A stretch of 64,000 nucleotides of DNA from Desertivirga brevis (GTDB taxonomy: Bacteria; Bacteroidota; Bacteroidia; Sphingobacteriales; Sphingobacteriaceae): the NCBI RefSeq assembly GCF_017355835.1, contig NZ_JAFEWF010000001.1:558001-622000 (forward strand), written 5' to 3'. Position numbers and translations under genes: made by a program. The notes beneath the pieces are model-generated. The model saw only the letters and a list, made by a program, of their open reading frames with translations, made no database searches and was not told the origin of the DNA. Of the stretch, positions 1 through 64,000 are shown piece by piece; position 1 is the stretch's first letter; each line of letters starts with the position of its first letter.

Positions 1-1
1 G

Positions 2-745
2 TTAGCCGAGCTGCAGGACATGCTTTATGCCGATAACAGCAAATCTTTACTGATCATTTTCCAGGCGATGGATGCTGCAGGGAAAGACAGTGCCATAAAG
101 CATGTAATGAGTGGTGTTAACCCACAGGGGTGCCAGGTTTATAGTTTCAAACAGCCGAATTCAGAAGAATTGGACCATGACTTCTTATGGAGACATTATA
201 AAGCCCTTCCTGAACGGGGACGCATTGGTATTCATAACCGCTCTCATTATGAGAACGTTCTTGTATGTAAGGTGCACCCTAAATTCGCTGCAAATGAAAG
301 TAAACTTCCTTTAATGTACATTAATGAGAAGTTTTGGAATAACCGGTATCGAAGTATCAGAAACTTTGAGGAACATTTAACAGACAGTGGCACAACTGTA
401 ATAAAGTTCTATCTTCATATTTCTAAAGAGGAGCAAAAAGAGCGTTTTTTAAAGCGTATTGATGACCCTTCAAAAAATTGGAAGTTTTCCGCGTCAGATA
501 TTGATGAGCGGGAAATGTGGGATCATTACATGAAGGCTTATAAGGATGTATTTAGAGAGACAAGTACAGAAACATGCCCCTGGTATATTATTCCTTCAGA
601 CAAAAAGTGGTTTGCACGGATAGCTATCTGTCAAATAATAGTTGATACCCTCAGAGCAATGGATTTAAAATATCCAATATTGCCTGAAAGTGATTATATC
701 AGGCTTGCTGAGAGTAAAAAACGACTTCAGGAGGAAAAAGATTAA
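2..745 (+). CDS. ppk2: PPK2-family polyphosphate:nucleotide phosphotransferase, 5' truncated by window edge
   Basis: Transfers phosphate between polyphosphate and nucleoside phosphates in the cytoplasm. The open frame runs off the left edge (it reads LAELQDM before the first Met at 20), so about 30-50 N-terminal residues are missing and the Met at 20 is internal. PPK2 landmarks in order: the Walker A-like AMDAAGKD, SGVNPQGCQVYSFKQP, the Walker B-like region LPERGRIGIHNRSHYE, and the lid/C-terminal part KNWKFSASDIDERE followed by PWYIIPSDKKWFARI. The family assignment is firm. Whether it prefers NDP or NMP cannot be read from the sequence. It converges on the deacetylase lipoprotein gene, with a shared terminator between them. 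Confidence 0.93.
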   Translation, partial: LAELQDMLYADNSKSLLIIFQAMDAAGKDSAIKHVMSGVNPQGCQVYSFKQPNSEELDHDFLWRHYKALPERGRIGIHNRSHYENVLVCKVHPKFAANESKLPLMYINEKFWNNRYRSIRNFEEHLTDSGTTVIKFYLHISKEEQKERFLKRIDDPSKNWKFSASDIDEREMWDHYMKAYKDVFRETSTETCPWYIIPSDKKWFARIAICQIIVDTLRAMDLKYPILPESDYIRLAESKKRLQEEKD

Positions 746-763
746 AACCTTGAATCAGCATAA

Positions 764-802
764 AACAAGAAAGCCCGGCGAATATCGCCGGGCTTTCTTG
801 TT
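764..802. terminator. Bidirectional intrinsic terminator
   Basis: A perfect 17-bp inverted repeat, AACAAGAAAGCCCGGCG, with a 5-nt AATAT loop. It lies between the convergent ppk2 and deacetylase genes. The AAGAAA/TTTCTT flanks serve as a U-rich tract in either direction, so it should end both transcripts. Confidence 0.93.
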
Positions 803-816
803 CTACGAATAATAAC

Positions 817-1728
817 CTAGAAGCTGTTCTTCATACTATTATTTAGCGTTTTTGCGCTCCAGAAACCACTTGCAATAATTCTTCTGATCGTGAATAATGG
901 GTCATTTTCATCCCTTTTTGTCGAGAGGATAAATGCCGCCTTGAAACCTCTTTTTTTCAATTCAGGAATTGCTTCCTTATTCCATAGGCCAAAAGGATAT
1001 GCAAAGTAATCCATCTTTTTACCGGTGATCTCTTCTAAGCGCTTTGTAGGCTTTTCTATTTGCTGCACCCAGTCTTCCGCCTGATATTTTTTCACATTCT
1101 TATGATCATACGTATGACTTCCGATAGTATTCCCCTGGTCGGAAAGCTGTTTGATCTGATCGCTATCCATATACTTAAATCTTCCTCGGCGACCGATAGA
1201 AACAGTCATAATGAAGTATACGCCTTTGAAATTATACTTCTTAAGCTCCTCATTACCGACGGTGAACTGGTCAAGGTCTGTATCATCAAAAGTGATCATC
1301 ACCGGCTTGGAAGGAAGCGGATCTCCATAGACCAGGTAGTTATATAGCTGCTCCGGCAAAACGGTATGGTATCCACTGTCTGCAAGCATCTTTATATGAG
1401 ATTTAAAAGTAGCTACTGGTGTTATATAATCCTTCGCCGTCTGCGAGTCAGAACTTCTCCAATCACGAATTTGATGATAGCAAAGAATAGGAACCTGTTT
1501 CCGGGCTAAAATTGTCTTGGCATCAGCTGCAACCCTCGTCTTTGTAGCGCTGGCTTGCTGTTGTTCTGCATTTGTATTCTCTGTAGAAGCTGAACCTGTT
1601 GTAGGAGAAGCACTTTCAGTTGCTGCTGCTGTTGTACCTTCACTTGTCTTTTTGCTTTCACCACAAGATGCCAGTAAAATAGTTACCGGAAGAGCTATTG
1701 ATAAAAATCCTTTTGCTAATTGTTTCAT
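817..1728 (-). CDS. Lipoprotein polysaccharide deacetylase (NodB domain, CE4 family)
   Basis: 303-residue predicted exported lipoprotein. The signal peptide ends in the lipobox LLASC, with lipidated Cys22. A Ser/Thr/Ala/Gln-rich tether (about 25-65) is followed by a NodB-like domain from about 78. It carries the start motif ILCYHQIRDW, the TFDD motif (catalytic Asp148 and metal Asp149), the SHTYDH metal motif (His205 and His209) and AYPFG. All core residues for a metal-dependent N- or O-deacetylase are present, so it is probably active on an envelope or extracellular glycan; the substrate is not evident. It is a single gene, 57 bp downstream of murI in the same direction. Confidence 0.9.
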   Translation of the reverse strand: MKQLAKGFLSIALPVTILLASCGESKKTSEGTTAAATESASPTTGSASTENTNAEQQQASATKTRVAADAKTILARKQVPILCYHQIRDWRSSDSQTAKDYITPVATFKSHIKMLADSGYHTVLPEQLYNYLVYGDPLPSKPVMITFDDTDLDQFTVGNEELKKYNFKGVYFIMTVSIGRRGRFKYMDSDQIKQLSDQGNTIGSHTYDHKNVKKYQAEDWVQQIEKPTKRLEEITGKKMDYFAYPFGLWNKEAIPELKKRGFKAAFILSTKRDENDPLFTIRRIIASGFWSAKTLNNSMKNSF

Positions 1729-1785
1729 AAGTTCGAAATACGTTCTGGAAATACTCTTTGTTTTATTTTAAAATTCTGTTAGTTC

Positions 1786-2616
1786 TTAATGTAGGGCTAA
1801 ATGCTTCGAAAACACTTGGTGTCCCAGAAAAATTGCGGCCTTCTCGTTGAAGCTCTCGGTCGACTCCGTTGTGTAAAATTCACTTATACCGCCTTTTGAA
1901 CATAAGCGTTCAATTTCCGGATGTCTTACCATATAATCTTTTAAGCTTGCCGCTACCAATCCTCCCTGAGAAACCACCTGGACGTTCCCCGGCAGGTACT
2001 GTTTAATTTTGCCCAGCAATAATGGGTAGTGTGTACATGCAAGGATCAGAGTATCTATATCGGAAACCTTTTCCAGGATATTGTTAAGGTTTTTTTGAAT
2101 GAAATAATCCGCTCCATTCGAGTTGAATTCATTGTTCTCAACCAGTGGAACCCACATGGGGCATGCTTCCTGTACAACATCTATATCTGGAAAAAACTTC
2201 CCGATTTCAAGCACATATGATTCAGAACTTATTGTTCCCTGGGTGGCAAGTATTCCAACCTTTCGGGTTTTCGTAAGTTCTCCAACGATTTCAGCTGTTG
2301 GCCTAATTACCCCCAACACCCTGCGGAAGTCGGGCAGGTTGGGAATATTGTTCTGCTGAATACTTCTTAGTGCTTTGGCCGATGCAGTATTGCAAGCTAG
2401 AATTACCAATTTGCATCCTTTTTCGAAAAGGTGCTGCACGCACTCCCATGTATATTTGTAAACAGTTTCGAAACTCCGGGTACCGTACGGAACTCTAGCG
2501 TTATCTCCTAAGTACAAATAATCATACTCCGGCAGTTGCTTCACTATCTCTTTAAAAACAGTTAAACCTCCATAACCAGAATCAAATACCCCAATAGGAC
2601 CATTCTTCTCAGACAT
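1786..2616 (-). CDS. murI: Glutamate racemase
   Basis: Converts L- to D-glutamate for peptidoglycan, without a cofactor. 276 residues, normal for the family. IGVFDSGYGGLTV is at the N terminus. The two catalytic cysteines sit in ACNTAS (Cys75) and ACTHYPLL (Cys194), each with its usual context. The start is the only Met ahead of the conserved N-terminal strand. Cytoplasmic. Two other precursor-pathway genes, mpl and ddl, lie elsewhere in the window. Confidence 0.96.
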   Translation of the reverse strand: MSEKNGPIGVFDSGYGGLTVFKEIVKQLPEYDYLYLGDNARVPYGTRSFETVYKYTWECVQHLFEKGCKLVILACNTASAKALRSIQQNNIPNLPDFRRVLGVIRPTAEIVGELTKTRKVGILATQGTISSESYVLEIGKFFPDIDVVQEACPMWVPLVENNEFNSNGADYFIQKNLNNILEKVSDIDTLILACTHYPLLLGKIKQYLPGNVQVVSQGGLVAASLKDYMVRHPEIERLCSKGGISEFYTTESTESFNEKAAIFLGHQVFSKHLALH

Positions 2617-2677
2617 TGCGCGAAATTAGGAAATCTTTGCTAACAGAACTTAAACGGTTTTAGATAAAGTTATTTAC

Positions 2678-3298
2678 TTACAACTTCATTCTAATTACCT
2701 TCACCGGGTCGCCCCGTTTTAAACAATTATGTTCGTCCCATTTGCTCTTTTGCAATCGCATGATCTCTTCTTGTTCAAGGCCTTTGATTTTCCGTTCCAA
2801 TCTTTCGAGACAGAGCTTTTTATTCTGAAGCTGCGAATTAGTATCCATAGCCAAAACCTGTATTCCGGTTGGGATATGTATACCCCTAACTGCCGTCTCT
2901 ACCTTGTTTACATTCTGTCCTCCGGGCCCGGAAGATCTTGCGGTATCGAACGCTACTTCAGTCGGATCCCAAACGATATGCTTTCTTATTTCGAATACCT
3001 CTACTCCCACGAACCAATTTTTACGCTTATGGGCAGGCCGGTAGGGACTCAGCCCTACCCATTGAATTGTACCTTGCCATTCCTCAATCAATGGAGCTAA
3101 AAGGCTTCCTTTAACTAAAATAGAAGCTGACAATAAAGTCCCCTTTATGCTACCATGCTCCTGCTCAATGATCTCAGCCTTAACCCCTGTTTTCCTTACC
3201 TGATCCAGCAATAGGTCTAAGACCCTCGCCACCACCCTGGAACATTCTACAGGCCCTCTTCCAGACGTTATTTGAATAATCTTTTCTTCCATCATCAT
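2678..3298 (-). CDS. prfH: Peptide chain release factor H (ribosome rescue)
   Basis: 206-residue class I release-factor-like protein. It has the catalytic GGQ (126-128) in SSGPGGQNVNKVETAVR but lacks the codon-recognition domain of RF1/RF2. PrfH proteins act with a linked RtcB ligase: PrfH frees the nascent chain from ribosomes whose 16S rRNA is cut at the decoding centre, and RtcB reseals the RNA (established for enterobacterial homologues; inferred here). The start overlaps the rtcB stop by one base (TAATG), just behind an AAGGAG sequence, which indicates translational coupling. Three successive ATG codons begin the frame. The third has the best Shine-Dalgarno spacing, so the true start could be 3-6 nt further in. 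Confidence 0.93.
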   Translation of the reverse strand: MMMEEKIIQITSGRGPVECSRVVARVLDLLLDQVRKTGVKAEIIEQEHGSIKGTLLSASILVKGSLLAPLIEEWQGTIQWVGLSPYRPAHKRKNWFVGVEVFEIRKHIVWDPTEVAFDTARSSGPGGQNVNKVETAVRGIHIPTGIQVLAMDTNSQLQNKKLCLERLERKIKGLEQEEIMRLQKSKWDEHNCLKRGDPVKVIRMKL

Positions 3299-4698
3299 TA
3301 CTCCTTATTCATTCTAACAATCATGGGTTTAAACTTCCCCTCTATATCAACGAGCTCCTTCTGGGCTGTCATAACCTTTTCAATGTCTTTATAGGCTGTA
3401 GGATTTTCTTCCACGCTCCCACCAATTAAGCTAACCCCGGCTGCTGAAAGGACTTTCTTCATTGCAGACACGGTCATGTTATCTTTTGCAGATTGTCTGC
3501 TCATTGCCCTCCCTGCTCCATGCGAAGCTGAGAATATAGAACTTCCACTTCCTAGTCCTCTTACCAGATAAGCGGGAGCAGTCATGCTTCCTGGAATAAT
3601 CCCTAGCTCTCCCTTATGTGCAGGAGTAGCGCCTTTACGGTGAATAATAACATCGTTGTTATTCCATTGATCTTTCCATGCAAAGTTGTGGTGATTTTCT
3701 ACTTTGAATAGCACCTCAAGTCCCAGCTCTTTAACCAGGTTAGAATGGATCTGATCGTGGCAAGCTTTCGCATAATCGCCTGCCAGGTTCATACAATTCC
3801 AGTACTCTTGTCCCGCTTCAGAATCCATGTCTAACCAAGCCAGTTGTTGTGCCTGACGTGGGAGCTTACAGGTGTTCATAGCTATATTGGTGTAATGCTT
3901 AGCAATATTTGCCCCTAAACCTCGACTTCCGGAATGAGAAAGAATGGCCGAGTATTTTCCTGCCACAAGCCCTAAGGTGTTATTATCAAACAACTCGATC
4001 TCGCCAAACTCAACAAAATGGTTTCCACTTCCTGAGGATCCGAGCTGCCTTACCGCCTTTCCATGTAATTGCTTCAATAAAGGCATAGCCCTGAAAAGTG
4101 GATCATCTAATACTTCATGTTCCTGCCTGAAGTCTAGTCCTCCCTCCATGCCAAAATGAGTGCACTTTTTTATGGCTTCTTTTATCTGAAAGCTATATCG
4201 CTTTAAATAAGTATCACTTGCATTAATTATCGAGAGAGACATCCTGCAGCCTATATCCATTCCTACCGCGTAAGGAATAACGGCATTTTTTGTAGCCAGA
4301 ACACCACCGATTGGTAAACCATATCCCATGTGAGCGTCGGGCATCAGCGCGGCAGCTACACTTACGGGCAACAACGAAGCTAACTCGATTTGTCTTTTCG
4401 CAATAGCCTCGATCTCCTTCCCACCATACATTTTAAGTGGAGCAGGCTCTTCCATAAGAGAATGAACCTTGAATTGAATTTCCTTTGTCTTGCCAGTCAG
4501 CACTTCTGCCAATTTTCCTAATACATCATCTTCCAGAAAATCTTCAGGCCTTTCTCTTAGAGAGCTTAGCGTTTCTAATTGTTCTGATTTTGTATGATAC
4601 TTGAAATGTTTATTAAAAATGTTTATTGCAAGGCTTCTCGCCTTGTCGTTAGTATAACCTATTTTACTTAGATCTTTTGTTCTTAATGAATGGCCCAT
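3298..4698 (-). CDS. rtcB: RNA-splicing ligase RtcB, PrfH-linked type
   Basis: 466-residue GTP- and Mn-dependent ligase joining 2',3'-cyclic phosphate (or 3'-phosphate) to 5'-OH RNA ends. The core carries VGMDIGCR (metal Cys151), SSGSGNHF (His227), ILSHSGSRG (His255), VENHHNF and the guanylation motif ASHGAGRAMSR (His393). About 75 residues precede the catalytic core, an extension I associate with PrfH-linked RtcB. First gene of a two-gene operon with prfH. No RtcA, RtcR or archease gene is nearby, so it is better read as a ribosome-repair ligase than as a tRNA-splicing one. Confidence 0.94.
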   Translation of the reverse strand: MGHSLRTKDLSKIGYTNDKARSLAINIFNKHFKYHTKSEQLETLSSLRERPEDFLEDDVLGKLAEVLTGKTKEIQFKVHSLMEEPAPLKMYGGKEIEAIAKRQIELASLLPVSVAAALMPDAHMGYGLPIGGVLATKNAVIPYAVGMDIGCRMSLSIINASDTYLKRYSFQIKEAIKKCTHFGMEGGLDFRQEHEVLDDPLFRAMPLLKQLHGKAVRQLGSSGSGNHFVEFGEIELFDNNTLGLVAGKYSAILSHSGSRGLGANIAKHYTNIAMNTCKLPRQAQQLAWLDMDSEAGQEYWNCMNLAGDYAKACHDQIHSNLVKELGLEVLFKVENHHNFAWKDQWNNNDVIIHRKGATPAHKGELGIIPGSMTAPAYLVRGLGSGSSIFSASHGAGRAMSRQSAKDNMTVSAMKKVLSAAGVSLIGGSVEENPTAYKDIEKVMTAQKELVDIEGKFKPMIVRMNKE

Positions 4699-4837
4699 TT
4701 AGCATGTTCAGTTTTTCTGATCCGGCTTTTGCCAGAGCAGGTAATAAATTATTTCTGAAATTTGAATAGGTGATTCGTCCCGGGTTGGGATATACCCTTT
4801 CGGCAATGCCTGGCACTACAAGATGTTCAATCTGAAA
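4664..4837 (-). other. Protein-like open frame overlapping the rtcB start; possible gene remnant
   Basis: A 57-codon stop-to-stop frame, out of phase with rtcB and overlapping its first 35 nt. It reads like real protein (for example AERVYPNPGRITYSNFR, then LLPALAKAGSEKL) but has no ATG; a GTG at 4816 would give 50 residues. It may be the decayed C terminus of a lost upstream gene, an unusual leader peptide, or chance. The rest of the 286-bp gap (4838-4984) shows nothing I can name. Confidence 0.25.
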
Positions 4838-4984
4838 TTAAAATAGAATACAGAGCCACGCTGTTAAGCGTACATCGAAAGGGGCGATATGTAAATAAGC
4901 TCGGTCATGATTCCTGATATTTGAGTTTAAAGGAATTATTGCAAAAGTATAATTTTTTTAGAAAATATCTCACCTCACTTAAAA

Positions 4985-5710
4985 TTATTTAAGCATGACG
5001 GTAATTGCTTGTCCTACGAGAATAGCGATACCAAAACTTAATAAGGTTCCTATAAGGACATATTCAGTAAACTTCAAATCGTTTCCCTCCTTTAAGTCTC
5101 CGAAACGAAAGATTGATTTTGCTGCAATAAGAAAGCCCACAGCTTCGTAATGACCTGTTGTGATAAATAGAAAAGTAAGTAGTCGTTCCAGGATACCTAT
5201 ATATTTTCCTGCACTTTCAAGAGATCCAATTCCGGTTAAGTTACTTGCAGGAAGTGGCACATTGGGTGTCCATTTTGCAATAAGAGTTTTTATTATGATG
5301 GAGGTAGGATAAGTAAGGAAAAGAAGCGCGAGTGTTAGGATCCAAAAAGTATCAGATTTGAAATAGCTGAAATCAATGCTTGGGTGCTCATAGGTGTACC
5401 ATACTATAACAATGGTAAGTATATGAAACAACTGATCGGCAAAGAACCATCTTCTTTTAGTGTCGGGCCTTTGAAAACTTAATTTAATGCCATCGATAAT
5501 GCCGTGAAAAAGCATGATCAGTAAAGCGGGTACAAGAAAACCCGCATTCCATGTGAATAAAATTGTAAGGATCCCATGGATTAAAATGTGATAGTAAAGT
5601 TTAGGGGATTTCAGCTTCCTGGCCTCCTTCTCAATTACCCATCTGTCTGGCTGTAAAAAGAAATCGCCAATAAGGTGGGCAACAAGGAGTTTAATTAGAA
5701 GCAGGTTCAT
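4985..5710 (-). CDS. DUF3307 integral membrane protein, SatD partner
   Basis: 241-residue polytopic membrane protein. The N-terminal signature LLVAHLIGDFFLQP followed by HILIHGILTILF matches DUF3307. About six hydrophobic segments can be seen (roughly 1-18, 40-70, 85-105, 118-140, 180-200 and 215-240). The His and Asp residues in the first helices (HLIGDFF, HILIHG, HGIIDG) recall ligands or a catalytic centre, but no activity is established. It overlaps satD by 20 bp, so the two are translated together. No terminator is evident downstream. Confidence 0.85.
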   Translation of the reverse strand: MNLLLIKLLVAHLIGDFFLQPDRWVIEKEARKLKSPKLYYHILIHGILTILFTWNAGFLVPALLIMLFHGIIDGIKLSFQRPDTKRRWFFADQLFHILTIVIVWYTYEHPSIDFSYFKSDTFWILTLALLFLTYPTSIIIKTLIAKWTPNVPLPASNLTGIGSLESAGKYIGILERLLTFLFITTGHYEAVGFLIAAKSIFRFGDLKEGNDLKFTEYVLIGTLLSFGIAILVGQAITVMLK

Positions 5711-6314
5711 CGATAGAAGATAGATTTTTTATTTTTTTCTTATAAAGGGAATTGAGTTCCAATATCTCAAAAAAATTGGCACGAGACAAGGCCTCACTTA
5801 CAGATGATTGAGTTTTATTAGTAAGCTCGGCTAATTCCGACTGAGACGCTCCTTGGTTTTCTAATGCTATTTTAACCATTTCTGCCACCGCAGGCGTCCA
5901 TTTATCTACCGCGATTAGAGCTAGTTTCAGGGCAATATTAAACTCGAAATCAAAATCTGCCGAAGCTGATCTGACAGACAAGCTTACCTTTTCTTTTTTC
6001 AGCAACTCAAACTTTTCCCCCGAAAATATGAAAGCCTCTCCGTTTGATTCACTTAATTTTTCGGCAGTATATCCTTCCCTTCCAATGCCTATAGCTATGC
6101 GGACGTCAATATTCTTAATGGTTTTAACACAAGCTTTAATGTAGATCGCTTTAAGAAGAGCCTCTTCCACTTCTGTTTTCAATTGAAAGCTGTCTCCCCG
6201 GAATATTTCCCAGCTTTCTTTACTACCAAGTGCCTCTTTTAATACAGAAAGCCACTCCTCTGTAGAAGTGGCTTTCCGTGAATTTATTATATCGCCTGTT
6301 AGTATAGCTATCAT
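5691..6314 (-). CDS. satD: SatD-family protein with C-terminal helix-turn-helix
   Basis: 207 residues. The N-terminal half (1-145) has two conserved acidic motifs, LTGDIINSRK and FRGDSFQL. Their spacing recalls the metal-binding Asp pairs of palm/cyclase folds, though I do not claim activity. The C-terminal part (about 145-200) contains a clear helix-turn-helix, GASQSELAELTNKTQSSVSEAL. The name comes from a streptococcal acid-tolerance locus; the function is unknown. It is coupled to the DUF3307 membrane protein by a 20-bp overlap and preceded by a three-palindrome array, so it is probably an autoregulating DNA-binding sensor. The promoter is not resolved; TAATTTG-like sequences lie within the array. 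Confidence 0.85.
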   Translation of the reverse strand: MIAILTGDIINSRKATSTEEWLSVLKEALGSKESWEIFRGDSFQLKTEVEEALLKAIYIKACVKTIKNIDVRIAIGIGREGYTAEKLSESNGEAFIFSGEKFELLKKEKVSLSVRSASADFDFEFNIALKLALIAVDKWTPAVAEMVKIALENQGASQSELAELTNKTQSSVSEALSRANFFEILELNSLYKKKIKNLSSIDEPASN

Positions 6315-6323
6315 TTTACAATG

Positions 6324-6397
6324 ATCGGCAAAACAGCCGATAATTCAAATTATCGGCTAAATAGCCGATATACTAAATTATCGGCCAATTAGCCGAT
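6324..6397. repeat. Array of three ATCGGC-N6-GCCGAT palindromes, candidate SatD operators
   Basis: Three copies of ATCGGC-N6-GCCGAT at 6324-6341, 6352-6369 and 6380-6397, with centres exactly 28 bp apart. The N6 cores are AAAACA, TAAATA and CAATTA on the + strand. The middle copy extends to TATCGGCTAAATAGCCGATA. The array fills the 93-bp gap between the guaB stop and the satD start, so it can serve only satD-DUF3307. Strictly repeated spacing of identical half-sites points to binding by several dimers of a regulator, most simply SatD. Confidence 0.85.
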
Positions 6398-6407
6398 ATC
6401 ATATTAA

Positions 6408-7932
<1,525 letters not shown>

Positions 7933-8028
7933 CTATATGCTTTGGTAAATCAAGCTAGATTGCAGAATAACAGCTAATTTAATATTAAGATTACTTGGAG
8001 CAGACTTTCAGATAACATAGTAATGAAA

Positions 8029-8062
8029 AAAGGGAAGGCTCTCAATACAACGCCTTCCCTTT
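8029..8062 (-). terminator. Intrinsic terminator of dps
   Basis: An 11-bp stem (AAAGGGAAGGC paired with GCCTTCCCTTT) around a 12-nt loop, followed on the minus strand by a run of T. It begins just beyond the dps stop codon. Confidence 0.88.
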
Positions 8063-8067
8063 CAATT

Positions 8068-8547
8068 CTAGTTTTTACCGCAATAAGCGCGAAGCATCCA
8101 AGTGTTCTTTTCTTTGAACTGCATGAAGCGATTGATCATGTCGTTAGTACCGTCATCGCCCGAATCAGCAGTAAGCTCCATAATCTCTCTTTCCATTTCG
8201 ATCAAGGCAGAAAAGTCGTCAAGAATAGATGACACCAATTGTACGTCTTCCACACCTTCAGTAGGGATCTCTTTAATTCTGGAAACAGAAAGATAATCCT
8301 GGTATGTGCTTAAAGGAGCTTTACCAAGAGTAAGGATACGTTCAGCCAGCTCGTCTATAGTAGCGATTGCATTAGTATATAACTCTTCAAACTTTGCATG
8401 AAGTGTAAAGAAGCTTTTTCCTTTAACATTCCAGTGGCAGCCTCTAAGCTTTTGATAATGAATATGGTAATTAGCTAATAAATCATTCAAGTGATCTACG
8501 ATAGGTTTAACTTTAACTTCTTCAAGTCCGATTTTTTCTGCGTCCAT
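8068..8547 (-). CDS. dps: Dps/ferritin-like DNA-protection protein
   Basis: 159-residue ferritin-fold protein; Dps proteins form dodecamers that oxidise and store iron with peroxide and protect DNA. The intersubunit ferroxidase residues can be seen in HIHYQKLRGCHWNVKG and HAKFEELYTNAIATIDELAERI. The length and the four-helix pattern match Dps rather than bacterioferritin. It is a single gene with its own terminator. A near-consensus -7 box (TATTTTG) lies upstream on the minus strand; no OxyR or PerR site was identified. Confidence 0.94.
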   Translation of the reverse strand: MDAEKIGLEEVKVKPIVDHLNDLLANYHIHYQKLRGCHWNVKGKSFFTLHAKFEELYTNAIATIDELAERILTLGKAPLSTYQDYLSVSRIKEIPTEGVEDVQLVSSILDDFSALIEMEREIMELTADSGDDGTNDMINRFMQFKEKNTWMLRAYCGKN

Positions 8548-8596
8548 AAAATGATGTAATTTTTTGCAATTGAAACCTGCAAAATAAGCAAAGGTT

Positions 8597-9934
8597 TTAA
8601 GAGTTTATTTTTCTAACAAATACATTATAATTTTCCTGTTTAATAACCAAAACCTGGCTACCCTGATTGATAAAGCCGTCTAGCGATACAGCATCATACC
8701 ATTTTTCGTCGATCACTACTTTACCCGACGGCCTTAGGTCTGTTTTAGCTACACCTGTTTTATCCACCAGCGCTCCCACTTGTTTGCCTGATACATAACC
8801 TTGCTGGGAGCGTTGTTCGTCCTGCAGCACGAGGCGTTGGAATACCGGCGAGCGCATTAGCGACTTACCAAAGATCACCGACACTATTATGGCTGCTACC
8901 ATCGCACCTATAACAGTTAATACAGCAGTAGTCAATTTTTCTGGACCTGTTACCGTAAAATCAAACCAGTTATTCAACACCATACTGAGAGCCAAACCTG
9001 CAATCAGGCAGATTATTCCAAGAATTCCTGCTACTCCAAATCCCGGTATCACAAAAACCTCCAAAAGCAACAAAATAATACCTAACAGAAACAGGCCTAT
9101 CTCCCAATGTTCGGCCAAACCTTCAAGGTAAAGCGGAGCAAAATAAAGCAGGGAAGCTACTACAGAAACCAATAGTGCAAATCCGATCCCGGGGGCCTGC
9201 ATTTCGAAATAGATCCCCCCTATTATCAGAAGAATCAAAAGACCGCTGATGGCCGGACTAATAAGAAATGCCAAGACTTTATCAAGGGCGCTTTCCTGAT
9301 GCTTTACGATAGTTGGGCCATTTAACCCTTCTGCAGCAACCACGGCATCAACATCTTCAACTTCCGCATCGCAATATCCAACTTTGGCAGCTTCCGATGC
9401 AGTAAGGGTTAACACCTTTCCTTTAGGTTTTAGTCCTGGTATCTCCACATCAGGATCAACAAACCCTTCTGCAATTATAGGATTCCTTTTCTTGGCTTCG
9501 GCAGTGGCCCGCATCCTTCCCCGCATGTACGATTGATACTTCTCAGGCAATACCTCCCCTTTCTCATTCACCACACTTGCGGCGCCAATGTTAGCAGATC
9601 TAGACATATAGATCTTATCGCAAGCAATTGCAATCAAAGCCCCGGCAGATGCCGCATTATTTTCAATGAAAACAATGGTTCGGATGGGCGAATTAAGGAT
9701 TTTAGTGCGAATCGAGTCGGCGTACTCCACCATACCACCATAGGTGTTCATATCAATTATAATAGTCTGCGCCCCAGATTCTTTAGCTTTATCAAAAGCT
9801 TTCTGGGTTAAACGCCATGCTGCAGGCCCTATCTCAGCTTTCATCTCAAATAGATAGACCGTTTGCTTTTGAGCGAGTATTTGCAGCGACTGCGACAGCA
9901 GGATTATAAGTAATAATTGTTTTAGGTATTGCAT
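8597..9934 (-). CDS. NfeD-type membrane-bound serine protease (ClpP class)
   Basis: 445 residues. A signal peptide (cleavage after about residue 21) leads into a ClpP/SppA-like periplasmic protease domain (about 23-200) with the nucleophile Ser96 in NAASAGAL. Then come about five hydrophobic segments (roughly 220-355) and a C-terminal NfeD OB-fold (about 380-440). Long NfeD proteins cleave membrane proteins and usually work with an SPFH (slipin/FloA) partner. None lies next to this gene: the upstream neighbour is divergent, with only 22 bp between start codons. Confidence 0.92.
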   Translation of the reverse strand: MQYLKQLLLIILLSQSLQILAQKQTVYLFEMKAEIGPAAWRLTQKAFDKAKESGAQTIIIDMNTYGGMVEYADSIRTKILNSPIRTIVFIENNAASAGALIAIACDKIYMSRSANIGAASVVNEKGEVLPEKYQSYMRGRMRATAEAKKRNPIIAEGFVDPDVEIPGLKPKGKVLTLTASEAAKVGYCDAEVEDVDAVVAAEGLNGPTIVKHQESALDKVLAFLISPAISGLLILLIIGGIYFEMQAPGIGFALLVSVVASLLYFAPLYLEGLAEHWEIGLFLLGIILLLLEVFVIPGFGVAGILGIICLIAGLALSMVLNNWFDFTVTGPEKLTTAVLTVIGAMVAAIIVSVIFGKSLMRSPVFQRLVLQDEQRSQQGYVSGKQVGALVDKTGVAKTDLRPSGKVVIDEKWYDAVSLDGFINQGSQVLVIKQENYNVFVRKINS

Positions 9935-9956
9935 GAGTATTTAATTTACTTTGTGA

Positions 9957-10724
9957 ATGCTTTCTGGTAGTAAATATATAAAACCATCTTTGAATGAAAA
10001 GTTCAAGGGAATTATTTGGAAGATCGAAATAGACGACAAATTTCCGGTTGTAGCTATTGAAAGTCGACATGCTGAAACGCATACCGCTAGTTTCTCAGCC
10101 TTCAACTTCGCAACAGGAGAATGCCTGTTCAGGGAAATAACTGTAGAAGATAGTTGGAAATGGAGCCTGGACCGGGTAAGTAATGGACGAATTTTCATCC
10201 ACAGTTACCTTGCAGAAGAGACGCCTGAACATCAGGGAATAATTGCCTTTACCCATAAGGGGACAATCGCCTGGCAGCAACACAATAAAGCCCTGCAGGA
10301 TATAGCAGAAGAAGGACTTATTGTTACTGACTCTAAAATCCAAGGTAAATGGATTGAGATCCTTGACCCGGAAAACGGAGCAACTATCAAATCATTTGCA
10401 GCAGACTATAAACCTGTATTGCGCGATATTATTGTCCCTACTTTCATCTATGATAGAATGCTTGTTCCTATATCACTGCCTGACAATACCGTTGGTGAAA
10501 TAGCTTTCAAAGAACATAATAATAAAATGATCGCCTGCTATCATACTGCTAATGAAAACACATTCACACAAACGTTACGTATTGCAGGTCCACAAGAAGT
10601 GCTTCTGGAAGACAATCTGGCCCTTAATATACTAAAAAGAAACCCAGAGGCGTTTTTTATCAGTCACAATCATTTGTTCTGCATTCGTGATGAGAAAAGG
10701 GAAATTGTTTCCTATTTAGTATAA
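9957..10724 (+). CDS. DUF4905-like protein of unknown function
   Basis: 255 residues, no signal peptide or membrane helix. The sequence is rich in short beta strands with repeated W and D/N-G turns (KGIIWKIEID, HKGTIAWQQ), suggesting a small beta-propeller or sandwich. I associate it with DUF4905 of Sphingobacteriaceae from memory of the family and the neighbours, not from a search. It starts 22 bp from the divergent NfeD gene; TACTTTGTGAATG ahead of the ATG looks like a degenerate -7 box. It heads a run with the LysM protein (29-bp gap) and uridine kinase. Confidence 0.7.
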   Translation: MLSGSKYIKPSLNEKFKGIIWKIEIDDKFPVVAIESRHAETHTASFSAFNFATGECLFREITVEDSWKWSLDRVSNGRIFIHSYLAEETPEHQGIIAFTHKGTIAWQQHNKALQDIAEEGLIVTDSKIQGKWIEILDPENGATIKSFAADYKPVLRDIIVPTFIYDRMLVPISLPDNTVGEIAFKEHNNKMIACYHTANENTFTQTLRIAGPQEVLLEDNLALNILKRNPEAFFISHNHLFCIRDEKREIVSYLV

Positions 10725-10753
10725 TTGCAAATTAAAAAAATGGAGATAAATCA

Positions 10754-11698
10754 ATGCGTTCTTTAATAGCAGCTCTTTGTACTTTTTTTTCAGTTCAGGC
10801 AAATGCTGTAACTGTAGATTCGATAGGAGTTGAAAACAATAACGGACAACAGGTTATAATACATAAAGTAGCAGCAAAAGAAACTTACTATTCAATAGGC
10901 AGGTTGTACAACGTGCCCCCCAAAGAGATTATTAGCTATAATAACAACGTCAGCTTGGGAATAGGAACAGTATTGAAAGTACCTACTCAACGAGCATTTG
11001 GTGCAACCACCACGAAAGCTGCTAAACCTGTAGAAAAGAAACAAGCTAAAATTGAACCTGCGAAAGCCCCCCTTGCAACAAGTGTTCCTGCTGCAGCCTC
11101 ATCTGAAATTATTGAGTACAAAGTTGGGCCAAAAGAAACCTTATTTGCTATAGCTAGAAAGTTTGGAACTACCATTGGAGAAATCAAGCAATTAAATAAT
11201 CTTTCAGGATATAGCCTAAGTGTGGGACAAGTGCTCAAAATAAAGCAAAGTAGTACTACCGACCAAACTGTAGCTACTACTGCAAATTCCGAGACATCAC
11301 CTTCTGCAAAGCCTGGTACAAGGCATACCACTGAAGAAACAGAATCAGACATGGAAATACCCGAAGCCACCGCAAAGCCTGAAAAAACGAGGGGTAAAAC
11401 CGGCCGGCTAGGTGTAACAGAACGAAATGAGCGTGGGGTTGCTGTATGGTTTGAAGACGAGGCTCTCGATAGTACTAAAATGCTTGCATTACATCATTCA
11501 GCCCCTGTTGGTACCATTATTAAGATCACCAATCCAATGACGGACAGGACGACTTTTGTCAAAGTAGTTGGAAAATTTACAGAGAATGAAACCACAAGAG
11601 ATGCAATTATCGTATTAACCAAAGCTACGGCAGATTTGCTTGGCGCTTTGGATAAACGTTTTTTAGTTAGCATCGATTATGGAATGCCGAATGAATAA
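10754..11698 (+). CDS. Exported LysM protein with RlpA-like C-terminal domain
   Basis: 314 residues. Signal peptide (about 1-18, ending VQANA). Two LysM peptidoglycan-binding repeats follow: about 35-80 (KETYYSIGRLYNVPPKEI) and 121-165 (KETLFAIARKFGTTIGEI). An Ala/Lys/Thr-rich linker leads to a C-terminal domain (about 215-312) resembling the double-psi barrel of RlpA-like proteins (GVAVWFEDEAL, VGTIIKITNPMTDRTTFVKVVGK). It probably binds or remodels peptidoglycan in the periplasm; no catalytic Asp is obvious, so activity is uncertain. The stop overlaps the uridine kinase start (ATGAATAA). Confidence 0.88.
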   Translation: MRSLIAALCTFFSVQANAVTVDSIGVENNNGQQVIIHKVAAKETYYSIGRLYNVPPKEIISYNNNVSLGIGTVLKVPTQRAFGATTTKAAKPVEKKQAKIEPAKAPLATSVPAAASSEIIEYKVGPKETLFAIARKFGTTIGEIKQLNNLSGYSLSVGQVLKIKQSSTTDQTVATTANSETSPSAKPGTRHTTEETESDMEIPEATAKPEKTRGKTGRLGVTERNERGVAVWFEDEALDSTKMLALHHSAPVGTIIKITNPMTDRTTFVKVVGKFTENETTRDAIIVLTKATADLLGALDKRFLVSIDYGMPNE

Positions 11699-12326
11699 GC
11701 CTTATGTTATTGGTATTGCCGGCGGCAGTGGTTCTGGCAAAACCTTCTTTCTAAACTGTTTTTTAAATCATTTCCAGGAGCACGAAATTACTCTTGTATC
11801 CCAGGACGATTATTATAAGCCAATGGAAGTACAACCGTTGGATGAAAATGGCTGGATAAACTTCGATCTTCCTATCTGTATCGAGGAATCTCAGCTATTA
11901 GCTGACCTCAATACTCTTTTACAAGGCGGGTCTGTTACAAAAAAAGAGTACACTTTTAATGTAGCAGAAGAACAAGCGAAATTACTTACCTTAAAATCCG
12001 CTCCGATTATTATTGTTGAGGGCCTCTTTGTATTCCACTATAAACAGATCTCGGATCTATTCGACATGAGGATATTTCTTGATGCAGAAGAAGAGATCAC
12101 TTTAAATAGAAGAATTAAGAGGGATACTGCAGAACGAGGATACACCAGGGATATGATCATGTATCAATGGGAGAACCATGTTCTTCCTGCCTATAGAAAC
12201 TACCTCCTTCCTTATAAGGACACCGCTGACAAGATTATCCTCAACAACTCTCATGTTGCCGACGATATTATCGCAGTTTCAAACGAGTTGTCAAAGGAGC
12301 TAAGAGAGAAACTGCTCTTGAAATAA
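11691..12326 (+). CDS. udk: Uridine kinase (P-loop nucleoside kinase)
   Basis: Phosphorylates uridine (and usually cytidine) in pyrimidine salvage. 211 residues from the ATG at 11691, which overlaps the LysM stop by 8 nt; an in-frame ATG at 11679 would add four residues (MECR) that are not conserved. The P loop GIAGGSGSGKT lies at the N terminus, with SQDDYY and the base-binding and lid motifs (YTFNV, RIKRDTAERGY) following. 28% of the downstream gap is T and no strong terminator was found. Confidence 0.92.
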   Translation: MNKPYVIGIAGGSGSGKTFFLNCFLNHFQEHEITLVSQDDYYKPMEVQPLDENGWINFDLPICIEESQLLADLNTLLQGGSVTKKEYTFNVAEEQAKLLTLKSAPIIIVEGLFVFHYKQISDLFDMRIFLDAEEEITLNRRIKRDTAERGYTRDMIMYQWENHVLPAYRNYLLPYKDTADKIILNNSHVADDIIAVSNELSKELREKLLLK

Positions 12327-12372
12327 TACCAGATTAATTTTTCTTTTTCTATTTAGATCTAGTCTTAATAAC

Positions 12373-12380
12373 TATATTTG
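12373..12380 (+). promoter_or_regulatory. -7 box TATATTTG ahead of the Cys-rich miniprotein
   Basis: TATATTTG ends 5 nt before the ATG at 12386. By comparison with the SRP RNA promoter in this window, transcription should begin at or within a base or two of the start codon, giving a leaderless mRNA. The -33 region is weak. Confidence 0.6.
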
Positions 12381-12385
12381 CCTCC

Positions 12386-12550
12386 ATGGAAGAATTTGTG
12401 AAAGTGGTGCAACAAGAACAAAGATCAATAATCCCTACAGACCCTGAGTTTTCAAAAGGCTTGGGTTGCATCTTTTCCTGCTGCGATTTTAAAAAGTGCT
12501 GTAAGAAATACCAAAAAGGTAAGAGGTGTAAAAAATGTCCGGACAGATAG
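12386..12550 (+). CDS. Cys-rich 54-residue protein of unknown function
   Basis: A short gene with a clear composition signature: seven cysteines in the second half (28, 32, 33, 38, 39, 48, 51) set among lysines, in IFSCCDFKKCCKKY and GKRCKKCPDR. This pattern suggests zinc or other metal binding, or disulfide pairs. There is no signal peptide, so it is presumably cytoplasmic. A perfect TAnnTTTG box directly precedes it, which supports a real gene. The long open frame on the opposite strand (12349-12579) is its shadow. Confidence 0.72.
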   Translation: MEEFVKVVQQEQRSIIPTDPEFSKGLGCIFSCCDFKKCCKKYQKGKRCKKCPDR

Positions 12551-12557
12551 CATAAGA

Positions 12558-12582
12558 GGTTTGAAGAAAGCTGCTTCAAACC
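12558..12582. terminator. Possible hairpin terminator between convergent genes
   Basis: 9-bp stem GGTTTGAAG / CTTCAAACC with a 7-nt loop between the Cys-rich gene and the AIM24-like gene. No good T run follows in either direction, so it may only stabilise mRNA 3' ends. Confidence 0.45.
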
Positions 12583-12596
12583 CCTGATAATATGTA

Positions 12597-13391
12597 CTAT
12601 CTTCCGTCCCCGTCAAGGAAATTGCCTAATCCTCCTAGAATACTTCCTTCTTCTTTTCTGTTCCCAGGACCAGCATAAGAAAGAACCCTGCTAGCTAAGC
12701 GACTTATAGGCAAGGTCTGGATCCAAACTTTACCAGGTCCCCTCAAGGTAGCAAAAAACACCCCTTCACCTCCAAAAAGTGTATTTTTAATTCCTCCCAC
12801 AAATTGGATGTCATAACTTACTCCCTGTGTGAAACCAACAATACAACCGGTATCCACTTTAAGCACTTCTCCTGGTTGTAAAACCCTCTCGGCTACATGT
12901 CCACCGGCATGAACAAAGGCCAAGCCATCGCCCTCAAGCTTTTGCATTATAAATCCTTCGCCACCAAACAAGCCGGTTCCTAACTTTCTCTGAAATTCAA
13001 TGCTAACGCTAACACCTTTCGCCGCACATAGAAAAGCGTCCTTTTGACATGTTACTCGTCCGCCTAACTCGCCAAGATCAAGAGGAATAATTTTCCCGGG
13101 ATAAGGAGAAGCAAAGCTTACTTTCTTTTTGCCATAGCCTATATTGGTATAAGCCGTCATAAAAAGGCTTTCGCCCGTTAAAAGCCTTTTACCAGCGCTA
13201 AATAGTTTTCCTAAAATTCCGCTTTGCTGCTGACTTCCATCGCCGAAGATAGTATCCATTTGAATACCATCATCCATCATCATAAAAGCTCCAGCCTCCG
13301 CCACTGCTGTCTCATTTGGATCCAGCTCTACTTCTACGTATTGCATCTCTTCGCCGTAGATGCGATAGTCTATTTCGTGATTTCTGATCAT
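12597..13391 (-). CDS. AIM24 / TIGR00266-family protein
   Basis: 264 residues. Typical AIM24 features: an N-terminal [22 protein letters not shown], then repeated beta-rich Gly segments ([35 protein letters not shown]) ending in [15 protein letters not shown]. The C-terminal 25 residues are Gly/Asp-rich. Family members are widespread, cytoplasmic or membrane-associated, and of unknown biochemical role (the yeast homologue is mitochondrial). Single gene. Confidence 0.88.
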
Positions 13392-13624
13392 ATATTTTTA
13401 TGTGTTTAAGACTGAAGATAAAATAATTTGTTACAAAATGTCAAAACAAGAAACTATTCTATATATATTAAACGTATACAACTTAGACTAACGACCTAAA
13501 TAATTCGTTTTCAAAACATTGATAACACTCAAAATAATATCCAATTGAAAAAGAAAGGATATTGGCAGAAAAATTGCTATTGGGATACGGAGATTGTTGG
13601 GCGGCGGTGATTTAAAATAGTATT

Positions 13625-13840
13625 ATGGAAAAGATTTTATCAGAAGCAGAGGCTCAGAGTGTAATTGAAAGTTTATCTGAAGTTGAAATAGAAGAAATTA
13701 AGCGGGATAAAGTGCGTTTTGGTGAGTTTTTCGTTGGTCTTGAAAATAACAGATATTATAGAGTAAACCCTATAAATGTTATTTACGTTGACGGAAAATT
13801 TAAATCCATCACTCCTTTTTCAGCATCTGCTGGTATATAA
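13625..13840 (+). CDS. Small hypothetical protein, 71 residues
   Basis: Unrecognised. Acidic N-terminal half (many Glu, for example LSEVEIEEIKRD) and a more hydrophobic, strand-rich C-terminal half (NNRYYRVNPINVIYVDGKF). No signal peptide or known motif. It is flanked by gaps of 233 and 258 bp that hold no other frame. Codon use looks ordinary, so I take it as a real but uncharacterised gene. Confidence 0.5.
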   Translation: MEKILSEAEAQSVIESLSEVEIEEIKRDKVRFGEFFVGLENNRYYRVNPINVIYVDGKFKSITPFSASAGI

Positions 13841-14040
13841 TTGCAACGCAATTTTTTTATTTTAAGCTGATTTCTTAATTGTTATGCGTAGCTTTGTAAA
13901 AGAAGCAGCTGTAATAGTTAAGTTCTTTCTTAATTCATTTAATCTTTATTTGGCCTTCATCTCCTTTCGGCCGTTTTAATCATTCTTGAAAAAGAGAAAT
14001 TTAACAGAACACTACGGGCTGTTGAATGCTTATGTATATG

Positions 14041-14056
14041 GTGATACACTTATCAC
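14041..14056. promoter_or_regulatory. Palindrome GTGATA-N4-TATCAC upstream of the RRM gene
   Basis: A perfect 6-bp inverted repeat with a CACT centre, 43 bp before the start of the RRM gene. It could be an operator or a leader hairpin. The surrounding 258-bp gap is AT-rich and otherwise featureless, as is usual ahead of cold-inducible RNA-binding protein genes. Confidence 0.35.
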
Positions 14057-14098
14057 ATCTACTTATTGCTCACTTATAAATATTATACTATACAATAA

Positions 14099-14440
14099 AT
14101 GAAAATTTTTATTAAAGGATTACCCTTACAAGTTGGGGAATCTGAATTAAGAGAAGTCTTTGGTGACTTTGGAAAAGTTAACTCTCTTAGAATTATAAAA
14201 GACAGAGAAACCGGAAAAAGCAGAGGTTTCGGTTTCGTGGAAATGCCAAATGAAGCCGAAGCAAAAGAGGCTATCAAAAGCATGAACGGAGGTGATTACT
14301 ACGGACACAAAATATTTGTTACTGAAGCGAAAGAAGACGGAGCTCCTCAGGGAGGTGGCGGCGGTCGTGGAAATGGCGGCGGTGGCTTTAATCGTGGCGG
14401 TGGTTCTTATGGTAATAACAGAGGATCTCACAGCAGATAG
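14099..14440 (+). CDS. RRM-type RNA-binding protein with glycine-rich tail
   Basis: 113 residues. One RNA recognition motif (1-80) with RNP2 KIFIKGLP and RNP1 SRGFGFVEM, followed by a Gly/Asn/Arg tail (about 84-113; GGGGRGNGGGGF) like those of cyanobacterial and Bacteroidota Rbp proteins. It probably binds single-stranded RNA as a chaperone or cold-response factor. Single gene with a strong terminator behind it. The long upstream gap is consistent with a regulated 5' leader. Confidence 0.92.
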   Translation: MKIFIKGLPLQVGESELREVFGDFGKVNSLRIIKDRETGKSRGFGFVEMPNEAEAKEAIKSMNGGDYYGHKIFVTEAKEDGAPQGGGGGRGNGGGGFNRGGGSYGNNRGSHSR

Positions 14441-14477
14441 CAGCTTTTATCAGAGCTTTAAGACTTTTCAATAACAT

Positions 14478-14509
14478 AAAAGCCTGTCTTTTTTAAAGGA
14501 CAGGCTTTT
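14478..14509. terminator. Intrinsic terminator
   Basis: 11-bp stem AAAAGCCTGTC / GACAGGCTTTT with a 10-nt loop, 37 bp after the RRM stop. A and T runs flank both arms, so it can also serve the convergent hypothetical gene. Confidence 0.88.
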
Positions 14510-14532
14510 GTTTATTAGCATAAATGGCAAAA

Positions 14533-14784
14533 TCAAGCTAATTTATCTTTACTGTAGATGCTATTTTCTGCATCCCTAATGGTTATAAAAGTATAAGTAT
14601 CCAATACTTCCTCAAAATCATCATCGTCGTCCCATACAGACAATATGTTCTTCAGGTGATTAAGTGTTAAAAAAGCATTTATAGCGGGAACCTGCTCTGT
14701 TTCTATCTGGGGAATTCCGTTTACAGATCTTCCCGCTTTAACAGCAGTTTGTGTATCGTGTGATATGAAAAATAATTGCTTCAT
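14533..14784 (-). CDS. Hypothetical protein, 83 residues
   Basis: Unrecognised. MKQLFFISHDTQTAVKAGRSV looks like a cytosolic alpha/beta start, and there is an acidic WDDDDDFEEV run near the middle. No membrane segment. Bounded downstream by the shared terminator at 14478-14509. Kept as a gene because the frame fills the space and ends close to the terminator. Confidence 0.5.
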   Translation of the reverse strand: MKQLFFISHDTQTAVKAGRSVNGIPQIETEQVPAINAFLTLNHLKNILSVWDDDDDFEEVLDTYTFITIRDAENSIYSKDKLA

Positions 14785-15119
14785 CTACGTTCTAATAATT
14801 TCTTACTTCTATTATATCAATTGAAATGCCAACCCTTATAAATATTCATTTGCCATCCATTTAATTTCCATTGCTTACCCTAATCATAACATTTTTCTTG
14901 TACTCCTTGTTAATACCTCGGTGAGAAACCAAAGAATTTCTACGTTACTGCAATTTGAAGATAAGTGATTAAGGTAGAGGCTAATTAGTTAACATTAATA
15001 AGTCAGGTAAAAACAATCGGGACCGTCAAACGTACTTTATAGAAATTAACAGATAGTTTTTGTCTGCTAATACAAGATATTCTTATTGAGAATAATTAAT
15101 CATTTAAACTAAGAAAAAC
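14785..15119. other. Gene-free 335-bp stretch
   Basis: Divergent spacer between the 83-residue hypothetical gene and the SRPBCC gene. AT-rich, with no frame of note and no consensus TAnnTTTG box near either start. It must hold both promoters, but I cannot place them. Confidence 0.6.
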
Positions 15120-15863
15120 ATGCTCGAAGAATTAACTAACAGGGTAAATAAATCCGTAAAAGGAACTGTTTTAGAACCAGGAGAAATGGAAAATGTCAAT
15201 CCAACTGAAAGGGTGATATCCGCGGCAGCTGGAAGTTACATGCTGTTTAAGGGAATTACGCAGCTTTTCCGTAACCCGATTCTCGGCCTGCAGGAAACTG
15301 CACTTGGTGGTTACCTACTTTACCGCGGAGCTACAGGCTACTGTCCCCTTTATAATAAATTAGGTAAAGACACCACAGACCTACCTGCAATAAGGATCAC
15401 GGAAACTTTCATTGTAAACAGCCCGAGAGAGGAAGTGTACAGGTTCTGGAGAAATTTGGAGAACCTTCCGAAATTTATGAAGCATTTGAAATCTGTAACA
15501 GAGATTGATCAGACTTACTCTCATTGGAAAGCAAACGTACCAGGGGAACTGGTAACTATCGACTGGACCGCTCAAATTACAAAAGAGGAAGAAAACCGGT
15601 ATATTGGATGGCAGTCTATCGAAGGTGCTAATGTAGATAACGCTGGAAAAGTGGAGTTTCGCGACGCAATAAGCGGAGTGGGAACTGAACTTAATGTTGA
15701 AATCAACTACTTCCCTCCTGCCGGTGCTATTGGACATAGTATTGCAAAACTAATGAACGGAGTATTTGAGAACATGGTGAGAGAAGACATAAAGAACTTC
15801 AAACACTATGTAGAGGGTGATGAATACAAAACTTATACCTCAGGATCATCGATTAATGCTTAA
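15120..15863 (+). CDS. SRPBCC-family protein with N-terminal membrane region
   Basis: 247 residues. The N-terminal part (about 1-85) has two hydrophobic stretches with Gly (SAAAGSYMLFKGITQLF, TALGGYLLYRGATGYCPLY), resembling the DUF2892 inner-membrane domain. From about 92 it becomes a START/SRPBCC ligand-binding fold of the cyclase/dehydrase type (ETFIVNSPREEVYRFWRNL, NLPKFMKHLKSV). It probably binds a hydrophobic ligand at the membrane; the substrate is unknown. Single gene, with a strong terminator shared with gltD. Confidence 0.85.
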   Translation: MLEELTNRVNKSVKGTVLEPGEMENVNPTERVISAAAGSYMLFKGITQLFRNPILGLQETALGGYLLYRGATGYCPLYNKLGKDTTDLPAIRITETFIVNSPREEVYRFWRNLENLPKFMKHLKSVTEIDQTYSHWKANVPGELVTIDWTAQITKEEENRYIGWQSIEGANVDNAGKVEFRDAISGVGTELNVEINYFPPAGAIGHSIAKLMNGVFENMVREDIKNFKHYVEGDEYKTYTSGSSINA

Positions 15864-15905
15864 CTACTTAGCTGATTAAACTGGAAGGCTTAGGCTTTTG
15901 AAAAC

Positions 15906-15936
15906 AAAAAAATCCCGCCGGTTGGCGGGATTTTTT
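15906..15936. terminator. Bidirectional intrinsic terminator
   Basis: Stem AAAAAATCCCGCC / GGCGGGATTTTTT with a 5-nt or smaller loop, between the convergent SRPBCC and gltD genes. A run on one side and T run on the other suit both directions. Confidence 0.93.
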
Positions 15937-15957
15937 ATTACCATATCTGATTACTTC

Positions 15958-17430
15958 TTAGAAAGCGTACATGCTTTCAGCATCCTTACTTTCAAGAGCT
16001 GTAGTTCCCATTAAGAATAAGTCTACACGTCTTGCAGCTTCGCGGCCTTCTGATATAGCCCAAACAACCAAAGACTGACCTCTTCTCATATCACCTGCAG
16101 CAAATACTTTATCCACGCTGGTCTGGTACTGGCCTTCTTTAGCCTTAACATTACCACGCTCGTCGAACTCTACACCTAACTGCTCCAACAAACCTTGTTT
16201 CTGAGGATGTAAGAATCCCATTGCAAGATAAGCACGCTGAGCAGGTAGTTCACGCTCAGAACCTTCAACCTCTTTGAATTTAACCGGACGGCCAAATACA
16301 TCAGTTTCCCATTCTACGTCAACTACTTTTAAAGCTCTTAGCTCGCCGTTAGCATCACCTAAGAATTCTTTAGTATTTACCCCCCACATGCGGGTACAAC
16401 CTTCTTCATGAGATGTTGTAGTTTTTAACAACATTGGATAAGTAGGCCAAGGCATCGCCTCTGTACGATCTTTCGGAGGCTGAGGCATCAATTCGAACTG
16501 AGTGATAGAATTTGCCTTATGACGGTTTGAAGTACCAACACAGTCAGAACCAGTATCACCACCACCGATTACAATTACATCTTTATCGGTTGAAAGGATA
16601 TCTTCTTCAGAATAAGGGATACCACTAACGCGTTTGTTGTTCTGTTTTAAGAACTCCATAGCAAAGTAAACCCCTTTAAGCTCGCGGCCCGGAATGTTCA
16701 AATCACGAGGAATAGTGGAACCACCAGCTAAAACAACCGCGTCGAATGACTTCATCAACTCATCGGCAAGGATATCTTTACCAACTTCTACTCCTGTTTT
16801 GAAGATGATACCTGCTTCTTCCATCAATTTAACGCGACGTTCAACCACCCATTTTTCCAATTTAAAATCAGGGATACCGAAACGAAGTAGTCCGCCTACT
16901 TTTTCATCACGCTCAAATACTGTTACCGTATGACCAGCTTTGTTAAGCTGAGCAGCTGCAGCTAATCCGGCAGGACCGCCACCTACTACCGCAACAGTTT
17001 TACCTGTACGGATCAAAGGTGCTTTTTCAACTACCAAACCTTTTTGATAAGCAATCTCGATGATGTGCTTTTCAATTTCCTCGATAGTTACCGCAGGCTT
17101 GTTAATACCTAATACACATGATGATTCACATGGAGCAGGGCAAATCCTCCCTGTAAATTCAGGGAAGTTATTTGTTGAAGAAAGAATGCGATAAGCTTCT
17201 TCCCAATTTTCTTTATATACCGCGTCGTTAAACTCAGGGATAATGTTACCAAGCGGACAACCATTGTGGCAGAAAGGAATACCACAGTTCATACATCTAG
17301 CCGCCTGCTCGTTTAACTTCTCCTCTGTAAATAACCCTACGAATTCTTTATAATCGTTAACACGCTCTTCAACTGGCCTTTTACCGGGCAGCTCTCTCGC
17401 GTATTCTTTAAATCCTGTTATTTTTCCCAT
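15958..17430 (-). CDS. gltD: Glutamate synthase (NADPH) small subunit
   Basis: 490-residue beta subunit that passes electrons from NAD(P)H to GltB. The N-terminal cysteine clusters CMNCGIPFCHNGCP and CPAPCESSC bind [4Fe-4S]. Two dinucleotide-binding motifs follow: GGGPAGLAAAAQL (FAD) and GGGDTGSDCVGT (NADPH). Near the C terminus FAAGDMRRGQSLVVWAI completes the FAD site. The start lies 2 nt after the gltB stop, so the two are cotranslated in one operon. Confidence 0.97.
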   Translation of the reverse strand: MGKITGFKEYARELPGKRPVEERVNDYKEFVGLFTEEKLNEQAARCMNCGIPFCHNGCPLGNIIPEFNDAVYKENWEEAYRILSSTNNFPEFTGRICPAPCESSCVLGINKPAVTIEEIEKHIIEIAYQKGLVVEKAPLIRTGKTVAVVGGGPAGLAAAAQLNKAGHTVTVFERDEKVGGLLRFGIPDFKLEKWVVERRVKLMEEAGIIFKTGVEVGKDILADELMKSFDAVVLAGGSTIPRDLNIPGRELKGVYFAMEFLKQNNKRVSGIPYSEEDILSTDKDVIVIGGGDTGSDCVGTSNRHKANSITQFELMPQPPKDRTEAMPWPTYPMLLKTTTSHEEGCTRMWGVNTKEFLGDANGELRALKVVDVEWETDVFGRPVKFKEVEGSERELPAQRAYLAMGFLHPQKQGLLEQLGVEFDERGNVKAKEGQYQTSVDKVFAAGDMRRGQSLVVWAISEGREAARRVDLFLMGTTALESKDAESMYAF

Positions 17431-17432
17431 TT

Positions 17433-20400
17433 TTAATTAGCTGGTTGAAATTGTGCGTGTTGTAATACTTTTTTATACTCTTTAGGGAACACTTTAATAA
17501 ACTTACCAGATTCCTGATTCCAGTTACTTAGTAAGAATAACGCTAGATGACTTTGAGTCAATTGCATGTGCTGACGAAGTAGTGCAGTGATTTGCTCTTC
17601 ATCTTCTCCTGTTAGCGGATCTAGATCCACCATTTCAAGATTACAATGCTCAGCAAATGTACCGTCTGCATCATAGATCCAGGCAATACCACCGCTCATA
17701 CCAGCGGCAAAGTTTCTTCCTGTTTTACCAAGTATTAACGCTCTACCACCAGTCATATATTCACAACCGTGATCTCCCACTCCTTCTACAACTGCAGTTG
17801 CACCAGAGTTACGTACTGCAAAACGCTCACCTGCTTGTCCTCTTACGAATAGCTCACCTGAAGTTGCACCGTAAAGTGCCACGTTACCAATGATGATATT
17901 ATCTTCAGGAACTAAAGAACTATCAGCTGAAGGATAAACAGCTAATCTAGCTCCTGATAAACCTTTTCCTACATAGTCATTACCTTCACCTTCTAACTCA
18001 AAAGAAAGACCTTTTGTCGCGAAAGCTCCAAAGCTTTGTCCAGCAGAACCCACAAATTTGTAATTGATAGTATTATCTGGTAAACCAGCAGCTTTATAGA
18101 TCTTGGTTACTTCGTTAGACAATACGGTACCGATTGTACGGTCAGTATTTTTAACGTTAAATGAACCGAATACAGGAGTTTTGCTTTCTAATGCCTGTTT
18201 AGCGTGTTCTAATAGCTGCCAGTCAAGGATATTAGACATTCCATGATCTTGCGACTCGCTGTTGTATAGCGTTTGGTTCTTGTTAGGATTAGTCACAGGA
18301 TAAAGAACTGCAGACAGATCTAAAGTTCTGGTTTTCCAGTGGAGATTATTTTCTCTTACTTTCAGGAACTGAGCCTTACCAACCATTTCGTTAATTGTTC
18401 TGAAACCAAGATCAGCCATAATTTCACGAAGCTCTTCTGCTAAGAAGTTGAAAAGGTTAACGATATGGTCTGGTTTACCACTGAACAACTTGCGTAATTC
18501 AGGATCCTGAGTAGCAACACCTACCGGACAAGTATTTAAGTGACACTTACGCATCATGATACAACCACCAGCAACAAGAGCAGCAGTTGCAACACCCCAT
18601 TCTTCTGCACCAAGTAAAGTAGCGATTGCAATATCGCGGCCGGTTTTCAACTGACCGTCTGTTTGTAATACAACGCGGCTTCTCAATTGGTTACGCACAA
18701 GCGTTTGATGTGCCTCAGCAAGACCCAGCTCCCAAGGTAAACCTGCGTGTTTAATTGAACTGATTGGAGAAGCTCCGGTTCCACCATCGTAACCTGCAAT
18801 CAGGATTACGTCGGCATGAGCTTTAGCAACACCTGCTGCGATAGTACCAACACCAGCTTTAGATACCAACTTAACATTGATACGGGCAGCACGGTTAGCA
18901 TTTTTCAAATCGAAGATCAACTGAGCTAAGTCTTCAATTGAGTAAATATCGTGGTGTGGAGGAGGAGAAATTAAACCTACTCCAGGAGTTGAGTGACGTA
19001 CTTTCGCAATCCATGGATCAACCTTATGACCTGGCAACTGACCACCTTCACCTGGTTTAGCACCCTGAGCCATTTTGATCTGAAGCTCATCTGCATTGGT
19101 AAGGTAATAAGAAGTTACACCGAAACGTCCAGAAGCTACCTGTTTGATAGATGAACGCATTGAATCTCCGTTAGGAAGTAATTCATAACGCATCTCATCC
19201 TCACCGCCTTCACCTGTATTACTTCTACCACCGATACGGTTCATGGCGATAGCAAGTGTACTGTGAGCCTCGTGAGAAATAGAACCAAAAGACATTGCAC
19301 CAGTTGCGAAACGCTTCATGATGGCAGAAGCTGGCTCTACCTCAGAAATAGAAATTGGCTCGCGATGATGAGCGAAATCAAACAAACCACGTAAAGTGTA
19401 TTTTCTTTCGTCCTGCTCATTTACTAAACGGGCGTAGCTTTTGTAAACGTTATAGTCGCCTGTCTTAGTGGCCTGTTGCAACAAGTGAACAGTTTGTGGA
19501 TTAAATAAGTGAGCTTCACCGCGGCGCTTCCATTGGTAAATACCACCCTCTGCAAGCAATGCAGGTGCTTTACTGATGAATCCGTTTTTATGTTTGAATA
19601 AAGTTTCCTTAGCGATCTCGTCTAAACCAAGACCTTCGATCCTAGTAACAGCACCAGTGAAGTATTTATCAACTACTGCTCTGTTAATACCAAGGATTTC
19701 AAAGATTTGAGCACCTTGATATGATTGAAGGGTAGAGATTCCCATCTTAGAGAAGATCTTTAACAAACCATCACAAACGGATTTGATATAGTTTTTAGAA
19801 AGATACTTGAACTCTAAAGAAGTTTCAAGGTTGCCTTCTTCTTTTAAAGCATGAATAGTCTCAAGAGCAAGGTAAGGGTTAACTGCAGTAGCACCGAAAC
19901 CTAATAAACAAGCAAAGTGATGAACTTCCCAAACATCTCCAGCCTCAACCACGATACCTACCTGACCACGGTAACCTTTTCTGATCAAATGGTGGTGAAC
20001 TGCAGATACAGCTAAAAGTGAAGGAATTGGAGCATGCTGAGAATCAACAGCTCTGTCTGATAAAATGATAACTTCGAACCCATCATTTACCGCATCCTCT
20101 GCGTAACGGCAAAGCCTTTCTAGTCCCTTTTGAAGAGAACCTGCCTGACCATCAGCTTTGAAATACGTTTGAAGAGTTTTAGCATTGAACATTCCTGTAT
20201 CAATACTTCTTAATTTCTCAAGCTCAGTATTAGTTAGGATCGGCTGTTGCAAGGCAACACAATGACAATGCATTTTATCTTCATCAAACAAGTTACCATT
20301 GCTGCCAATAAATGTAGCAAGGCTCATTACCATACGCTCACGGATCGGGTCGATCGGTGGGTTAGTTACCTGAGCAAAGAACTGTTTGAAATAACTTGAA

Positions 20401-21950
20401 AGGTGCTGTGGACGATCTGACAATACAGCCAAAGGAACGTCAGTACCCATTGACCCGATAGGCTCTTTACCATCAACAGCCATTGGCTTAATGATAGTTT
20501 CGATATCTTCACGGGTATAACCGAATACCTGATGATATTTGTGAACTGCATCTTTAGAAAGATTTGTAAATGCAACCCTCGGCTCAGGTAGTTCTTCGAT
20601 TTTAATTTTATAATTCTCAAGCCATTCAGCATAAGGCTGACTGCTTGCAATTTTTGTTTTAATTTCCTCGTCTGTGATGATCTTACCCTCAACAATGTCC
20701 ATTAACAACATTTTACCAGGTTGCAAACGGCCTTTTTGAGTGATCAACTTCTCATCAACTGGAAGTGCTCCAGCCTCTGAAGCTACTATTACGCGTCCAT
20801 CATTTGTAGTTGCATAACGTAACGGGCGAAGACCATTTCTATCTAATAAAGCACCAATTTGCTTACCATCTGTAAAGGTAAGTGCAGCAGGTCCATCCCA
20901 TGGTTCCATCATTGTAGCATGGAATTCATAGAATGCTTTCTTCAACGGATCCATATGCTCGTTTCCATCCCAGGCTTCAGGAACAAGCATCATCATTACA
21001 TGAGGTAAAGAACGGCCAGTATGTACCAGAACTTCGACTACGTTATCTAAACAAGCTGAATCTGATTGATTTTTATCGATCACAGGAAGAACGATCTCAA
21101 GTTCTTCGGCTGTAAAATAAGAAGACGCATAAGATCTTAAACCAGCATAGAACCAGTTCAAGTTACCAGTTAACGTGTTAATCTCACCATTGTGAGCCAT
21201 AAAACGGAATGGCTGAGCCAACTTCCATGAAGGGAAAGTATTGGTAGAGAAACGGCTGTGTACCATACCAAAAGCAGAAGTCAAACGCTCATCCTGAAGA
21301 TCAAGATAATATTGACGTAATTGGTAAGTAGTAAGCTGTCCCTTGTAACCCATAACACGGGCAGAAAGTGATGTGATATAAAAATCACTTCCGTTCTTCA
21401 CTGTTTCATTAACAGACTTGGTAATTAAGCGTCTTAACACATAAAGCTTTCTTTCGAAATCTTCTACGCTTACAATGTTGGCAGGACGGCCAATAAACAC
21501 TTGTTCAACATCTGGCTCAACGGCAAGAGCTGTTGGGCCAACCACACTAGGGTTTACAGGAACTTTACGGAATCCTAAAAAAGGAAGGCCGAGCTTTTCA
21601 GCAGAATTAATAATTACTGATCGGCAAGCCTCTTTAGCAGCTATTTCTTTAGGGAAGAAAAAGTTACCTGCACCATAATGGCCAGGCTCTGCAAGGTGGA
21701 TATCCAAAGCAATACACTCTTCCATAAGGAATTCATGAGGTAATTGCATCAGAATACCGGCACCATCTCCTGTTTCAGGATCACAGCCACACGCACCTCT
21801 ATGCTCCATACTCTCCAGAATTGTTAAAGCATCTGAAACAGTTTGGTGCGATTTATGGCCATTAATGTTCGTAATAAAACCCACTCCACATGAGTCGTGT
21901 TCAAATTCAGGGCGATATAATCCCTGTTGGTCATTTCCGGTTTGCTTCAT
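17433..21950 (-). CDS. gltB: Glutamate synthase (NADPH) large subunit
   Basis: Makes two glutamates from glutamine and 2-oxoglutarate. 1505 residues from the ATG at 21950. The frame is open 17 codons further up, but that stretch is not conserved and MKQTGNDQQGLYRPEFEHDSCGVGF fits the family start. The order is: an Ntn amidotransferase domain whose nucleophile is the Cys of HDSCGVGF (exposed after propeptide removal), the central domain, the FMN/2-oxoglutarate barrel (GEGGEDEMRYE, GYDGGTGASP), the 3Fe-4S cluster CIMMRKCHLNTCPVG, and the C-terminal beta helix (GATSGELFVRGQAGERF). First gene of gltBD. The long upstream gap probably carries nitrogen control, but no site was recognised. Confidence 0.97.
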   Translation of the reverse strand: MKQTGNDQQGLYRPEFEHDSCGVGFITNINGHKSHQTVSDALTILESMEHRGACGCDPETGDGAGILMQLPHEFLMEECIALDIHLAEPGHYGAGNFFFPKEIAAKEACRSVIINSAEKLGLPFLGFRKVPVNPSVVGPTALAVEPDVEQVFIGRPANIVSVEDFERKLYVLRRLITKSVNETVKNGSDFYITSLSARVMGYKGQLTTYQLRQYYLDLQDERLTSAFGMVHSRFSTNTFPSWKLAQPFRFMAHNGEINTLTGNLNWFYAGLRSYASSYFTAEELEIVLPVIDKNQSDSACLDNVVEVLVHTGRSLPHVMMMLVPEAWDGNEHMDPLKKAFYEFHATMMEPWDGPAALTFTDGKQIGALLDRNGLRPLRYATTNDGRVIVASEAGALPVDEKLITQKGRLQPGKMLLMDIVEGKIITDEEIKTKIASSQPYAEWLENYKIKIEELPEPRVAFTNLSKDAVHKYHQVFGYTREDIETIIKPMAVDGKEPIGSMGTDVPLAVLSDRPQHLSSYFKQFFAQVTNPPIDPIRERMVMSLATFIGSNGNLFDEDKMHCHCVALQQPILTNTELEKLRSIDTGMFNAKTLQTYFKADGQAGSLQKGLERLCRYAEDAVNDGFEVIILSDRAVDSQHAPIPSLLAVSAVHHHLIRKGYRGQVGIVVEAGDVWEVHHFACLLGFGATAVNPYLALETIHALKEEGNLETSLEFKYLSKNYIKSVCDGLLKIFSKMGISTLQSYQGAQIFEILGINRAVVDKYFTGAVTRIEGLGLDEIAKETLFKHKNGFISKAPALLAEGGIYQWKRRGEAHLFNPQTVHLLQQATKTGDYNVYKSYARLVNEQDERKYTLRGLFDFAHHREPISISEVEPASAIMKRFATGAMSFGSISHEAHSTLAIAMNRIGGRSNTGEGGEDEMRYELLPNGDSMRSSIKQVASGRFGVTSYYLTNADELQIKMAQGAKPGEGGQLPGHKVDPWIAKVRHSTPGVGLISPPPHHDIYSIEDLAQLIFDLKNANRAARINVKLVSKAGVGTIAAGVAKAHADVILIAGYDGGTGASPISSIKHAGLPWELGLAEAHQTLVRNQLRSRVVLQTDGQLKTGRDIAIATLLGAEEWGVATAALVAGGCIMMRKCHLNTCPVGVATQDPELRKLFSGKPDHIVNLFNFLAEELREIMADLGFRTINEMVGKAQFLKVRENNLHWKTRTLDLSAVLYPVTNPNKNQTLYNSESQDHGMSNILDWQLLEHAKQALESKTPVFGSFNVKNTDRTIGTVLSNEVTKIYKAAGLPDNTINYKFVGSAGQSFGAFATKGLSFELEGEGNDYVGKGLSGARLAVYPSADSSLVPEDNIIIGNVALYGATSGELFVRGQAGERFAVRNSGATAVVEGVGDHGCEYMTGGRALILGKTGRNFAAGMSGGIAWIYDADGTFAEHCNLEMVDLDPLTGEDEEQITALLRQHMQLTQSHLALFLLSNWNQESGKFIKVFPKEYKKVLQHAQFQPAN

Positions 21951-22001
21951 CAGAATTATAATGGTAATCCACGAAAATACGCTTTTTGGCCGAAATTTCA
22001 C

Positions 22002-23018
22002 TATCTGGCAATAACTTTTGCGTTTTCTTTAAAACAAAAAGAACAAAATCACTCTTGTTTAACGATTCATTAAATTTAACGTCGATTTATTGAAATATTA
22101 ACAATAGCCTTTGTGAACATATCAACAAAACAGCATTAATTCAGCTTTTTTTGAAAACAATTTGATGACATTTGTAGTTATATAATGTTATTTATATGAT
22201 CCTGGTCATATTATTTTTCTAACAAAAGCCCACAAAATTTAGGTCTAGCGGCTTTGAATAACCGCTACTTACCTTAACGGTATCTTAACAGCTTCCTTAC
22301 AAGCCTAGGCAAATTCAATAAAGATCTTGAGGGATGAAAGACCTTAAGAGCGTCCCCTCCTTTTTATCATTCTTAACTTTTCAGCCCCCCCTTTTTTAAT
22401 GCTTTTTGCGGTAATTATTAGCTCAATTTAGGGTGAACAGGAAGGTACCTTCTTCGAGACAGGTTCGAGGCAGCTTCGGGAAGGTTCTCCAAAATTCCGA
22501 AGGCGTCCCGAACCAGGTACACTAAGTACCCCAACCAGATATACCGAAAGTGCTCTAATGGGCAGCAAACGAAGTTTTGAAATAAAACTACAAAATCTCA
22601 AATCCTAAAAAACAGAGATAAAAAGAGAAAACTGACTTTTTGACTTTTTGGGTTTATTCGGGAAGTGTTCGGAAAATTTTTAGTAGCGGTAGAAAATTAA
22701 AGACTTAGTGTACCTATTTTTCAAAGGTTGGACGAAGTTGGATAGCATACTGCTCTTTATCGAAATTATGTACCAAGTAACCGTTCGGGCAAACCTACTT
22801 CTTGCAAATAATTGAACTTAAATAGTTCAGATACCCCACTTGTACTCGCTCATATCTGATGAAGTGATGGTAAAGATACAAATAGTTTAGAAATAATTAC
22901 CTTTTAATACAGCCTGTAACGCACTACAAGTCAATCCGATTAGCTGCAAAACCGATCACATTCCTTTCCGTTTTCAATAAATATTTTCAAAAAAATTATA
23001 GAGATATCAAAAAGTTCT
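22002..23018. other. Gene-free 1-kb stretch upstream of gltB, with hairpins
   Basis: No frame longer than about 50 codons looks coding on either strand. Visible structure: an inverted repeat ATATGA-N6-TCATAT (22194-22211), a possible gltB operator; a GC-richer island at about 22436-22535 with the palindrome GAAGGTACCTTC (22441-22452), short TTCGAG/TTCGGG direct repeats, a TTCGGGA/TCCCGAA stem (22475-22512) and the hairpin GGTAC-ACTAA-GTACC (22516-22530); a doubled GACTTTTT near 22634; and TGAACT-N5-AGTTCA (22813-22829). It may include decayed sequence or an unrecognised RNA. Confidence 0.5.
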
Positions 23019-23026
23019 TACTTTTG
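23019..23026 (+). promoter_or_regulatory. -7 box of the SRP RNA gene
   Basis: TACTTTTG, matching TAnnTTTG, ends 4 nt before the predicted 5' end of the SRP RNA (23031). This gives an internal calibration of the distance from box to transcription start in this genome. Confidence 0.7.
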
Positions 23027-23030
23027 CGGC

Positions 23031-23130
23031 GGGTTAGTCTTCTACGACCAGCTCCTCTTGAACTCCCCCAGGTTGGGAACAAAGCAAGGGTAGAGGGTTG
23101 TAGCGGTGCGATAGAAGGTGCTAGCCCACT
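23031..23130 (+). ncRNA. ffs: Bacterial small signal recognition particle RNA (4.5S-like)
   Basis: An approximately 100-nt RNA that folds into one long hairpin. The ends GGGTTAG and CTAGCCC pair. The apical part carries the SRP signature: CTCCCCCAGG, then GGGAACAAAGCAAGGGTAGAGGG, equivalent to the GGAA tetraloop plus the asymmetric internal loop that bind Ffh. A perfect -7 box lies 4 nt upstream and a run of nine T (23131-23139) ends it. Identified by motif and fold rather than by a covariance search. It would pair with Ffh for membrane protein targeting; ffh is not in this window. Confidence 0.88.
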
Positions 23131-23210
23131 TTTTTTTTCTTCTGCCATTAAAATCTAAAGACACAGATCACAAAAACTCCACTGAATTAAAATTTAACTT
23201 TTATTACCAC

Positions 23211-23870
23211 ATGAAATTTTTTATTGATACTGCAAATTTAGCTCAAATCAAGGAAGCACATGATCTAGGTGTTTTAGATGGCGTTACTACTAACCCTAGC
23301 TTGATGGCTAAAGAAGGAATCACTGGTGAAGAAAATGTGATCAATCACTACAAAGCAATCTGCGAGATTACAGATGGAGATGTAAGTGCTGAAGTAATTT
23401 CTACAACTTTTGAAGAAATGATTGCTGAAGGTGAAGCATTAGCTAAACTTAATGAGCGCATTGTTGTAAAGGTCCCAATGATAAAAGACGGTGTAAAAGC
23501 AATTAAGTATTTCACTGAAAAAGGTATTAAAACTAATTGTACACTAATATTTTCTGCTGGTCAGGCTCTGTTAGCTGCTAAAGCAGGTGCAACCTATGTT
23601 TCTCCTTTCATTGGTCGTTTAGATGATATCTCTACTGACGGCTTGACTTTAATCGAAGACATTCGCACTATATTTGATAACTACGGTTATACTACACAAA
23701 TATTAGCAGCGTCTGCTCGTCATCCGATGCATATTATTAATTGTGCTAAACTTGGTGCCGATGTAGTTACAGCTCCTCTAGCTCCAATATTAGCATTATT
23801 AAAACACCCGTTAACAGATAATGGATTAGCTCAATTCCTTGCAGACCACGCGAAGGCTGCAGGTAAATAA
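23211..23870 (+). CDS. fsa: Transaldolase / fructose-6-phosphate aldolase family protein
   Basis: 219-residue single-domain transaldolase (TalC/Fsa type) for the non-oxidative pentose phosphate pathway. The N terminus [10 protein letters not shown] and TTNPSL are typical; the Schiff-base lysine is Lys87 in [17 protein letters not shown] is the phosphate-binding region. An upstream in-frame start at 23118 would add 31 residues but lies inside the SRP RNA and its T tract, so 23211 is the true start. Whether it acts as a transaldolase or an aldolase cannot be told from length alone. A strong terminator follows. Confidence 0.93.
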
Positions 23871-23891
23871 GAGCATTATAATTTTTTTTTG

Positions 23892-23924
23892 AAGGCCGCT
23901 TTTTATAAGGCGGCCTTTTTTTAT
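23892..23924 (+). terminator. Intrinsic terminator of the transaldolase gene
   Basis: 8-bp stem AAGGCCGC / GCGGCCTT with a 10-nt loop, then a run of seven T. Located 21 bp after the stop. Confidence 0.92.
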
Positions 23925-24038
23925 TTTTAAAAAAACCTTAATGAGCAGAAATCTAAAGCTGAGGATGATTTTTTTTTGAGGGTTCTTCCCGACTGTTTTT
24001 AAAAAATAGAATTAAAGAAAATCCTATTATTGCTGCAA

Positions 24039-25019
24039 ATGGTTAAAGGAAACGTGAGCGCAATTTTTGATCTAATAATTATTGGAGGCGGACCAATTGG
24101 TCTTGCCTGTGCTATTGAAGCAAAGAAAGCGGGGTTATCGTACCTTATTCTCGAAAAAGGTACCTTGGTAAACTCCTTATATAATTATCCGGTCAATATG
24201 ACCTTCTTCTCCACTTCGGAGCGTCTGGAAATTGGAGGCCTCCCCTTTCCCTCCATTAATCCCAAGCCTACACGTGCCGAGGCTTTGGAATATTACCGCC
24301 GCGCTACTGTTCAATATGAATTAAATATCAAACTTTTTGAACAGGTTGAAACAGTTGCCAAAGAAGAGGAAACCTTTATAGTAAAAAGTTACAAGGCAAG
24401 TTACACCTCTAAATATGTGATCGTTGCAACCGGTTTTTATGATGTACCTAACCTCATAAATATTCCCGGGGAGGATCTTCCAAAGGTATATCACTACTAT
24501 AAAGATCCGCACTATTTCACAATGCAGAAGGTTGTCGTGATAGGCGCCAGCAACAGCTCAGTTGATGTTGCACTGGAAACATTCAGGAAAGGGGCCGAGG
24601 TAACTATGATTGTGAGGGGCGATACGATCGGTAAAAGCGTAAAGTATTGGGTTAGGCCTGATATTGAAAATCGCATAAAAGAAGGAAGTATAAAAGCTTA
24701 TTTTAGCTCTGAAATAACAGAGATCAGAGAACGTGAAATAGATATTATAACTCCGGATGGTCCTGTAACCCTGGAAAATGATTTTGTTCTGGCTATGACC
24801 GGATACCTTCCTAATTTTAATTTCCTCAATAAGATAGGTATTGAATGTTCAGTAGATGAGAATAGGATACCTGTCTATTCCGACAGTATGGAAACTAATA
24901 TTAAGAACTTATATTTGGCAGGGGTAGTTTGCGGAGGCATGAATACACATACTCTATTCATAGAGAACTCAAGGATCCATGCCATTAGGATAATTGAGGA
25001 TATCATGTCTAAAAAGTGA
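24039..25019 (+). CDS. ypdA: YpdA-family bacillithiol disulfide reductase
   Basis: 326-residue flavoprotein. FAD motif IIIGGGPIGLACAIEA at the N terminus, then the YpdA-typical FFSTSERLEIGGLPFPS, a second NAD(P)H motif VVVIGASNSSVDVALE, and a C-terminal YLAGVVCGGMNTHTLFIENSR. There is no CxxC redox pair, as expected for YpdA, which reduces oxidised bacillithiol using NADPH. ATG at 24039 is taken as the start; an in-frame TTG at 24030 would add MLQ. The neighbour at 25075 resembles a bacillithiol S-transferase, which supports the role. Confidence 0.9.
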   Translation: MVKGNVSAIFDLIIIGGGPIGLACAIEAKKAGLSYLILEKGTLVNSLYNYPVNMTFFSTSERLEIGGLPFPSINPKPTRAEALEYYRRATVQYELNIKLFEQVETVAKEEETFIVKSYKASYTSKYVIVATGFYDVPNLINIPGEDLPKVYHYYKDPHYFTMQKVVVIGASNSSVDVALETFRKGAEVTMIVRGDTIGKSVKYWVRPDIENRIKEGSIKAYFSSEITEIREREIDIITPDGPVTLENDFVLAMTGYLPNFNFLNKIGIECSVDENRIPVYSDSMETNIKNLYLAGVVCGGMNTHTLFIENSRIHAIRIIEDIMSKK

Positions 25020-25074
25020 TCGAATAAGACTAAATGATATACTTTTAATAGCATAAATTCACATCAAGATAATA

Positions 25075-25617
25075 ATGGAAAACGTTGCGGACATTAATAG
25101 CCTGAAATTTCCCATCGGGCCTTTCGAAAAGAAAGAAAAATACACCTCAGACGAGATAGCTTCTTTAATTGCTGAAATAGAAGAAATACCTTCACTATAC
25201 AAGAAAACACTCGAGGGATTAGCAGAAGACGATCTAATCAGAAGTTATAGGCCAGGTGGATGGAATATCAGGCAGTTAGTACACCATGTAGCCGACATCC
25301 AATTACTGCATTACTTCAGGATGAAAAAAGCTATTACAGAAACTGATTATTCCGATGTAACATTAATAAATATGGATGCCTGGGCTCAAACTACAGATAG
25401 CTTGGCTGAACCAATCGAGGACTCTATCCAAGCCCTTGAAGGTTTAACAAAAAGGTACGTTTTCCTAATGCGATCTTTAACTGATAGGGAATTGGATATA
25501 GAATACTTCCACCCGGTTAGAAAGGTTAAGTTTAATCAGGCCCAGGCGATAGCTATATCTAACTGGCACCTCAAGCACCATCTTTCACATATTAAAATTG
25601 CTATAGGATCATTATAA
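25075..25617 (+). CDS. YfiT/BstA-like DinB-family protein, putative bacillithiol transferase
   Basis: 180-residue DinB-fold protein. The N terminus LKFPIGPFEKK and the histidines H70/H71 (LVHHVAD) and H165, H168, H169 (NWHLKHHLSH) match the metal-binding triad of YfiT, so a divalent metal (Zn or Ni) site is likely. These enzymes attach bacillithiol to electrophiles or hydrolyse small substrates; the substrate here is unknown. It lies 55 bp behind ypdA in the same direction, probably in the same transcript. A terminator hairpin overlaps its stop. Confidence 0.85.
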   Translation: MENVADINSLKFPIGPFEKKEKYTSDEIASLIAEIEEIPSLYKKTLEGLAEDDLIRSYRPGGWNIRQLVHHVADIQLLHYFRMKKAITETDYSDVTLINMDAWAQTTDSLAEPIEDSIQALEGLTKRYVFLMRSLTDRELDIEYFHPVRKVKFNQAQAIAISNWHLKHHLSHIKIAIGSL

Positions 25618-25629
25618 AAGATCCTATAG
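25601..25629. terminator. Hairpin over the end of the YfiT-like gene
   Basis: Perfect 10-bp stem CTATAGGATC / GATCCTATAG with a 9-nt loop. It overlaps the last codons and the stop. No long T run follows, so termination may be partial or rely on another factor; the hairpin also faces the convergent hypothetical gene. Confidence 0.6.
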
Positions 25630-25658
25630 CACAGTATTTACTTTTCCCTACAAATTCT

Positions 25659-26192
25659 CTACGAATCTACTTTTGTTAAAAGGTTATAAAATACTTGTAA
25701 TAACTCTTTTAATATTTGAGTTTCATTGATATAACCATCAACCTTTAATTCCAGAAAGGGAACTTTGCCTTCTTCGTTCTCTGTAAGATATTCGACAATT
25801 CCAAGACATAGTTCAGGAACTGATATGAGCAGATTCCTTACTTTCTCATCAGCAAACAGCGACTCAACTCTACTTTCCTGATTGGTTTTTATGATAAATC
25901 TGTCATCAAATTCTTTATAACCCAGAACCACATCTTGCATGCCGAAAAACTTTCCTAATTCACCAATTACACCTTGAGGATGAATAGCAAAACGAAAGTC
26001 GCTACGATTATAAATAATGGAGCTGAATGTGGTAGATTGCTTATTCCCATCAATATCTAATAAAATACGTCGATCATTTTTTTCAAATTCAAAGTGGAAA
26101 ACTGCTATTGGCCCCTGGTTCTTAAATTCCTTCTCAATTTCAAGCCAAACATTATTTTGATTTTCGGCCGTAATAATTATTGGTTCTTCCAT
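25659..26192 (-). CDS. Hypothetical protein, 177 residues
   Basis: Unrecognised. Acidic, cytosolic, with alternating strands in the first half (PIAVFHFEFEKNDRRILLDI) and helices towards the C terminus. The segment EFDDRFIIKTNQESRVESLF resembles lipid- or membrane-surface proteins of the DUF3137 type only in style; I would not assign it. Single gene, followed 222 bp upstream by the mqnC promoter region. Confidence 0.6.
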   Translation of the reverse strand: MEEPIIITAENQNNVWLEIEKEFKNQGPIAVFHFEFEKNDRRILLDIDGNKQSTTFSSIIYNRSDFRFAIHPQGVIGELGKFFGMQDVVLGYKEFDDRFIIKTNQESRVESLFADEKVRNLLISVPELCLGIVEYLTENEEGKVPFLELKVDGYINETQILKELLQVFYNLLTKVDS

Positions 26193-26401
26193 AGTTTCGG
26201 TTCGAAATAAACCCTAAGATAGAAGTTTAGTTTTCACCATTTTAAGGAAATTCATTATACAGTTACAAGCGCCCTTTCAAACAAAATCCACCCGTAACCT
26301 CTCAATTATAAAACTCGCTCCTGCTGAAAAACTCATAGGATTGCTTGAAAAAAATAACCCTCATATTGTTTTTTTAAATAAAATCACTGGAGCGGACTGC
26401 T

Positions 26402-26409
26402 TATCTTTG
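26402..26409 (+). promoter_or_regulatory. -7 box TATCTTTG of mqnC
   Basis: Perfect TAnnTTTG match ending 5 nt before the mqnC ATG at 26415. By the SRP RNA calibration transcription starts at the AUG, giving a leaderless mRNA. Confidence 0.7.
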
Positions 26410-26414
26410 CAAAG

Positions 26415-27539
26415 ATGAACACGCAGGACTTATTGCAAAGGGCTCTTACATTTGATTTTCTATCTCAGGAAGAAGGCGTTTATTTATTCAAAAATGCTAG
26501 TACATCCGATTTGATATATGTAGCAAACGAACTGCGAAAGAAACAAGTGCCGCACGGTAAGGTAACCTGGCAAATTGATCGCAATGTCAACACCACTAAC
26601 GTTTGTATTGCAAATTGTAAGTTCTGCAACTTCTTCAGAAGGCCCGGTCACGCCGATAGCTATATCACGGATATTGAAACCTATAAAAAGAAGATAGAGG
26701 AAACTTTCCGTTTCGGAGGAGATCAGCTTCTGCTACAAGGCGGGCACCATCCTGATCTAGGTCTTGAATTTTACGCGAATCTATTTAAGCAACTAAAGGA
26801 GCTTTATCCTACTCTTAAATTACATTCTTTAGGTCCCCCAGAGATTGCACATATCTCAAAATTAGACGGGCTATCTCATTATGAGGTATTGAAGACTTTA
26901 AAGGAAGCCGGATTAGATTCATTGCCAGGTGCAGGTGCAGAAATCCTAAATGACCGTGTAAGACGTTTAATCTCGAAAGGAAAATGTGGCGGACAGGAAT
27001 GGTTGGATGTAATGCGGGCTGCTCATCAATTAAATCTTCCTACTTCAGCAACGATGATGTTCGGTCATGTTGAGACGCTTGAAGAACGCTTTGAGCATTT
27101 GGTTTGGATCAGACAGGTTCAGTCTGAAAAGCCTGAAGGAGCCTACGGTTTCACTGCCTTTATTCCATGGCCATTTCAGGACGACGGAACTCTATTAAAA
27201 AAGGTGCGAGGCATTAGTAATCAGGTAACTGCAGATGAATATATACGGATGATTGCGTTAAGCCGGATAATGCTTCCCAATATTAAAAACATTCAAGCTT
27301 CATGGTTAACTGTAGGAAAGCAAGTAGCACAGATATGCTTACATGCCGGGGCTAATGATTTTGGCTCTATTATGCTTGAAGAGAATGTGGTAAGTGCGGC
27401 TGGTGCACCTCACCGCTTTACATCAGATGCTATCCAAAAGTCTATCCGTGAAGCTGGGTTTGAGCCCCAGTTGCGCAACCAGAAATATGAATTCAGGGAA
27501 ATGCCAGCACAGATGGAACAGCAAACAATCAATTATTAG
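26415..27539 (+). CDS. mqnC: Cyclic dehypoxanthinyl futalosine synthase (radical SAM)
   Basis: 374 residues; third step of the futalosine route to menaquinone. IDRNVNTTNVC leads into the radical-SAM cluster CIANCKFC (Cys64, Cys68, Cys71). LLQGGHHPDLG and the TATMMFGHVET segments are MqnC-like and separate it from MqnE. The organism therefore probably makes menaquinone by the futalosine pathway. Other mqn genes are not in the window. It precedes, but is not obviously cotranscribed with, the LytTR regulator (66-bp gap). Confidence 0.93.
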   Translation: MNTQDLLQRALTFDFLSQEEGVYLFKNASTSDLIYVANELRKKQVPHGKVTWQIDRNVNTTNVCIANCKFCNFFRRPGHADSYITDIETYKKKIEETFRFGGDQLLLQGGHHPDLGLEFYANLFKQLKELYPTLKLHSLGPPEIAHISKLDGLSHYEVLKTLKEAGLDSLPGAGAEILNDRVRRLISKGKCGGQEWLDVMRAAHQLNLPTSATMMFGHVETLEERFEHLVWIRQVQSEKPEGAYGFTAFIPWPFQDDGTLLKKVRGISNQVTADEYIRMIALSRIMLPNIKNIQASWLTVGKQVAQICLHAGANDFGSIMLEENVVSAAGAPHRFTSDAIQKSIREAGFEPQLRNQKYEFREMPAQMEQQTINY

Positions 27540-27605
27540 ACAGGGTTGCATATTGCGCCTCTTTTCATCATGCAAGTTTTTCGGTAAATTGAGCGCCAAT
27601 TATAG

Positions 27606-28367
27606 ATGGTACTTAACGCACTTATAGTCGACGACGAAGAGTATAGCCGTAAATCGCTGTATTTTTTACTACAGGAAAACTGCCCGGAAGTTACAGTTGG
27701 AGCTATTGCTAAATCGGTAGCAGAAGCCAGAAGCCTGGTTGGAGAGCAACAATTTCATTTAGTGTTCCTGGATATAGCTATGCCTAAAGAAAACGGCTTT
27801 GAACTACTCCCCACCCTTCAGCGAAACAATATTATGGTGATCTTTACAACGGCCTATGATCAGTATGCGTTGAAAGCCCTTAAAGCCGAGGCCGTCGATT
27901 ACTTATTGAAGCCAATTGATATAGTAGAACTAAAAACAGCTGTTTCTAAAGCGGTCGACTGGGCAAGGCTTATCGCTCAAAAAGATCCGGAACCAGAAAG
28001 AGACGAAGTTGCAAAGAAAGATGATAAAACAAGTAGAAAAATAAGTATTCCGAGCACTCATGGTTTTAATGTTATCGACACCGATGAGATAATTTATTTA
28101 GAAGCAGACAGCAATTACACTAATTTTCATTTAAAGAACGGCGAGAAGGTTACTATATCCAAGCCCCTTAAAGAATTTGAAGATAGCTTGACCGATGTTA
28201 ATTTCATCCGCATCCACAAATCTGTAATTGTAAACTTTAGATACGTGCAGGGATATTCAAACAAAAACGGCCTTCAGGTTTTCCTTACAAATGATGTTAA
28301 TCTCCCTGTTTCCAGACGGCGCTCCAGTGATTTTCTCGACCGGGCAAAACAGTATTTCAACAGATAG
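27606..28367 (+). CDS. LytTR-family response regulator
   Basis: 253 residues. Receiver domain 1-120 with phospho-acceptor Asp56 in VFLDIAMP, conserved TTAYDQYALKALK and the Lys of LLKPID. A linker (about 125-145) precedes the LytTR DNA-binding domain (about 150-250; FNVIDTDEIIYLEADSNYT, FIRIHKSVIVNF). It is paired with the sensor kinase 5 nt downstream. A direct repeat of the LytTR type lies right after the kinase gene (31261-31302) and is a natural target candidate. Confidence 0.95.
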   Translation: MVLNALIVDDEEYSRKSLYFLLQENCPEVTVGAIAKSVAEARSLVGEQQFHLVFLDIAMPKENGFELLPTLQRNNIMVIFTTAYDQYALKALKAEAVDYLLKPIDIVELKTAVSKAVDWARLIAQKDPEPERDEVAKKDDKTSRKISIPSTHGFNVIDTDEIIYLEADSNYTNFHLKNGEKVTISKPLKEFEDSLTDVNFIRIHKSVIVNFRYVQGYSNKNGLQVFLTNDVNLPVSRRRSSDFLDRAKQYFNR

Positions 28368-28372
28368 AAATC

Positions 28373-31261
28373 TTGCTTAGAAAACTCATACATATCTGCC
28401 TAATATTTTTTTTCTCGGTTGCGCATGGGCAAACGCTGATCTTCAAAAACTTCTCTGTTAATCATGGCCTTGCATCCTCTACCGTTTATTCTATCCTTCA
28501 GGACTCTAAAGGCTTTATTTGGTTTGCCACCGAAAACGGAGTTAATCGTTTTGACGGAAAGAACTTTGAGCTTTTTACAATAGACAACGGTTTATCAGAT
28601 AATGAAGTTCTTCAAATTAGTGAGGACTCGAAAGGTCGAATTTGGTTCCTTACTTTAAACGGCAAACTCTCCTACTACCTGAATAAAAGGTTCTACAATA
28701 CGGTTACTGATCCCCTACTAAGGAAAACCATCAGTACGGCTAGTTTCACGTCGTTCTACGAAGACTCACACCATCGCCTATGGTTTTCTACCAATCAAAA
28801 AAAAGTATTGCTTATAGATGGGGAGAATGCAAAATTTTATTCCTCGCAATACTCGTTCTCGGGTATTTCACTATTTGAAGATCCGGAAGGAACTTTATTT
28901 GGAATAACTAAAGGACAATTATTAAAACTGGTAAATGAAAAGTTTATAAAGGTTCCAATAGCCGAAATTCCCCTTTCTGCAAAGGCTCTATCCTATAACA
29001 AAACAACTAGATCTTTGAAGTATATTTCAGAGACCGGCCTGATCGGTTTAAAGAACCGCTATACCAATGTTCTTAGGTACTTTCCTGAAAATATCAATCC
29101 TGGTTCTATAGGTAAATTTATCTATGATAATCAAAACAACCTTTGGCTTACCACCATGGGTGACGGGCTTTACTTTTTCAAGTCAAATGGTAGCTCTGCA
29201 GAACATTACCTGAAGGATAATCTTATTAGCGACATTAAGCAAGACCAGCAAGGTAATATTTGGATATCTACGATTGGAAATGGAGTCTACATGCTCCCTT
29301 TTTACTCTCAGTTTTCTACGAATTATACTACTGCTGATGGCCTAAGTTCAAATTCTGTTCAAAGCGTGATTAAAATGAACAACAAGATTTTACTAGGCCT
29401 TCGATCTGGAAAAATTGACGTTGTTTCAAATTCGAAAATAACTTCATATCTTGAAGAAAAGGAATATAATCCTATAAAAAAACTTTTTCACGACAAAAAA
29501 AACAATTCGATCTGGTTTGCTTCTGACAATGAGTTAGGCGAACTTGATATAAAGACAAGAAAAACCTCTACCCTTCAAGAGATCTGCGGCGGTTCGTACG
29601 CATTAAAGAGTTTTAGTATCAATAACCAGAACAAGGTAGCATTAGCACTCGCCTCAGGTGTTTATGAAATTAACAAACAAAAGCCTTTAGTATTCGATTC
29701 CAAGAAGGCTTTGTACAACAATCCTCAATTTGGAACACGTTCCTTCACTGTATATTACGACTCTTTCAATCGCTTGTGGATTGCCAACATCAATGGTTTG
29801 TTTTGTTACTATGAAAATAAGATCCTCTACCAAAACAGAGAAATACGCAGTCAAAGAATTACTGATATTACAGAACTACCTGATAAAAGCATAGCATGTA
29901 CAACTGTTGGATTTGGCGTATTAATTATAAAGGACCTTAAGAAACAAATTACTATTACAAAGCGGGACGGATTGCCTAGTAATATCTGTAAGAAGATCCT
30001 CATTAAGGACCGTGAAGCATGGGTGGTCACTGGAAAAGGAATTAGTAGGATAAACCTGAACAACGGCATTTCAATAAAGAATTATAGTACAGAAAACGGA
30101 CTGATCACGACCGAAATCAATGATCTGTATGTAGAAGGAGATTCTATTTATGCTGCAACAAATAGCGGACTTTCTATTATTAACGTAAATACCTTTCCCT
30201 ACGACAAAGATCTTCCTCCACTTTACTTAACCCAATTTCTTTCTAATAAGAAAGCGCAAAAGGTTAATAAGGATCTTAGGATTCCCTATAAGGGTAACAA
30301 TATAACAGTTAATTACATTGCACTTGATTTTGAGCACCCACAGTCGGTTAAATACAGCTACAGGCTAAATCGGGACCTTAAGTGGAGCGAAACCAGTGCC
30401 AATACCCTTGAATTTGCCTCGTTACAGCCAGGTAGCTACGACCTTCAGATCAGATCCAAGTGTTTAAATAGCAAATGGAGCGAACCTATCCAGGTTCGAT
30501 TTAAAATTGAACCTCCCTTCTGGAGAACCTGGTGGTTCATTGTCCTTTTACTTTCTAGTCTTGCACTTCTACTATTCTTCGCAATAAGCCGGTATTACAA
30601 ATTCAAGAGGAAAAAGGAACATGAACGTCTCCTGACCCAAACCCGGATCATATCCTTGGAACAGCAAGCCTTACAGGCCATGATGAATCCGCACTTTGTA
30701 TTTAACGTGATGAACTCTATTCAATACTTCATCAATACAAAGGATAACGCTATGGCTAATCAGGCCCTTACCGGCTTTGCAAGGCTATTGAGAAAGAATC
30801 TCGAAAATTGTAATAAAAGTTATATAACGCTTGAAGAAGAAGTGAGCTATCTGACATTATATCTCTCGCTTGAAAAAATGCGGTTTGGAGAGAGAATGAA
30901 TTACAAGATAAATATTGATCCCGGGATAAATAAGGAAAGTACTTTAATTCCATCCATGCTTCTTCAGCCGTACGTTGAGAATGCTATCTGGCATGGACTA
31001 ATGCCGAAGGATGCAGATGGAAATTTGCTAATTAATATTTCACTTTATGCTCCTTCCAATCTTCAGATCGAGATAATTGATGATGGTATTGGGATAGAAA
31101 ATTCACTGAATGATAAACCAGAAGGACACATCAGTCGCGGTATGCAGCTGACGAAGGAAAGAATAAACCTTTTAAACAAATTTAAGAACAGATCGATCAG
31201 TGTTGAAGTAAAACAACTCCACCCAGAAGGCACTTGTGTAAGACTTCAAATACCTTTTTAA
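28373..31261 (+). CDS. Hybrid-propeller sensor histidine kinase (Reg_prop, Y_Y_Y, LytS type)
   Basis: 962 residues. Signal peptide (1-19); two-component propeller repeats over about 25-600 (repeated GLASSTVYSILQDSKGFIWF-like units such as DSKGRIWFL and DQQGNIWIS); a Y_Y_Y module around 620-690; one membrane helix (about 697-718); then a LytS/YehU-type kinase with the phospho-acceptor His774 in MMNPHFVFN and an ATPase with YVENAIWHGLM. It senses an extracellular or periplasmic ligand and probably phosphorylates the LytTR regulator just upstream. The start codon is a TTG 5 nt behind the regulator stop; no ATG fits ahead of the signal peptide. Confidence 0.92.
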   Translation: MLRKLIHICLIFFFSVAHGQTLIFKNFSVNHGLASSTVYSILQDSKGFIWFATENGVNRFDGKNFELFTIDNGLSDNEVLQISEDSKGRIWFLTLNGKLSYYLNKRFYNTVTDPLLRKTISTASFTSFYEDSHHRLWFSTNQKKVLLIDGENAKFYSSQYSFSGISLFEDPEGTLFGITKGQLLKLVNEKFIKVPIAEIPLSAKALSYNKTTRSLKYISETGLIGLKNRYTNVLRYFPENINPGSIGKFIYDNQNNLWLTTMGDGLYFFKSNGSSAEHYLKDNLISDIKQDQQGNIWISTIGNGVYMLPFYSQFSTNYTTADGLSSNSVQSVIKMNNKILLGLRSGKIDVVSNSKITSYLEEKEYNPIKKLFHDKKNNSIWFASDNELGELDIKTRKTSTLQEICGGSYALKSFSINNQNKVALALASGVYEINKQKPLVFDSKKALYNNPQFGTRSFTVYYDSFNRLWIANINGLFCYYENKILYQNREIRSQRITDITELPDKSIACTTVGFGVLIIKDLKKQITITKRDGLPSNICKKILIKDREAWVVTGKGISRINLNNGISIKNYSTENGLITTEINDLYVEGDSIYAATNSGLSIINVNTFPYDKDLPPLYLTQFLSNKKAQKVNKDLRIPYKGNNITVNYIALDFEHPQSVKYSYRLNRDLKWSETSANTLEFASLQPGSYDLQIRSKCLNSKWSEPIQVRFKIEPPFWRTWWFIVLLLSSLALLLFFAISRYYKFKRKKEHERLLTQTRIISLEQQALQAMMNPHFVFNVMNSIQYFINTKDNAMANQALTGFARLLRKNLENCNKSYITLEEEVSYLTLYLSLEKMRFGERMNYKINIDPGINKESTLIPSMLLQPYVENAIWHGLMPKDADGNLLINISLYAPSNLQIEIIDDGIGIENSLNDKPEGHISRGMQLTKERINLLNKFKNRSISVEVKQLHPEGTCVRLQIPF

Positions 31262-31302
31262 CCGTTTACTCAATCAAAGATACCGCTTACTCAATAGTAG
31301 AT
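31261..31302 (+). promoter_or_regulatory. LytTR-like direct repeat behind the kinase gene
   Basis: Two 21-bp units in tandem, ACCGTTTACTCAAT... and ACCGCTTACTCAAT..., both ending in GAT. The 9-bp core ACCGYTTAC is repeated with 12 bp between, the two-helical-turn geometry of LytTR (AgrA-type) sites, and matches that consensus at all but one or two positions. The first unit overlaps the kinase stop codon. It faces downstream towards a possible short transcript. Confidence 0.5.
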
Positions 31303-31335
31303 AAAACATTTTTAGTTTCTTTCTATTATTGTATC

Positions 31336-31434
31336 AGAAAATCGATGTTAAAAGCTTGTAAGAGCTATTAAATATAATTTTATCTAAGTGTGTGTTTAGC
31401 GGCTGGAACTCCCCAAAGTTTCACCGCTTTTTTG
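31336..31434 (+). ncRNA. Possible short terminated RNA downstream of the LytTR-like site
   Basis: A near-consensus -7 box TATTATTG (31324-31331, one mismatch) lies about 22 bp after the LytTR repeat, placing a start near 31336. The region has no coding frame and ends about 99 nt later at a good intrinsic terminator. This layout suggests a LytTR-controlled small RNA, but the promoter is imperfect and the RNA is unproven. The remainder up to scpB (31435-31589) shows nothing else. Confidence 0.35.
31398..31434 (+). terminator. Intrinsic terminator
   Basis: Stem AGCGGCTGGAACT / AGTTTCACCGCT with a one-base bulge and a CCCCAA loop, then TTTTTT. It lies 137 bp after the kinase stop and 155 bp before scpB. 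Confidence 0.82.
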
Positions 31435-31589
31435 TTTTATAGCCATTTTGTTTTTACAAGCTTAGCTTATTAAACGATCTTCTTTTTAGATTTGCACAAA
31501 GACAAGCATAGCAATAATTGCGAATATGTTTGAACGTATTTTGAGGTTCCATTATCCACGTTAACAACAAAACAGAACTACATAAAAAT

Positions 31590-32156
31590 TTGACTTTGAA
31601 TTCAACAACCTTAAATATTGAAGCACTGATATTTTCTTCCGAACAGAGTGTAACGATCTTTGAAATAATGCAGGTTCTACAAGCTGCAGGAGAAGAAAAT
31701 GTAACTGAAGACAGTGTGAAAGAGCACATCGAATCTATAAAGCAAAAGTATGACGATGCAAACTTCGCTATTGCTTTGGTAGAAATTAATAAGGGATACC
31801 AGTTTCTTACGAAGAAAGAACACTACCAACTTGTTAATCAACTTCAGATACAGCGCTCCAAAAAGCGCCTAAGCCAGTCAGCCTTAGAAACCCTGGCAAT
31901 CATTGCTTATAAACAACCAATAACAAAGTTGGAGGTAGAACAAATCAGAGGTGTAAACTGCGATTATTCTATTCAAAAATTGCTGGAAAAAGAGTTGATT
32001 ACGATTTCTGGAAAGGCGGAAACGATAGGAAAACCGCTCTTGTATAGCACCAGCACCCTGTTTATGGATTATTTCGGTATAAGCAGCAAATCGCAATTAC
32101 CTCAATTAAAAGACATTGCAGCAGAGCAAAATGAGATAGGAGAAAAACCTGAATAA
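31590..32156 (+). CDS. scpB: Segregation and condensation protein B
   Basis: 188 residues; partner of ScpA and SMC in chromosome compaction. Two winged-helix domains, with the family signature SALETLAIIAYKQPITKLEVEQIRG. No ATG is available before the conserved N-terminal helix (NIEALIFSSEQSVT), so a TTG at 31590 or 31596 must be used. scpA is not adjacent. The C-terminal tail (about 165-188) is acidic and variable. Confidence 0.94.
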   Translation: MTLNSTTLNIEALIFSSEQSVTIFEIMQVLQAAGEENVTEDSVKEHIESIKQKYDDANFAIALVEINKGYQFLTKKEHYQLVNQLQIQRSKKRLSQSALETLAIIAYKQPITKLEVEQIRGVNCDYSIQKLLEKELITISGKAETIGKPLLYSTSTLFMDYFGISSKSQLPQLKDIAAEQNEIGEKPE

Positions 32157-32170
32157 TTCTTCGTGCGGGT

Positions 32171-32200
32171 TTTGGTGAAATCGTTTTTATTTTATTTTTG
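32171..32200 (+). promoter_or_regulatory. Promoter of the acidic miniprotein gene
   Basis: TTTG (32171-32174), an 18-bp spacer, then TATTTTTG (32193-32200): a full -33/-7 Bacteroidota promoter, with the same 18-bp spacing as the guaB promoter. It lies 15 bp behind the scpB stop and gives a leader of about 79 nt. Confidence 0.72.
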
Positions 32201-32283
32201 CCACAGACAGAAATCAATAAATTTCGATAAATTAGTACTTACTTAACAGTATTATTTGACAAAACGCTTACCCAATCATTAGT

Positions 32284-32472
32284 ATGAAAACGCCGAAGAA
32301 GAATGTCACTATTGGTGGCAACAAGACAAATGACGTCCTAAAGTCAAATACTAAGCCTGCTGAAACCAAGGGGACTAAGAGGTTTGACGATGATGAGGAT
32401 GATGATTTTAATGACATCGACGACCTAGGTTTTGAAGAACTTGGCAACTTCGACGATGATGATGATTATTAA
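32284..32472 (+). CDS. Small acidic protein, 62 residues
   Basis: Basic N terminus (MKTPKKNVTIGGNK) and a very acidic C terminus with Asp runs (DDDEDDDFNDIDDLGFEELG, then FDDDDDY). No known domain. It may be a nucleic-acid- or ribosome-associated tail protein. It has its own full promoter and a good terminator, so it is a real, separately transcribed gene of unknown function. Confidence 0.75.
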   Translation: MKTPKKNVTIGGNKTNDVLKSNTKPAETKGTKRFDDDEDDDFNDIDDLGFEELGNFDDDDDY

Positions 32473-32495
32473 CGATATTATTTAAGATACAAAGG

Positions 32496-32524
32496 AAGCA
32501 TTCAGCACTCTGAATGCTTTTTTT
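32496..32524 (+). terminator. Intrinsic terminator
   Basis: 9-bp stem AAGCATTCA / TGAATGCTT with a 6-nt loop, followed by a T-rich tract. It ends the acidic miniprotein transcript, 13 bp before the next start codon. Confidence 0.9.
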
Positions 32525-32536
32525 ATATATTGCCTT

Positions 32537-33655
32537 ATGAATATTACGGAAGTTAGGGATAGGAAAACACAGAAAGAGTTTCTAGATGTAGCACGAGTAT
32601 TATATGAGAATGATCCCGTTTGGGTTTGCCCTCTCGATGTTGATATCGAAAAAGTTTTCGATCCTGCTCAGAATAACTTTCACCAACATGGTACTATCAC
32701 GCGCTGGATAGCGAAAAACGAAAAAGGTGAATTAATAGGCCGGATCGCTGCCTTTATTAATTATAAGAAAGCTTATCATTATGAGCAACCTACCGGTGGA
32801 ATTGGTTTTTTTGAATGTATAAACGATCAGGCAGTTGCTAATCAGCTTTTTGATACTGCTAAAGCATGGTTAGTTCAAAAGGAAATGAAAGCAATGGATG
32901 GGCCGATAAATTTCGGTGAAAATGATACGTTCTGGGGACTCCTTGTAGATGGTTTCACCCATCCCTCCTACGGAATGAATTATAATCATCCCTACTATAA
33001 AAATCTTTTTGAAACCTATGGCTTCAAGTCATTATACGAGCAAATCACAAATCACTTAAGTGTGCATAAACCCTTTCCAGAAAGATTTACGAAAATTGCA
33101 GAATGGGTAGCTAAAAAGCCGGGTTACAGGTTCGAACACCTTAGGGTTAAAGAGATTGACAAATTTGCCGCTGACTTTATGGAGATCTATAATGATGCAT
33201 GGAAGAACTTCGAGAACTTTGTTCCAATCACTAAAGCAACAATCCTCGAAAGCTTTGAGAAGATGAAGGCGATCATGGATGAAAATTTAATTTGGTTTTC
33301 TTATGTCAATAATGAACCTGCTTCATTCATAATAATCCTTCCGGATGCTAATCAAATGATAAAGCCATTAAAAGGAAAATTGGGAATACTTGAGAAACTC
33401 AAATTTGCTTACTATCGATGGAAAGGAGTTACAAGAATGCGGGCAGTAGTAATGGGTACTAAAGAAGCATTTCAAAAACATGGTCTTGAATCGGCTATGT
33501 TTATTAAGCTGAAAGAGTATGTTCTACCCCTTAATCAATACGAAGAATTAGAATTATCGTGGGTTGGAGACTTTAACGATAAGATGCTCTCGATACACGA
33601 AGCTACAGGTGCAACATTCGGCAAAAAGCATGTTACCATGAGGAAGATATTTTAA
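32537..33655 (+). CDS. GNAT-like acyltransferase domain protein
   Basis: 372 residues, a family common in Bacteroidota and often labelled GNAT or hypothetical. The first part (1-150) has the acyl-CoA-fold pattern (KGELIGRIAAFINYKKA) and a PINFGENDTFWGLLVDGF motif; the second half (about 190-372) repeats the fold (ESAMFIKLKEYVLPLNQYEELELSWVGDFN). No substrate can be assigned. It starts just after the miniprotein terminator. Confidence 0.75.
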   Translation: MNITEVRDRKTQKEFLDVARVLYENDPVWVCPLDVDIEKVFDPAQNNFHQHGTITRWIAKNEKGELIGRIAAFINYKKAYHYEQPTGGIGFFECINDQAVANQLFDTAKAWLVQKEMKAMDGPINFGENDTFWGLLVDGFTHPSYGMNYNHPYYKNLFETYGFKSLYEQITNHLSVHKPFPERFTKIAEWVAKKPGYRFEHLRVKEIDKFAADFMEIYNDAWKNFENFVPITKATILESFEKMKAIMDENLIWFSYVNNEPASFIIILPDANQMIKPLKGKLGILEKLKFAYYRWKGVTRMRAVVMGTKEAFQKHGLESAMFIKLKEYVLPLNQYEELELSWVGDFNDKMLSIHEATGATFGKKHVTMRKIF

Positions 33656-33660
33656 CAATG

Positions 33661-33686
33661 ATGCCCCGGATATCCGGGGCATTTTT
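33661..33686 (+). terminator. Intrinsic terminator
   Basis: Perfect 22-bp palindrome built on ATGCCCCGGATATCCGGGG, followed by TTTTT, 6 bp after the acyltransferase stop. Confidence 0.92.
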
Positions 33687-33697
33687 GTTATGACTGA

Positions 33698-34039
33698 TTA
33701 AGCCAGTACCTTGTTTCTTCTTATTTCTTCAAATAAGTCGATAATTTTCTTTTGAAGTTCAATCACCTCTGTTTCCCTTTCCTGTAAACGCTTAGTGATA
33801 GTTTCCAGTTCTGATACGTACTTCTCTTGCTGTTCGCTATCATTGAATGTAAGTAATTGTACTACTGTCATGTCAAATAACTTAGCAATCTGCTCTAAAC
33901 GAGAAAGATTAATATCTGTAATACCAGTTTCTATCTTAGAGAATGCAGGAATTGAAATATCTAATCGCTTTGCAACATCCTCCTGGCTCCATCCCTTCTG
34001 GTGCCTAAGCAGCCTTATCTTTTTTCCTAATGTTTTCAT
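33698..34039 (-). CDS. XRE-family transcriptional regulator with coiled-coil tail
   Basis: 113 residues. HTH domain at about 5-65 (KIRLLRHQKGWSQEDVAKRL, SIPAFSKIETG) followed by a coiled coil (about 72-108, YVSELETITKRLQERETEV), which may dimerise the protein. No obvious target or partner; it lies 13 bp behind mpl and may share its transcript. Confidence 0.9.
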   Translation of the reverse strand: MKTLGKKIRLLRHQKGWSQEDVAKRLDISIPAFSKIETGITDINLSRLEQIAKLFDMTVVQLLTFNDSEQQEKYVSELETITKRLQERETEVIELQKKIIDLFEEIRRNKVLA

Positions 34040-34052
34040 TTTCCTTTACAAT

Positions 34053-35423
34053 TTAATATATACTCTTGCTGATTAAAGCCTTATCCGAAAGAAGGTTTAG
34101 GTTAGTTCCTCCAAAGTTTCCAGAACTCATGAGAAGCAAGTTTTTACCTTTATAATTAATAGAACTCAAAAATTCTACCATTATTTCAGGATCGTTGAAA
34201 AAAATTAACTTTCCGTTACCAAATGCTTGTTTTACTAAAACATCATCGTAAGGTTTCAACTTTTTCTGTTCAAAAGTCAATTTGTTGATAAATACCACGG
34301 GGATATCAGCTTTATCCATACTACCCTTGTATTCATTCAAAAAGTCCTTATTTAAACTGCTGAAAGTGTGCAGTTCTATTACTGCCACTAGTTCACGATC
34401 CGGATATTGTTCCTTAACAGCATCGATCGTAGCTGTTAATTTTGAGGGAGAGTGTGCAAAATCTTTATAAACAGCTGTAGAAATATTTTTTCCCAGAAGC
34501 TCTAGTCTTTTAGCTGCGCCCTTAAATGTACTAATGGCTGAATAGAAATCTTCATCGCTTATCCCAATTTTAGTACAGGCATTGTGGGCAGCCTCTATAT
34601 TTTGAAGATTATGCCTTCCAAAAACTTCAAGAGGATATTCTTTACCATTTACTCTCAAAGAAGTTACACCTTCGCTGGTATAATTCTCTGCAGTTTTGTA
34701 GCCTATTTTGGCAAGGCTAACCTCTGCCCCTTCAACGAGTTCTTTTACAACCGCGTCTTCTGAATTATAAATAATTGCTCCTTGTGGATCGATGGTATCA
34801 AGAAAGACCCTGAACTGTTCAAGATAATTCTCAAACGTAGGAAAAACGTTTATGTGATCCCATGCAATCCCACTGATAATACCAATATTGGCCTTATATA
34901 AATGGAATTTGGGTCTGCGATCTATAGGAGATGCAAGATACTCATCGCCCTCAATTATAATGATAGGTGCATCACTTAGTTGGACCATGGTATCAAAACC
35001 TTCCAGTTGTGCACCAACAAGGTAGTCGAACTTCTTACCACACGTATTTAGTACATGGAGGATCATGGAAGTAATTGTTGTTTTTCCATGGCTACCGCCT
35101 ACCACCACCCTTAATTTATCCTTCGACTGCTCATAAACATACTCGGGGTATGAATATACTTTCAGCCCTAACTCCTGAGCCTTCTTTAACTCTGGATTAT
35201 CCTCACGGGCATGCATGCCAAGAATAACTACCTCAATATCCGATGTGATATTTTCCGGAAACCAACCCATTTCAGCAGGTAGTATCCCATATTTTTCCAA
35301 ACGAGAACGAGATGGCTCATAGATAGCATCATCTGATCCTGACACCTGGTGACCATTCTTGGTTAACGCTATGGCTAAATTATGCATAGCAGCCCCACCT
35401 ACTGCAATTAAGTGTATACGCAT
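34053..35423 (-). CDS. mpl: Mpl-type UDP-N-acetylmuramate:tripeptide ligase
   Basis: 456-residue Mur ligase that recycles the L-Ala-gamma-D-Glu-mDap tripeptide into the peptidoglycan precursor. The N-terminal nucleotide fold begins MRIHLIAVGGAAMHN; the P loop is GGSHGKTTITSM (about 109-120); ADP/UDP-binding regions such as GRHNLQNIEAAHNAC and DFAHSPSKL follow. Length and motifs suit Mpl better than MurC. A -7 box lies about 30 nt upstream. Confidence 0.88.
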   Translation of the reverse strand: MRIHLIAVGGAAMHNLAIALTKNGHQVSGSDDAIYEPSRSRLEKYGILPAEMGWFPENITSDIEVVILGMHAREDNPELKKAQELGLKVYSYPEYVYEQSKDKLRVVVGGSHGKTTITSMILHVLNTCGKKFDYLVGAQLEGFDTMVQLSDAPIIIIEGDEYLASPIDRRPKFHLYKANIGIISGIAWDHINVFPTFENYLEQFRVFLDTIDPQGAIIYNSEDAVVKELVEGAEVSLAKIGYKTAENYTSEGVTSLRVNGKEYPLEVFGRHNLQNIEAAHNACTKIGISDEDFYSAISTFKGAAKRLELLGKNISTAVYKDFAHSPSKLTATIDAVKEQYPDRELVAVIELHTFSSLNKDFLNEYKGSMDKADIPVVFINKLTFEQKKLKPYDDVLVKQAFGNGKLIFFNDPEIMVEFLSSINYKGKNLLLMSSGNFGGTNLNLLSDKALISKSIY

Positions 35424-35453
35424 TAAGAATTAATTCTTTGGAGTTAACAAAGA

Positions 35454-35461
35454 CAAAGATA
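35454..35461 (-). promoter_or_regulatory. -7 box TATCTTTG upstream of mpl
   Basis: Minus-strand TATCTTTG between the prmA stop and the mpl start; the leader would be about 26-30 nt. No clear -33 element. Confidence 0.6.
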
Positions 35462-35469
35462 AAAAGAAG

Positions 35470-36315
35470 TTAATTTAATTTTTGTTTTACAAATTTTACA
35501 GACACCCAGTTATTCAGCGACTTAAAATTTGAAAAGCTCAGATTGTGACGTTCACACTCTTCAGATATTAGGGAAATATCTTCCTGATAAAATCCACTCA
35601 TTAACAAAATCCCTCCCGGCTTCAATACCTCTGTATAACGGTGTATCTGGTCTAAAAGTATGTTTCGGTTAATATTTGCGAAGATAATATTAATTTCTTT
35701 GTCAGGTATAACCTCTTTAGACCCACAAAGAGCAGAGATACTTGAGCATTGGTTAAGCTTTGAGTTTTCTATAGTACTTTCATAACATACAGGGTCGTAA
35801 TCTATAGCTAGTAATTCGCCTGCTCCTCGTTTCTCCGCAAGTATAGCCAGAATTCCGGTTCCGCACCCCATATCTAATACTGATGCATTATTCATCTCCT
35901 CTTCCAATATGTACTCCATCATCATGGTTGTTGTTTGATGATGTCCGGTACCGAAGGCCATCTTAGGATCGATAATTATCTCGTAAGGGTATTGGGGTTG
36001 GGGCTGATGAAATGTGGCCCTCACATAACATTGGTCTTTAATGACCAGAGGTTCAAAATTGCTTTCCCAAACCTCATTCCAGTTCTTTTGCGGAATAAGC
36101 TCCTTCTCAAAGGAAAACTCAAACATGTCTAGGTAAGGACTTAGTACACTATCGAAAAGATCCTGGTCGAACTCCTGAGCGGAGATATAGGCATTAAATC
36201 CGTTAGGGGTTTCCTCAAAAGTATCAAAACCTGCTTCCGCCAAAGCGTTAATAAGCAGGTCTTGATAAAATTCTTCTTCTGTATTAACAGAAAAGCTGAA
36301 CTCGTAGTAATTCAA
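35470..36315 (-). CDS. prmA: Ribosomal protein L11 methyltransferase
   Basis: 281 residues. The SAM site is VLDMGCGTGILAILAEKRG, preceded by the family's FGTGHHQTTTMM motif, and a substrate motif NRNILL follows. PrmA trimethylates L11. The start is a TTG 2 nt after the tpiA stop, so it depends on coupling; no ATG is in place. Third gene of a GlmU-like/tpiA/prmA operon. Confidence 0.93.
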   Translation of the reverse strand: MNYYEFSFSVNTEEEFYQDLLINALAEAGFDTFEETPNGFNAYISAQEFDQDLFDSVLSPYLDMFEFSFEKELIPQKNWNEVWESNFEPLVIKDQCYVRATFHQPQPQYPYEIIIDPKMAFGTGHHQTTTMMMEYILEEEMNNASVLDMGCGTGILAILAEKRGAGELLAIDYDPVCYESTIENSKLNQCSSISALCGSKEVIPDKEINIIFANINRNILLDQIHRYTEVLKPGGILLMSGFYQEDISLISEECERHNLSFSNFKSLNNWVSVKFVKQKLN

Positions 36316-36317
36316 TG

Positions 36318-37085
36318 TTATTTATTAAATTTTGTAATGATGTCTGTAAAGTCTCTTGATTTAAGAGAAGCTCCACCAATTAAACCACCATCGATATCTT
36401 TTTGTGCGAATAATTCTGCAGCATTTTTAGGATTGCAGCTTCCTCCATAAAGGATAGTAGTATCCTCTGCAACCTCTTCTCCATATTTCGCAGCTACTTC
36501 TTTACGAATAAATTCGTGAACTTCCTGTGCTTGCTCAGGACTTGCTGTAACTCCTGTACCGATAGCCCAAACAGGTTCATAGGCCAGAACAACTTTAGCA
36601 AAATCTTCTGCTGAAAGGTGAAATACTCCTTCTGTTAATTGATCTTTTATCAATTGAAAGTGAATATTCTGATTACGCTCTTCCAAAGTCTCCCCAATAC
36701 AGAAAATTGGTTTCAGACCATTTTTAAGGACTGCATCAGTTTTTTTTGCAAGAAGCTCATTTGTCTCACCGAAGTACTGACGGCGCTCCGAATGGCCGAG
36801 AATTACGTACTCTGCCCCTACAGACTTAACCTGGGAAGCTGAAATCTCACCAGTGAAGGCGCCAGAATCAGCCTCATGACAGTTTTGAGCTCCAACACTA
36901 ACTTTTGGATTTGCTTTAGCAAGCTGTGCAACGCTATAAACAAGAACTGATGGTGGGCATACAATAACCTCCTGATCACCTCTGACCTCATCATTAACCA
37001 TGTTTAATACTTCTGATATCAAACTCATTCCTGACGTATAATCAAGGTTCATTTTCCAGTTACCTGCAACAATCTTTTTTCTCAT
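36318..37085 (-). CDS. tpiA: Triose-phosphate isomerase
   Basis: Interconverts glyceraldehyde-3-phosphate and dihydroxyacetone phosphate. 255 residues, full length. Catalytic residues are all present: Lys12 in GNWKMN, His98 in LGHSERR and Glu170 in AYEPVWAIGTG. GGS near the C terminus binds phosphate. Second gene of its operon, 13 bp behind the GlmU-like gene. Confidence 0.98.
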   Translation of the reverse strand: MRKKIVAGNWKMNLDYTSGMSLISEVLNMVNDEVRGDQEVIVCPPSVLVYSVAQLAKANPKVSVGAQNCHEADSGAFTGEISASQVKSVGAEYVILGHSERRQYFGETNELLAKKTDAVLKNGLKPIFCIGETLEERNQNIHFQLIKDQLTEGVFHLSAEDFAKVVLAYEPVWAIGTGVTASPEQAQEVHEFIRKEVAAKYGEEVAEDTTILYGGSCNPKNAAELFAQKDIDGGLIGGASLKSRDFTDIITKFNK

Positions 37086-37098
37086 AATTTATTAAGAT

Positions 37099-38271
37099 TT
37101 AAAAATTTCTATACTGCTTAGTTAGTTCAAATACATTTTGGAGGATATCTTTTTCGGTGGAATCGAATGTGGAATTCCGTCGCTCGTAAACGCGCTCGGC
37201 AGTCTCGAACACTTTGTTTAACGCATATACTTCATACCCTTGTGCTCCCCCCCAGGAGAAATCAGGAACGTAATTCCTGGGAAAACCAGCGCCAAAAATA
37301 TTTGCACTAACACCAACAACAGTACCTGTGTTAAACATGGTGTTGATTCCGCACTTGGAATGGTCTCCCATTATTAAACCACAGAACTGCAAACCCGTTT
37401 TTCTGAACCTGCCTTTGTTATAATCCCATAACTTTACTTCCGCATAGTTATTTTTCAGATTAGAGTTATTGCTGTCTGCTCCAATATTACACCATTCGCC
37501 CAACACAGAATTCCCGAGGAATCCGTCATGTCCTTTACTGGAATTCTCGTATAGCACTGCGTTATTGATCTCTCCTCCCACTTTACAGTAAGGTCCCACC
37601 GTAGTTTTTCCGTAGATCTTGGCAGCAAGCTTAACCAGTGCATGTTCACCTAAAGAAAAGGAGCCTCGAATTACAGAACCCTCTAAAATCGTAGAGTTTT
37701 TACCAAGATAAATAGGTCCGGTTGTAGTGTTAAATATAGAGCACTCTGCGGAAACACCCTCCTCAACGAAGATATTGTCTCCAAGAACAGTATTAGTACT
37801 GCTTAGCTTAGCCGAGGTACGACCATGAGTTAAGAGTTTGAAATCTTGGACTATTTCGTTGTGATTAAAAGAAAATATATTTTCAGGATAAACGATACGT
37901 GTAAAAGAGCCGGCATACTCTTTTTGATCTACATGCTCCTTACGTGTAAAATATTCCTTACTAACTCCCCTTACAGCAATTAGCACATCCTTTTGAACAA
38001 GGGCTTCGCCCTTTGCTAGTCCGGTAACAGATTCTAGCAATTGCTCATTAGGGCATACCGATCCATTTATAAAAATGCTATCGTCGGAAGCTATGTAGGG
38101 AAATTTTACAGAAAGATAATCGGCTGTTAAATAAGAAGCTTCTGCATTTAGGTATTTCTCCCATTTTTCAGCAATTGTTAATATGCCTATTCGCAGGGAA
38201 GCTACGGGACGAGTGAAAGTTAAGGGTAAAAGACTTTCACGCGTTGAATCATCAAAGAAAACGATATTCAT
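37099..38271 (-). CDS. GlmU-like nucleotidyltransferase with hexapeptide-repeat domain
   Basis: 390 residues. The N-terminal portion (1-150) resembles a sugar nucleotidyltransferase fold without the full GXGTRM motif (MNIVFFDDSTRESLLPLTFTRPVASLR). The C-terminal part (about 160-350) is a left-handed beta helix of hexapeptide repeats (IYGKTTVGPYCKVGGEINNAV). The domain order recalls GlmU; the substrate is unclear and it may be a surface-sugar enzyme. It heads the operon with tpiA and prmA, and its -7 box sits in the rpmE terminator. Confidence 0.85.
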   Translation of the reverse strand: MNIVFFDDSTRESLLPLTFTRPVASLRIGILTIAEKWEKYLNAEASYLTADYLSVKFPYIASDDSIFINGSVCPNEQLLESVTGLAKGEALVQKDVLIAVRGVSKEYFTRKEHVDQKEYAGSFTRIVYPENIFSFNHNEIVQDFKLLTHGRTSAKLSSTNTVLGDNIFVEEGVSAECSIFNTTTGPIYLGKNSTILEGSVIRGSFSLGEHALVKLAAKIYGKTTVGPYCKVGGEINNAVLYENSSKGHDGFLGNSVLGEWCNIGADSNNSNLKNNYAEVKLWDYNKGRFRKTGLQFCGLIMGDHSKCGINTMFNTGTVVGVSANIFGAGFPRNYVPDFSWGGAQGYEVYALNKVFETAERVYERRNSTFDSTEKDILQNVFELTKQYRNF

Positions 38272-38279
38272 ATCGGGGG

Positions 38280-38287
38280 CAAAAATA
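38280..38287 (-). promoter_or_regulatory. -7 box TATTTTTG inside the rpmE terminator tract
   Basis: Minus-strand TATTTTTG, 8 nt before the start codon of the GlmU-like gene. It uses the T tract of the rpmE terminator, so the terminator end and the next operon's promoter share bases. Confidence 0.6.
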
Positions 38288-38290
38288 AAA

Positions 38291-38318
38291 AAAGTCCCGG
38301 CTGTTTAACCGGGACTTT
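38291..38318 (-). terminator. Intrinsic terminator of rpmE
   Basis: 10-bp stem AAAGTCCCGG / CCGGGACTTT, 8-nt loop, then TTTTTTTATTTTT on the minus strand. Confidence 0.92.
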
Positions 38319-38340
38319 AATATATTTTAAATAATATAAA

Positions 38341-38589
38341 TTATTTTTTAGCGTAACGGCTACGGAATTTATCGATACGTCCTGCAGTATCTACTAACTT
38401 CATTTTACCTGTATAGAACGGGTGAGAAGTATGAGAAATCTCTAATTTAATTAATGGGTATTCATTTCCGTCTTCCCATTTAATTGTTTCCTTAGTTTCG
38501 ATACAAGACTGGGTTAAGAAAGCATAGTCGTTAGACATGTCTTTAAAAACTACCAATCTATAACTTTTTGGGTGCAAATCAGCCTTCAT
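38341..38589 (-). CDS. rpmE2: 50S ribosomal protein L31, type B
   Basis: 82 residues starting [15 protein letters not shown]. Type B because the CXXC zinc motif of type A is absent. A longer open frame to 38616 would start within the -7 box (38614-38621), so the start at 38589 is correct. Confidence 0.97.
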
Positions 38590-38613
38590 TGTTTCAATCC
38601 TTTTTGAGAGGCG

Positions 38614-38621
38614 CAAATATA
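38614..38621 (-). promoter_or_regulatory. -7 box TATATTTG of rpmE2
   Basis: Perfect minus-strand TAnnTTTG, 24 nt upstream of the rpmE2 start; the leader would be about 20 nt. The -33 region is weak. Confidence 0.7.
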
Positions 38622-38962
38622 GTGATTAACTTTAAAAATAAAAACACTAGGTAATATTTTTTGAAAATACCGGAAAAAGTAGAGCCTCAAATGTAGCAAA
38701 GATAGCACGAGAAGAAATCAAGACGAATCCTAATTTAAATTTCCGGGAATTCAAATACCTACTCTATTAACTTATATCAAGAGAAAATGCGCTTAAAAAA
38801 CACTCATAATTAAAAAAATCAATCCTTTTTTCAAGGTAAAACTTAAACTTTTAATAGTTTTCTGTGAAACAGAATAAATATTTAATAAAAATACACGCAT
38901 TTTATTTAAAAAATGAAATAATATACCCATATTTCCCATAAAATAAACAATCTCTCAAGAGA
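38622..38962. other. Gene-free divergent spacer
   Basis: 341 bp of AT-rich DNA between rpmE2 and allB. A 40-codon frame without a start near 38665-38775 (containing KIAREEIKTNPNLNFREF) may be a degraded remnant. No promoter box could be placed for allB. Confidence 0.5.
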
Positions 38963-40309
38963 ATGGCGCATCTAGCAGTAAGAAGCAAAAGGGTAATAAC
39001 ACCTGAAGGAGTAAAAGGGGCTACAATCTTTATTCATGGCTCTATAATAAAAGAGGTACTGCCTTATGATGTTGAAGTAGACTGCCCGGTAAATGATGTA
39101 GGCAATAAATTGGTAATGCCGGGAGTAATTGACACACATGTACATATTAACGAACCTGGAAGAACCAGCTGGGAAGGATTTAATACAGCAACAAAAGCTG
39201 CTATCGCCGGAGGAATCACCTCACTTGTTGATATGCCACTTAATTCCTCTCCAATAACAACTACAGTGCCTGCTTTACAAAAGAAAGTTGCAAAAGCCCA
39301 CCAGCAGATACATGCAAATTGCGGTTTTTGGGGAGGCGTAATTCCTGCCAATATCGAAGAAATCGAACCATTAATAGAACAAGGTGTGCTGGGGTTTAAA
39401 GCCTTTTTGTCACCCTCAGGCATAAAAGAATTTCCCAATGTAACGGAACGGGACTTACGAAAAGTAATGCCAATTCTGGCAAAACACCGCGTTCCCCTAC
39501 TCGTAAACTGTGAGCTCGAAGATGATACTGTGCTTTTGAAAAAACGAAAACCCCAATCCTATGCCGATTACCTCCTATCCCGACCCCAGAAGTGGGAAGA
39601 CGAAGCGATCGCATTAGTCATCAGACTCTGCGAAGAATTTAACTGCAAAACCCATATTGTTACCTTGTCTTCAGCTAACTCTCTCGAGCGGATAGCCACT
39701 GCAAAAAGCCAGGGGATACCTTTAAGTGCTGAAACAGCTCAGCACTATTTATCATTTAATGCTGAAGACATTAAGGACGGTCAGACTCAGTTTAAATGTA
39801 CCCCGCCTATTCGTGGAAAAGAGAATAACGACCAGTTGTGGGAAGCACTCTCAACAGGAACCATAGACTTCGTTGCTTCGGGTCATTCCCCTGCTCCGCC
39901 AGAATTTAAACGATTGGAAAGCGGAGATTTTGTAAAAGCCTGGGCGGGTATCACATCTCTTCAATTTTCGCTTCCTGCCTTATGGACAGCAGCGAAGAAA
40001 AGATCTTTCAATGTGTTAGACATTGCAAAATGGCTTTGCGAGAATCCCGCTAAGTTGGCTGGGTTGGAAAACAAAAAAGGTAAAATTTCATCCGGGTTTG
40101 ATGCAGACCTTGTGATTTGGGACGAAAAAAAAGTTTTCAAGGTTAGAGAGGCAATGATCCACCATAAACATAAAACTACTCCGTATTTTCTAAAGGAACT
40201 TTCAGGCCTGGTAGAACAGACGTATATTGGTGGCACAAAAACTTACGATAGTGGTACTTTTATGAGACTTAATGAGGGTAAAATAATCTTAATGAATGGT
40301 AGTATTTAA
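38963..40309 (+). CDS. allB: Allantoinase / dihydroorotase-like cyclic amidohydrolase
   Basis: 448 residues of the amidohydrolase superfamily. Metal ligands HVHINEPGR at about 55-63, the Lys of GFKAFLSPSG (probably carboxylated), and GHSPAPPEFK for the catalytic Asp-region equivalent. The length and GRTSWEGFNTAT point to allantoinase rather than dihydroorotase or hydantoinase. No other ureide or purine-breakdown genes are nearby, so the role is inferred from sequence only. Confidence 0.85.
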   Translation: MAHLAVRSKRVITPEGVKGATIFIHGSIIKEVLPYDVEVDCPVNDVGNKLVMPGVIDTHVHINEPGRTSWEGFNTATKAAIAGGITSLVDMPLNSSPITTTVPALQKKVAKAHQQIHANCGFWGGVIPANIEEIEPLIEQGVLGFKAFLSPSGIKEFPNVTERDLRKVMPILAKHRVPLLVNCELEDDTVLLKKRKPQSYADYLLSRPQKWEDEAIALVIRLCEEFNCKTHIVTLSSANSLERIATAKSQGIPLSAETAQHYLSFNAEDIKDGQTQFKCTPPIRGKENNDQLWEALSTGTIDFVASGHSPAPPEFKRLESGDFVKAWAGITSLQFSLPALWTAAKKRSFNVLDIAKWLCENPAKLAGLENKKGKISSGFDADLVIWDEKKVFKVREAMIHHKHKTTPYFLKELSGLVEQTYIGGTKTYDSGTFMRLNEGKIILMNGSI

Positions 40310-40492
40310 ACTTTCCTCTATCACAAAAAAAGCTTCAAATACCCCACTACAAACTTTTTCAACAAAATCCCGTTACAGTCCTGAAGAAGGATTTTCAACA
40401 CTCGCTATGGTGGTTGTGGCCTGCTCTAGTTCGAGTTTTTCAGTTGTTCACAATAAAGTTATTATTTTTATAGCCACACTAACCCTACCTGG

Positions 40493-40678
40493 ATGTATTT
40501 AGAGGATTTAAGGTGCAGAAAATGTAATACCATATATCATTACCAAATTCACAGATGGAACTGGTTTAAAAAATTTCTAGGTTTTATTCCAATTAGAGTG
40601 TTTTTTTGCGCAAAATGTTCAACTAAAAGGTTCGTGCTGGTTAATCCTAAATTGAAGAACAAACCTAAATCAATGTAA
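40493..40678 (+). CDS. Small zinc-ribbon-like protein
   Basis: 61 residues with two CxxC pairs (LRCRKCNTIY and FFCAKCSTKR) spaced about 27 residues apart, typical of a zinc ribbon, with a Trp/Phe-rich central section (RWNWFKKFLGF). Cytosolic or membrane-associated, function unknown. A 183-bp spacer separates it from allB; no promoter was seen. Confidence 0.6.
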   Translation: MYLEDLRCRKCNTIYHYQIHRWNWFKKFLGFIPIRVFFCAKCSTKRFVLVNPKLKNKPKSM

Positions 40679-40704
40679 ATAATCAATAATGATGTATAGG
40701 CACG

Positions 40705-41838
40705 CTATAGTGTAGGATGAGGTAACTCTTCAAGTGCTTGTGGCATTTCTACTATCGCCTTCCCTTTTCCTGCTAAGATCTGTTGCGTTTCCCTGACAAT
40801 GTCATCAGGAGAAACTGACCGTTCCTTTGCGGGAATGTACAATTCATTCACGTATCTTATAATTTCATTTTTACTTCTTATTTCCTGTGGAATGTCATAC
40901 AGTAATACACATCCTGACGACTTCCATGGAAAGTGCTGAGGATTGGAAAATGCATAGAGAACAACTAAAGGCGTACACGTAGCCGCAGCGATATGAATGG
41001 TACCGGTATTTACTGATATCACCAAACTCGCCTTATCAATTAAGAAAATAAACTCTTTCAAACTGATTTTCCCGGCAAGGGAAAATGCATTAGGTCCAAT
41101 GCCAGATCGTATTCCCTCAGTTAGTTCTCGTTCTGATGGCCCTCCTGTTATTAGTAATTGATGACCTTGCGCCAGTAATTTTCCTGTTTCTATCCAATCC
41201 TGCGGAGGATACTCCCTTTTCTTTTCACTTACACCAGGATGCAGAATTAAATAGGGTTTTGAGACATCTACCCCTTCTTGCTCTAGCTTGGCTTCAAGAG
41301 TTGAAGATACGCGGGTGTCTACTTGTAACGAAAGATGATCATTTTCGGTAGTTGCACCTATAGAAGCAACCAAATCTAAATCCCTTCTTACCTGATGTTT
41401 GATGATAGTGAAAGGCTCTGGGTCGGGAAACCAGTCTGTAAGCAATCCGTATGGGTTCTCCCGGCAATATGCGAGGCGTCTGGGGATCCCAGCCAGGAAA
41501 GCTAGCATTGCGGTTGGCAAGGGATTTTGACTGTAAACGGTGAAAATTATGGCAGCATCAAAATTTTTAGCTTTTATGAGGGAGATAATTTCTGAGAAAG
41601 ACTCTGCATTAGCAGCCTCATTAGATTTCACCCAGGGAACATCATATACCATAACCTCATCAATTTCAGGTATCATCCCTGCAATTCCTGCTGCCATTGA
41701 AGAGGTAAGAACTGTTATCCTGGCTCCAAAACTATCTTTTAATGCTCTGATCGCGGGCGAAGACATCAATAAATCGCCCATATTATCAGGGCGAATCACC
41801 AAAATGTTCCGGCATGAATTCCAGTCGCTTGCAACCAT
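40705..41838 (-). CDS. Glycosyltransferase family 9 (heptosyltransferase-like)
   Basis: 377 residues, GT-B fold. NILVIRPDNMGDLLMSSPAI at the N terminus; LILHPGVSEKKREYPP and SVNTGTIHIAAATCTPLVVLYAF at the sugar-nucleotide site. Last gene of the cluster, 5 bp behind hldE, so it probably adds the heptose made there to a surface glycan. Confidence 0.9.
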   Translation of the reverse strand: MVASDWNSCRNILVIRPDNMGDLLMSSPAIRALKDSFGARITVLTSSMAAGIAGMIPEIDEVMVYDVPWVKSNEAANAESFSEIISLIKAKNFDAAIIFTVYSQNPLPTAMLAFLAGIPRRLAYCRENPYGLLTDWFPDPEPFTIIKHQVRRDLDLVASIGATTENDHLSLQVDTRVSSTLEAKLEQEGVDVSKPYLILHPGVSEKKREYPPQDWIETGKLLAQGHQLLITGGPSERELTEGIRSGIGPNAFSLAGKISLKEFIFLIDKASLVISVNTGTIHIAAATCTPLVVLYAFSNPQHFPWKSSGCVLLYDIPQEIRSKNEIIRYVNELYIPAKERSVSPDDIVRETQQILAGKGKAIVEMPQALEELPHPTL

Positions 41839-41843
41839 AACCT

Positions 41844-43328
41844 CTATGCTGGCTGTTTTAGTTGTCCGCCATTGTTTATTCGGTGGATGATCCGGGTTGT
41901 AGAATGATCGGGAACAAAAGAAACAAACTCAATTTTACCCCCTAACTCTTCAACAAGACTAGCTTCAGGTAAAGTTTCTTTCGTATAATCTCCTCCTTTT
42001 GCATAAATATCAGGACGAGCAGCTTTTATCAATTCTACAGGAGAATCCTCGTTTTGATGCCCGAAAGAAACAACATGATCAATTGCACTTAAGCCAGACA
42101 AAACTTCGATACGATCATCAAGAGGATTAATAGGACGATCAGGACCTTTTAAACGCTGAACGCTTTCATCACAGTTAAGAGCAACGATCAAAACATCACC
42201 AAGCTCTTTAGATCTGTTAAGATAACTAACATGTCCACTGTGAAGTATATCAAAGCAACCGTTAGTAAAGACGACCTTTTTACCTTGTGAACGGTAAACT
42301 TCGGTAATTTGTTGAAGCTCTGCAGCATCTGAAACTAGTTTGCTATTTGAAGTGAAGAAAGCCTTAAGCTCGGAGTTATAACAAGGAGCTGTATCCTCTT
42401 TCTGGATGGCAACAGTTGCAGCTGCAATAGCGAGCTCGGTTGCTGAACCAATATCAGCGCTATTTATTAATGAGAGGGTAAACGCACTGATAAAAGTATC
42501 TCCGGCACCTACAACGTTTGGAGCAGGGACATTATATGCATCTGCACGGTATGAAAGATCTCCATCTTCAAAAATAAGTGCTCCTTCAGCATCGAGACTT
42601 AGTGCGATTATTTCAGCTCCCGTTTTCTCATGCAAAATCTTTCCAGTGGTTTCTGCCTGCCTTACCCTGTTTGATGGAATGAAATCAAGTCCCGCAAGCT
42701 TCATTGCTTCGAAATAGTTCGGCTTTACTAAAGTAGGCCGGAGCTTTGCGAATGCTGTTAGCTCTTTAGAATCGACCGAAAGAAGCTTCTGGCTAACTTC
42801 CTGTAACTTCTGAAGAACTGAAACAATATAGGGTGTTAAAATACCTTGGTAATAGTCGCCGATAACAACTGCATCAAAATCGTCGTACCTTTCAAGCAAT
42901 ACTTTTTCAAGTTTCATTTGCGTATCCAACAAAATGGGATGCTGGGTTCCTTGATCAAAACGAGCGAGGATCTGTGCTTTTGCCATTACCCTCGTTTTAA
43001 CCGTAGTACGTCTTCCTTCCTCTTTAACAATATAATCAGTACCTATACCTTTTCCACTAAGAATATCTATTGCCCTTTGTCCCTCTTCATCAGAACCTAC
43101 CGCCGACAAAAAAGTGACATCAGCTCCTAATGCACAAAGGTTAAGAGCAATATTAGCTGCGCCACCAACAGCCTCCTCCTTAGTTAGAACATTAACTACC
43201 GGTACAGGTGCCTCAGGCGACAGTCTGGTGCTATCACCTTTTAGGTAGGCATCTAAAATAACGTCGCCAATAACCAGCACCTTACTGTTATTGAAGTTAT
43301 TGATTATATGTTGATAGGAAGATTTCAT
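41844..43328 (-). CDS. hldE: Bifunctional heptose-7-phosphate kinase / heptose-1-phosphate adenylyltransferase
   Basis: 494 residues. PfkB kinase domain (1-320) with GGAANIALNL and the catalytic GAGDTF (NVVGAGDTFISAFT), then a nucleotidyltransferase domain (about 345-490) with NGCFDILHSGH and the C-terminal STTRIIHRI. Makes ADP-D-glycero-D-manno-heptose together with GmhB. gmhA and hldD are not in this window. The 6-bp gap to gmhB indicates cotranscription. Confidence 0.96.
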   Translation of the reverse strand: MKSSYQHIINNFNNSKVLVIGDVILDAYLKGDSTRLSPEAPVPVVNVLTKEEAVGGAANIALNLCALGADVTFLSAVGSDEEGQRAIDILSGKGIGTDYIVKEEGRRTTVKTRVMAKAQILARFDQGTQHPILLDTQMKLEKVLLERYDDFDAVVIGDYYQGILTPYIVSVLQKLQEVSQKLLSVDSKELTAFAKLRPTLVKPNYFEAMKLAGLDFIPSNRVRQAETTGKILHEKTGAEIIALSLDAEGALIFEDGDLSYRADAYNVPAPNVVGAGDTFISAFTLSLINSADIGSATELAIAAATVAIQKEDTAPCYNSELKAFFTSNSKLVSDAAELQQITEVYRSQGKKVVFTNGCFDILHSGHVSYLNRSKELGDVLIVALNCDESVQRLKGPDRPINPLDDRIEVLSGLSAIDHVVSFGHQNEDSPVELIKAARPDIYAKGGDYTKETLPEASLVEELGGKIEFVSFVPDHSTTRIIHRINNGGQLKQPA

Positions 43329-43334
43329 AATTTT

Positions 43335-43904
43335 TCAGGATAGATTTTTAGCAATATATAGAATGTGATTTGCCGCCTCATTTATATTATTGGCCAAATA
43401 GTCCGGCTTGCGAAATTCATTCATATACCATTCTGTTTCATTACCATTGTCAATCAGTATGCTCTTACATCCGGCGCTATTTCCAGCTTCTACATCATGA
43501 AGGATATCACCGATCATCCATGATCTGCTAAGATCGATATTGAAATCTTTTGCTGCTTTAAGGAACATACCCGCCTTTGGTTTGCGGCAATTACAGTCCA
43601 TTGAGTATTCCCTTACTGTACCCTCAGGGTGGTGTGGGCAGAAGTAAAAGCCATCTAGTTCAACTCCTTCTGATTGCAACAATTGCTGAAGTTTCTCTTT
43701 TACAAAGTGTAAAGCTTCTTCTTTAAACAGGCCTCTGGCAACTCCCGCCTGATTGGATATTACAATCAGCAAATAGCCTTTTGCTTTTAATTTCTTAAGA
43801 CCTTCAATTGTATTATCTTGTAAAACAATCAATTCCGGATCTACATTGTAGGGTACATCCGGAATTAAAGTACCGTCTTTATCTAAAAAAACCGCAGAGT
43901 TCAT
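43335..43904 (-). CDS. gmhB: D-glycero-beta-D-manno-heptose 1,7-bisphosphate 7-phosphatase
   Basis: 189-residue HAD-IIIA phosphatase. Nucleophile and acid-base Asp8 and Asp10 in FLDKDGT; zinc-binding segments CPHHPEG and CNCRKPK; MIGDILHDVEAG binds Mg. Sits between the SDR and hldE with gaps of 8 and 6 bp. Confidence 0.95.
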   Translation of the reverse strand: MNSAVFLDKDGTLIPDVPYNVDPELIVLQDNTIEGLKKLKAKGYLLIVISNQAGVARGLFKEEALHFVKEKLQQLLQSEGVELDGFYFCPHHPEGTVREYSMDCNCRKPKAGMFLKAAKDFNIDLSRSWMIGDILHDVEAGNSAGCKSILIDNGNETEWYMNEFRKPDYLANNINEAANHILYIAKNLS

Positions 43905-43912
43905 TTTAGAGA

Positions 43913-44641
43913 TTATGGCCAGGATGTTTCCAAAGCAGGAATCACCATCAGCTCAGGTACAACACTATCTGTGTTATTTTGCAATAACTGTTTGATCTGG
44001 ACAGCAACATTTTTTGGGTCCTGTAACACCTCCGGGTTGATATCAGGAAAACGATCCAAAAGGAATGGCGTACGCATTCCGCCTGCAATCAAACCTGTAA
44101 CTCTAACACCTACCTTACGGGCTTCGGTGAACAGTGCTTGGGTAAAGCCTCTTAATCCCCATTTACTTGCATGGTAAACAGAAGCTTCTGTCCATGCTCT
44201 TAAAGCCGCAGTGGAGATAATATTGATAATATACCCACTCTTTTGCTCTCCCATTACTGCCAAACCAAACTTCGATGTTAAAAACGGTCCGCGAAGATTC
44301 ACCTTCATAGCAGCATCCCACTCAGATACAGAAAGCTCTGTAATTGCTTTTGTAAAGTCAATACCAGCGTTATTGATCAGCACATCGAAAGAGCCATATT
44401 CTTGTTTTATCTCATTAATTACCTGCTCCACGCTATTTTCGTCGCTTAGATCCAGGTGTTTAAAGGCAACCTTCTGTCCTGCTTGTGTAAGCTCGGCAAC
44501 GAGTGATTCTGCCTTTTCGGCCTGAATATCTCCGATTACCACAGTTGCACCTGCTTCTGCCAGGGTTGCTGTTATTTCTTTTCCGAGGCCTTGGGCACCT
44601 CCAGTTACTAATACAGTTTTTCCTTCTAATGTGTTGTTCAT
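43913..44641 (-). CDS. Short-chain dehydrogenase/reductase
   Basis: 242 residues, classical SDR. TGGAQGLG (13-20) binds the cofactor, NNAG is intact, and the catalytic set is Ser143, Tyr156 and Lys160 (YHASK). Too short to be HldD, which is an extended SDR. It may make or modify a sugar or polyol for this glycan cluster, but no substrate is evident. Confidence 0.88.
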   Translation of the reverse strand: MNNTLEGKTVLVTGGAQGLGKEITATLAEAGATVVIGDIQAEKAESLVAELTQAGQKVAFKHLDLSDENSVEQVINEIKQEYGSFDVLINNAGIDFTKAITELSVSEWDAAMKVNLRGPFLTSKFGLAVMGEQKSGYIINIISTAALRAWTEASVYHASKWGLRGFTQALFTEARKVGVRVTGLIAGGMRTPFLLDRFPDINPEVLQDPKNVAVQIKQLLQNNTDSVVPELMVIPALETSWP

Positions 44642-44751
44642 AGTTCTTTAGTAGTTGCGAAAGCCTCCCGCTTACGCTGTTTTATTTTATTGTATAGCGT
44701 TGTTAATATATTATGTTACTAAAAGGTTCAATTCAACATGTTTGATAATAA

Positions 44752-46056
44752 TCAAGCTGCCTGGCTCTTCTTACTGATCTTAATTTTAGGTTGAGAGTCG
44801 TAGGTCGACTGGTAAGTAGCCAGCAATACACGCTCATAAAGATTGCTGGTCATTCTTGCTACGTTCTCCCATGTAAACATAGAATTTACGCGTTTCAAGG
44901 AATTAACCTTCATGGATTGCAAGAGTGCTCGGCTAGAGAGTATCTTCTCGGCTTTTTTAGCAAGAGATGCAGGATCATTTGGCGCTACTAAAAAGCCCGT
45001 TTTTCCATCAATTACACTGTATTTTATTCCACCCACCTCAGAACCTATAACCGGTGTGCCACAAGCCATTGATTCTAATGGTGTGATTCCGAAAGGCTCG
45101 TACCATGGAGTAGTTATAAAAATATCAGCTGCAGCATAATAGTATTTGAGCACGTTCCTGTTTTTGCGGCCTACGAAAGTAATGTTTGCTGCTACGCCCA
45201 TTTTCTCTGCCAAAGCTTGCAGCCGCGCTATTTCAGGACATGCTAAAGGATCCGGAGCGTCTGTTTCACCTCCTACAATAACAAGCCTTACATTTTCAGT
45301 GCTCTTACAAAGGTATTTCAGCGATCTGATAACATTATCCACTCCTTTTCTTGGAACCATACGTCCAAGCTGAAGCAGGATCTTTTCGTTCACATCCAGA
45401 TTAAGGAACTTGCGTGCTGCTATCTTATCTACAGGGTAAAACTCCTGGGGACTAAAGCCACAAGGTATAACGGTAATTTTCTCGGCAGATGCGCCGTAAA
45501 GATTAATCAGGTCTTCCCTATCCTGAGGACATTCTGCTATGATCTTATCAGCTTTTTGTATTGCCTCTTCTTCAATAAACAGACGTTCGATCGGAAACTT
45601 ATCCTGATCTTTTTGATGTATCCGCCTAACTTGTCCAAGTGCATGGAAGGTTACTACAAATGGAATTTCAAGGATTTCCTTAAGCTCCATGGCCACCTTT
45701 GCCGACATGAAAAAGTTAGCGTGAATCAGGTCGTAAGTATTTCTCTCAGCAACCATAAATTCGAGCATGCTGTTTCTGAATTCAGGCATGTACTGTAGTA
45801 ATTCCTCTTTTGCTACGAAAGCAACGGGACCAGCTTTAACATGGATCACCCTGATTCCAGGCAGCCAGTTTACTACTTCCGGTAATTCCGCATTATCCCA
45901 GCGGGTGAAAATATCAACGAGATGATCTGTTTTTGCAAGGAATTTAGCTAATTCGGCCACATATACATTTTGTCCTCCGCTATCCACTCCCCCCAGCGTC
46001 GCCAAAGGAGATGCATGCTCACTAATAAAAGCAATTTTCTTCTTCATGTTTTTCAA
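44752..46056 (-). CDS. Glycosyltransferase family 4
   Basis: 434 residues, GT-B fold. GGVDSGGQNVYVAELAK at the N terminus is like sucrose-phosphate synthase and MshA; LLQLGRMVPRKGVDNVI and EPFGITPLESMACGTPVIGSEVGG are donor-site motifs. Third position in the cluster, 25 bp behind the next glycosyltransferase. Substrate unknown. Confidence 0.92.
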   Translation of the reverse strand: MKNMKKKIAFISEHASPLATLGGVDSGGQNVYVAELAKFLAKTDHLVDIFTRWDNAELPEVVNWLPGIRVIHVKAGPVAFVAKEELLQYMPEFRNSMLEFMVAERNTYDLIHANFFMSAKVAMELKEILEIPFVVTFHALGQVRRIHQKDQDKFPIERLFIEEEAIQKADKIIAECPQDREDLINLYGASAEKITVIPCGFSPQEFYPVDKIAARKFLNLDVNEKILLQLGRMVPRKGVDNVIRSLKYLCKSTENVRLVIVGGETDAPDPLACPEIARLQALAEKMGVAANITFVGRKNRNVLKYYYAAADIFITTPWYEPFGITPLESMACGTPVIGSEVGGIKYSVIDGKTGFLVAPNDPASLAKKAEKILSSRALLQSMKVNSLKRVNSMFTWENVARMTSNLYERVLLATYQSTYDSQPKIKISKKSQAA

Positions 46057-46081
46057 TATTTAGATCAACATCTGAAATCCT

Positions 46082-47095
46082 CTAGGCTTCGGATTCGATG
46101 TATACAGGTCTTTTTTGTGAAGCTGTGCGGCTAATAACCTGATCAAAAGTTTCTTCCCAGTCGCGGGCGAAGCGGCTAATGTTAAAACGATCAAGCGCTA
46201 TCTTCTGTCCTTCTGCACCTAGTTGTTTTGCCAGCTCGGGTTTCTTCAACAGTTCATTCATTTTATCAGCTAAATAGTTTATGTCTGTATGAATGTATCC
46301 CGAAACACCATTTTGAATTACAGTAACCAATTCTGTTGTTGCTAACCCTACTACAGGAATTCCGATCGTCATGGCTTCGCAAATTGATAGACCAAGACTG
46401 GTGTAACGTATTGGGTTAAAGAAAAAACGGTATTTACTGATAAATTCAGGTAGTTGCTGATGTTTAACTTCTCCAAGACCCAGTTCCTCTGCACCCATCC
46501 CCACTAAATCAAGCGGAACTCTCTTTTTAAGCTCTAGAAACACGTCTAAACCTAAGCGGCGGCCTCGTTTTTGTATATTGTTGATTACTACTATCCCTTT
46601 CTCCAACTCACCTGTATAAGTAGCTTTCGGAGCAACTACACCGTGGTCTATAACTCTTGTAGGTGTACGATTGTTTTCCCACATTAAATTATTAAAGTGA
46701 GTTACGTGAACAATAAGCATTTCCGGATCATCAACAGGATGCTTAGTGTCAGTCGGAACTTCACGCGGAGGATCATGTTCAAGGTATATTTTTGGTAATT
46801 CCCTTTGTTCTGCAGTTAGGATTTCAAACTGATCTTTCAGGTAGTTTTTATGAGATTGAAATAGGATACAATCAAATTGAAGGTTTTTAACTTCTTCTAC
46901 AGGAACTTCATGAACATTTTCCCCAAAAGGAAAAGTTGTTCCTTTACCGTAATACCCTTCTGAATTATCTTCTTTGGTTGGAATATATAGATCGTAGTTC
47001 CCTTGTGATAAGTAATATAAATAGGTTCCATGTATGTGCCAGGTAAATATTTTAGGGCGTTTTTCTTTAGCATTATTGACCAGTGTGTTTTGCAT
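46082..47095 (-). CDS. Glycosyltransferase family 4-like
   Basis: 337 residues from the ATG at 47095 (an open frame to 47125 adds ten unconserved residues). C-terminal Rossmann domain GIVVINNIQKRGRRLG and SLGLSICEAMTIGIPVVGLATTE. First gene of the heptose/glycan cluster. The N-terminal TWHIHGTYLYYLSQ is a long acceptor-binding region. Confidence 0.88.
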   Translation of the reverse strand: MQNTLVNNAKEKRPKIFTWHIHGTYLYYLSQGNYDLYIPTKEDNSEGYYGKGTTFPFGENVHEVPVEEVKNLQFDCILFQSHKNYLKDQFEILTAEQRELPKIYLEHDPPREVPTDTKHPVDDPEMLIVHVTHFNNLMWENNRTPTRVIDHGVVAPKATYTGELEKGIVVINNIQKRGRRLGLDVFLELKKRVPLDLVGMGAEELGLGEVKHQQLPEFISKYRFFFNPIRYTSLGLSICEAMTIGIPVVGLATTELVTVIQNGVSGYIHTDINYLADKMNELLKKPELAKQLGAEGQKIALDRFNISRFARDWEETFDQVISRTASQKRPVYIESEA

Positions 47096-47273
47096 ATGTA
47101 TCTCTAGATAATACACACATAACACTACTGTGGCTTTAAGAGTTTAAAAAATGAAGCAATTTTTATTCACAATGCAAAATTTACCAACAAAAAAGCGTAT
47201 AAATACGGGTGAAAAAATGAATAAAAAGTCGTTTATAATTAAAAAAATAAAGGGTAATGAAAGAAAAGATCTA

Positions 47274-49091
47274 TCAAATTTCCTCTTCCTCAAATCTTAT
47301 CCCCAACTGTTTCAATAGGATTGAGGCGTTAAACGTTTTGCATTCTCCTGGTTTAATCTTATAATCGAAGAGCATTTCCTTTCCCCTGACTTGAATATCA
47401 AAATAAAAATTTCTGATATAGTTAGGATATTTGTCCTCGAGGCGTGCGATCTGAAGATCATGAGTGGCAACAATCCCTACGGCTTTTTCTGAAATCAGGC
47501 GTTCTATTATAGCTTTTGATCCAAGGTATTTATCGACAGAATTTGTTCCCCTTAACATCTCGTCTATCAAAAAATAGACTTTAGAGTCATTGTTCAAAGT
47601 CTCTAAGAGCAGCTTCAATCTATCAAGCTCGGCTTTAAAAGTGGAAGTACTTTCGTTGAGGGAATCTTTTATCCTCATATAGGTAAATATCAGCATATTG
47701 CTAACTGACATTTCCCTTGCACAAACAGGTGCCCCTGCTAATGCCAAAACTCCATTAATACCTAAGGTTCTTAGAAAGGTACTTTTACCAGCCATATTAG
47801 AACCTGTAATGATATCTATTTTAAATTCATCTGTTAGCTGGAAATCATTTAGAACCCTTTTGCTTTCATCTAGCAACGGATGTCCAAGATCCCTAGCTGA
47901 AAAAGTATAACCATCTTCAGCGTCTATTGACGGAAAACTCCAAGCCGGATAATTAAGATGCAGACTTGCAAGAGAGACAAGGCTCTCAACCGTTGCGAGA
48001 TCATCAAAAACGTTTTCAACGCTTTCACGGTTCTCCTGCTTCCACCTTTCCAAGGCAATCATTTGGCGCAAATCCCATGCAAGTAGAAAATTTAAAACTG
48101 GACCTATGAAGATGTTTAAACGATATTCCAGCTTTCCGGCCAGTATGGATAGTTCTTTAAAACGCTTATGGAATACTTTCTCTTCGTTAGCCTTTAAACT
48201 TAATGACTTTATATAACCGGAATGAAAGTCCTCTTCTTCAATTTTTTGGAAAGCTTCAGCATAGTGATATAGCACCTTTCCAGCCTTGCCTACAAATTGG
48301 TCTGCACGATTTACTTTCGCAGCGTTAAAAAAAACAAGAGCCATATTGATTAGGCCCAACAAAATTGCGGGGGTGGTAAGCAACGGGTAAAAATAAGCTC
48401 CCACGACAAGGGCTGTAGTAGCAAAAGGTGTTATGGAAATATACCTTTTTAATGCGGGGTTAAAAGTTTCTAAGGGAGTTCCTAAATAATTAAGGAGCTT
48501 GGAGACTTCATTCATCTTATCCTCTTTCGCGAAGATCAACTTCGCCTTGAAGTCTTGCATCCATTCCTTCTTTGAGGCCAACTCCTTCACGCTATCCTGT
48601 CTTAAAAGGATCTCGCTGGTGGAAGTTCTCTCTTTAAGCCAGCTAGATAATTTTTTATTACCAGCAACAGTAGCACAACGGTTTAGAAGATTATAAAGAG
48701 AGGCATTTCCGAAAATATCAAGGTCTGACGTATACACGTGAGTGTCGTCGATAAACTCTAGTCCCTGGTTGTAAATATTCTTTTGATTCAGTACACTCTC
48801 TACCTCATTCTCATTAACTATCTTCAGATTCAAATGAAAAGCTTTTTTCTTTTCAAACCCAGCTTGCTTACTTACTAAAAAAGCAAAAGCGATTACGCCT
48901 CCAAGTATAGAAACTTCTGTAAGTATTACACTTTCAGCCTGTACAGATTTATAGATTGCTGCAAGAACTGCTGCTATCACAAAAAGCCGGAGAAAGGAAT
49001 ACGTATTAATGAGCTTTTCAAAATGCGAGACAGACCGTTTGGCCTGTTTAATTTGATCGGTGTAAAAATTAATAGAATCCTTCTGGTTCAT
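47274..49091 (-). CDS. Membrane-anchored MutS-like ATPase
   Basis: 605 residues. N-terminal hydrophobic helices (about 31-48 and 58-75) and a second pair near 215-260 place it in the membrane. The ATPase has a Walker A TGSNMAGKSTFLRTLG (about 428-443), Walker B VYFLIDEMLRGTN and ATHDLQIA. It lacks the MutS mismatch-recognition domain. Divergent from a Smr-domain protein 129 bp away, recalling the two halves of MutS2. Confidence 0.88.
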   Translation of the reverse strand: MNQKDSINFYTDQIKQAKRSVSHFEKLINTYSFLRLFVIAAVLAAIYKSVQAESVILTEVSILGGVIAFAFLVSKQAGFEKKKAFHLNLKIVNENEVESVLNQKNIYNQGLEFIDDTHVYTSDLDIFGNASLYNLLNRCATVAGNKKLSSWLKERTSTSEILLRQDSVKELASKKEWMQDFKAKLIFAKEDKMNEVSKLLNYLGTPLETFNPALKRYISITPFATTALVVGAYFYPLLTTPAILLGLINMALVFFNAAKVNRADQFVGKAGKVLYHYAEAFQKIEEEDFHSGYIKSLSLKANEEKVFHKRFKELSILAGKLEYRLNIFIGPVLNFLLAWDLRQMIALERWKQENRESVENVFDDLATVESLVSLASLHLNYPAWSFPSIDAEDGYTFSARDLGHPLLDESKRVLNDFQLTDEFKIDIITGSNMAGKSTFLRTLGINGVLALAGAPVCAREMSVSNMLIFTYMRIKDSLNESTSTFKAELDRLKLLLETLNNDSKVYFLIDEMLRGTNSVDKYLGSKAIIERLISEKAVGIVATHDLQIARLEDKYPNYIRNFYFDIQVRGKEMLFDYKIKPGECKTFNASILLKQLGIRFEEEEI

Positions 49092-49220
49092 GTTGCTTTC
49101 TGAGTTCCTGCTGCTACAAATGTCTAATTTATTACAGAAAATCTACCCTGAATATTTAGCAACTGTTTACCTTCGCTGATTATCATCCCCAGAAATTGGG
49201 CTATCAGATGAAATTAATAT

Positions 49221-50168
49221 ATGGATTATAGATTAGGAGAGTTTGTACGGTTTGTTGAGGAGAAACGCGAGGGCTATATTACGCGTATAATTAACGATGA
49301 AATGATCGGCGTAACCGGGGATGACGATTTTGAAATTCCTGTTTTAGCCAGTAAAGTTACCCGTGTATACGGCCGGATGGAAGAAGGCGTAGAAAGTCAG
49401 GTAGTTGCAGAAAAACCGATCAAGCCCGAAGACTTCATTTTAAAAGGCATTCACCTGGCAGTGATCACAGATCCAAATAAAGGTTCTGTGGTGCATTTCC
49501 ATATAGTAAATGAAACCTCATTTCAACTTCTACTATCGCTGAACACGGAGAAGAATGGTAAATATAAAGGCTTTTACGCGGGAATTTTAGGAGGGCATTC
49601 TACTGTTAAGGTTTACACAGCCAGCTTGCCCGAATTGAACAACTGGCCCGACTTCCAATTCCAGATCAGCTATTACAGCACACAGGAAACAGTGTTGCCT
49701 GAACCGCTGGTATTTAAGGAGAAATTTAAAGCAAAAGACTTTTCAGGGGCCAAAAAGCAAGTACCTCTACTTAAACACCAACAGGGCTGGCTATTAAGAC
49801 TCGATGAAGACGAATTAGTAGTAGATGTAGAGAAACTTAAAGAGAGCTTTTTTAAACCTAAAGAAGAAAAAAAGGAAATAGCAAAGCCGGCGAAAGAAGT
49901 GGATCTTCACATTGAGAAGTTAAGGGATGATCACCAGTTTTTAAGTAATCGTGAGATGCTAAAGATCCAGATGGATCATTTTAAAAAGGCCCTCGACGCT
50001 GCGATTGTTCATAAGCTTCCTTCCATTATCTTTATACATGGCGTAGGTAATGGTACGCTGAGACATGAAATTCAAAAAGTTGTAAGTAAACATCAGCAGG
50101 TAAAAACATTTATGGATGCTCATAAGGAAAAATTCGGATATGGAGCAACGGAAGTTGTATTAAAATAG
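49221..50168 (+). CDS. DUF2027 and Smr domain protein
   Basis: 315 residues. DUF2027-type N terminus (about 1-215, LGEFVRFVEEKREGYITRI), a charged linker, and a C-terminal Smr nuclease-like domain (about 230-315) with VDLHIEKL, IFIHGVGNGTLRHEI and YGATEVVLK. Smr domains are best known as MutS2 C termini acting on DNA or stalled ribosomes. Confidence 0.9.
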   Translation: MDYRLGEFVRFVEEKREGYITRIINDEMIGVTGDDDFEIPVLASKVTRVYGRMEEGVESQVVAEKPIKPEDFILKGIHLAVITDPNKGSVVHFHIVNETSFQLLLSLNTEKNGKYKGFYAGILGGHSTVKVYTASLPELNNWPDFQFQISYYSTQETVLPEPLVFKEKFKAKDFSGAKKQVPLLKHQQGWLLRLDEDELVVDVEKLKESFFKPKEEKKEIAKPAKEVDLHIEKLRDDHQFLSNREMLKIQMDHFKKALDAAIVHKLPSIIFIHGVGNGTLRHEIQKVVSKHQQVKTFMDAHKEKFGYGATEVVLK

Positions 50169-50200
50169 GATAATTATATTGACGGATTGCGGGTAAAATA

Positions 50201-50485
50201 CTAAAATGAAGGTAAATACAAGCGCGGAGCCTGGCGAAGTGAGGCCCTGATTGAATTGACCTTTTCGATCAAAAATAGAGTTCCCCTTTCCTTAAAGATC
50301 TCCACTTCATCAACATTAAGCATATAGGTAACCTCTGATAAGGTCCCTTGCCCATTTACGATGAACAAGTAGAAAGATCCTCTGCGTTCGTAAAGTATGA
50401 ATTCCCAGTTTTCTCTTAGAACTTCTACCATATATTTGTTGATCAGCCCTGTGTTCAAACAGGACCGGTAAGGAGACAAATACAT
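50201..50485 (-). CDS. Hypothetical protein, 94 residues
   Basis: Unrecognised, mostly beta (YERRGSFYLFIVNGQGTLSEV). Two Tyr/Arg-rich ends. Probably cytosolic. Located between the Smr gene and ddl with its own start. Confidence 0.5.
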   Translation of the reverse strand: MYLSPYRSCLNTGLINKYMVEVLRENWEFILYERRGSFYLFIVNGQGTLSEVTYMLNVDEVEIFKERGTLFLIEKVNSIRASLRQAPRLYLPSF

Positions 50486-50527
50486 ACGGAAAAAAGGAAC
50501 AAATGTTACAAGGTTAGCTGTATAAGA

Positions 50528-50556
50528 AAGGCTCGAAAGAAATCGAGCCTTTTTTA
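50528..50556 (-). terminator. Intrinsic terminator behind ddl
   Basis: 9-bp stem AAGGCTCGA / TCGAGCCTT, 6-nt loop. On the + strand TTTTTT follows; on the minus strand TTTCTTAT. It lies 30 bp after the ddl stop. Confidence 0.82.
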
Positions 50557-50585
50557 AATGAAGTATTGAAGCGAAATAAACGAAA

Positions 50586-51572
50586 TTAACCTAAACTAAC
50601 TTCAAGCAATTCAGAATAAAAATCTTTGATAGTTCTTCCTACCGCACGTACCTGCTGAGGAATAATACTATTTTCAGTTTGACCGGGAACAGTGTTTACT
50701 TCGATGAAATAGAAGTCGTTTGTTCCTTCCTGCAAAATATAATCAATACGAACAACCCCATTGCAATTCAGCTTTTTATAGGCACCTTCAACGATCCGTT
50801 CAACACGTGCCTTCTCCTCTTCGGTCATCCGTCCTGGAGTTATTTCTTCAGTAACTCCCGTTGTATACTTCGCTTCAAAGTCAAAAAATTCTTTAGTACT
50901 TATAATCTCGGTTGCAGGAAGTACTTTTATTCCATCCTTACCTTTATATATGCCAATAGTAAATTCTCTTCCTTTAATAAACTCTTCTACAAGCACTTGA
51001 GAATCTTCAGCAAAAGCTTTATCTAATGCTTCAGGTAACTCTTCAGCGGTCTTAACCTTGCTCATACCGATACTGCTTCCACCATTGTTCGGCTTTACAA
51101 ATACGGGTAGTTTCAAGGTAGAGAGAACTTCGTCAGCAGCATTTGCAGTATTTGATAACAGCTGCACAGATTTCGCGATATTTAATTCGGGTACACCATT
51201 CACCACAGCTTTAGTATAACCTTTATTCATTGTGATAGCAGAGGTTAGGGCATCACATGTATTATAAGGGATATTCAAAAGATCGAAGTAGCCCTGAAGT
51301 TTACCGTCTTCTCCCGGAGAACCGTGCAGCCCAATAAATACGCCGTCGAAAGTAATCTTACTTCCGTTTATCGTAAGGGAGAAATCGTTCTTATCAATTG
51401 CTATTCGCCTTGCTGATTCATCTTCATGATACCAGCCATCTTTGTCGACTATAATTTTATAAACATTGAACTTATCCCTATCCAAATTTTTGTCAATAAC
51501 AGCTGCACTTTTTAAAGAGATCACCGACTCGTTGGTAAGTCCGCCTGTTACAAGAGCTATTGTTTTCTTCAT
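50586..51572 (-). CDS. ddl: D-alanine--D-alanine ligase
   Basis: 328-residue ATP-grasp enzyme for the D-Ala-D-Ala end of the peptidoglycan peptide. GLHGSPGEDGKLQG, VKPNNGGSSIGMSKV, EEFIKGREFTIG and FIEVNTVPGQTENS are in order. A perfect -7 box (TATCTTTG, 51578-51585) ends 5 nt before the start codon, so the mRNA is probably leaderless. The DNA just upstream is the 44-bp repeat cluster. Confidence 0.95.
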   Translation of the reverse strand: MKKTIALVTGGLTNESVISLKSAAVIDKNLDRDKFNVYKIIVDKDGWYHEDESARRIAIDKNDFSLTINGSKITFDGVFIGLHGSPGEDGKLQGYFDLLNIPYNTCDALTSAITMNKGYTKAVVNGVPELNIAKSVQLLSNTANAADEVLSTLKLPVFVKPNNGGSSIGMSKVKTAEELPEALDKAFAEDSQVLVEEFIKGREFTIGIYKGKDGIKVLPATEIISTKEFFDFEAKYTTGVTEEITPGRMTEEEKARVERIVEGAYKKLNCNGVVRIDYILQEGTNDFYFIEVNTVPGQTENSIIPQQVRAVGRTIKDFYSELLEVSLG

Positions 51573-51577
51573 AAGGC

Positions 51578-51585
51578 CAAAGATA
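51578..51585 (-). promoter_or_regulatory. -7 box TATCTTTG of ddl
   Basis: Perfect minus-strand TAnnTTTG ending 5 nt before the ddl ATG. The bases that would hold the -33 element fall inside the 44-bp repeat. Confidence 0.7.
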
Positions 51586-51587
51586 CT

Positions 51588-51706
51588 GGAATTTACGATT
51601 TAAGATTTACGATTTACGAATGCAGCGCTCTGGAATTTACGATTTAAGAATTACGATTTACGATTGCAGAGCTTTAAAATTTACGATTTACGGTTGCATA
51701 GCTGTG
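51588..51706. repeat. 44-bp tandem repeat, about 2.7 copies
   Basis: Units start at 51588 (GGAATTTACGATTTAAGA...), 51632 and 51676. The first two are 44 bp each and nearly identical, ending GCAGCGCTCT and GCAGAGCTTT; the third is 31 bp with an internal deletion. Each unit itself contains shorter TTTACGATTTA repeats. It lies between the divergent ddl and nuoA promoters. Confidence 0.85.
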
Positions 51707-51787
51707 TCAAATCCAGCTTTCGACTTCCGGTCAAACTATATTCTGACTTCCCAACAACTCCAAACACGCAACTCCAAACATATTTAT

Positions 51788-51795
51788 TAATTTTG
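51788..51795 (+). promoter_or_regulatory. -7 box TAATTTTG of nuoA
   Basis: Perfect TAnnTTTG ending 4 nt before the nuoA ATG; leaderless transcript predicted. No clear -33. Confidence 0.7.
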
Positions 51796-51799
51796 CTGC

Positions 51800-52387
51800 A
51801 TGGATCAAACGTCTCAGCTCACTGAGTTTGGTAAGATTTTAATCTTTTTAATAATAGGGATACTTTTGGTATGCGGTACACTATTTTTATCGAAGGTATT
51901 AGCACCAAATAAACCAACGCCCCTTAAGCTTACATCTTACGAATGTGGGGAAGAACCAACAGGTAACTCCTGGGTACAGTTTAACTCCCGGTTCTATGTA
52001 ATCGCCCTTATATTTCTGCTTTTCGACGTTGAAATGGTATTCATCTTTCCCTGGACAACGGTTTTCGGGCAAAAATCATTACTAGCGGCAGAACCTATGT
52101 GGGGATGGTTAACACTTATCGAAATGTTCATCTTTGTAGGAATACTAATTATTGGCCTGGTTTATGTTTGGAAGAGAGGAGATCTGGACTGGATCAAGCC
52201 GGAACAAAAGCTCCCTCATGTTGATGTAGCTATACCAAAATCCGTTTACGATCGTATTAATAACGAAACATATAAAGTAAAAGAATTTAGCCTTGAGGGC
52301 GTAAAACCACAACCTGAAGAAGACACTGCAGCAGTAGCTACAACCAGTCCGAAACCAGGTTTTAAACCAACTTTCAGAAAAGGATAA
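51800..52387 (+). CDS. nuoA: NADH-quinone oxidoreductase subunit A
   Basis: 195 residues, longer than the usual 120-150. Three membrane helices (about 10-32, 64-84 and 97-120) with [24 protein letters not shown] between them. The extra C-terminal 60-70 residues are soluble, Pro/Lys-rich and end KPTFRKG. Cotranscribed with nuoB (4-bp gap). The other nuo genes do not follow. Confidence 0.95.
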
Positions 52388-52391
52388 GAAT

Positions 52392-52877
52392 ATGAGTCTG
52401 GATAATATGCAACAAGATGGCGGTGTGATAGTCACCAAGCTTGATGACCTGTTGAATTGGGCTCGTCTGTCTTCCCTCTGGCCGGTGAGTTTTGGTATCG
52501 CCTGTTGTGCTATTGAGATGATGGGATCGATGGCTTCTACTTACGATCTGGATCGTTTTGGTGTTTTTCCCCGTCCTTCCCCAAGGCAGTCAGATGTGAT
52601 AATTATTGCAGGTACTGTTACCTTCAAGATGGCGGAAAGGATTAAAAGATTATATGAGCAAATGCCCGAGCCGAAGTATGTCATATCTATGGGTTCATGT
52701 TCAAATTGTGGTGGACCTTACTGGCAGCATGGGTATCATGTGGTAAAGGGTGTTGACCGGATAATCCCGGTAGACGTATATGTTCAGGGATGCCCTCCAC
52801 GTCCTGAAGCCCTTATTGGAAGTATCCTTGAACTTCAGAAAAAAATTCAGGAAGAAAGTATTTTGACTTCAAAGTAG
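52392..52877 (+). CDS. nuoB: NADH-quinone oxidoreductase subunit B
   Basis: 161 residues; holds Fe-S cluster N2 next to quinone. Ligands Cys38 and Cys39 in [12 protein letters not shown], Cys103 in GSCSNCGG and Cys134 in [10 protein letters not shown]. Followed by purK, 57 bp away, not by nuoC. Confidence 0.96.
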
Positions 52878-52934
52878 GTTTCCATTCTCTTATTCGATTC
52901 GTATTTTTCACAGATTTAGGCTAAACTTGCAGCT

Positions 52935-54074
52935 ATGAAAGCTTTTTATGGCGATTTACGTGTAGGTGTTCTGGGTGGAGGCCAATTGGGTCGTATGCTT
53001 ATTCAGCAAGCCATCAACTATAACGTGGATATTCGCGTCCTGGATCCCGACCCTGAAGCACCTTGTAAAAAGATGTGCGAGAAGTTCGTTCAGGGATCTT
53101 TAACTGATTTTGAGACAGTTTATAATTTTGGTAAACAGTGCGACCTTGTCACAATTGAAATTGAAAAGGTTAATGTTGATGCATTGCAAAAACTGGAAGA
53201 TGAGGGCATTACGGTTTACCCTCAGCCTCGTATCCTGCGATTGATCCAGGACAAAGGCCTGCAGAAAGAATTCTTCAAGCAGAATAATATTCCAACAGCT
53301 CCTTTTCAGTTGGTGTCAAACAAGGAGGGACTCAAAAACGCCAACTTAAATTTCCCTTATATTCAGAAATTACGTAAAGATGGGTACGATGGAAAGGGCG
53401 TCTATAAAGTAAGGTCGGAAGCGGATTTCGAAAATGCATTTGAGGCTCCAAGTCTTATTGAAGAATGGATTGATTTCGAAAAAGAAGTGTCGGTGATCGT
53501 TGCACGGAATGAAAAGGGCAACACTAAAACCTTCCCTCTTGTTGAAATGGAATTTAATCCCGAAGCCAACCTGGTTGAATTCCTTATATCTCCATCAAGC
53601 CTTCCCTTAGAAATCCAAAAGCAAGCTGAACAACTTGCACTTCAAGTAGCGGAAACTTTTAAGATATGCGGTCTTTTGGCTGTTGAAATGTTCCTGACCA
53701 AGGATGGACAGCTATTAGTAAACGAGCTAGCTCCCAGGCCGCACAATAGCGGGCATCAAACTATCGAGGGAAATCGCGTTTCTCAGTTTGAGCAGCATCT
53801 TCGGGCTATTTTCAATCTTCCATTAGGTGATACCTCTCCTATTGGAAATGCGGTAATGATTAATCTGCTTGGGGAGAAAGGTTATGAAGGCTTAGCAGAT
53901 TATGAAGGCATGGGTGACATACTTAAACACGACGGTGTTTATGTTCACCTCTATGGTAAGAAATTCACAAAACCTTTCCGGAAAATGGGTCACGTAACGG
54001 TAGTAGCCGAAAATCGAGAAGAGGCTATTTCAAAAGCACGTTTCGTTCAACAGACCTTGAAAGTGAAAGTATAG
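52935..54074 (+). CDS. purK: 5-(carboxyamino)imidazole ribonucleotide synthase
   Basis: 379-residue ATP-grasp enzyme making N5-CAIR from AIR, bicarbonate and [15 protein letters not shown] at the N terminus; [13 protein letters not shown] and [12 protein letters not shown] are active-site motifs. 20-bp gap to purE, its partner. Confidence 0.96.
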
Positions 54075-54094
54075 CAAGAAATTTAATAGAATAC

Positions 54095-54586
54095 ATGAAA
54101 GTAGGCATAATAATGGGCAGCAAATCAGATTTACCTGTAATGCAGGATGCTGCTGATGCATTAAAAGAGTTAGGTGTCGATTACGAAATTACAGTCGTAT
54201 CAGCACATCGCACACCTGAACGAATGTTTGAATATGCAAAAACAGCGGCCGACAGAGGCTTAAAGGTGATCATTGCAGGTGCAGGAGGTGCAGCTCATTT
54301 GCCAGGAATGGTTGCATCTATAACTCATCTACCTGTTATTGGGGTTCCTGTTAAATCATCTAATTCAATTGATGGCTGGGACTCAATTCTTTCTATCCTT
54401 CAAATGCCGAACGGAATACCAGTTGCTACTGTTGCCCTAAACGCAGCAAAGAATGCAGGTTTGTTAGCGGCTCAAATCCTCGGAACTTCTGACGATGCCC
54501 TTGCGCAGCGTTTAAAAGATTATAAAGAGTCGTTGAAGAAGAAAATTGAGGAAACTGCCAAAGAGCTCGAAGCACAGGCAAAATAG
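54095..54586 (+). CDS. purE: 5-(carboxyamino)imidazole ribonucleotide mutase
   Basis: 163-residue class I PurE; converts N5-CAIR to [25 protein letters not shown] (catalytic His) and [12 protein letters not shown] are present. A strong terminator follows. Confidence 0.97.
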
Positions 54587-54613
54587 AATTAAAAAGGATA
54601 ACCCTGGATAGCT

Positions 54614-54652
54614 AAAGCCGGATGAGTATAGACCTCTATCCGGCTTTTATTT
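54614..54652 (+). terminator. Intrinsic terminator of purKE
   Basis: 10-bp stem AAAGCCGGAT / ATCCGGCTTT with a 14-nt loop, then TATTTTTAT. 27 bp after the purE stop. Confidence 0.88.
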
Positions 54653-54697
54653 TTATGAATCTTACTTTTTAATGATCTTTTCCCAGACCTCAATCTA

Positions 54698-54730
54698 TAT
54701 TTTTGTACTGTAATATTTATAATTACAGTA
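54698..54730 (+). promoter_or_regulatory. Rrf2-gene promoter and overlapping operator
   Basis: A -7 box TATTTTTG (54698-54705) is followed at once by a perfect inverted repeat TACTGTAAT-N7-ATTACAGTA (54706-54730). Its last base is the A of the ATG. A dimer bound here would block transcription and the start codon, so autoregulation by the Rrf2 product is likely. Confidence 0.78.
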
Positions 54731-55137
54731 TGAACAATACCCGCTTCGCTACTTCCATGCATATTATGGTTCTTCTGGCACTACAGAAGGGTGAACTAGT
54801 GTCTTCCGAGTATATATCAGGGAGCATCAATATCAATCCTGCCATAATTAGAAAAGAGCTAAGCAACCTTAAAGCAATGGGATTGGTGGCTAGTAAGGAA
54901 GGAAAAAATGGTGGCTGCACCCTAGCGAAGTCTGAAAAAGAAATTTTACTTTCAGATATCTACAATGCAGTGAGGCAACCTTCCCTGCTTGGTAAGTTTA
55001 ATGATACCAATCAAAAATGCCCGGTTGGAAATCAGATCAATAAACATTTGGATACTATTTACAATGAGGCAGAAGAAGGACTGATCCAAAAATTGAAAGG
55101 GATTTCACTGGCAAGCTTCTGTAAACAATTCGATTAA
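54730..55137 (+). CDS. Rrf2-family transcriptional regulator
   Basis: 135 residues from the ATG at 54730; the open frame to 54703 is excluded because it enters the promoter. Winged helix with NPAIIRKELSNLKAMGLVASKEGKNGGCTL. Cysteines lie at GGC, KCPVG and SFCK, not in the triad of IscR, so an Fe-S cluster is doubtful. Followed 48 bp on by an NAD(P)-binding protein, the same order as Bacillus ywnA-ywnB. Confidence 0.9.
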   Translation: MNNTRFATSMHIMVLLALQKGELVSSEYISGSININPAIIRKELSNLKAMGLVASKEGKNGGCTLAKSEKEILLSDIYNAVRQPSLLGKFNDTNQKCPVGNQINKHLDTIYNEAEEGLIQKLKGISLASFCKQFD

Positions 55138-55185
55138 TATTTTTTTAACCATAACTGTAACAAGTTTTATAACAGAAATCAAAAA

Positions 55186-55839
55186 ATGAACGTAGCATTA
55201 ATTGGAGCCACTGGATTTGTAGGCTCAGCCATTTTGAAGGAAGCATTAGAAAGAGGTCATAAAGTAACGGCAATAAGTCGTAATCCGGGTGACCTTCAGG
55301 TAGAGGATGAGAAACTGACACTAACTAAAGCAGATATTTTTAAGACCGAGGAATTGGCCGATATTTTAAAGGACCATGATGCTGTAATCAGTGCCTATAA
55401 TCCTGGCTGGACGAATCCTAATATCTATGAAGACCACCTTAACGGATCAAAGGCCATACAAGAAGCGGTAAGACAATCTGGTGTTAAACGCTACATTGCT
55501 ATCGGTGGTGGCGGAAGTCTGGATGTAGCACCCGGATTACAGGCTGTGGATGCGCCAGGCTTTCCGGAAGCGATTAAACCAGGAGCAACAGCAGCAAGGG
55601 ACTATATGCTTCATTTGAAAAATGAGCAGGATCTCGAGTGGACTTTATTTTGCCCGGCATTTGAAATGCACCAGGGAACTTCAGGCATTAAAAGAGGAAC
55701 TTACAGAAAGGGATTGGATAACCCTGTTTTTGACGAGGAAGGCAGAAGTGTTCTTTCCGTTGAAGATCTAGCCCTGGCGATCATTGATGAATTAGAGCAA
55801 GGGAATCATATCCGCCAAAGATTTACAGCTGCCTACTAG
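55186..55839 (+). CDS. NAD(P)-binding NmrA/YwnB-like protein
   Basis: 217 residues. GATGFVGSAILKEALERGH is the dinucleotide motif; no SDR Tyr-Lys pair in position. Atypical SDR, probably redox-related. Second in the Rrf2 group, 27 bp ahead of the DsbA-like gene. Confidence 0.85.
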   Translation: MNVALIGATGFVGSAILKEALERGHKVTAISRNPGDLQVEDEKLTLTKADIFKTEELADILKDHDAVISAYNPGWTNPNIYEDHLNGSKAIQEAVRQSGVKRYIAIGGGGSLDVAPGLQAVDAPGFPEAIKPGATAARDYMLHLKNEQDLEWTLFCPAFEMHQGTSGIKRGTYRKGLDNPVFDEEGRSVLSVEDLALAIIDELEQGNHIRQRFTAAY

Positions 55840-55866
55840 AGCAGTATTATTACATAAAACGAAATC

Positions 55867-56559
55867 ATGAAAGTAGAAATATGGTCGGATGTAGTATGCC
55901 CGTTCTGCTACATTGGTAAACGAAAGTTTGAACAGGCGCTTGACAAATTTGCCGGAAAAGAAAGCGTAGAGATTGTATGGAAAAGCTTTCAGCTTGATCC
56001 TTCTACTCAGCCTGCTCCCGGAGTTTCTGTAATAGAAAACCTTGCAGAGAAAAAGGGCATCAGCATTGAACATTCGGAGAGAATGCATGAAAGTGTAACA
56101 CAGGCAGCATCTGAAGTAGGACTTGAATATAATTTCGATAAGGCCAAAGTGGCTAACACTTTAACTGCACATAAACTTACTCATTTTGCTTCAAAGCATG
56201 GCTTGCAGGACGCTACCGAAGAAGCTCTATTTAAGGCGTATTTTACAGAAGGAAAGGATATAGGCGATATAGAAACTTTAGTAAATATAGCATCAGATCT
56301 GGGCTTGAATGAAGATGAAGCAAGAAAAGCCCTCCATGACAGCATTTATGCTGCTGAGGTGCAAAAAGACATAGAGGAAGCTCAGCTTTTGGGAGTTAGA
56401 GGAGTCCCTTTCTTTGTATTTAACCGGCAATACGCTGTCTCCGGGGCTCAGCCAAGTGAGGTGTTTGCAGATGTTTTGGCAAAAGTTGCACAGGAAGAAA
56501 CTCAGCTTAAGGAGGTAATAACTGGCAACAGTTGTGATGTAGATGGAAGCTGCGATTAG
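55867..56559 (+). CDS. DsbA-family oxidoreductase (FrnE-like)
   Basis: 230 residues, no signal peptide, so cytosolic. Active site CPFC (Cys11, Cys14) near the N terminus; GVRGVPFFVFN has the cis-Pro. Two extra cysteines end the chain (NSCDVDGSCD). Third gene of the Rrf2 group, probably part of a thiol-stress response. Confidence 0.92.
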   Translation: MKVEIWSDVVCPFCYIGKRKFEQALDKFAGKESVEIVWKSFQLDPSTQPAPGVSVIENLAEKKGISIEHSERMHESVTQAASEVGLEYNFDKAKVANTLTAHKLTHFASKHGLQDATEEALFKAYFTEGKDIGDIETLVNIASDLGLNEDEARKALHDSIYAAEVQKDIEEAQLLGVRGVPFFVFNRQYAVSGAQPSEVFADVLAKVAQEETQLKEVITGNSCDVDGSCD

Positions 56560-56567
56560 ACTATCTG

Positions 56568-56605
56568 AAAAAATAAGGCCGGCTCCAGGTCGACCTTATT
56601 TTTTT
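56568..56605. terminator. Bidirectional intrinsic terminator
   Basis: Stem AAAAAATAAGG / CCTTATTTTTT with a partly paired loop, between the convergent DsbA-like and HTH genes. Confidence 0.85.
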
Positions 56606-56613
56606 GTACTCTT

Positions 56614-57081
56614 CTATTTACTATTGAAGTAATAGTAAAACAGAGCCTTTACAATTTGAGACATTGGTTTTATCCCGTTCAACCATGCTGATATATCCGA
56701 CTTATTAATTCCAGTATCAAAGGCTATCTGCTTAATTCTTATTTCCTTATCCAACATCTGCTGCTCAATCCATTGAGGTGTTACTTTTGTTGTAGGTGAC
56801 TCGAAATATTCCTGAGCCTTCACATTCAACTGAATTGAAGAAGGAACGACCTTATCGAAAACCTCATGTACTCTTTTAATCAGAGTTCGCTGATTTGCAT
56901 AATTTCCGGAAGAGTTTTGTTCCTGTTCTACCAGAATGGTAAGCTCATTCTCACCAACATCTTCTATCTCAAATACAATATTGGAAAATTTTTTATGTGT
57001 TGTTGCAGCCTTGTTCAGTTGAGATATTTCCTGATCTGCTATAATTCCCTGTAATTTATCTATACCCTTAATTACCGTCAT
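56614..57081 (-). CDS. HTH-domain protein of unknown function
   Basis: 155 residues. The first 100 show no known domain; the end (about 110-150) is a Cro/C1-like HTH (IKQIAFDTGINKSDISAWLNG). Overlaps the upstream hypothetical by 14 bp, so the two are coupled. Confidence 0.7.
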   Translation of the reverse strand: MTVIKGIDKLQGIIADQEISQLNKAATTHKKFSNIVFEIEDVGENELTILVEQEQNSSGNYANQRTLIKRVHEVFDKVVPSSIQLNVKAQEYFESPTTKVTPQWIEQQMLDKEIRIKQIAFDTGINKSDISAWLNGIKPMSQIVKALFYYYFNSK

Positions 57082-57361
57082 TCTTAGGTTGTGCGTTTAA
57101 ATAATCATTATCAATTGCCTCTCCAAGGCTTTTCACGTCATGCTCGGCAAGATGGATTTTTCCACCTTCTTCCTGTACCCAGCTACCATCTTCTTTTTTT
57201 AGTAAAGTTCCATCGATTTCCTTTTCAGAAGGTGTTAAATCTCCCCCATCGAATTCGTCGGCAAAATGTAGCACAAAGTCGAATTCCTTTTCTGAAGCTA
57301 TCCGTACCGTGACGGTGGTTGTGGCACCGCTTAAATAGAATTGCGTTGTGAAATTTTCCAT
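57068..57361 (-). CDS. Hypothetical protein, 97 residues
   Basis: Unrecognised, acidic, beta-rich first half (TTTVTVRIASEKEFDFVL). Translationally coupled to the HTH gene by a 14-bp overlap. Confidence 0.6.
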   Translation of the reverse strand: MENFTTQFYLSGATTTVTVRIASEKEFDFVLHFADEFDGGDLTPSEKEIDGTLLKKEDGSWVQEEGGKIHLAEHDVKSLGEAIDNDYLNAQPKNDGN

Positions 57362-57502
57362 AACAACTTAATAACAGCGCAGCAAAATAGTTTGCAAAAA
57401 TCGTGGTAATTTGCCTGAAAACAATTTACAATTCACTTACAGGATTAGAACTATATTTCCAAAACACTGTCTAAATTTAGCCCCTTAAACTCACCGTCAA
57501 GA

Positions 57503-59944
57503 ATGAACGTCAAACTCTCGTTATTTGCTCTGCTTCTGCTTTCCTCTTCTATAAACGCTCAAACCTCTATTCAGCTTTCTTCTTCAGAGATTAAGTTACA
57601 ATTGGAAAAACTGAATGTGACGGGTAGCGTGCTTTATATTGCTGCTCATCCGGATGATGAAAACACTCGCCTCTTATCCTATTTATCTTCGGAAAGAAAG
57701 GTAAGAACGGGTTATTTATCCCTCACTCGCGGAGATGGAGGACAAAACCTTATAGGGTCTGAACAGGCAGAGCAATTAGGTTTGATCCGTACACAAGAAT
57801 TATTGGCAGCCAGGAGAATTGACGGAGCAGAACAATTCTTTACCAGAGCTAATGACTTTGGTTTCTCAAAAACCTCAGAAGAAACATTCAGGATCTGGAA
57901 TAAAGAGCAAATCCTGGCTGATGTCGTTTGGGTGATCAGAAAGTTCAAACCAGATGTTATCATCACCAGGTTTCCCGGAGATGCCAGAGCAGGACATGGT
58001 CATCATGCAGCCTCTTCACTGTTAGCACAGGAAGCCTTTGTTGCCGCCGCAGACCCTGGTCGTTTCCCAGAGCAATTGAAAAAGGTGCAACCCTGGAAAA
58101 CAAAGAGGATCTATTGGAACACCTTTAATTTTGGCGGGAATAATACAACGAGCGAAGATCAGATGAAGATAGATGTAGGAGGTTATAATGCTCTTCTGGG
58201 GAAATCGTACGGCGAGATAGCATCAGAAAGCCGTTCTCAACATAAATCACAGGGCTTCGGTGTTGCTAAACAAAGAGGAGAAGCCTATGAATATTTTGCA
58301 TTATTGAACGGACCCGGGGCTAAGAACGATATTCTTGATGACATTGACTTAAGCTGGGGTAGAATTAAGAATGGAACCGAGATCAGGACTCTGATCAATA
58401 AAATTAACCAGAATTATGATATTAAGGCTCCGCAACAATCCGTACCAGACTTAATACAACTTCACTCCTTACTTTCCTTGACGAATGATAATCAATTTAA
58501 AGATAGGAAACTAAAGGAGGTAGCTAACCTTATTCTTGCAGCTGCAGGTATTTGGGTTGAAGCTTACTCTACTCAGCCGTTCGTATCAATAGGTGAAGGT
58601 GTTCCTTTACGCATTCAAGCCATTTCCCGTTATAACTTAAACCCTGCTTTAACTATATTTCATGATGGAAAGCAGCTTGGCCAAAACGTTACCTTAACTT
58701 CTAACAAGCTAGAAACGATTGAGGGATCAGTAAAGGCAAATCAACTTAGTCAGCCATACTGGTTAGCTGAAAAGCACAGCATCGGAGAATATACTATTAA
58801 AGACAACGACCTGATTGGAAACCCAGAGAACCCTAATCCCCTAACTTTAAGTTTTACTTTAAACATAGCTGGAAAGGACGTTTCATTCCGAAGACCAGTT
58901 GTCTATAAATTTACAGATCCAATACGGGGCGAGGTTTATCGGAATTTAGAGGTAACTCCCCCGGTAATATCAGAAATACAAAGCTCCCAATACTTGTTTT
59001 CAGACAATAAACCCAAGGAGGTTGCGATAAAACTAAAAGCATTTAAAGACAAAGCCAGCGGCGTCTTAAATGTTTCTCTTCCTAGGGGATGGAAAATACA
59101 ACCATCTTCTGCTGCTTTCCAACTAGCCAACAAGGGAGATGAAGAAACATTTACTTTCACGCTAAGCCCCGAAGCAAAGGCAGAATCAGGAAAACTAAAA
59201 GCAGAGATTAAGATGGCTGAAGGCTCTTTCAGTAAAGCACTCCATACCATTCAATATAACCATATACCAGCAATTACCTGGTTTCCAGAGTCGGAAGCAA
59301 ATGTGATCAAGCTTGATATCAAAACAGAAGGTAGAAATATTGCTTATATTCCGGGAGCGGGAGATCTTGTTCCTGATGCACTTAGGCAAATTGGATATTC
59401 TGTTACTTCCTTAACAGCTGCTCAGGCTTCTGCCATGGACTTGAGCAAATTTGATGCGATTATAACGGGAGTACGCTTGTATAACATTGAGCCTCAGATG
59501 AAGCAACTTAATGCTAAGCTTCTTAAATATGTAGAAAACGGTGGAATACTCCTTGTTCAATATAACGTAAGTCAGCCTCTAGTGCTGAATAATATAGGGC
59601 CATTCCCTTTTGGAATTTCGAGGGATAGGGTAACAGAGGAGGATGCAAAGGTAACGATATTACAACCTGCCAACCGGATCTTCAACTATCCAAACAAGAT
59701 AACTGAGGCTGACTTTCAAAATTGGATCCAGGAAAGGGGCATTTACTACACTACAAACTTAAATGAAAAGTATCAAGCATTACTGTCGATGAAAGACACA
59801 GGAGAAAAAGAGCAGACTGGATCATTGATTGTGGCAGATTATGGTAAAGGTAGGTTCGTGTATACCGGACTAGCATTTTTCCGGCAACTTCCTGCTGGTG
59901 TATCAGGGGCCTACCGCTTGTTCGTGAACCTGATAACCAAATAA
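57503..59944 (+). CDS. Large exported PIG-L-family deacetylase
   Basis: 813 residues. Signal peptide to about 19; PIG-L/LmbE zinc hydrolase domain with AAHPDDE (His49, Asp51, Asp52) and HGHHAASSLLA; then a long C-terminal region of beta domains and a glutamine-amidotransferase-like end (about 620-810). Much larger than BshB (about 240 residues), so not the bacillithiol enzyme. Probably acts on an exported glycan, with the downstream symporter importing the product. Confidence 0.88.
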   Translation: MNVKLSLFALLLLSSSINAQTSIQLSSSEIKLQLEKLNVTGSVLYIAAHPDDENTRLLSYLSSERKVRTGYLSLTRGDGGQNLIGSEQAEQLGLIRTQELLAARRIDGAEQFFTRANDFGFSKTSEETFRIWNKEQILADVVWVIRKFKPDVIITRFPGDARAGHGHHAASSLLAQEAFVAAADPGRFPEQLKKVQPWKTKRIYWNTFNFGGNNTTSEDQMKIDVGGYNALLGKSYGEIASESRSQHKSQGFGVAKQRGEAYEYFALLNGPGAKNDILDDIDLSWGRIKNGTEIRTLINKINQNYDIKAPQQSVPDLIQLHSLLSLTNDNQFKDRKLKEVANLILAAAGIWVEAYSTQPFVSIGEGVPLRIQAISRYNLNPALTIFHDGKQLGQNVTLTSNKLETIEGSVKANQLSQPYWLAEKHSIGEYTIKDNDLIGNPENPNPLTLSFTLNIAGKDVSFRRPVVYKFTDPIRGEVYRNLEVTPPVISEIQSSQYLFSDNKPKEVAIKLKAFKDKASGVLNVSLPRGWKIQPSSAAFQLANKGDEETFTFTLSPEAKAESGKLKAEIKMAEGSFSKALHTIQYNHIPAITWFPESEANVIKLDIKTEGRNIAYIPGAGDLVPDALRQIGYSVTSLTAAQASAMDLSKFDAIITGVRLYNIEPQMKQLNAKLLKYVENGGILLVQYNVSQPLVLNNIGPFPFGISRDRVTEEDAKVTILQPANRIFNYPNKITEADFQNWIQERGIYYTTNLNEKYQALLSMKDTGEKEQTGSLIVADYGKGRFVYTGLAFFRQLPAGVSGAYRLFVNLITK

Positions 59945-59945
59945 T

Positions 59946-60068
59946 ATGGAAAACAGAGAAGGTTTACCTCCATTTATAAAATCCTGGAAACAGTTCTACT
60001 GGCTTATTATCCTATGGTTGATATTCCTGATATTTGGCTTTTCAATAATAACTGAAATCTATTCATGA
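59946..60068 (+). CDS. 40-residue single-helix membrane peptide
   Basis: Too short for standard calling. MENREGLPPFIKSWKQFYWL then a hydrophobic helix (LIILWLIFLIFGFSIITEI). Begins 1 nt after the PIG-L stop and its TGA overlaps the symporter ATG (ATGA), so it is translated with both. Probably a small accessory subunit of the symporter. Confidence 0.75.
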   Translation: MENREGLPPFIKSWKQFYWLIILWLIFLIFGFSIITEIYS

Positions 60069-61735
60069 GTGTACTTGACTGGCTGGTTCTTGGTGCCACG
60101 CTTTTGCTTATTGTCATCTATGGCATTTATAAGAGTCGCGGTGGTAAGAGCCTCGACTCCTACTTTCTCGGAGGCCAGTCCCTTCCCTGGTATCACGTAG
60201 GCCTCTCTGTTATGGCAACCCAGGCTAGTGCTATTACTTTTCTTTCAGCACCGGGACAAGCATATTCTGATGGAATGCGGTTCGTTCAATTTTATTTCGG
60301 ACTTCCCTTGGCGATGATCGTCCTCTGTATTACGTTCGTGCCGATATTCCATAAGCTCCGGGTTTTTACAGCTTATGAATTCCTTGAGCAACGCTTCGAC
60401 CTTAAGACTCGGGTCTTCACTGCTTTTTTATTCCTCATACAGCGGGGCTTGTCAACAGGTATCTCGATATATGCTCCTGCAATGATCCTGTCGGAAATTT
60501 TGCATTTGAACCCTATGTATACAACGCTGTTTATGGGGGGACTTGTGATTGTCTATACGGTTTATGGAGGAACTAAAGCAGTCTCGTATACCCAGTTATT
60601 GCAAATGAGTGTAATATTTAGCGGCTTATTTATTGCAGGTGTTGTTGTAGTTCATCTACTTCCAGAGAATGTTGGCCTTGGTAAATCGCTGCATATCGCT
60701 GGTAGCATGGGCAGGATGAATGTAATAGACTGGAAGTTCGACTGGGAGAACCGCTATAATGTTTGGAGTGGTATTATTGGCGGCTTCTTCTTACAACTCT
60801 CCTATTTCGGCACCGATCAGTCCCAGGTTGGCAGATACTTAACTGCAAGTTCCGTAAACCAAAGTCGTTTGGGCCTCATCATGAATGCATTGATCAAAAT
60901 TCCCATGCAATTCCTGATCCTTCTGATAGGTGTTCTCGTGTTCACCTTTTACCAATACAACCGCCCTCCGATCTTCTTTAATAGTTACGAGGTGAACAGG
61001 ATTTATGATTCTCCGTACTCTAATCAATTCAAAGCCCTGGAAATGAAGTATTCAAAGGCATTCGAAGAGAGAAGGAAATTGGTAACTGCCTTTGATAAAG
61101 ATATTACGAATACTTCATTAAATGCTCAAGTAAAGGCTGCAGATCTCCAAATGAAGTCGGTAAGAGATCAAGCGCTTGAATTAATGGAAAAAAACAGCTC
61201 GTTGGCCAATACGAACGACACCAACTATGTATTTCTAACCTTCGTTACTCAATATTTGCCCAAAGGCTTGGTTGGTCTCCTGATAGCAATTATCTTTCTT
61301 GCCTCTATGGGCTCAATAGCAAGCGCCTTTAATTCACTGGCCTCTACAACTTCAATAGACATATACAAAAGACTAATTAACCCAAACGCGCAGGAGTTGC
61401 AGTACTATCGATTCTCCCGGGCTAGTACAGTGGTATGGGGGCTGGTGAGTATTGGAATGGCATTGTACGCAGGGAAGATGGGAAACCTTATTGAGGCTGT
61501 AAATATCCTTGGCTCCTTATTTTACGGGACCATCCTCGGTATATTCGTTGTGGCCTTCTATTTCAAAAATATAATGGGAAAGGCAGTCTTCTACGCTGCT
61601 ATAATCACAGAAATACTTGTTTGCCTGGCATACTACTACGAGGTAATGGCTTATTTGTGGCTAAACGTATTAGGCTGTGCTTTGGTAATTGGCTTTGGAT
61701 TACTGATTCAGAAAATGCAAAAGCCGGGTCCTTAG
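60065..61735 (+). CDS. Sodium:solute symporter (SSS family)
   Basis: 556 residues, about 13 membrane helices. YFLGGQSLPWYHVGLSVMATQASAITFL is the typical SSS start. A soluble, helical insert lies between about 300 and 390 (NSYEVNRIYDSPYSNQFKAL). Last gene of the PIG-L/miniprotein/symporter operon; the solute is unknown but is likely a sugar or amino sugar. Confidence 0.92.
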   Translation: MSVLDWLVLGATLLLIVIYGIYKSRGGKSLDSYFLGGQSLPWYHVGLSVMATQASAITFLSAPGQAYSDGMRFVQFYFGLPLAMIVLCITFVPIFHKLRVFTAYEFLEQRFDLKTRVFTAFLFLIQRGLSTGISIYAPAMILSEILHLNPMYTTLFMGGLVIVYTVYGGTKAVSYTQLLQMSVIFSGLFIAGVVVVHLLPENVGLGKSLHIAGSMGRMNVIDWKFDWENRYNVWSGIIGGFFLQLSYFGTDQSQVGRYLTASSVNQSRLGLIMNALIKIPMQFLILLIGVLVFTFYQYNRPPIFFNSYEVNRIYDSPYSNQFKALEMKYSKAFEERRKLVTAFDKDITNTSLNAQVKAADLQMKSVRDQALELMEKNSSLANTNDTNYVFLTFVTQYLPKGLVGLLIAIIFLASMGSIASAFNSLASTTSIDIYKRLINPNAQELQYYRFSRASTVVWGLVSIGMALYAGKMGNLIEAVNILGSLFYGTILGIFVVAFYFKNIMGKAVFYAAIITEILVCLAYYYEVMAYLWLNVLGCALVIGFGLLIQKMQKPGP

Positions 61736-61747
61736 AGACCCGGCTTT
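61720..61747 (+). terminator. Intrinsic terminator of the symporter operon
   Basis: 11-bp stem AAAGCCGGGTC / GACCCGGCTTT, 6-nt loop, overlapping the symporter stop; CATTTTCC follows. Confidence 0.85.
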
Positions 61748-61765
61748 CATTTTCCTATTTGAAAA

Positions 61766-62611
61766 TTATCTATTTGCTTCGGCTATCAGCTTTTTATTCA
61801 AAGCTACATAGTCAGGATTTTTCTGGGCTTCTGCCTTTTTCATAGAGCTTTCAGCACTTGCAATGGCTGCTTTTTTATCGCCTTTTTTCAATTGGATCTT
61901 CGCTTTTAAATGTTCAACCCAGTATGCATCAGGTTGAGCTTTCACAGCTTCATTTGCCCATGTTAAGGCTTTATTTATATCTAGACCTTTCTCGTAATAA
62001 TAGCTGGCAGCTTGGAAGTATGGTTTTTTCTCACCCTGCATTGCTGCGTCTATATTAGCACGGATCTTATTATCAATGTCTGCTTTTACATTGAATCCTA
62101 CGGCTACATTAGCCCATAACAACTGAACATCAACCGTGTTAGCAGTCTGACTACCAAATAATATAGTGAAGTTCTCCACTGAAAAAGGTAAAGTTTGTGG
62201 TTTTGCAGTAAAACGAAGTAAATCGTCTGCCTGGTTATAGCCCATAGATCCCCATAATTTCAGATTCTTACTTAGAATAAAAGTCCATTCAGACTGACCA
62301 GGAATAGTATACAAAGCGTATTCTCCGGCCGGCACTGCTTTCCCCTCAATACTAACGTCCTCTCCGAACTTAATCTTTGTTGGAGAATTTGCACCTGTTC
62401 TCCATACCTGTCCGTAAGGAACCAGATCTCCGAAAATAGTTCTTCCCTTCATGCCGGGACGAGAATAATTGATAGAGATGTTTGATAGGGCGAAATCTTG
62501 ATTAATAGTTTGGGTGGGACTAGGAGCAGGAAGTTTCAGGTCCTGGGCGTAACTGCTTACTGTTAATGCAACAGCTAAAAAAGTAGATGCTAATCCTCTT
62601 TTTAAATTCAT
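61766..62611 (-). CDS. Exported DUF2911 protein with TPR-like tail
   Basis: 281 residues. Signal peptide (about 1-22, SSYAQ). DUF2911 domain with ISINYSRPGMKGRTIFGDLVPYGQVWRTGAN; helical repeats at the end (about 200-281). Periplasmic or outer-membrane associated, unknown role. Confidence 0.9.
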   Translation of the reverse strand: MNLKRGLASTFLAVALTVSSYAQDLKLPAPSPTQTINQDFALSNISINYSRPGMKGRTIFGDLVPYGQVWRTGANSPTKIKFGEDVSIEGKAVPAGEYALYTIPGQSEWTFILSKNLKLWGSMGYNQADDLLRFTAKPQTLPFSVENFTILFGSQTANTVDVQLLWANVAVGFNVKADIDNKIRANIDAAMQGEKKPYFQAASYYYEKGLDINKALTWANEAVKAQPDAYWVEHLKAKIQLKKGDKKAAIASAESSMKKAEAQKNPDYVALNKKLIAEANR

Positions 62612-62637
62612 GTTTTATTTGTGTTTGGTGATTTCCT

Positions 62638-62645
62638 CAAAGTTA
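62638..62645 (-). promoter_or_regulatory. -7 box TAACTTTG of the DUF2911 gene
   Basis: Perfect minus-strand TAnnTTTG, 26 nt before the start codon. Confidence 0.58.
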
Positions 62646-62710
62646 AAAACACATTTGAAAAAGTGCTATCTGGGTAATGAAAATGTGATAGAGATGAGAA
62701 AGACAGGAGA

Positions 62711-63565
62711 CTAATCTCCCTGCTCTTCTTCTTCGCTGTTTTCATTCAAACGTATCTCGTAATCAGAAATAGTAATGAGCCTCTGTTTATATAACCCACC
62801 CACCGCTTGCTTAAAGGCCTTCTTACTCATTTTCAAATGATGCCTGATATCTTCCGGGGCACTTTTATCTCCTAGCTGCAGCACGCCTCCGTTCGCCTTC
62901 AATATATCAAGCAATGTGTCTCGTGATTCAAGAATAAAATCGAAACCAATGGGTCGTAAACTGAGATCTATCTTCTTATTCTCCCTTATCTTCCGGATAA
63001 AACCAACCCGCGACTCTCCTATTTCCACATCCTCGTACACTTCGTTCCGGTACAGTAAGCCAATATATTTATTGTTTATGATGCAGGTGTACCCTAAATC
63101 GCTGCTTTCGGCTATCAATAAGCTAACCTCTTCACCCTCCTCTAATTCTGAGGGATCTATTTCGACGAATTCTTCCAGGTAAGAGCTGGCAGTGATGCGT
63201 TCATCCCTTTCATCTAAAAATACATGAACAACATAACTCTCTCCCCCATGCATTGGCTTTCTCTGCTCGCGCTTGGGCACGAAAACGTCTTTATCTATCC
63301 CGATATCAAGAAAAACACCCTTTTCATTTTCTCCTACCACTTTTAAATAGGCGAAATCTCCAACACATGCCAGGGGGCGGTCTAACGTTGCAACCAAATT
63401 GCCTTCCTTATTGTGATAAACAAAAACAAAAAGGGATTCTCCAATGGCGATATCATCGCTTACCTGATGGTAAGGCAGCAAGGCTGTTTCAGTTCCGTCT
63501 GTTAAAACAAGACCTTCGGCGTTTTTTCCCAGTATAGTTAGATTGTTATATAAACCTATTTGCAT
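62711..63565 (-). CDS. CvfB-like S1 RNA-binding protein
   Basis: 284 residues, S1-type beta barrels in tandem (about 1-60, 65-130, 140-210) with a C-terminal winged helix (about 225-275). GVFLDIGIDKDVFVPKREQ and KIDLSLRPIGF are CvfB signatures. Probably a post-transcriptional regulator. Confidence 0.9.
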   Translation of the reverse strand: MQIGLYNNLTILGKNAEGLVLTDGTETALLPYHQVSDDIAIGESLFVFVYHNKEGNLVATLDRPLACVGDFAYLKVVGENEKGVFLDIGIDKDVFVPKREQRKPMHGGESYVVHVFLDERDERITASSYLEEFVEIDPSELEEGEEVSLLIAESSDLGYTCIINNKYIGLLYRNEVYEDVEIGESRVGFIRKIRENKKIDLSLRPIGFDFILESRDTLLDILKANGGVLQLGDKSAPEDIRHHLKMSKKAFKQAVGGLYKQRLITISDYEIRLNENSEEEEQGD

Positions 63566-63586
63566 TTTCTTCAGCTACGTTTCTCG

Positions 63587-63594
63587 CAAAGCTA
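63587..63594 (-). promoter_or_regulatory. -7 box TAGCTTTG of the CvfB-like gene
   Basis: Perfect minus-strand TAnnTTTG 21 nt before the start codon. Confidence 0.58.
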
Positions 63595-63597
63595 ACA

Positions 63598-63828
63598 TTA
63601 TAACTTCAAAAACTCATCCAGCTTCTCGCCCACCGCTTTGAGCAGCCCGTGGCTTAACTCAAATTTACTTATATGGTTATGCCACTGACCGGTATTTTTA
63701 TCTTTCCAAATTGCATAAACAGTACTATACATAATGATTTTTACTTCAACGCGATCTGCAGATACCTCACTGCTTTCTAAATATGTTGTGTAAAAACGAT
63801 TCTCGAACTCTACCTTAAAATCTGTCAT
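63598..63828 (-). CDS. Small hypothetical protein, 76 residues
   Basis: Unrecognised; beta-rich (RVEVKIIMYSTVYAIWKDKN) with a helical end. A -7 box TATATTTG lies 8 nt before its start (63837-63844), which supports a real gene. Confidence 0.6.
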   Translation of the reverse strand: MTDFKVEFENRFYTTYLESSEVSADRVEVKIIMYSTVYAIWKDKNTGQWHNHISKFELSHGLLKAVGEKLDEFLKL

Positions 63829-63836
63829 AGCAGAAG

Positions 63837-63844
63837 CAAATATA
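63837..63844 (-). promoter_or_regulatory. -7 box TATATTTG of the 76-residue hypothetical
   Basis: Perfect minus-strand TAnnTTTG ending 8 nt before the ATG at 63828; a leader of about 3-4 nt is predicted. Confidence 0.6.
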
Positions 63845-63891
63845 TACTTTAAGGTATTTTAGATGACAGGAAGTTTTCCACTCGAAAATGT

Positions 63892-64000
63892 CTAGGTCCA
63901 GTATAGTATATCTGCCTTAGGAAACCTTCGAGAAATTTCCTGGTAAAAGAACTCCTTCAGTTCTTTCATCATTTCTTTAGGGTATACATATTTTGTTCCT
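63892..64000 (-). CDS. C-terminal fragment of a gene beyond the window, possibly SPL-family radical SAM
   Basis: A frame entering from the right edge reads GTKYVYPKEMMKELKEFF and ends FPKADILYWT before a TAG. The YVYPKE and ILYWT ends recall the C terminus of spore-photoproduct-lyase-like radical SAM proteins, but the fragment is too short to be sure. No start is visible. Confidence 0.4.
   Translation of the reverse strand, partial: GTKYVYPKEMMKELKEFFYQEISRRFPKADILYWT

Follow-up and report, generated by a model that had tools for sequence, protein, structure and literature searches.

Which protein reads the regular array of palindromes that fills the gap in front of satD, and what might it do there? 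The array was detected in a 64-kb stretch of DNA (the window), in a gap (6315-6407) bounded by the stop codon of guaB and the start codon of satD, with all genes on the minus strand. The gap contains three exact copies of ATCGGC-N6-GCCGAT on the minus strand, identified by exact match and a common 28-bp register, and their centres fall at -18 (6324-6341, nearest satD), -46 (6352-6369) and -74 (6380-6397, nearest guaB) from the satD ATG. A sequence-only reading had reported three copies with centres exactly 28 bp apart in the gap ahead of satD, and both the spacing and the placement are confirmed. A repeat search of the window returned a 28-nt family in three copies (6320-6403, spacings of 28 and 28). 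When none or one mismatch was allowed, the three array copies were the only matches in the window; with up to three mismatches there were 22 (three exact, one with two mismatches and 18 with three), compared with a mean of 11.6 and a maximum of 22 in shuffled sequences. A step of 28 bp corresponds to about 2.67 helical turns (with 10.5 bp per turn, the 84 bp spanned by three units make about 8 turns), so the palindromes do not lie on one face of the DNA.

The gene satD (5691-6314, minus strand) encodes 207 amino acids and overlaps by 20 nt a gene for a DUF3307 membrane protein (4985-5710, minus strand), which matches PF11750 with 99.4 bits (gathering cut-off 23) and whose model is all helical with a pLDDT of 90; the overlap with a polytopic DUF3307 gene had been correctly described. 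The predicted DUF3307 fold gave no convincing match. The gene directly upstream of the array, which the earlier reading did not name, is guaB (6408-7877, minus strand, PF00478), encoding IMP dehydrogenase (IMPDH); it lies outside the conserved unit.

To compare the array among relatives, we scanned contigs with an alignment of 27 SatDs and retained the best 80 of 551 confirmed loci, which together with the window gave 81 upstream regions. Counting as a palindrome any site with five of six base pairs or better, we found a pair exactly 28 bp apart upstream of satD in 72 of these 81 regions, against 1.4 per 81 for random regions of the same loci, while pairs at 27 bp and 29 bp were present in 10 and 7 of the 81, respectively. 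Among the best 80 of 551 loci alone, the 28-bp pair was present upstream of satD in 71, compared with 12 of 330 regions upstream of other ORFs and a mean of 1.3 per 80 in shuffles. The nine loci that lack such a pair comprise one without an array (L076) and others whose units are degenerate or asymmetric. The number of units per array ranges from one to six and is most often three (43 of the 81 regions), as counted by a chain rule that sometimes locks on a dyad in the linker. Small departures from the step were seen in L080, with three 29-bp steps, and L020, with one 27-bp step. SatD matches were identified in 95 of 395 Bacteroidota genomes. Judged from these counts, the array in the window is one case of a widespread architecture. 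The same comparison had been proposed earlier as a check for a shared half-site and spacing; the spacing is indeed shared, whereas the identical half-site is not, as it varies by lineage.

Paired sites are nearly private to satD, unlike single palindromes. Using a pattern of two CGG-type palindromes at 28 bp with up to three mismatches, we obtained matches in 25 of 25 genomes, while the reversed pattern, used as control, matched none of the 25. The pair lies upstream of satD in 24 of the 25 genomes and exclusively there in 19. Paired sites away from satD were detected in four genomes: Olivibacter domesticus (L041), where the pair was found solely away from satD, and three others with one further pair each (L023, L043 and L050). 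Two more genomes (L014 and L080) have weak three-mismatch matches that form no clear array. For the CAC class (three genomes) and the TCC class (six genomes) every match is at satD, and for the TAC class all matches are at satD in five of six genomes, the sixth having one two-mismatch match elsewhere. Over these four half-site classes together, 39 of 40 genomes have a pair at satD, and 33 of the 40 have pairs only there; the reversed pattern matched once each in G420 and G351, which indicates the chance level. Single palindromes with none or one mismatch are no commoner than the reversed control in several genomes. In Desertivirga arenae, for example, the only exact single palindromes are the three of the satD array, and with one mismatch allowed there are 14, against 18 for the control; some other genomes contain further exact single palindromes.

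The half-site, written TAT-NNN, was tabulated for the 81 regions (the best 80 of 551 loci and the window) and for 30 loci from the Bacteroidota genome search, of which three are repeats. Most loci of Sphingobacteriia and Chitinophagia type carry CGG; the others have CTG, TCC or GCC, CAC, TAC (a Flavobacterium-like group), CGT, TAG, and ATG or AGG. The recognition helix of the SatD helix-turn-helix (HTH) varies along with it: QSx[VIT]SE is found with CGG, Q[DENH]AVSK or QDAISK with TCC or GCC, QNAVST with CAC (QNAVSG in L063, labelled CAC by hand) and QAAVSR with TAC. The CTG half-site also occurs with helices that differ little from those of CGG loci. Ranked by normalised mutual information with the class of half-site, the top three of the 207 SatD columns are E174, S170 and S171 in a first set with hand-assigned labels (64 non-redundant sequences, after four of the 81 were left out), and S170, E174 and S171, in that order, in a larger set. 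Two arrays (L056 and L071) mix ATTCC-type with ATCAC/ATCAT-type units in one 28-bp register; these could be intermediates of a specificity switch or could serve two SatD paralogues.

To allow for kinship, we mapped half-sites on a tree built from SatD residues 1-140, which leave out the HTH. The 111 rows available, three of the 30 added loci being repeats, were reduced to 109 by dropping L076 (no array) and L129 (unequal half-sites), to 107 by dropping the mixed arrays L056 and L071, and to 99 sequences at under 95% identity. Half-sites of L046 and L063 were assigned by visual inspection, GCC was counted as TCC and AGA as AGG, and L009 and L031, which hold both CGG and CTG half-sites, were labelled CGG. 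The half-site switches on 12 of the 196 branches; residue 170 changes on eight of these (P 5e-9) and residue 174 on six (P 1e-6), P values that are rough, since they rest on parsimony, in which ties were broken arbitrarily, and on equal treatment of all branches. They are the only two of 207 columns to pass the Bonferroni limit of 2.4e-4, the next-best column having P 2e-3. The two residues again lead the columns on a tree from residues 1-120. They do so too on a tree of the full-length proteins, but there K130 likewise falls under the limit (P 4.6e-5). Both belong to the predicted recognition helix (codons 169-178; 5781-5810, minus strand), as placed by the model. Recognition residues change with the operator in nine of the 12 switches, counting a change at 170 or 174; the other three (CGG to ATG, ATG to CTG, and CGG to CTG in L136) involve no change at 170, 171 or 174. 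Pedobacter jejuensis (L045) offers the clearest example, with a CTG half-site inside a CGG genus and the changes S170P, S171L and E174G on that branch. The joint evolutionary change of protein and sites, at a spacing that stays fixed at about 28 bp, suggests that SatD itself is the reader of the sites.

The spacing extends to distant SatDs and to other phyla. In a set of distant PF16264 loci, 27 of 30 yielded a usable ORF, with start codons assigned by rule and some possibly wrong. The best upstream direct-repeat lag was 29 bp in 19 of the 27, 28 bp in one and 27 bp in one, and thus 27-29 bp in 21, whereas a lag of 27-30 bp was found in 154 of 1200 controls (binomial P 3e-14, which is overstated because L109, L110, L112, L113 and L118 are near-identical). 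Plasmid records gave three matches to the window SatD and three more to a Vibrio SatD, close relatives of which are named in Vibrio, Aliivibrio, Shewanella, Marinomonas and others. In Vibrio lentus, TTAGCC-N6-GGCTAA occurs three times at 28 bp, with a half-site unrelated to that of the window; two near-identical Pseudoalteromonas records have one palindrome pair at 28 bp each, and the 28-bp direct repeat of Salinivibrio lacks good palindromes. No palindrome pair was found upstream of satD on a Segatella plasmid, and the phages searched for SatD gave no match. A step of 28-29 bp that is kept across unrelated half-sites points to an ordered assembly of protein on the DNA.

The closest named homologue of the window SatD, from D. 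arenae, is 89% identical. The modelled protein combines an N-terminal nucleotide-cyclase-like palm with a C-terminal HTH, consistent with the earlier description of a C-terminal HTH preceded by two acidic motifs of palm/cyclase type. In the model and the alignment, the conserved residues D8 and D41 are near the strand positions expected for metal ligands, which we take to be those of the cyclases. The fold comparison that had been suggested for the N-terminal domain matched palm-type cyclases (class III adenylyl cyclases, GGDEF diguanylate cyclases, Cas10/Cmr2 and GTP cyclohydrolase III) at 8-21% identity among the matches listed. SatD differs from these enzymes in that its palm is fused to a DNA-binding HTH and carries RGDSF or LGDEF instead of GGDEF. 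The window SatD did not match the SatD family PF16264 at E <= 1 and did not reach its gathering cut-off, and 50 of its 79 aligned homologues match at E <= 0.001. It shares the motif residues of the family, with D8, S12, G40, D41 and G92 common to 27 of 27 distant PF16264 members and four of four plasmid-borne ones.

DUF3307 is encoded by the gene after satD in every one of the best 80 of 551 loci, one of which is cut by its contig end. We also found a DUF3307-like ORF in all 30 loci of the Bacteroidota search (three of them repeats), in six of six plasmid-record loci and in 18 of 30 distant loci. Seven of nine distant loci inspected (L100, L103, L107, L110, L115, L116 and L117) encode a membrane protein of 104-111 amino acids downstream of satD whose sequence, compared by eye, is similar to the C-terminal part of DUF3307 (ERxL ... 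AxK ... FLxGN); a DUF3307 match was absent from six of these seven. These short proteins suggest that the constant partner of satD may be a short membrane module. On the other side of satD, guaB is directly upstream in L001-L004 of the 80 loci (best 80 of 551), so the guaB link is local. It is also located downstream of satD-DUF3307 in L016, L020, L022 and L025 (Chitinophaga/Flavihumibacter), and the guaB neighbourhood is thus recurrent and not general.

We propose, with considerable confidence, that the array serves SatD as the operator through which it regulates itself. Judging by sequence, SatD very probably binds the array and controls its own operon. A SatD dimer would read each 18-bp palindrome through the C-terminal HTH, and neighbouring dimers, held at the fixed 28-bp step, would form an ordered row by cooperative binding. 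Since its last dimer would cover the promoter of satD-DUF3307, the row most likely represses its own operon. The palm, with the acidic D8 and D41, probably binds a nucleotide that would change formation of the dimer or of the row, and operon output would in this way be tied to the nucleotide and to the membrane partner. That satD with its array is self-regulated had been suggested before and is now largely supported by the 28-bp pairs at satD and by helix changes that accompany those of the half-site. Tandem palindromic operators are known from other autoregulators, and SatD resembles these in the site at its own putative promoter, the predicted HTH reader and the repeated palindromes. It differs in keeping a 28-29-bp step across phyla as the half-site is replaced, and in its palm as a candidate sensor. 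In ParR/parC-type partition, an autoregulatory adaptor reads a centromere array and a filament-forming NTPase is encoded adjacent. Both systems have a regular array within the promoter from which the gene of the DNA-binding protein itself is expressed; we rejected a partition system because the neighbour of satD is DUF3307, and not a filament-forming NTPase, in all of the best 80 of 551 loci.

The position counts of the pairs place the operator at the putative promoter of satD. In relatives, the distal arm of the last palindrome overlaps a putative promoter box that adjoins the start codon. Among 24 upstream regions, the window included, whose last centre is at -18, T-10 is present in 24 and A-9 in 21, both part of the putative box and inside the arm of the last palindrome, while in the linker T-35 and T-34 are present in all 24, T-33 in 18 and G-32 in 16. 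The corresponding TTTG of the window (6346-6349, minus strand; -35 to -32 of satD) may be an upstream promoter element; the box that precedes the ATG is degenerate in the window itself. In the satD upstream regions, TATATTTG was counted 21 times on the coding strand and never on the other, compared with 1.4 in shuffles. It stands 4 nt before the ATG in five and 3 nt before it in two of eight TAC loci (26 nt in the eighth, L143), an abutment that predicts a leaderless or nearly leaderless satD mRNA. Leaderless transcripts make up 5.5% of mapped mRNAs in Flavobacterium psychrophilum (PMC9723704). Repression is the likely sign of regulation because the last palindrome overlaps the putative promoter; occupied operators beside the start would block RNA polymerase, which makes autorepression our first choice. 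In Vibrio the nearest palindrome centre is at -41, so that a box beside the ATG would not be overlapped there.

SatD might instead bind the array and activate its operon, or do both depending on a ligand. Activators often sit at distances like those of the centres at -46 and -74, and in many Pedobacter loci the last full palindrome is at about -47 to -50, some having a TAnnTTTG box at -38 or -39. Given the 24 regions with a last centre at -18 over the putative box, we regard activation as possible but rather unlikely. It is improbable, in our view, that SatD is a DNA-assembled nucleotide cyclase as well as a repressor: dimers lined up at 28-bp steps on their own promoter would bring the palms together for synthesis of a small nucleotide, the array would be an activating scaffold, the signal would act on the DUF3307 partner, and autoregulation would be feedback. 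The step might also be set by promoter geometry, if the linker combined a -7 box (TAnnTTTG) with the upstream box of the next promoter. The strand bias of TATATTTG and TAnnTTTG boxes 28 bp apart in eight loci agree with this, but TAnnTTTG is present in only 31 of the 81 regions (best 80 of 551 and the window). Gammaproteobacteria, moreover, keep the 28-bp step, which makes it unlikely that a Bacteroidota promoter sets it and a row of protein more plausible; we give promoter geometry little credence.

A palindrome by itself names no reader, and another DNA-binding protein might be the main one. This is very unlikely, as the residues that co-change with the half-site are in SatD's own recognition helix, and the pairs stay at satD in 39 of 40 genomes while the upstream neighbours vary. 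The palindromes could finally work as RNA, forming terminator or attenuator hairpins between guaB and satD. Two terminator-like matches on the minus strand inside the array (mean of 0.2 in shuffles) would fit, but the array is retained where the upstream gene is not guaB, no Rfam match exceeds its gathering score in 6100-6700, and neither the fixed step nor the co-change of the helix has an RNA explanation. Where the box abuts the ATG, the array would fall outside the satD mRNA altogether, and we consider a role as RNA extremely improbable.

The preferred reading, with SatD as a sequence-specific autoregulator carrying a cyclase-like domain, gives a concrete and testable function to a widespread pair that is mechanistically unexplained. 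Our literature searches on SatD found no report of DNA binding, of a role as regulator or of the array, in agreement with the earlier statement that the pair is uncharacterised; the literature searched also contains no description of the palm-HTH build, of the 28-29-bp step across phyla or of a drifting half-site paired with a readable helix. In PMC11323703, SatD is tied to acid tolerance in Streptococcus mutans (the sat genes), and satD is an accessory gene that is essential in some S. pyogenes strains. If the autoregulatory reading holds in streptococci, derepression of a harmful partner would be one explanation for a gene that is essential where present and absent elsewhere. Two further sources contain a Fusobacterium nucleatum protein annotated as SatD (PMC10326533) and DUF3307 as the table entry of a phage ORF (PMC8504454). 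The table of half-sites and helices amounts to a set of natural specificity switches that could be tested by swapping two or three residues.

Four of the 28-bp pairs away from satD were inspected by position. Those of two Pedobacter genomes (L150:2097-2142 and L151:2138-2183) are each just upstream of a TATATTTG-like box, of a CTCTTGAGAGC element common to both and, by eye, of a short hairpin with a T-rich tail; they perhaps mark a small RNA under SatD control. Those of two Olivibacter genomes (L152:2123-2168 and L153:2104-2149) are at the 3' end of a gene for a protein of about 70 amino acids (MTPEELKEYFDSNPPPFE...) and are possibly terminators. A small ORF similar to the one in the Olivibacter genomes is also encoded less than about 600 bp from the two Pedobacter arrays.
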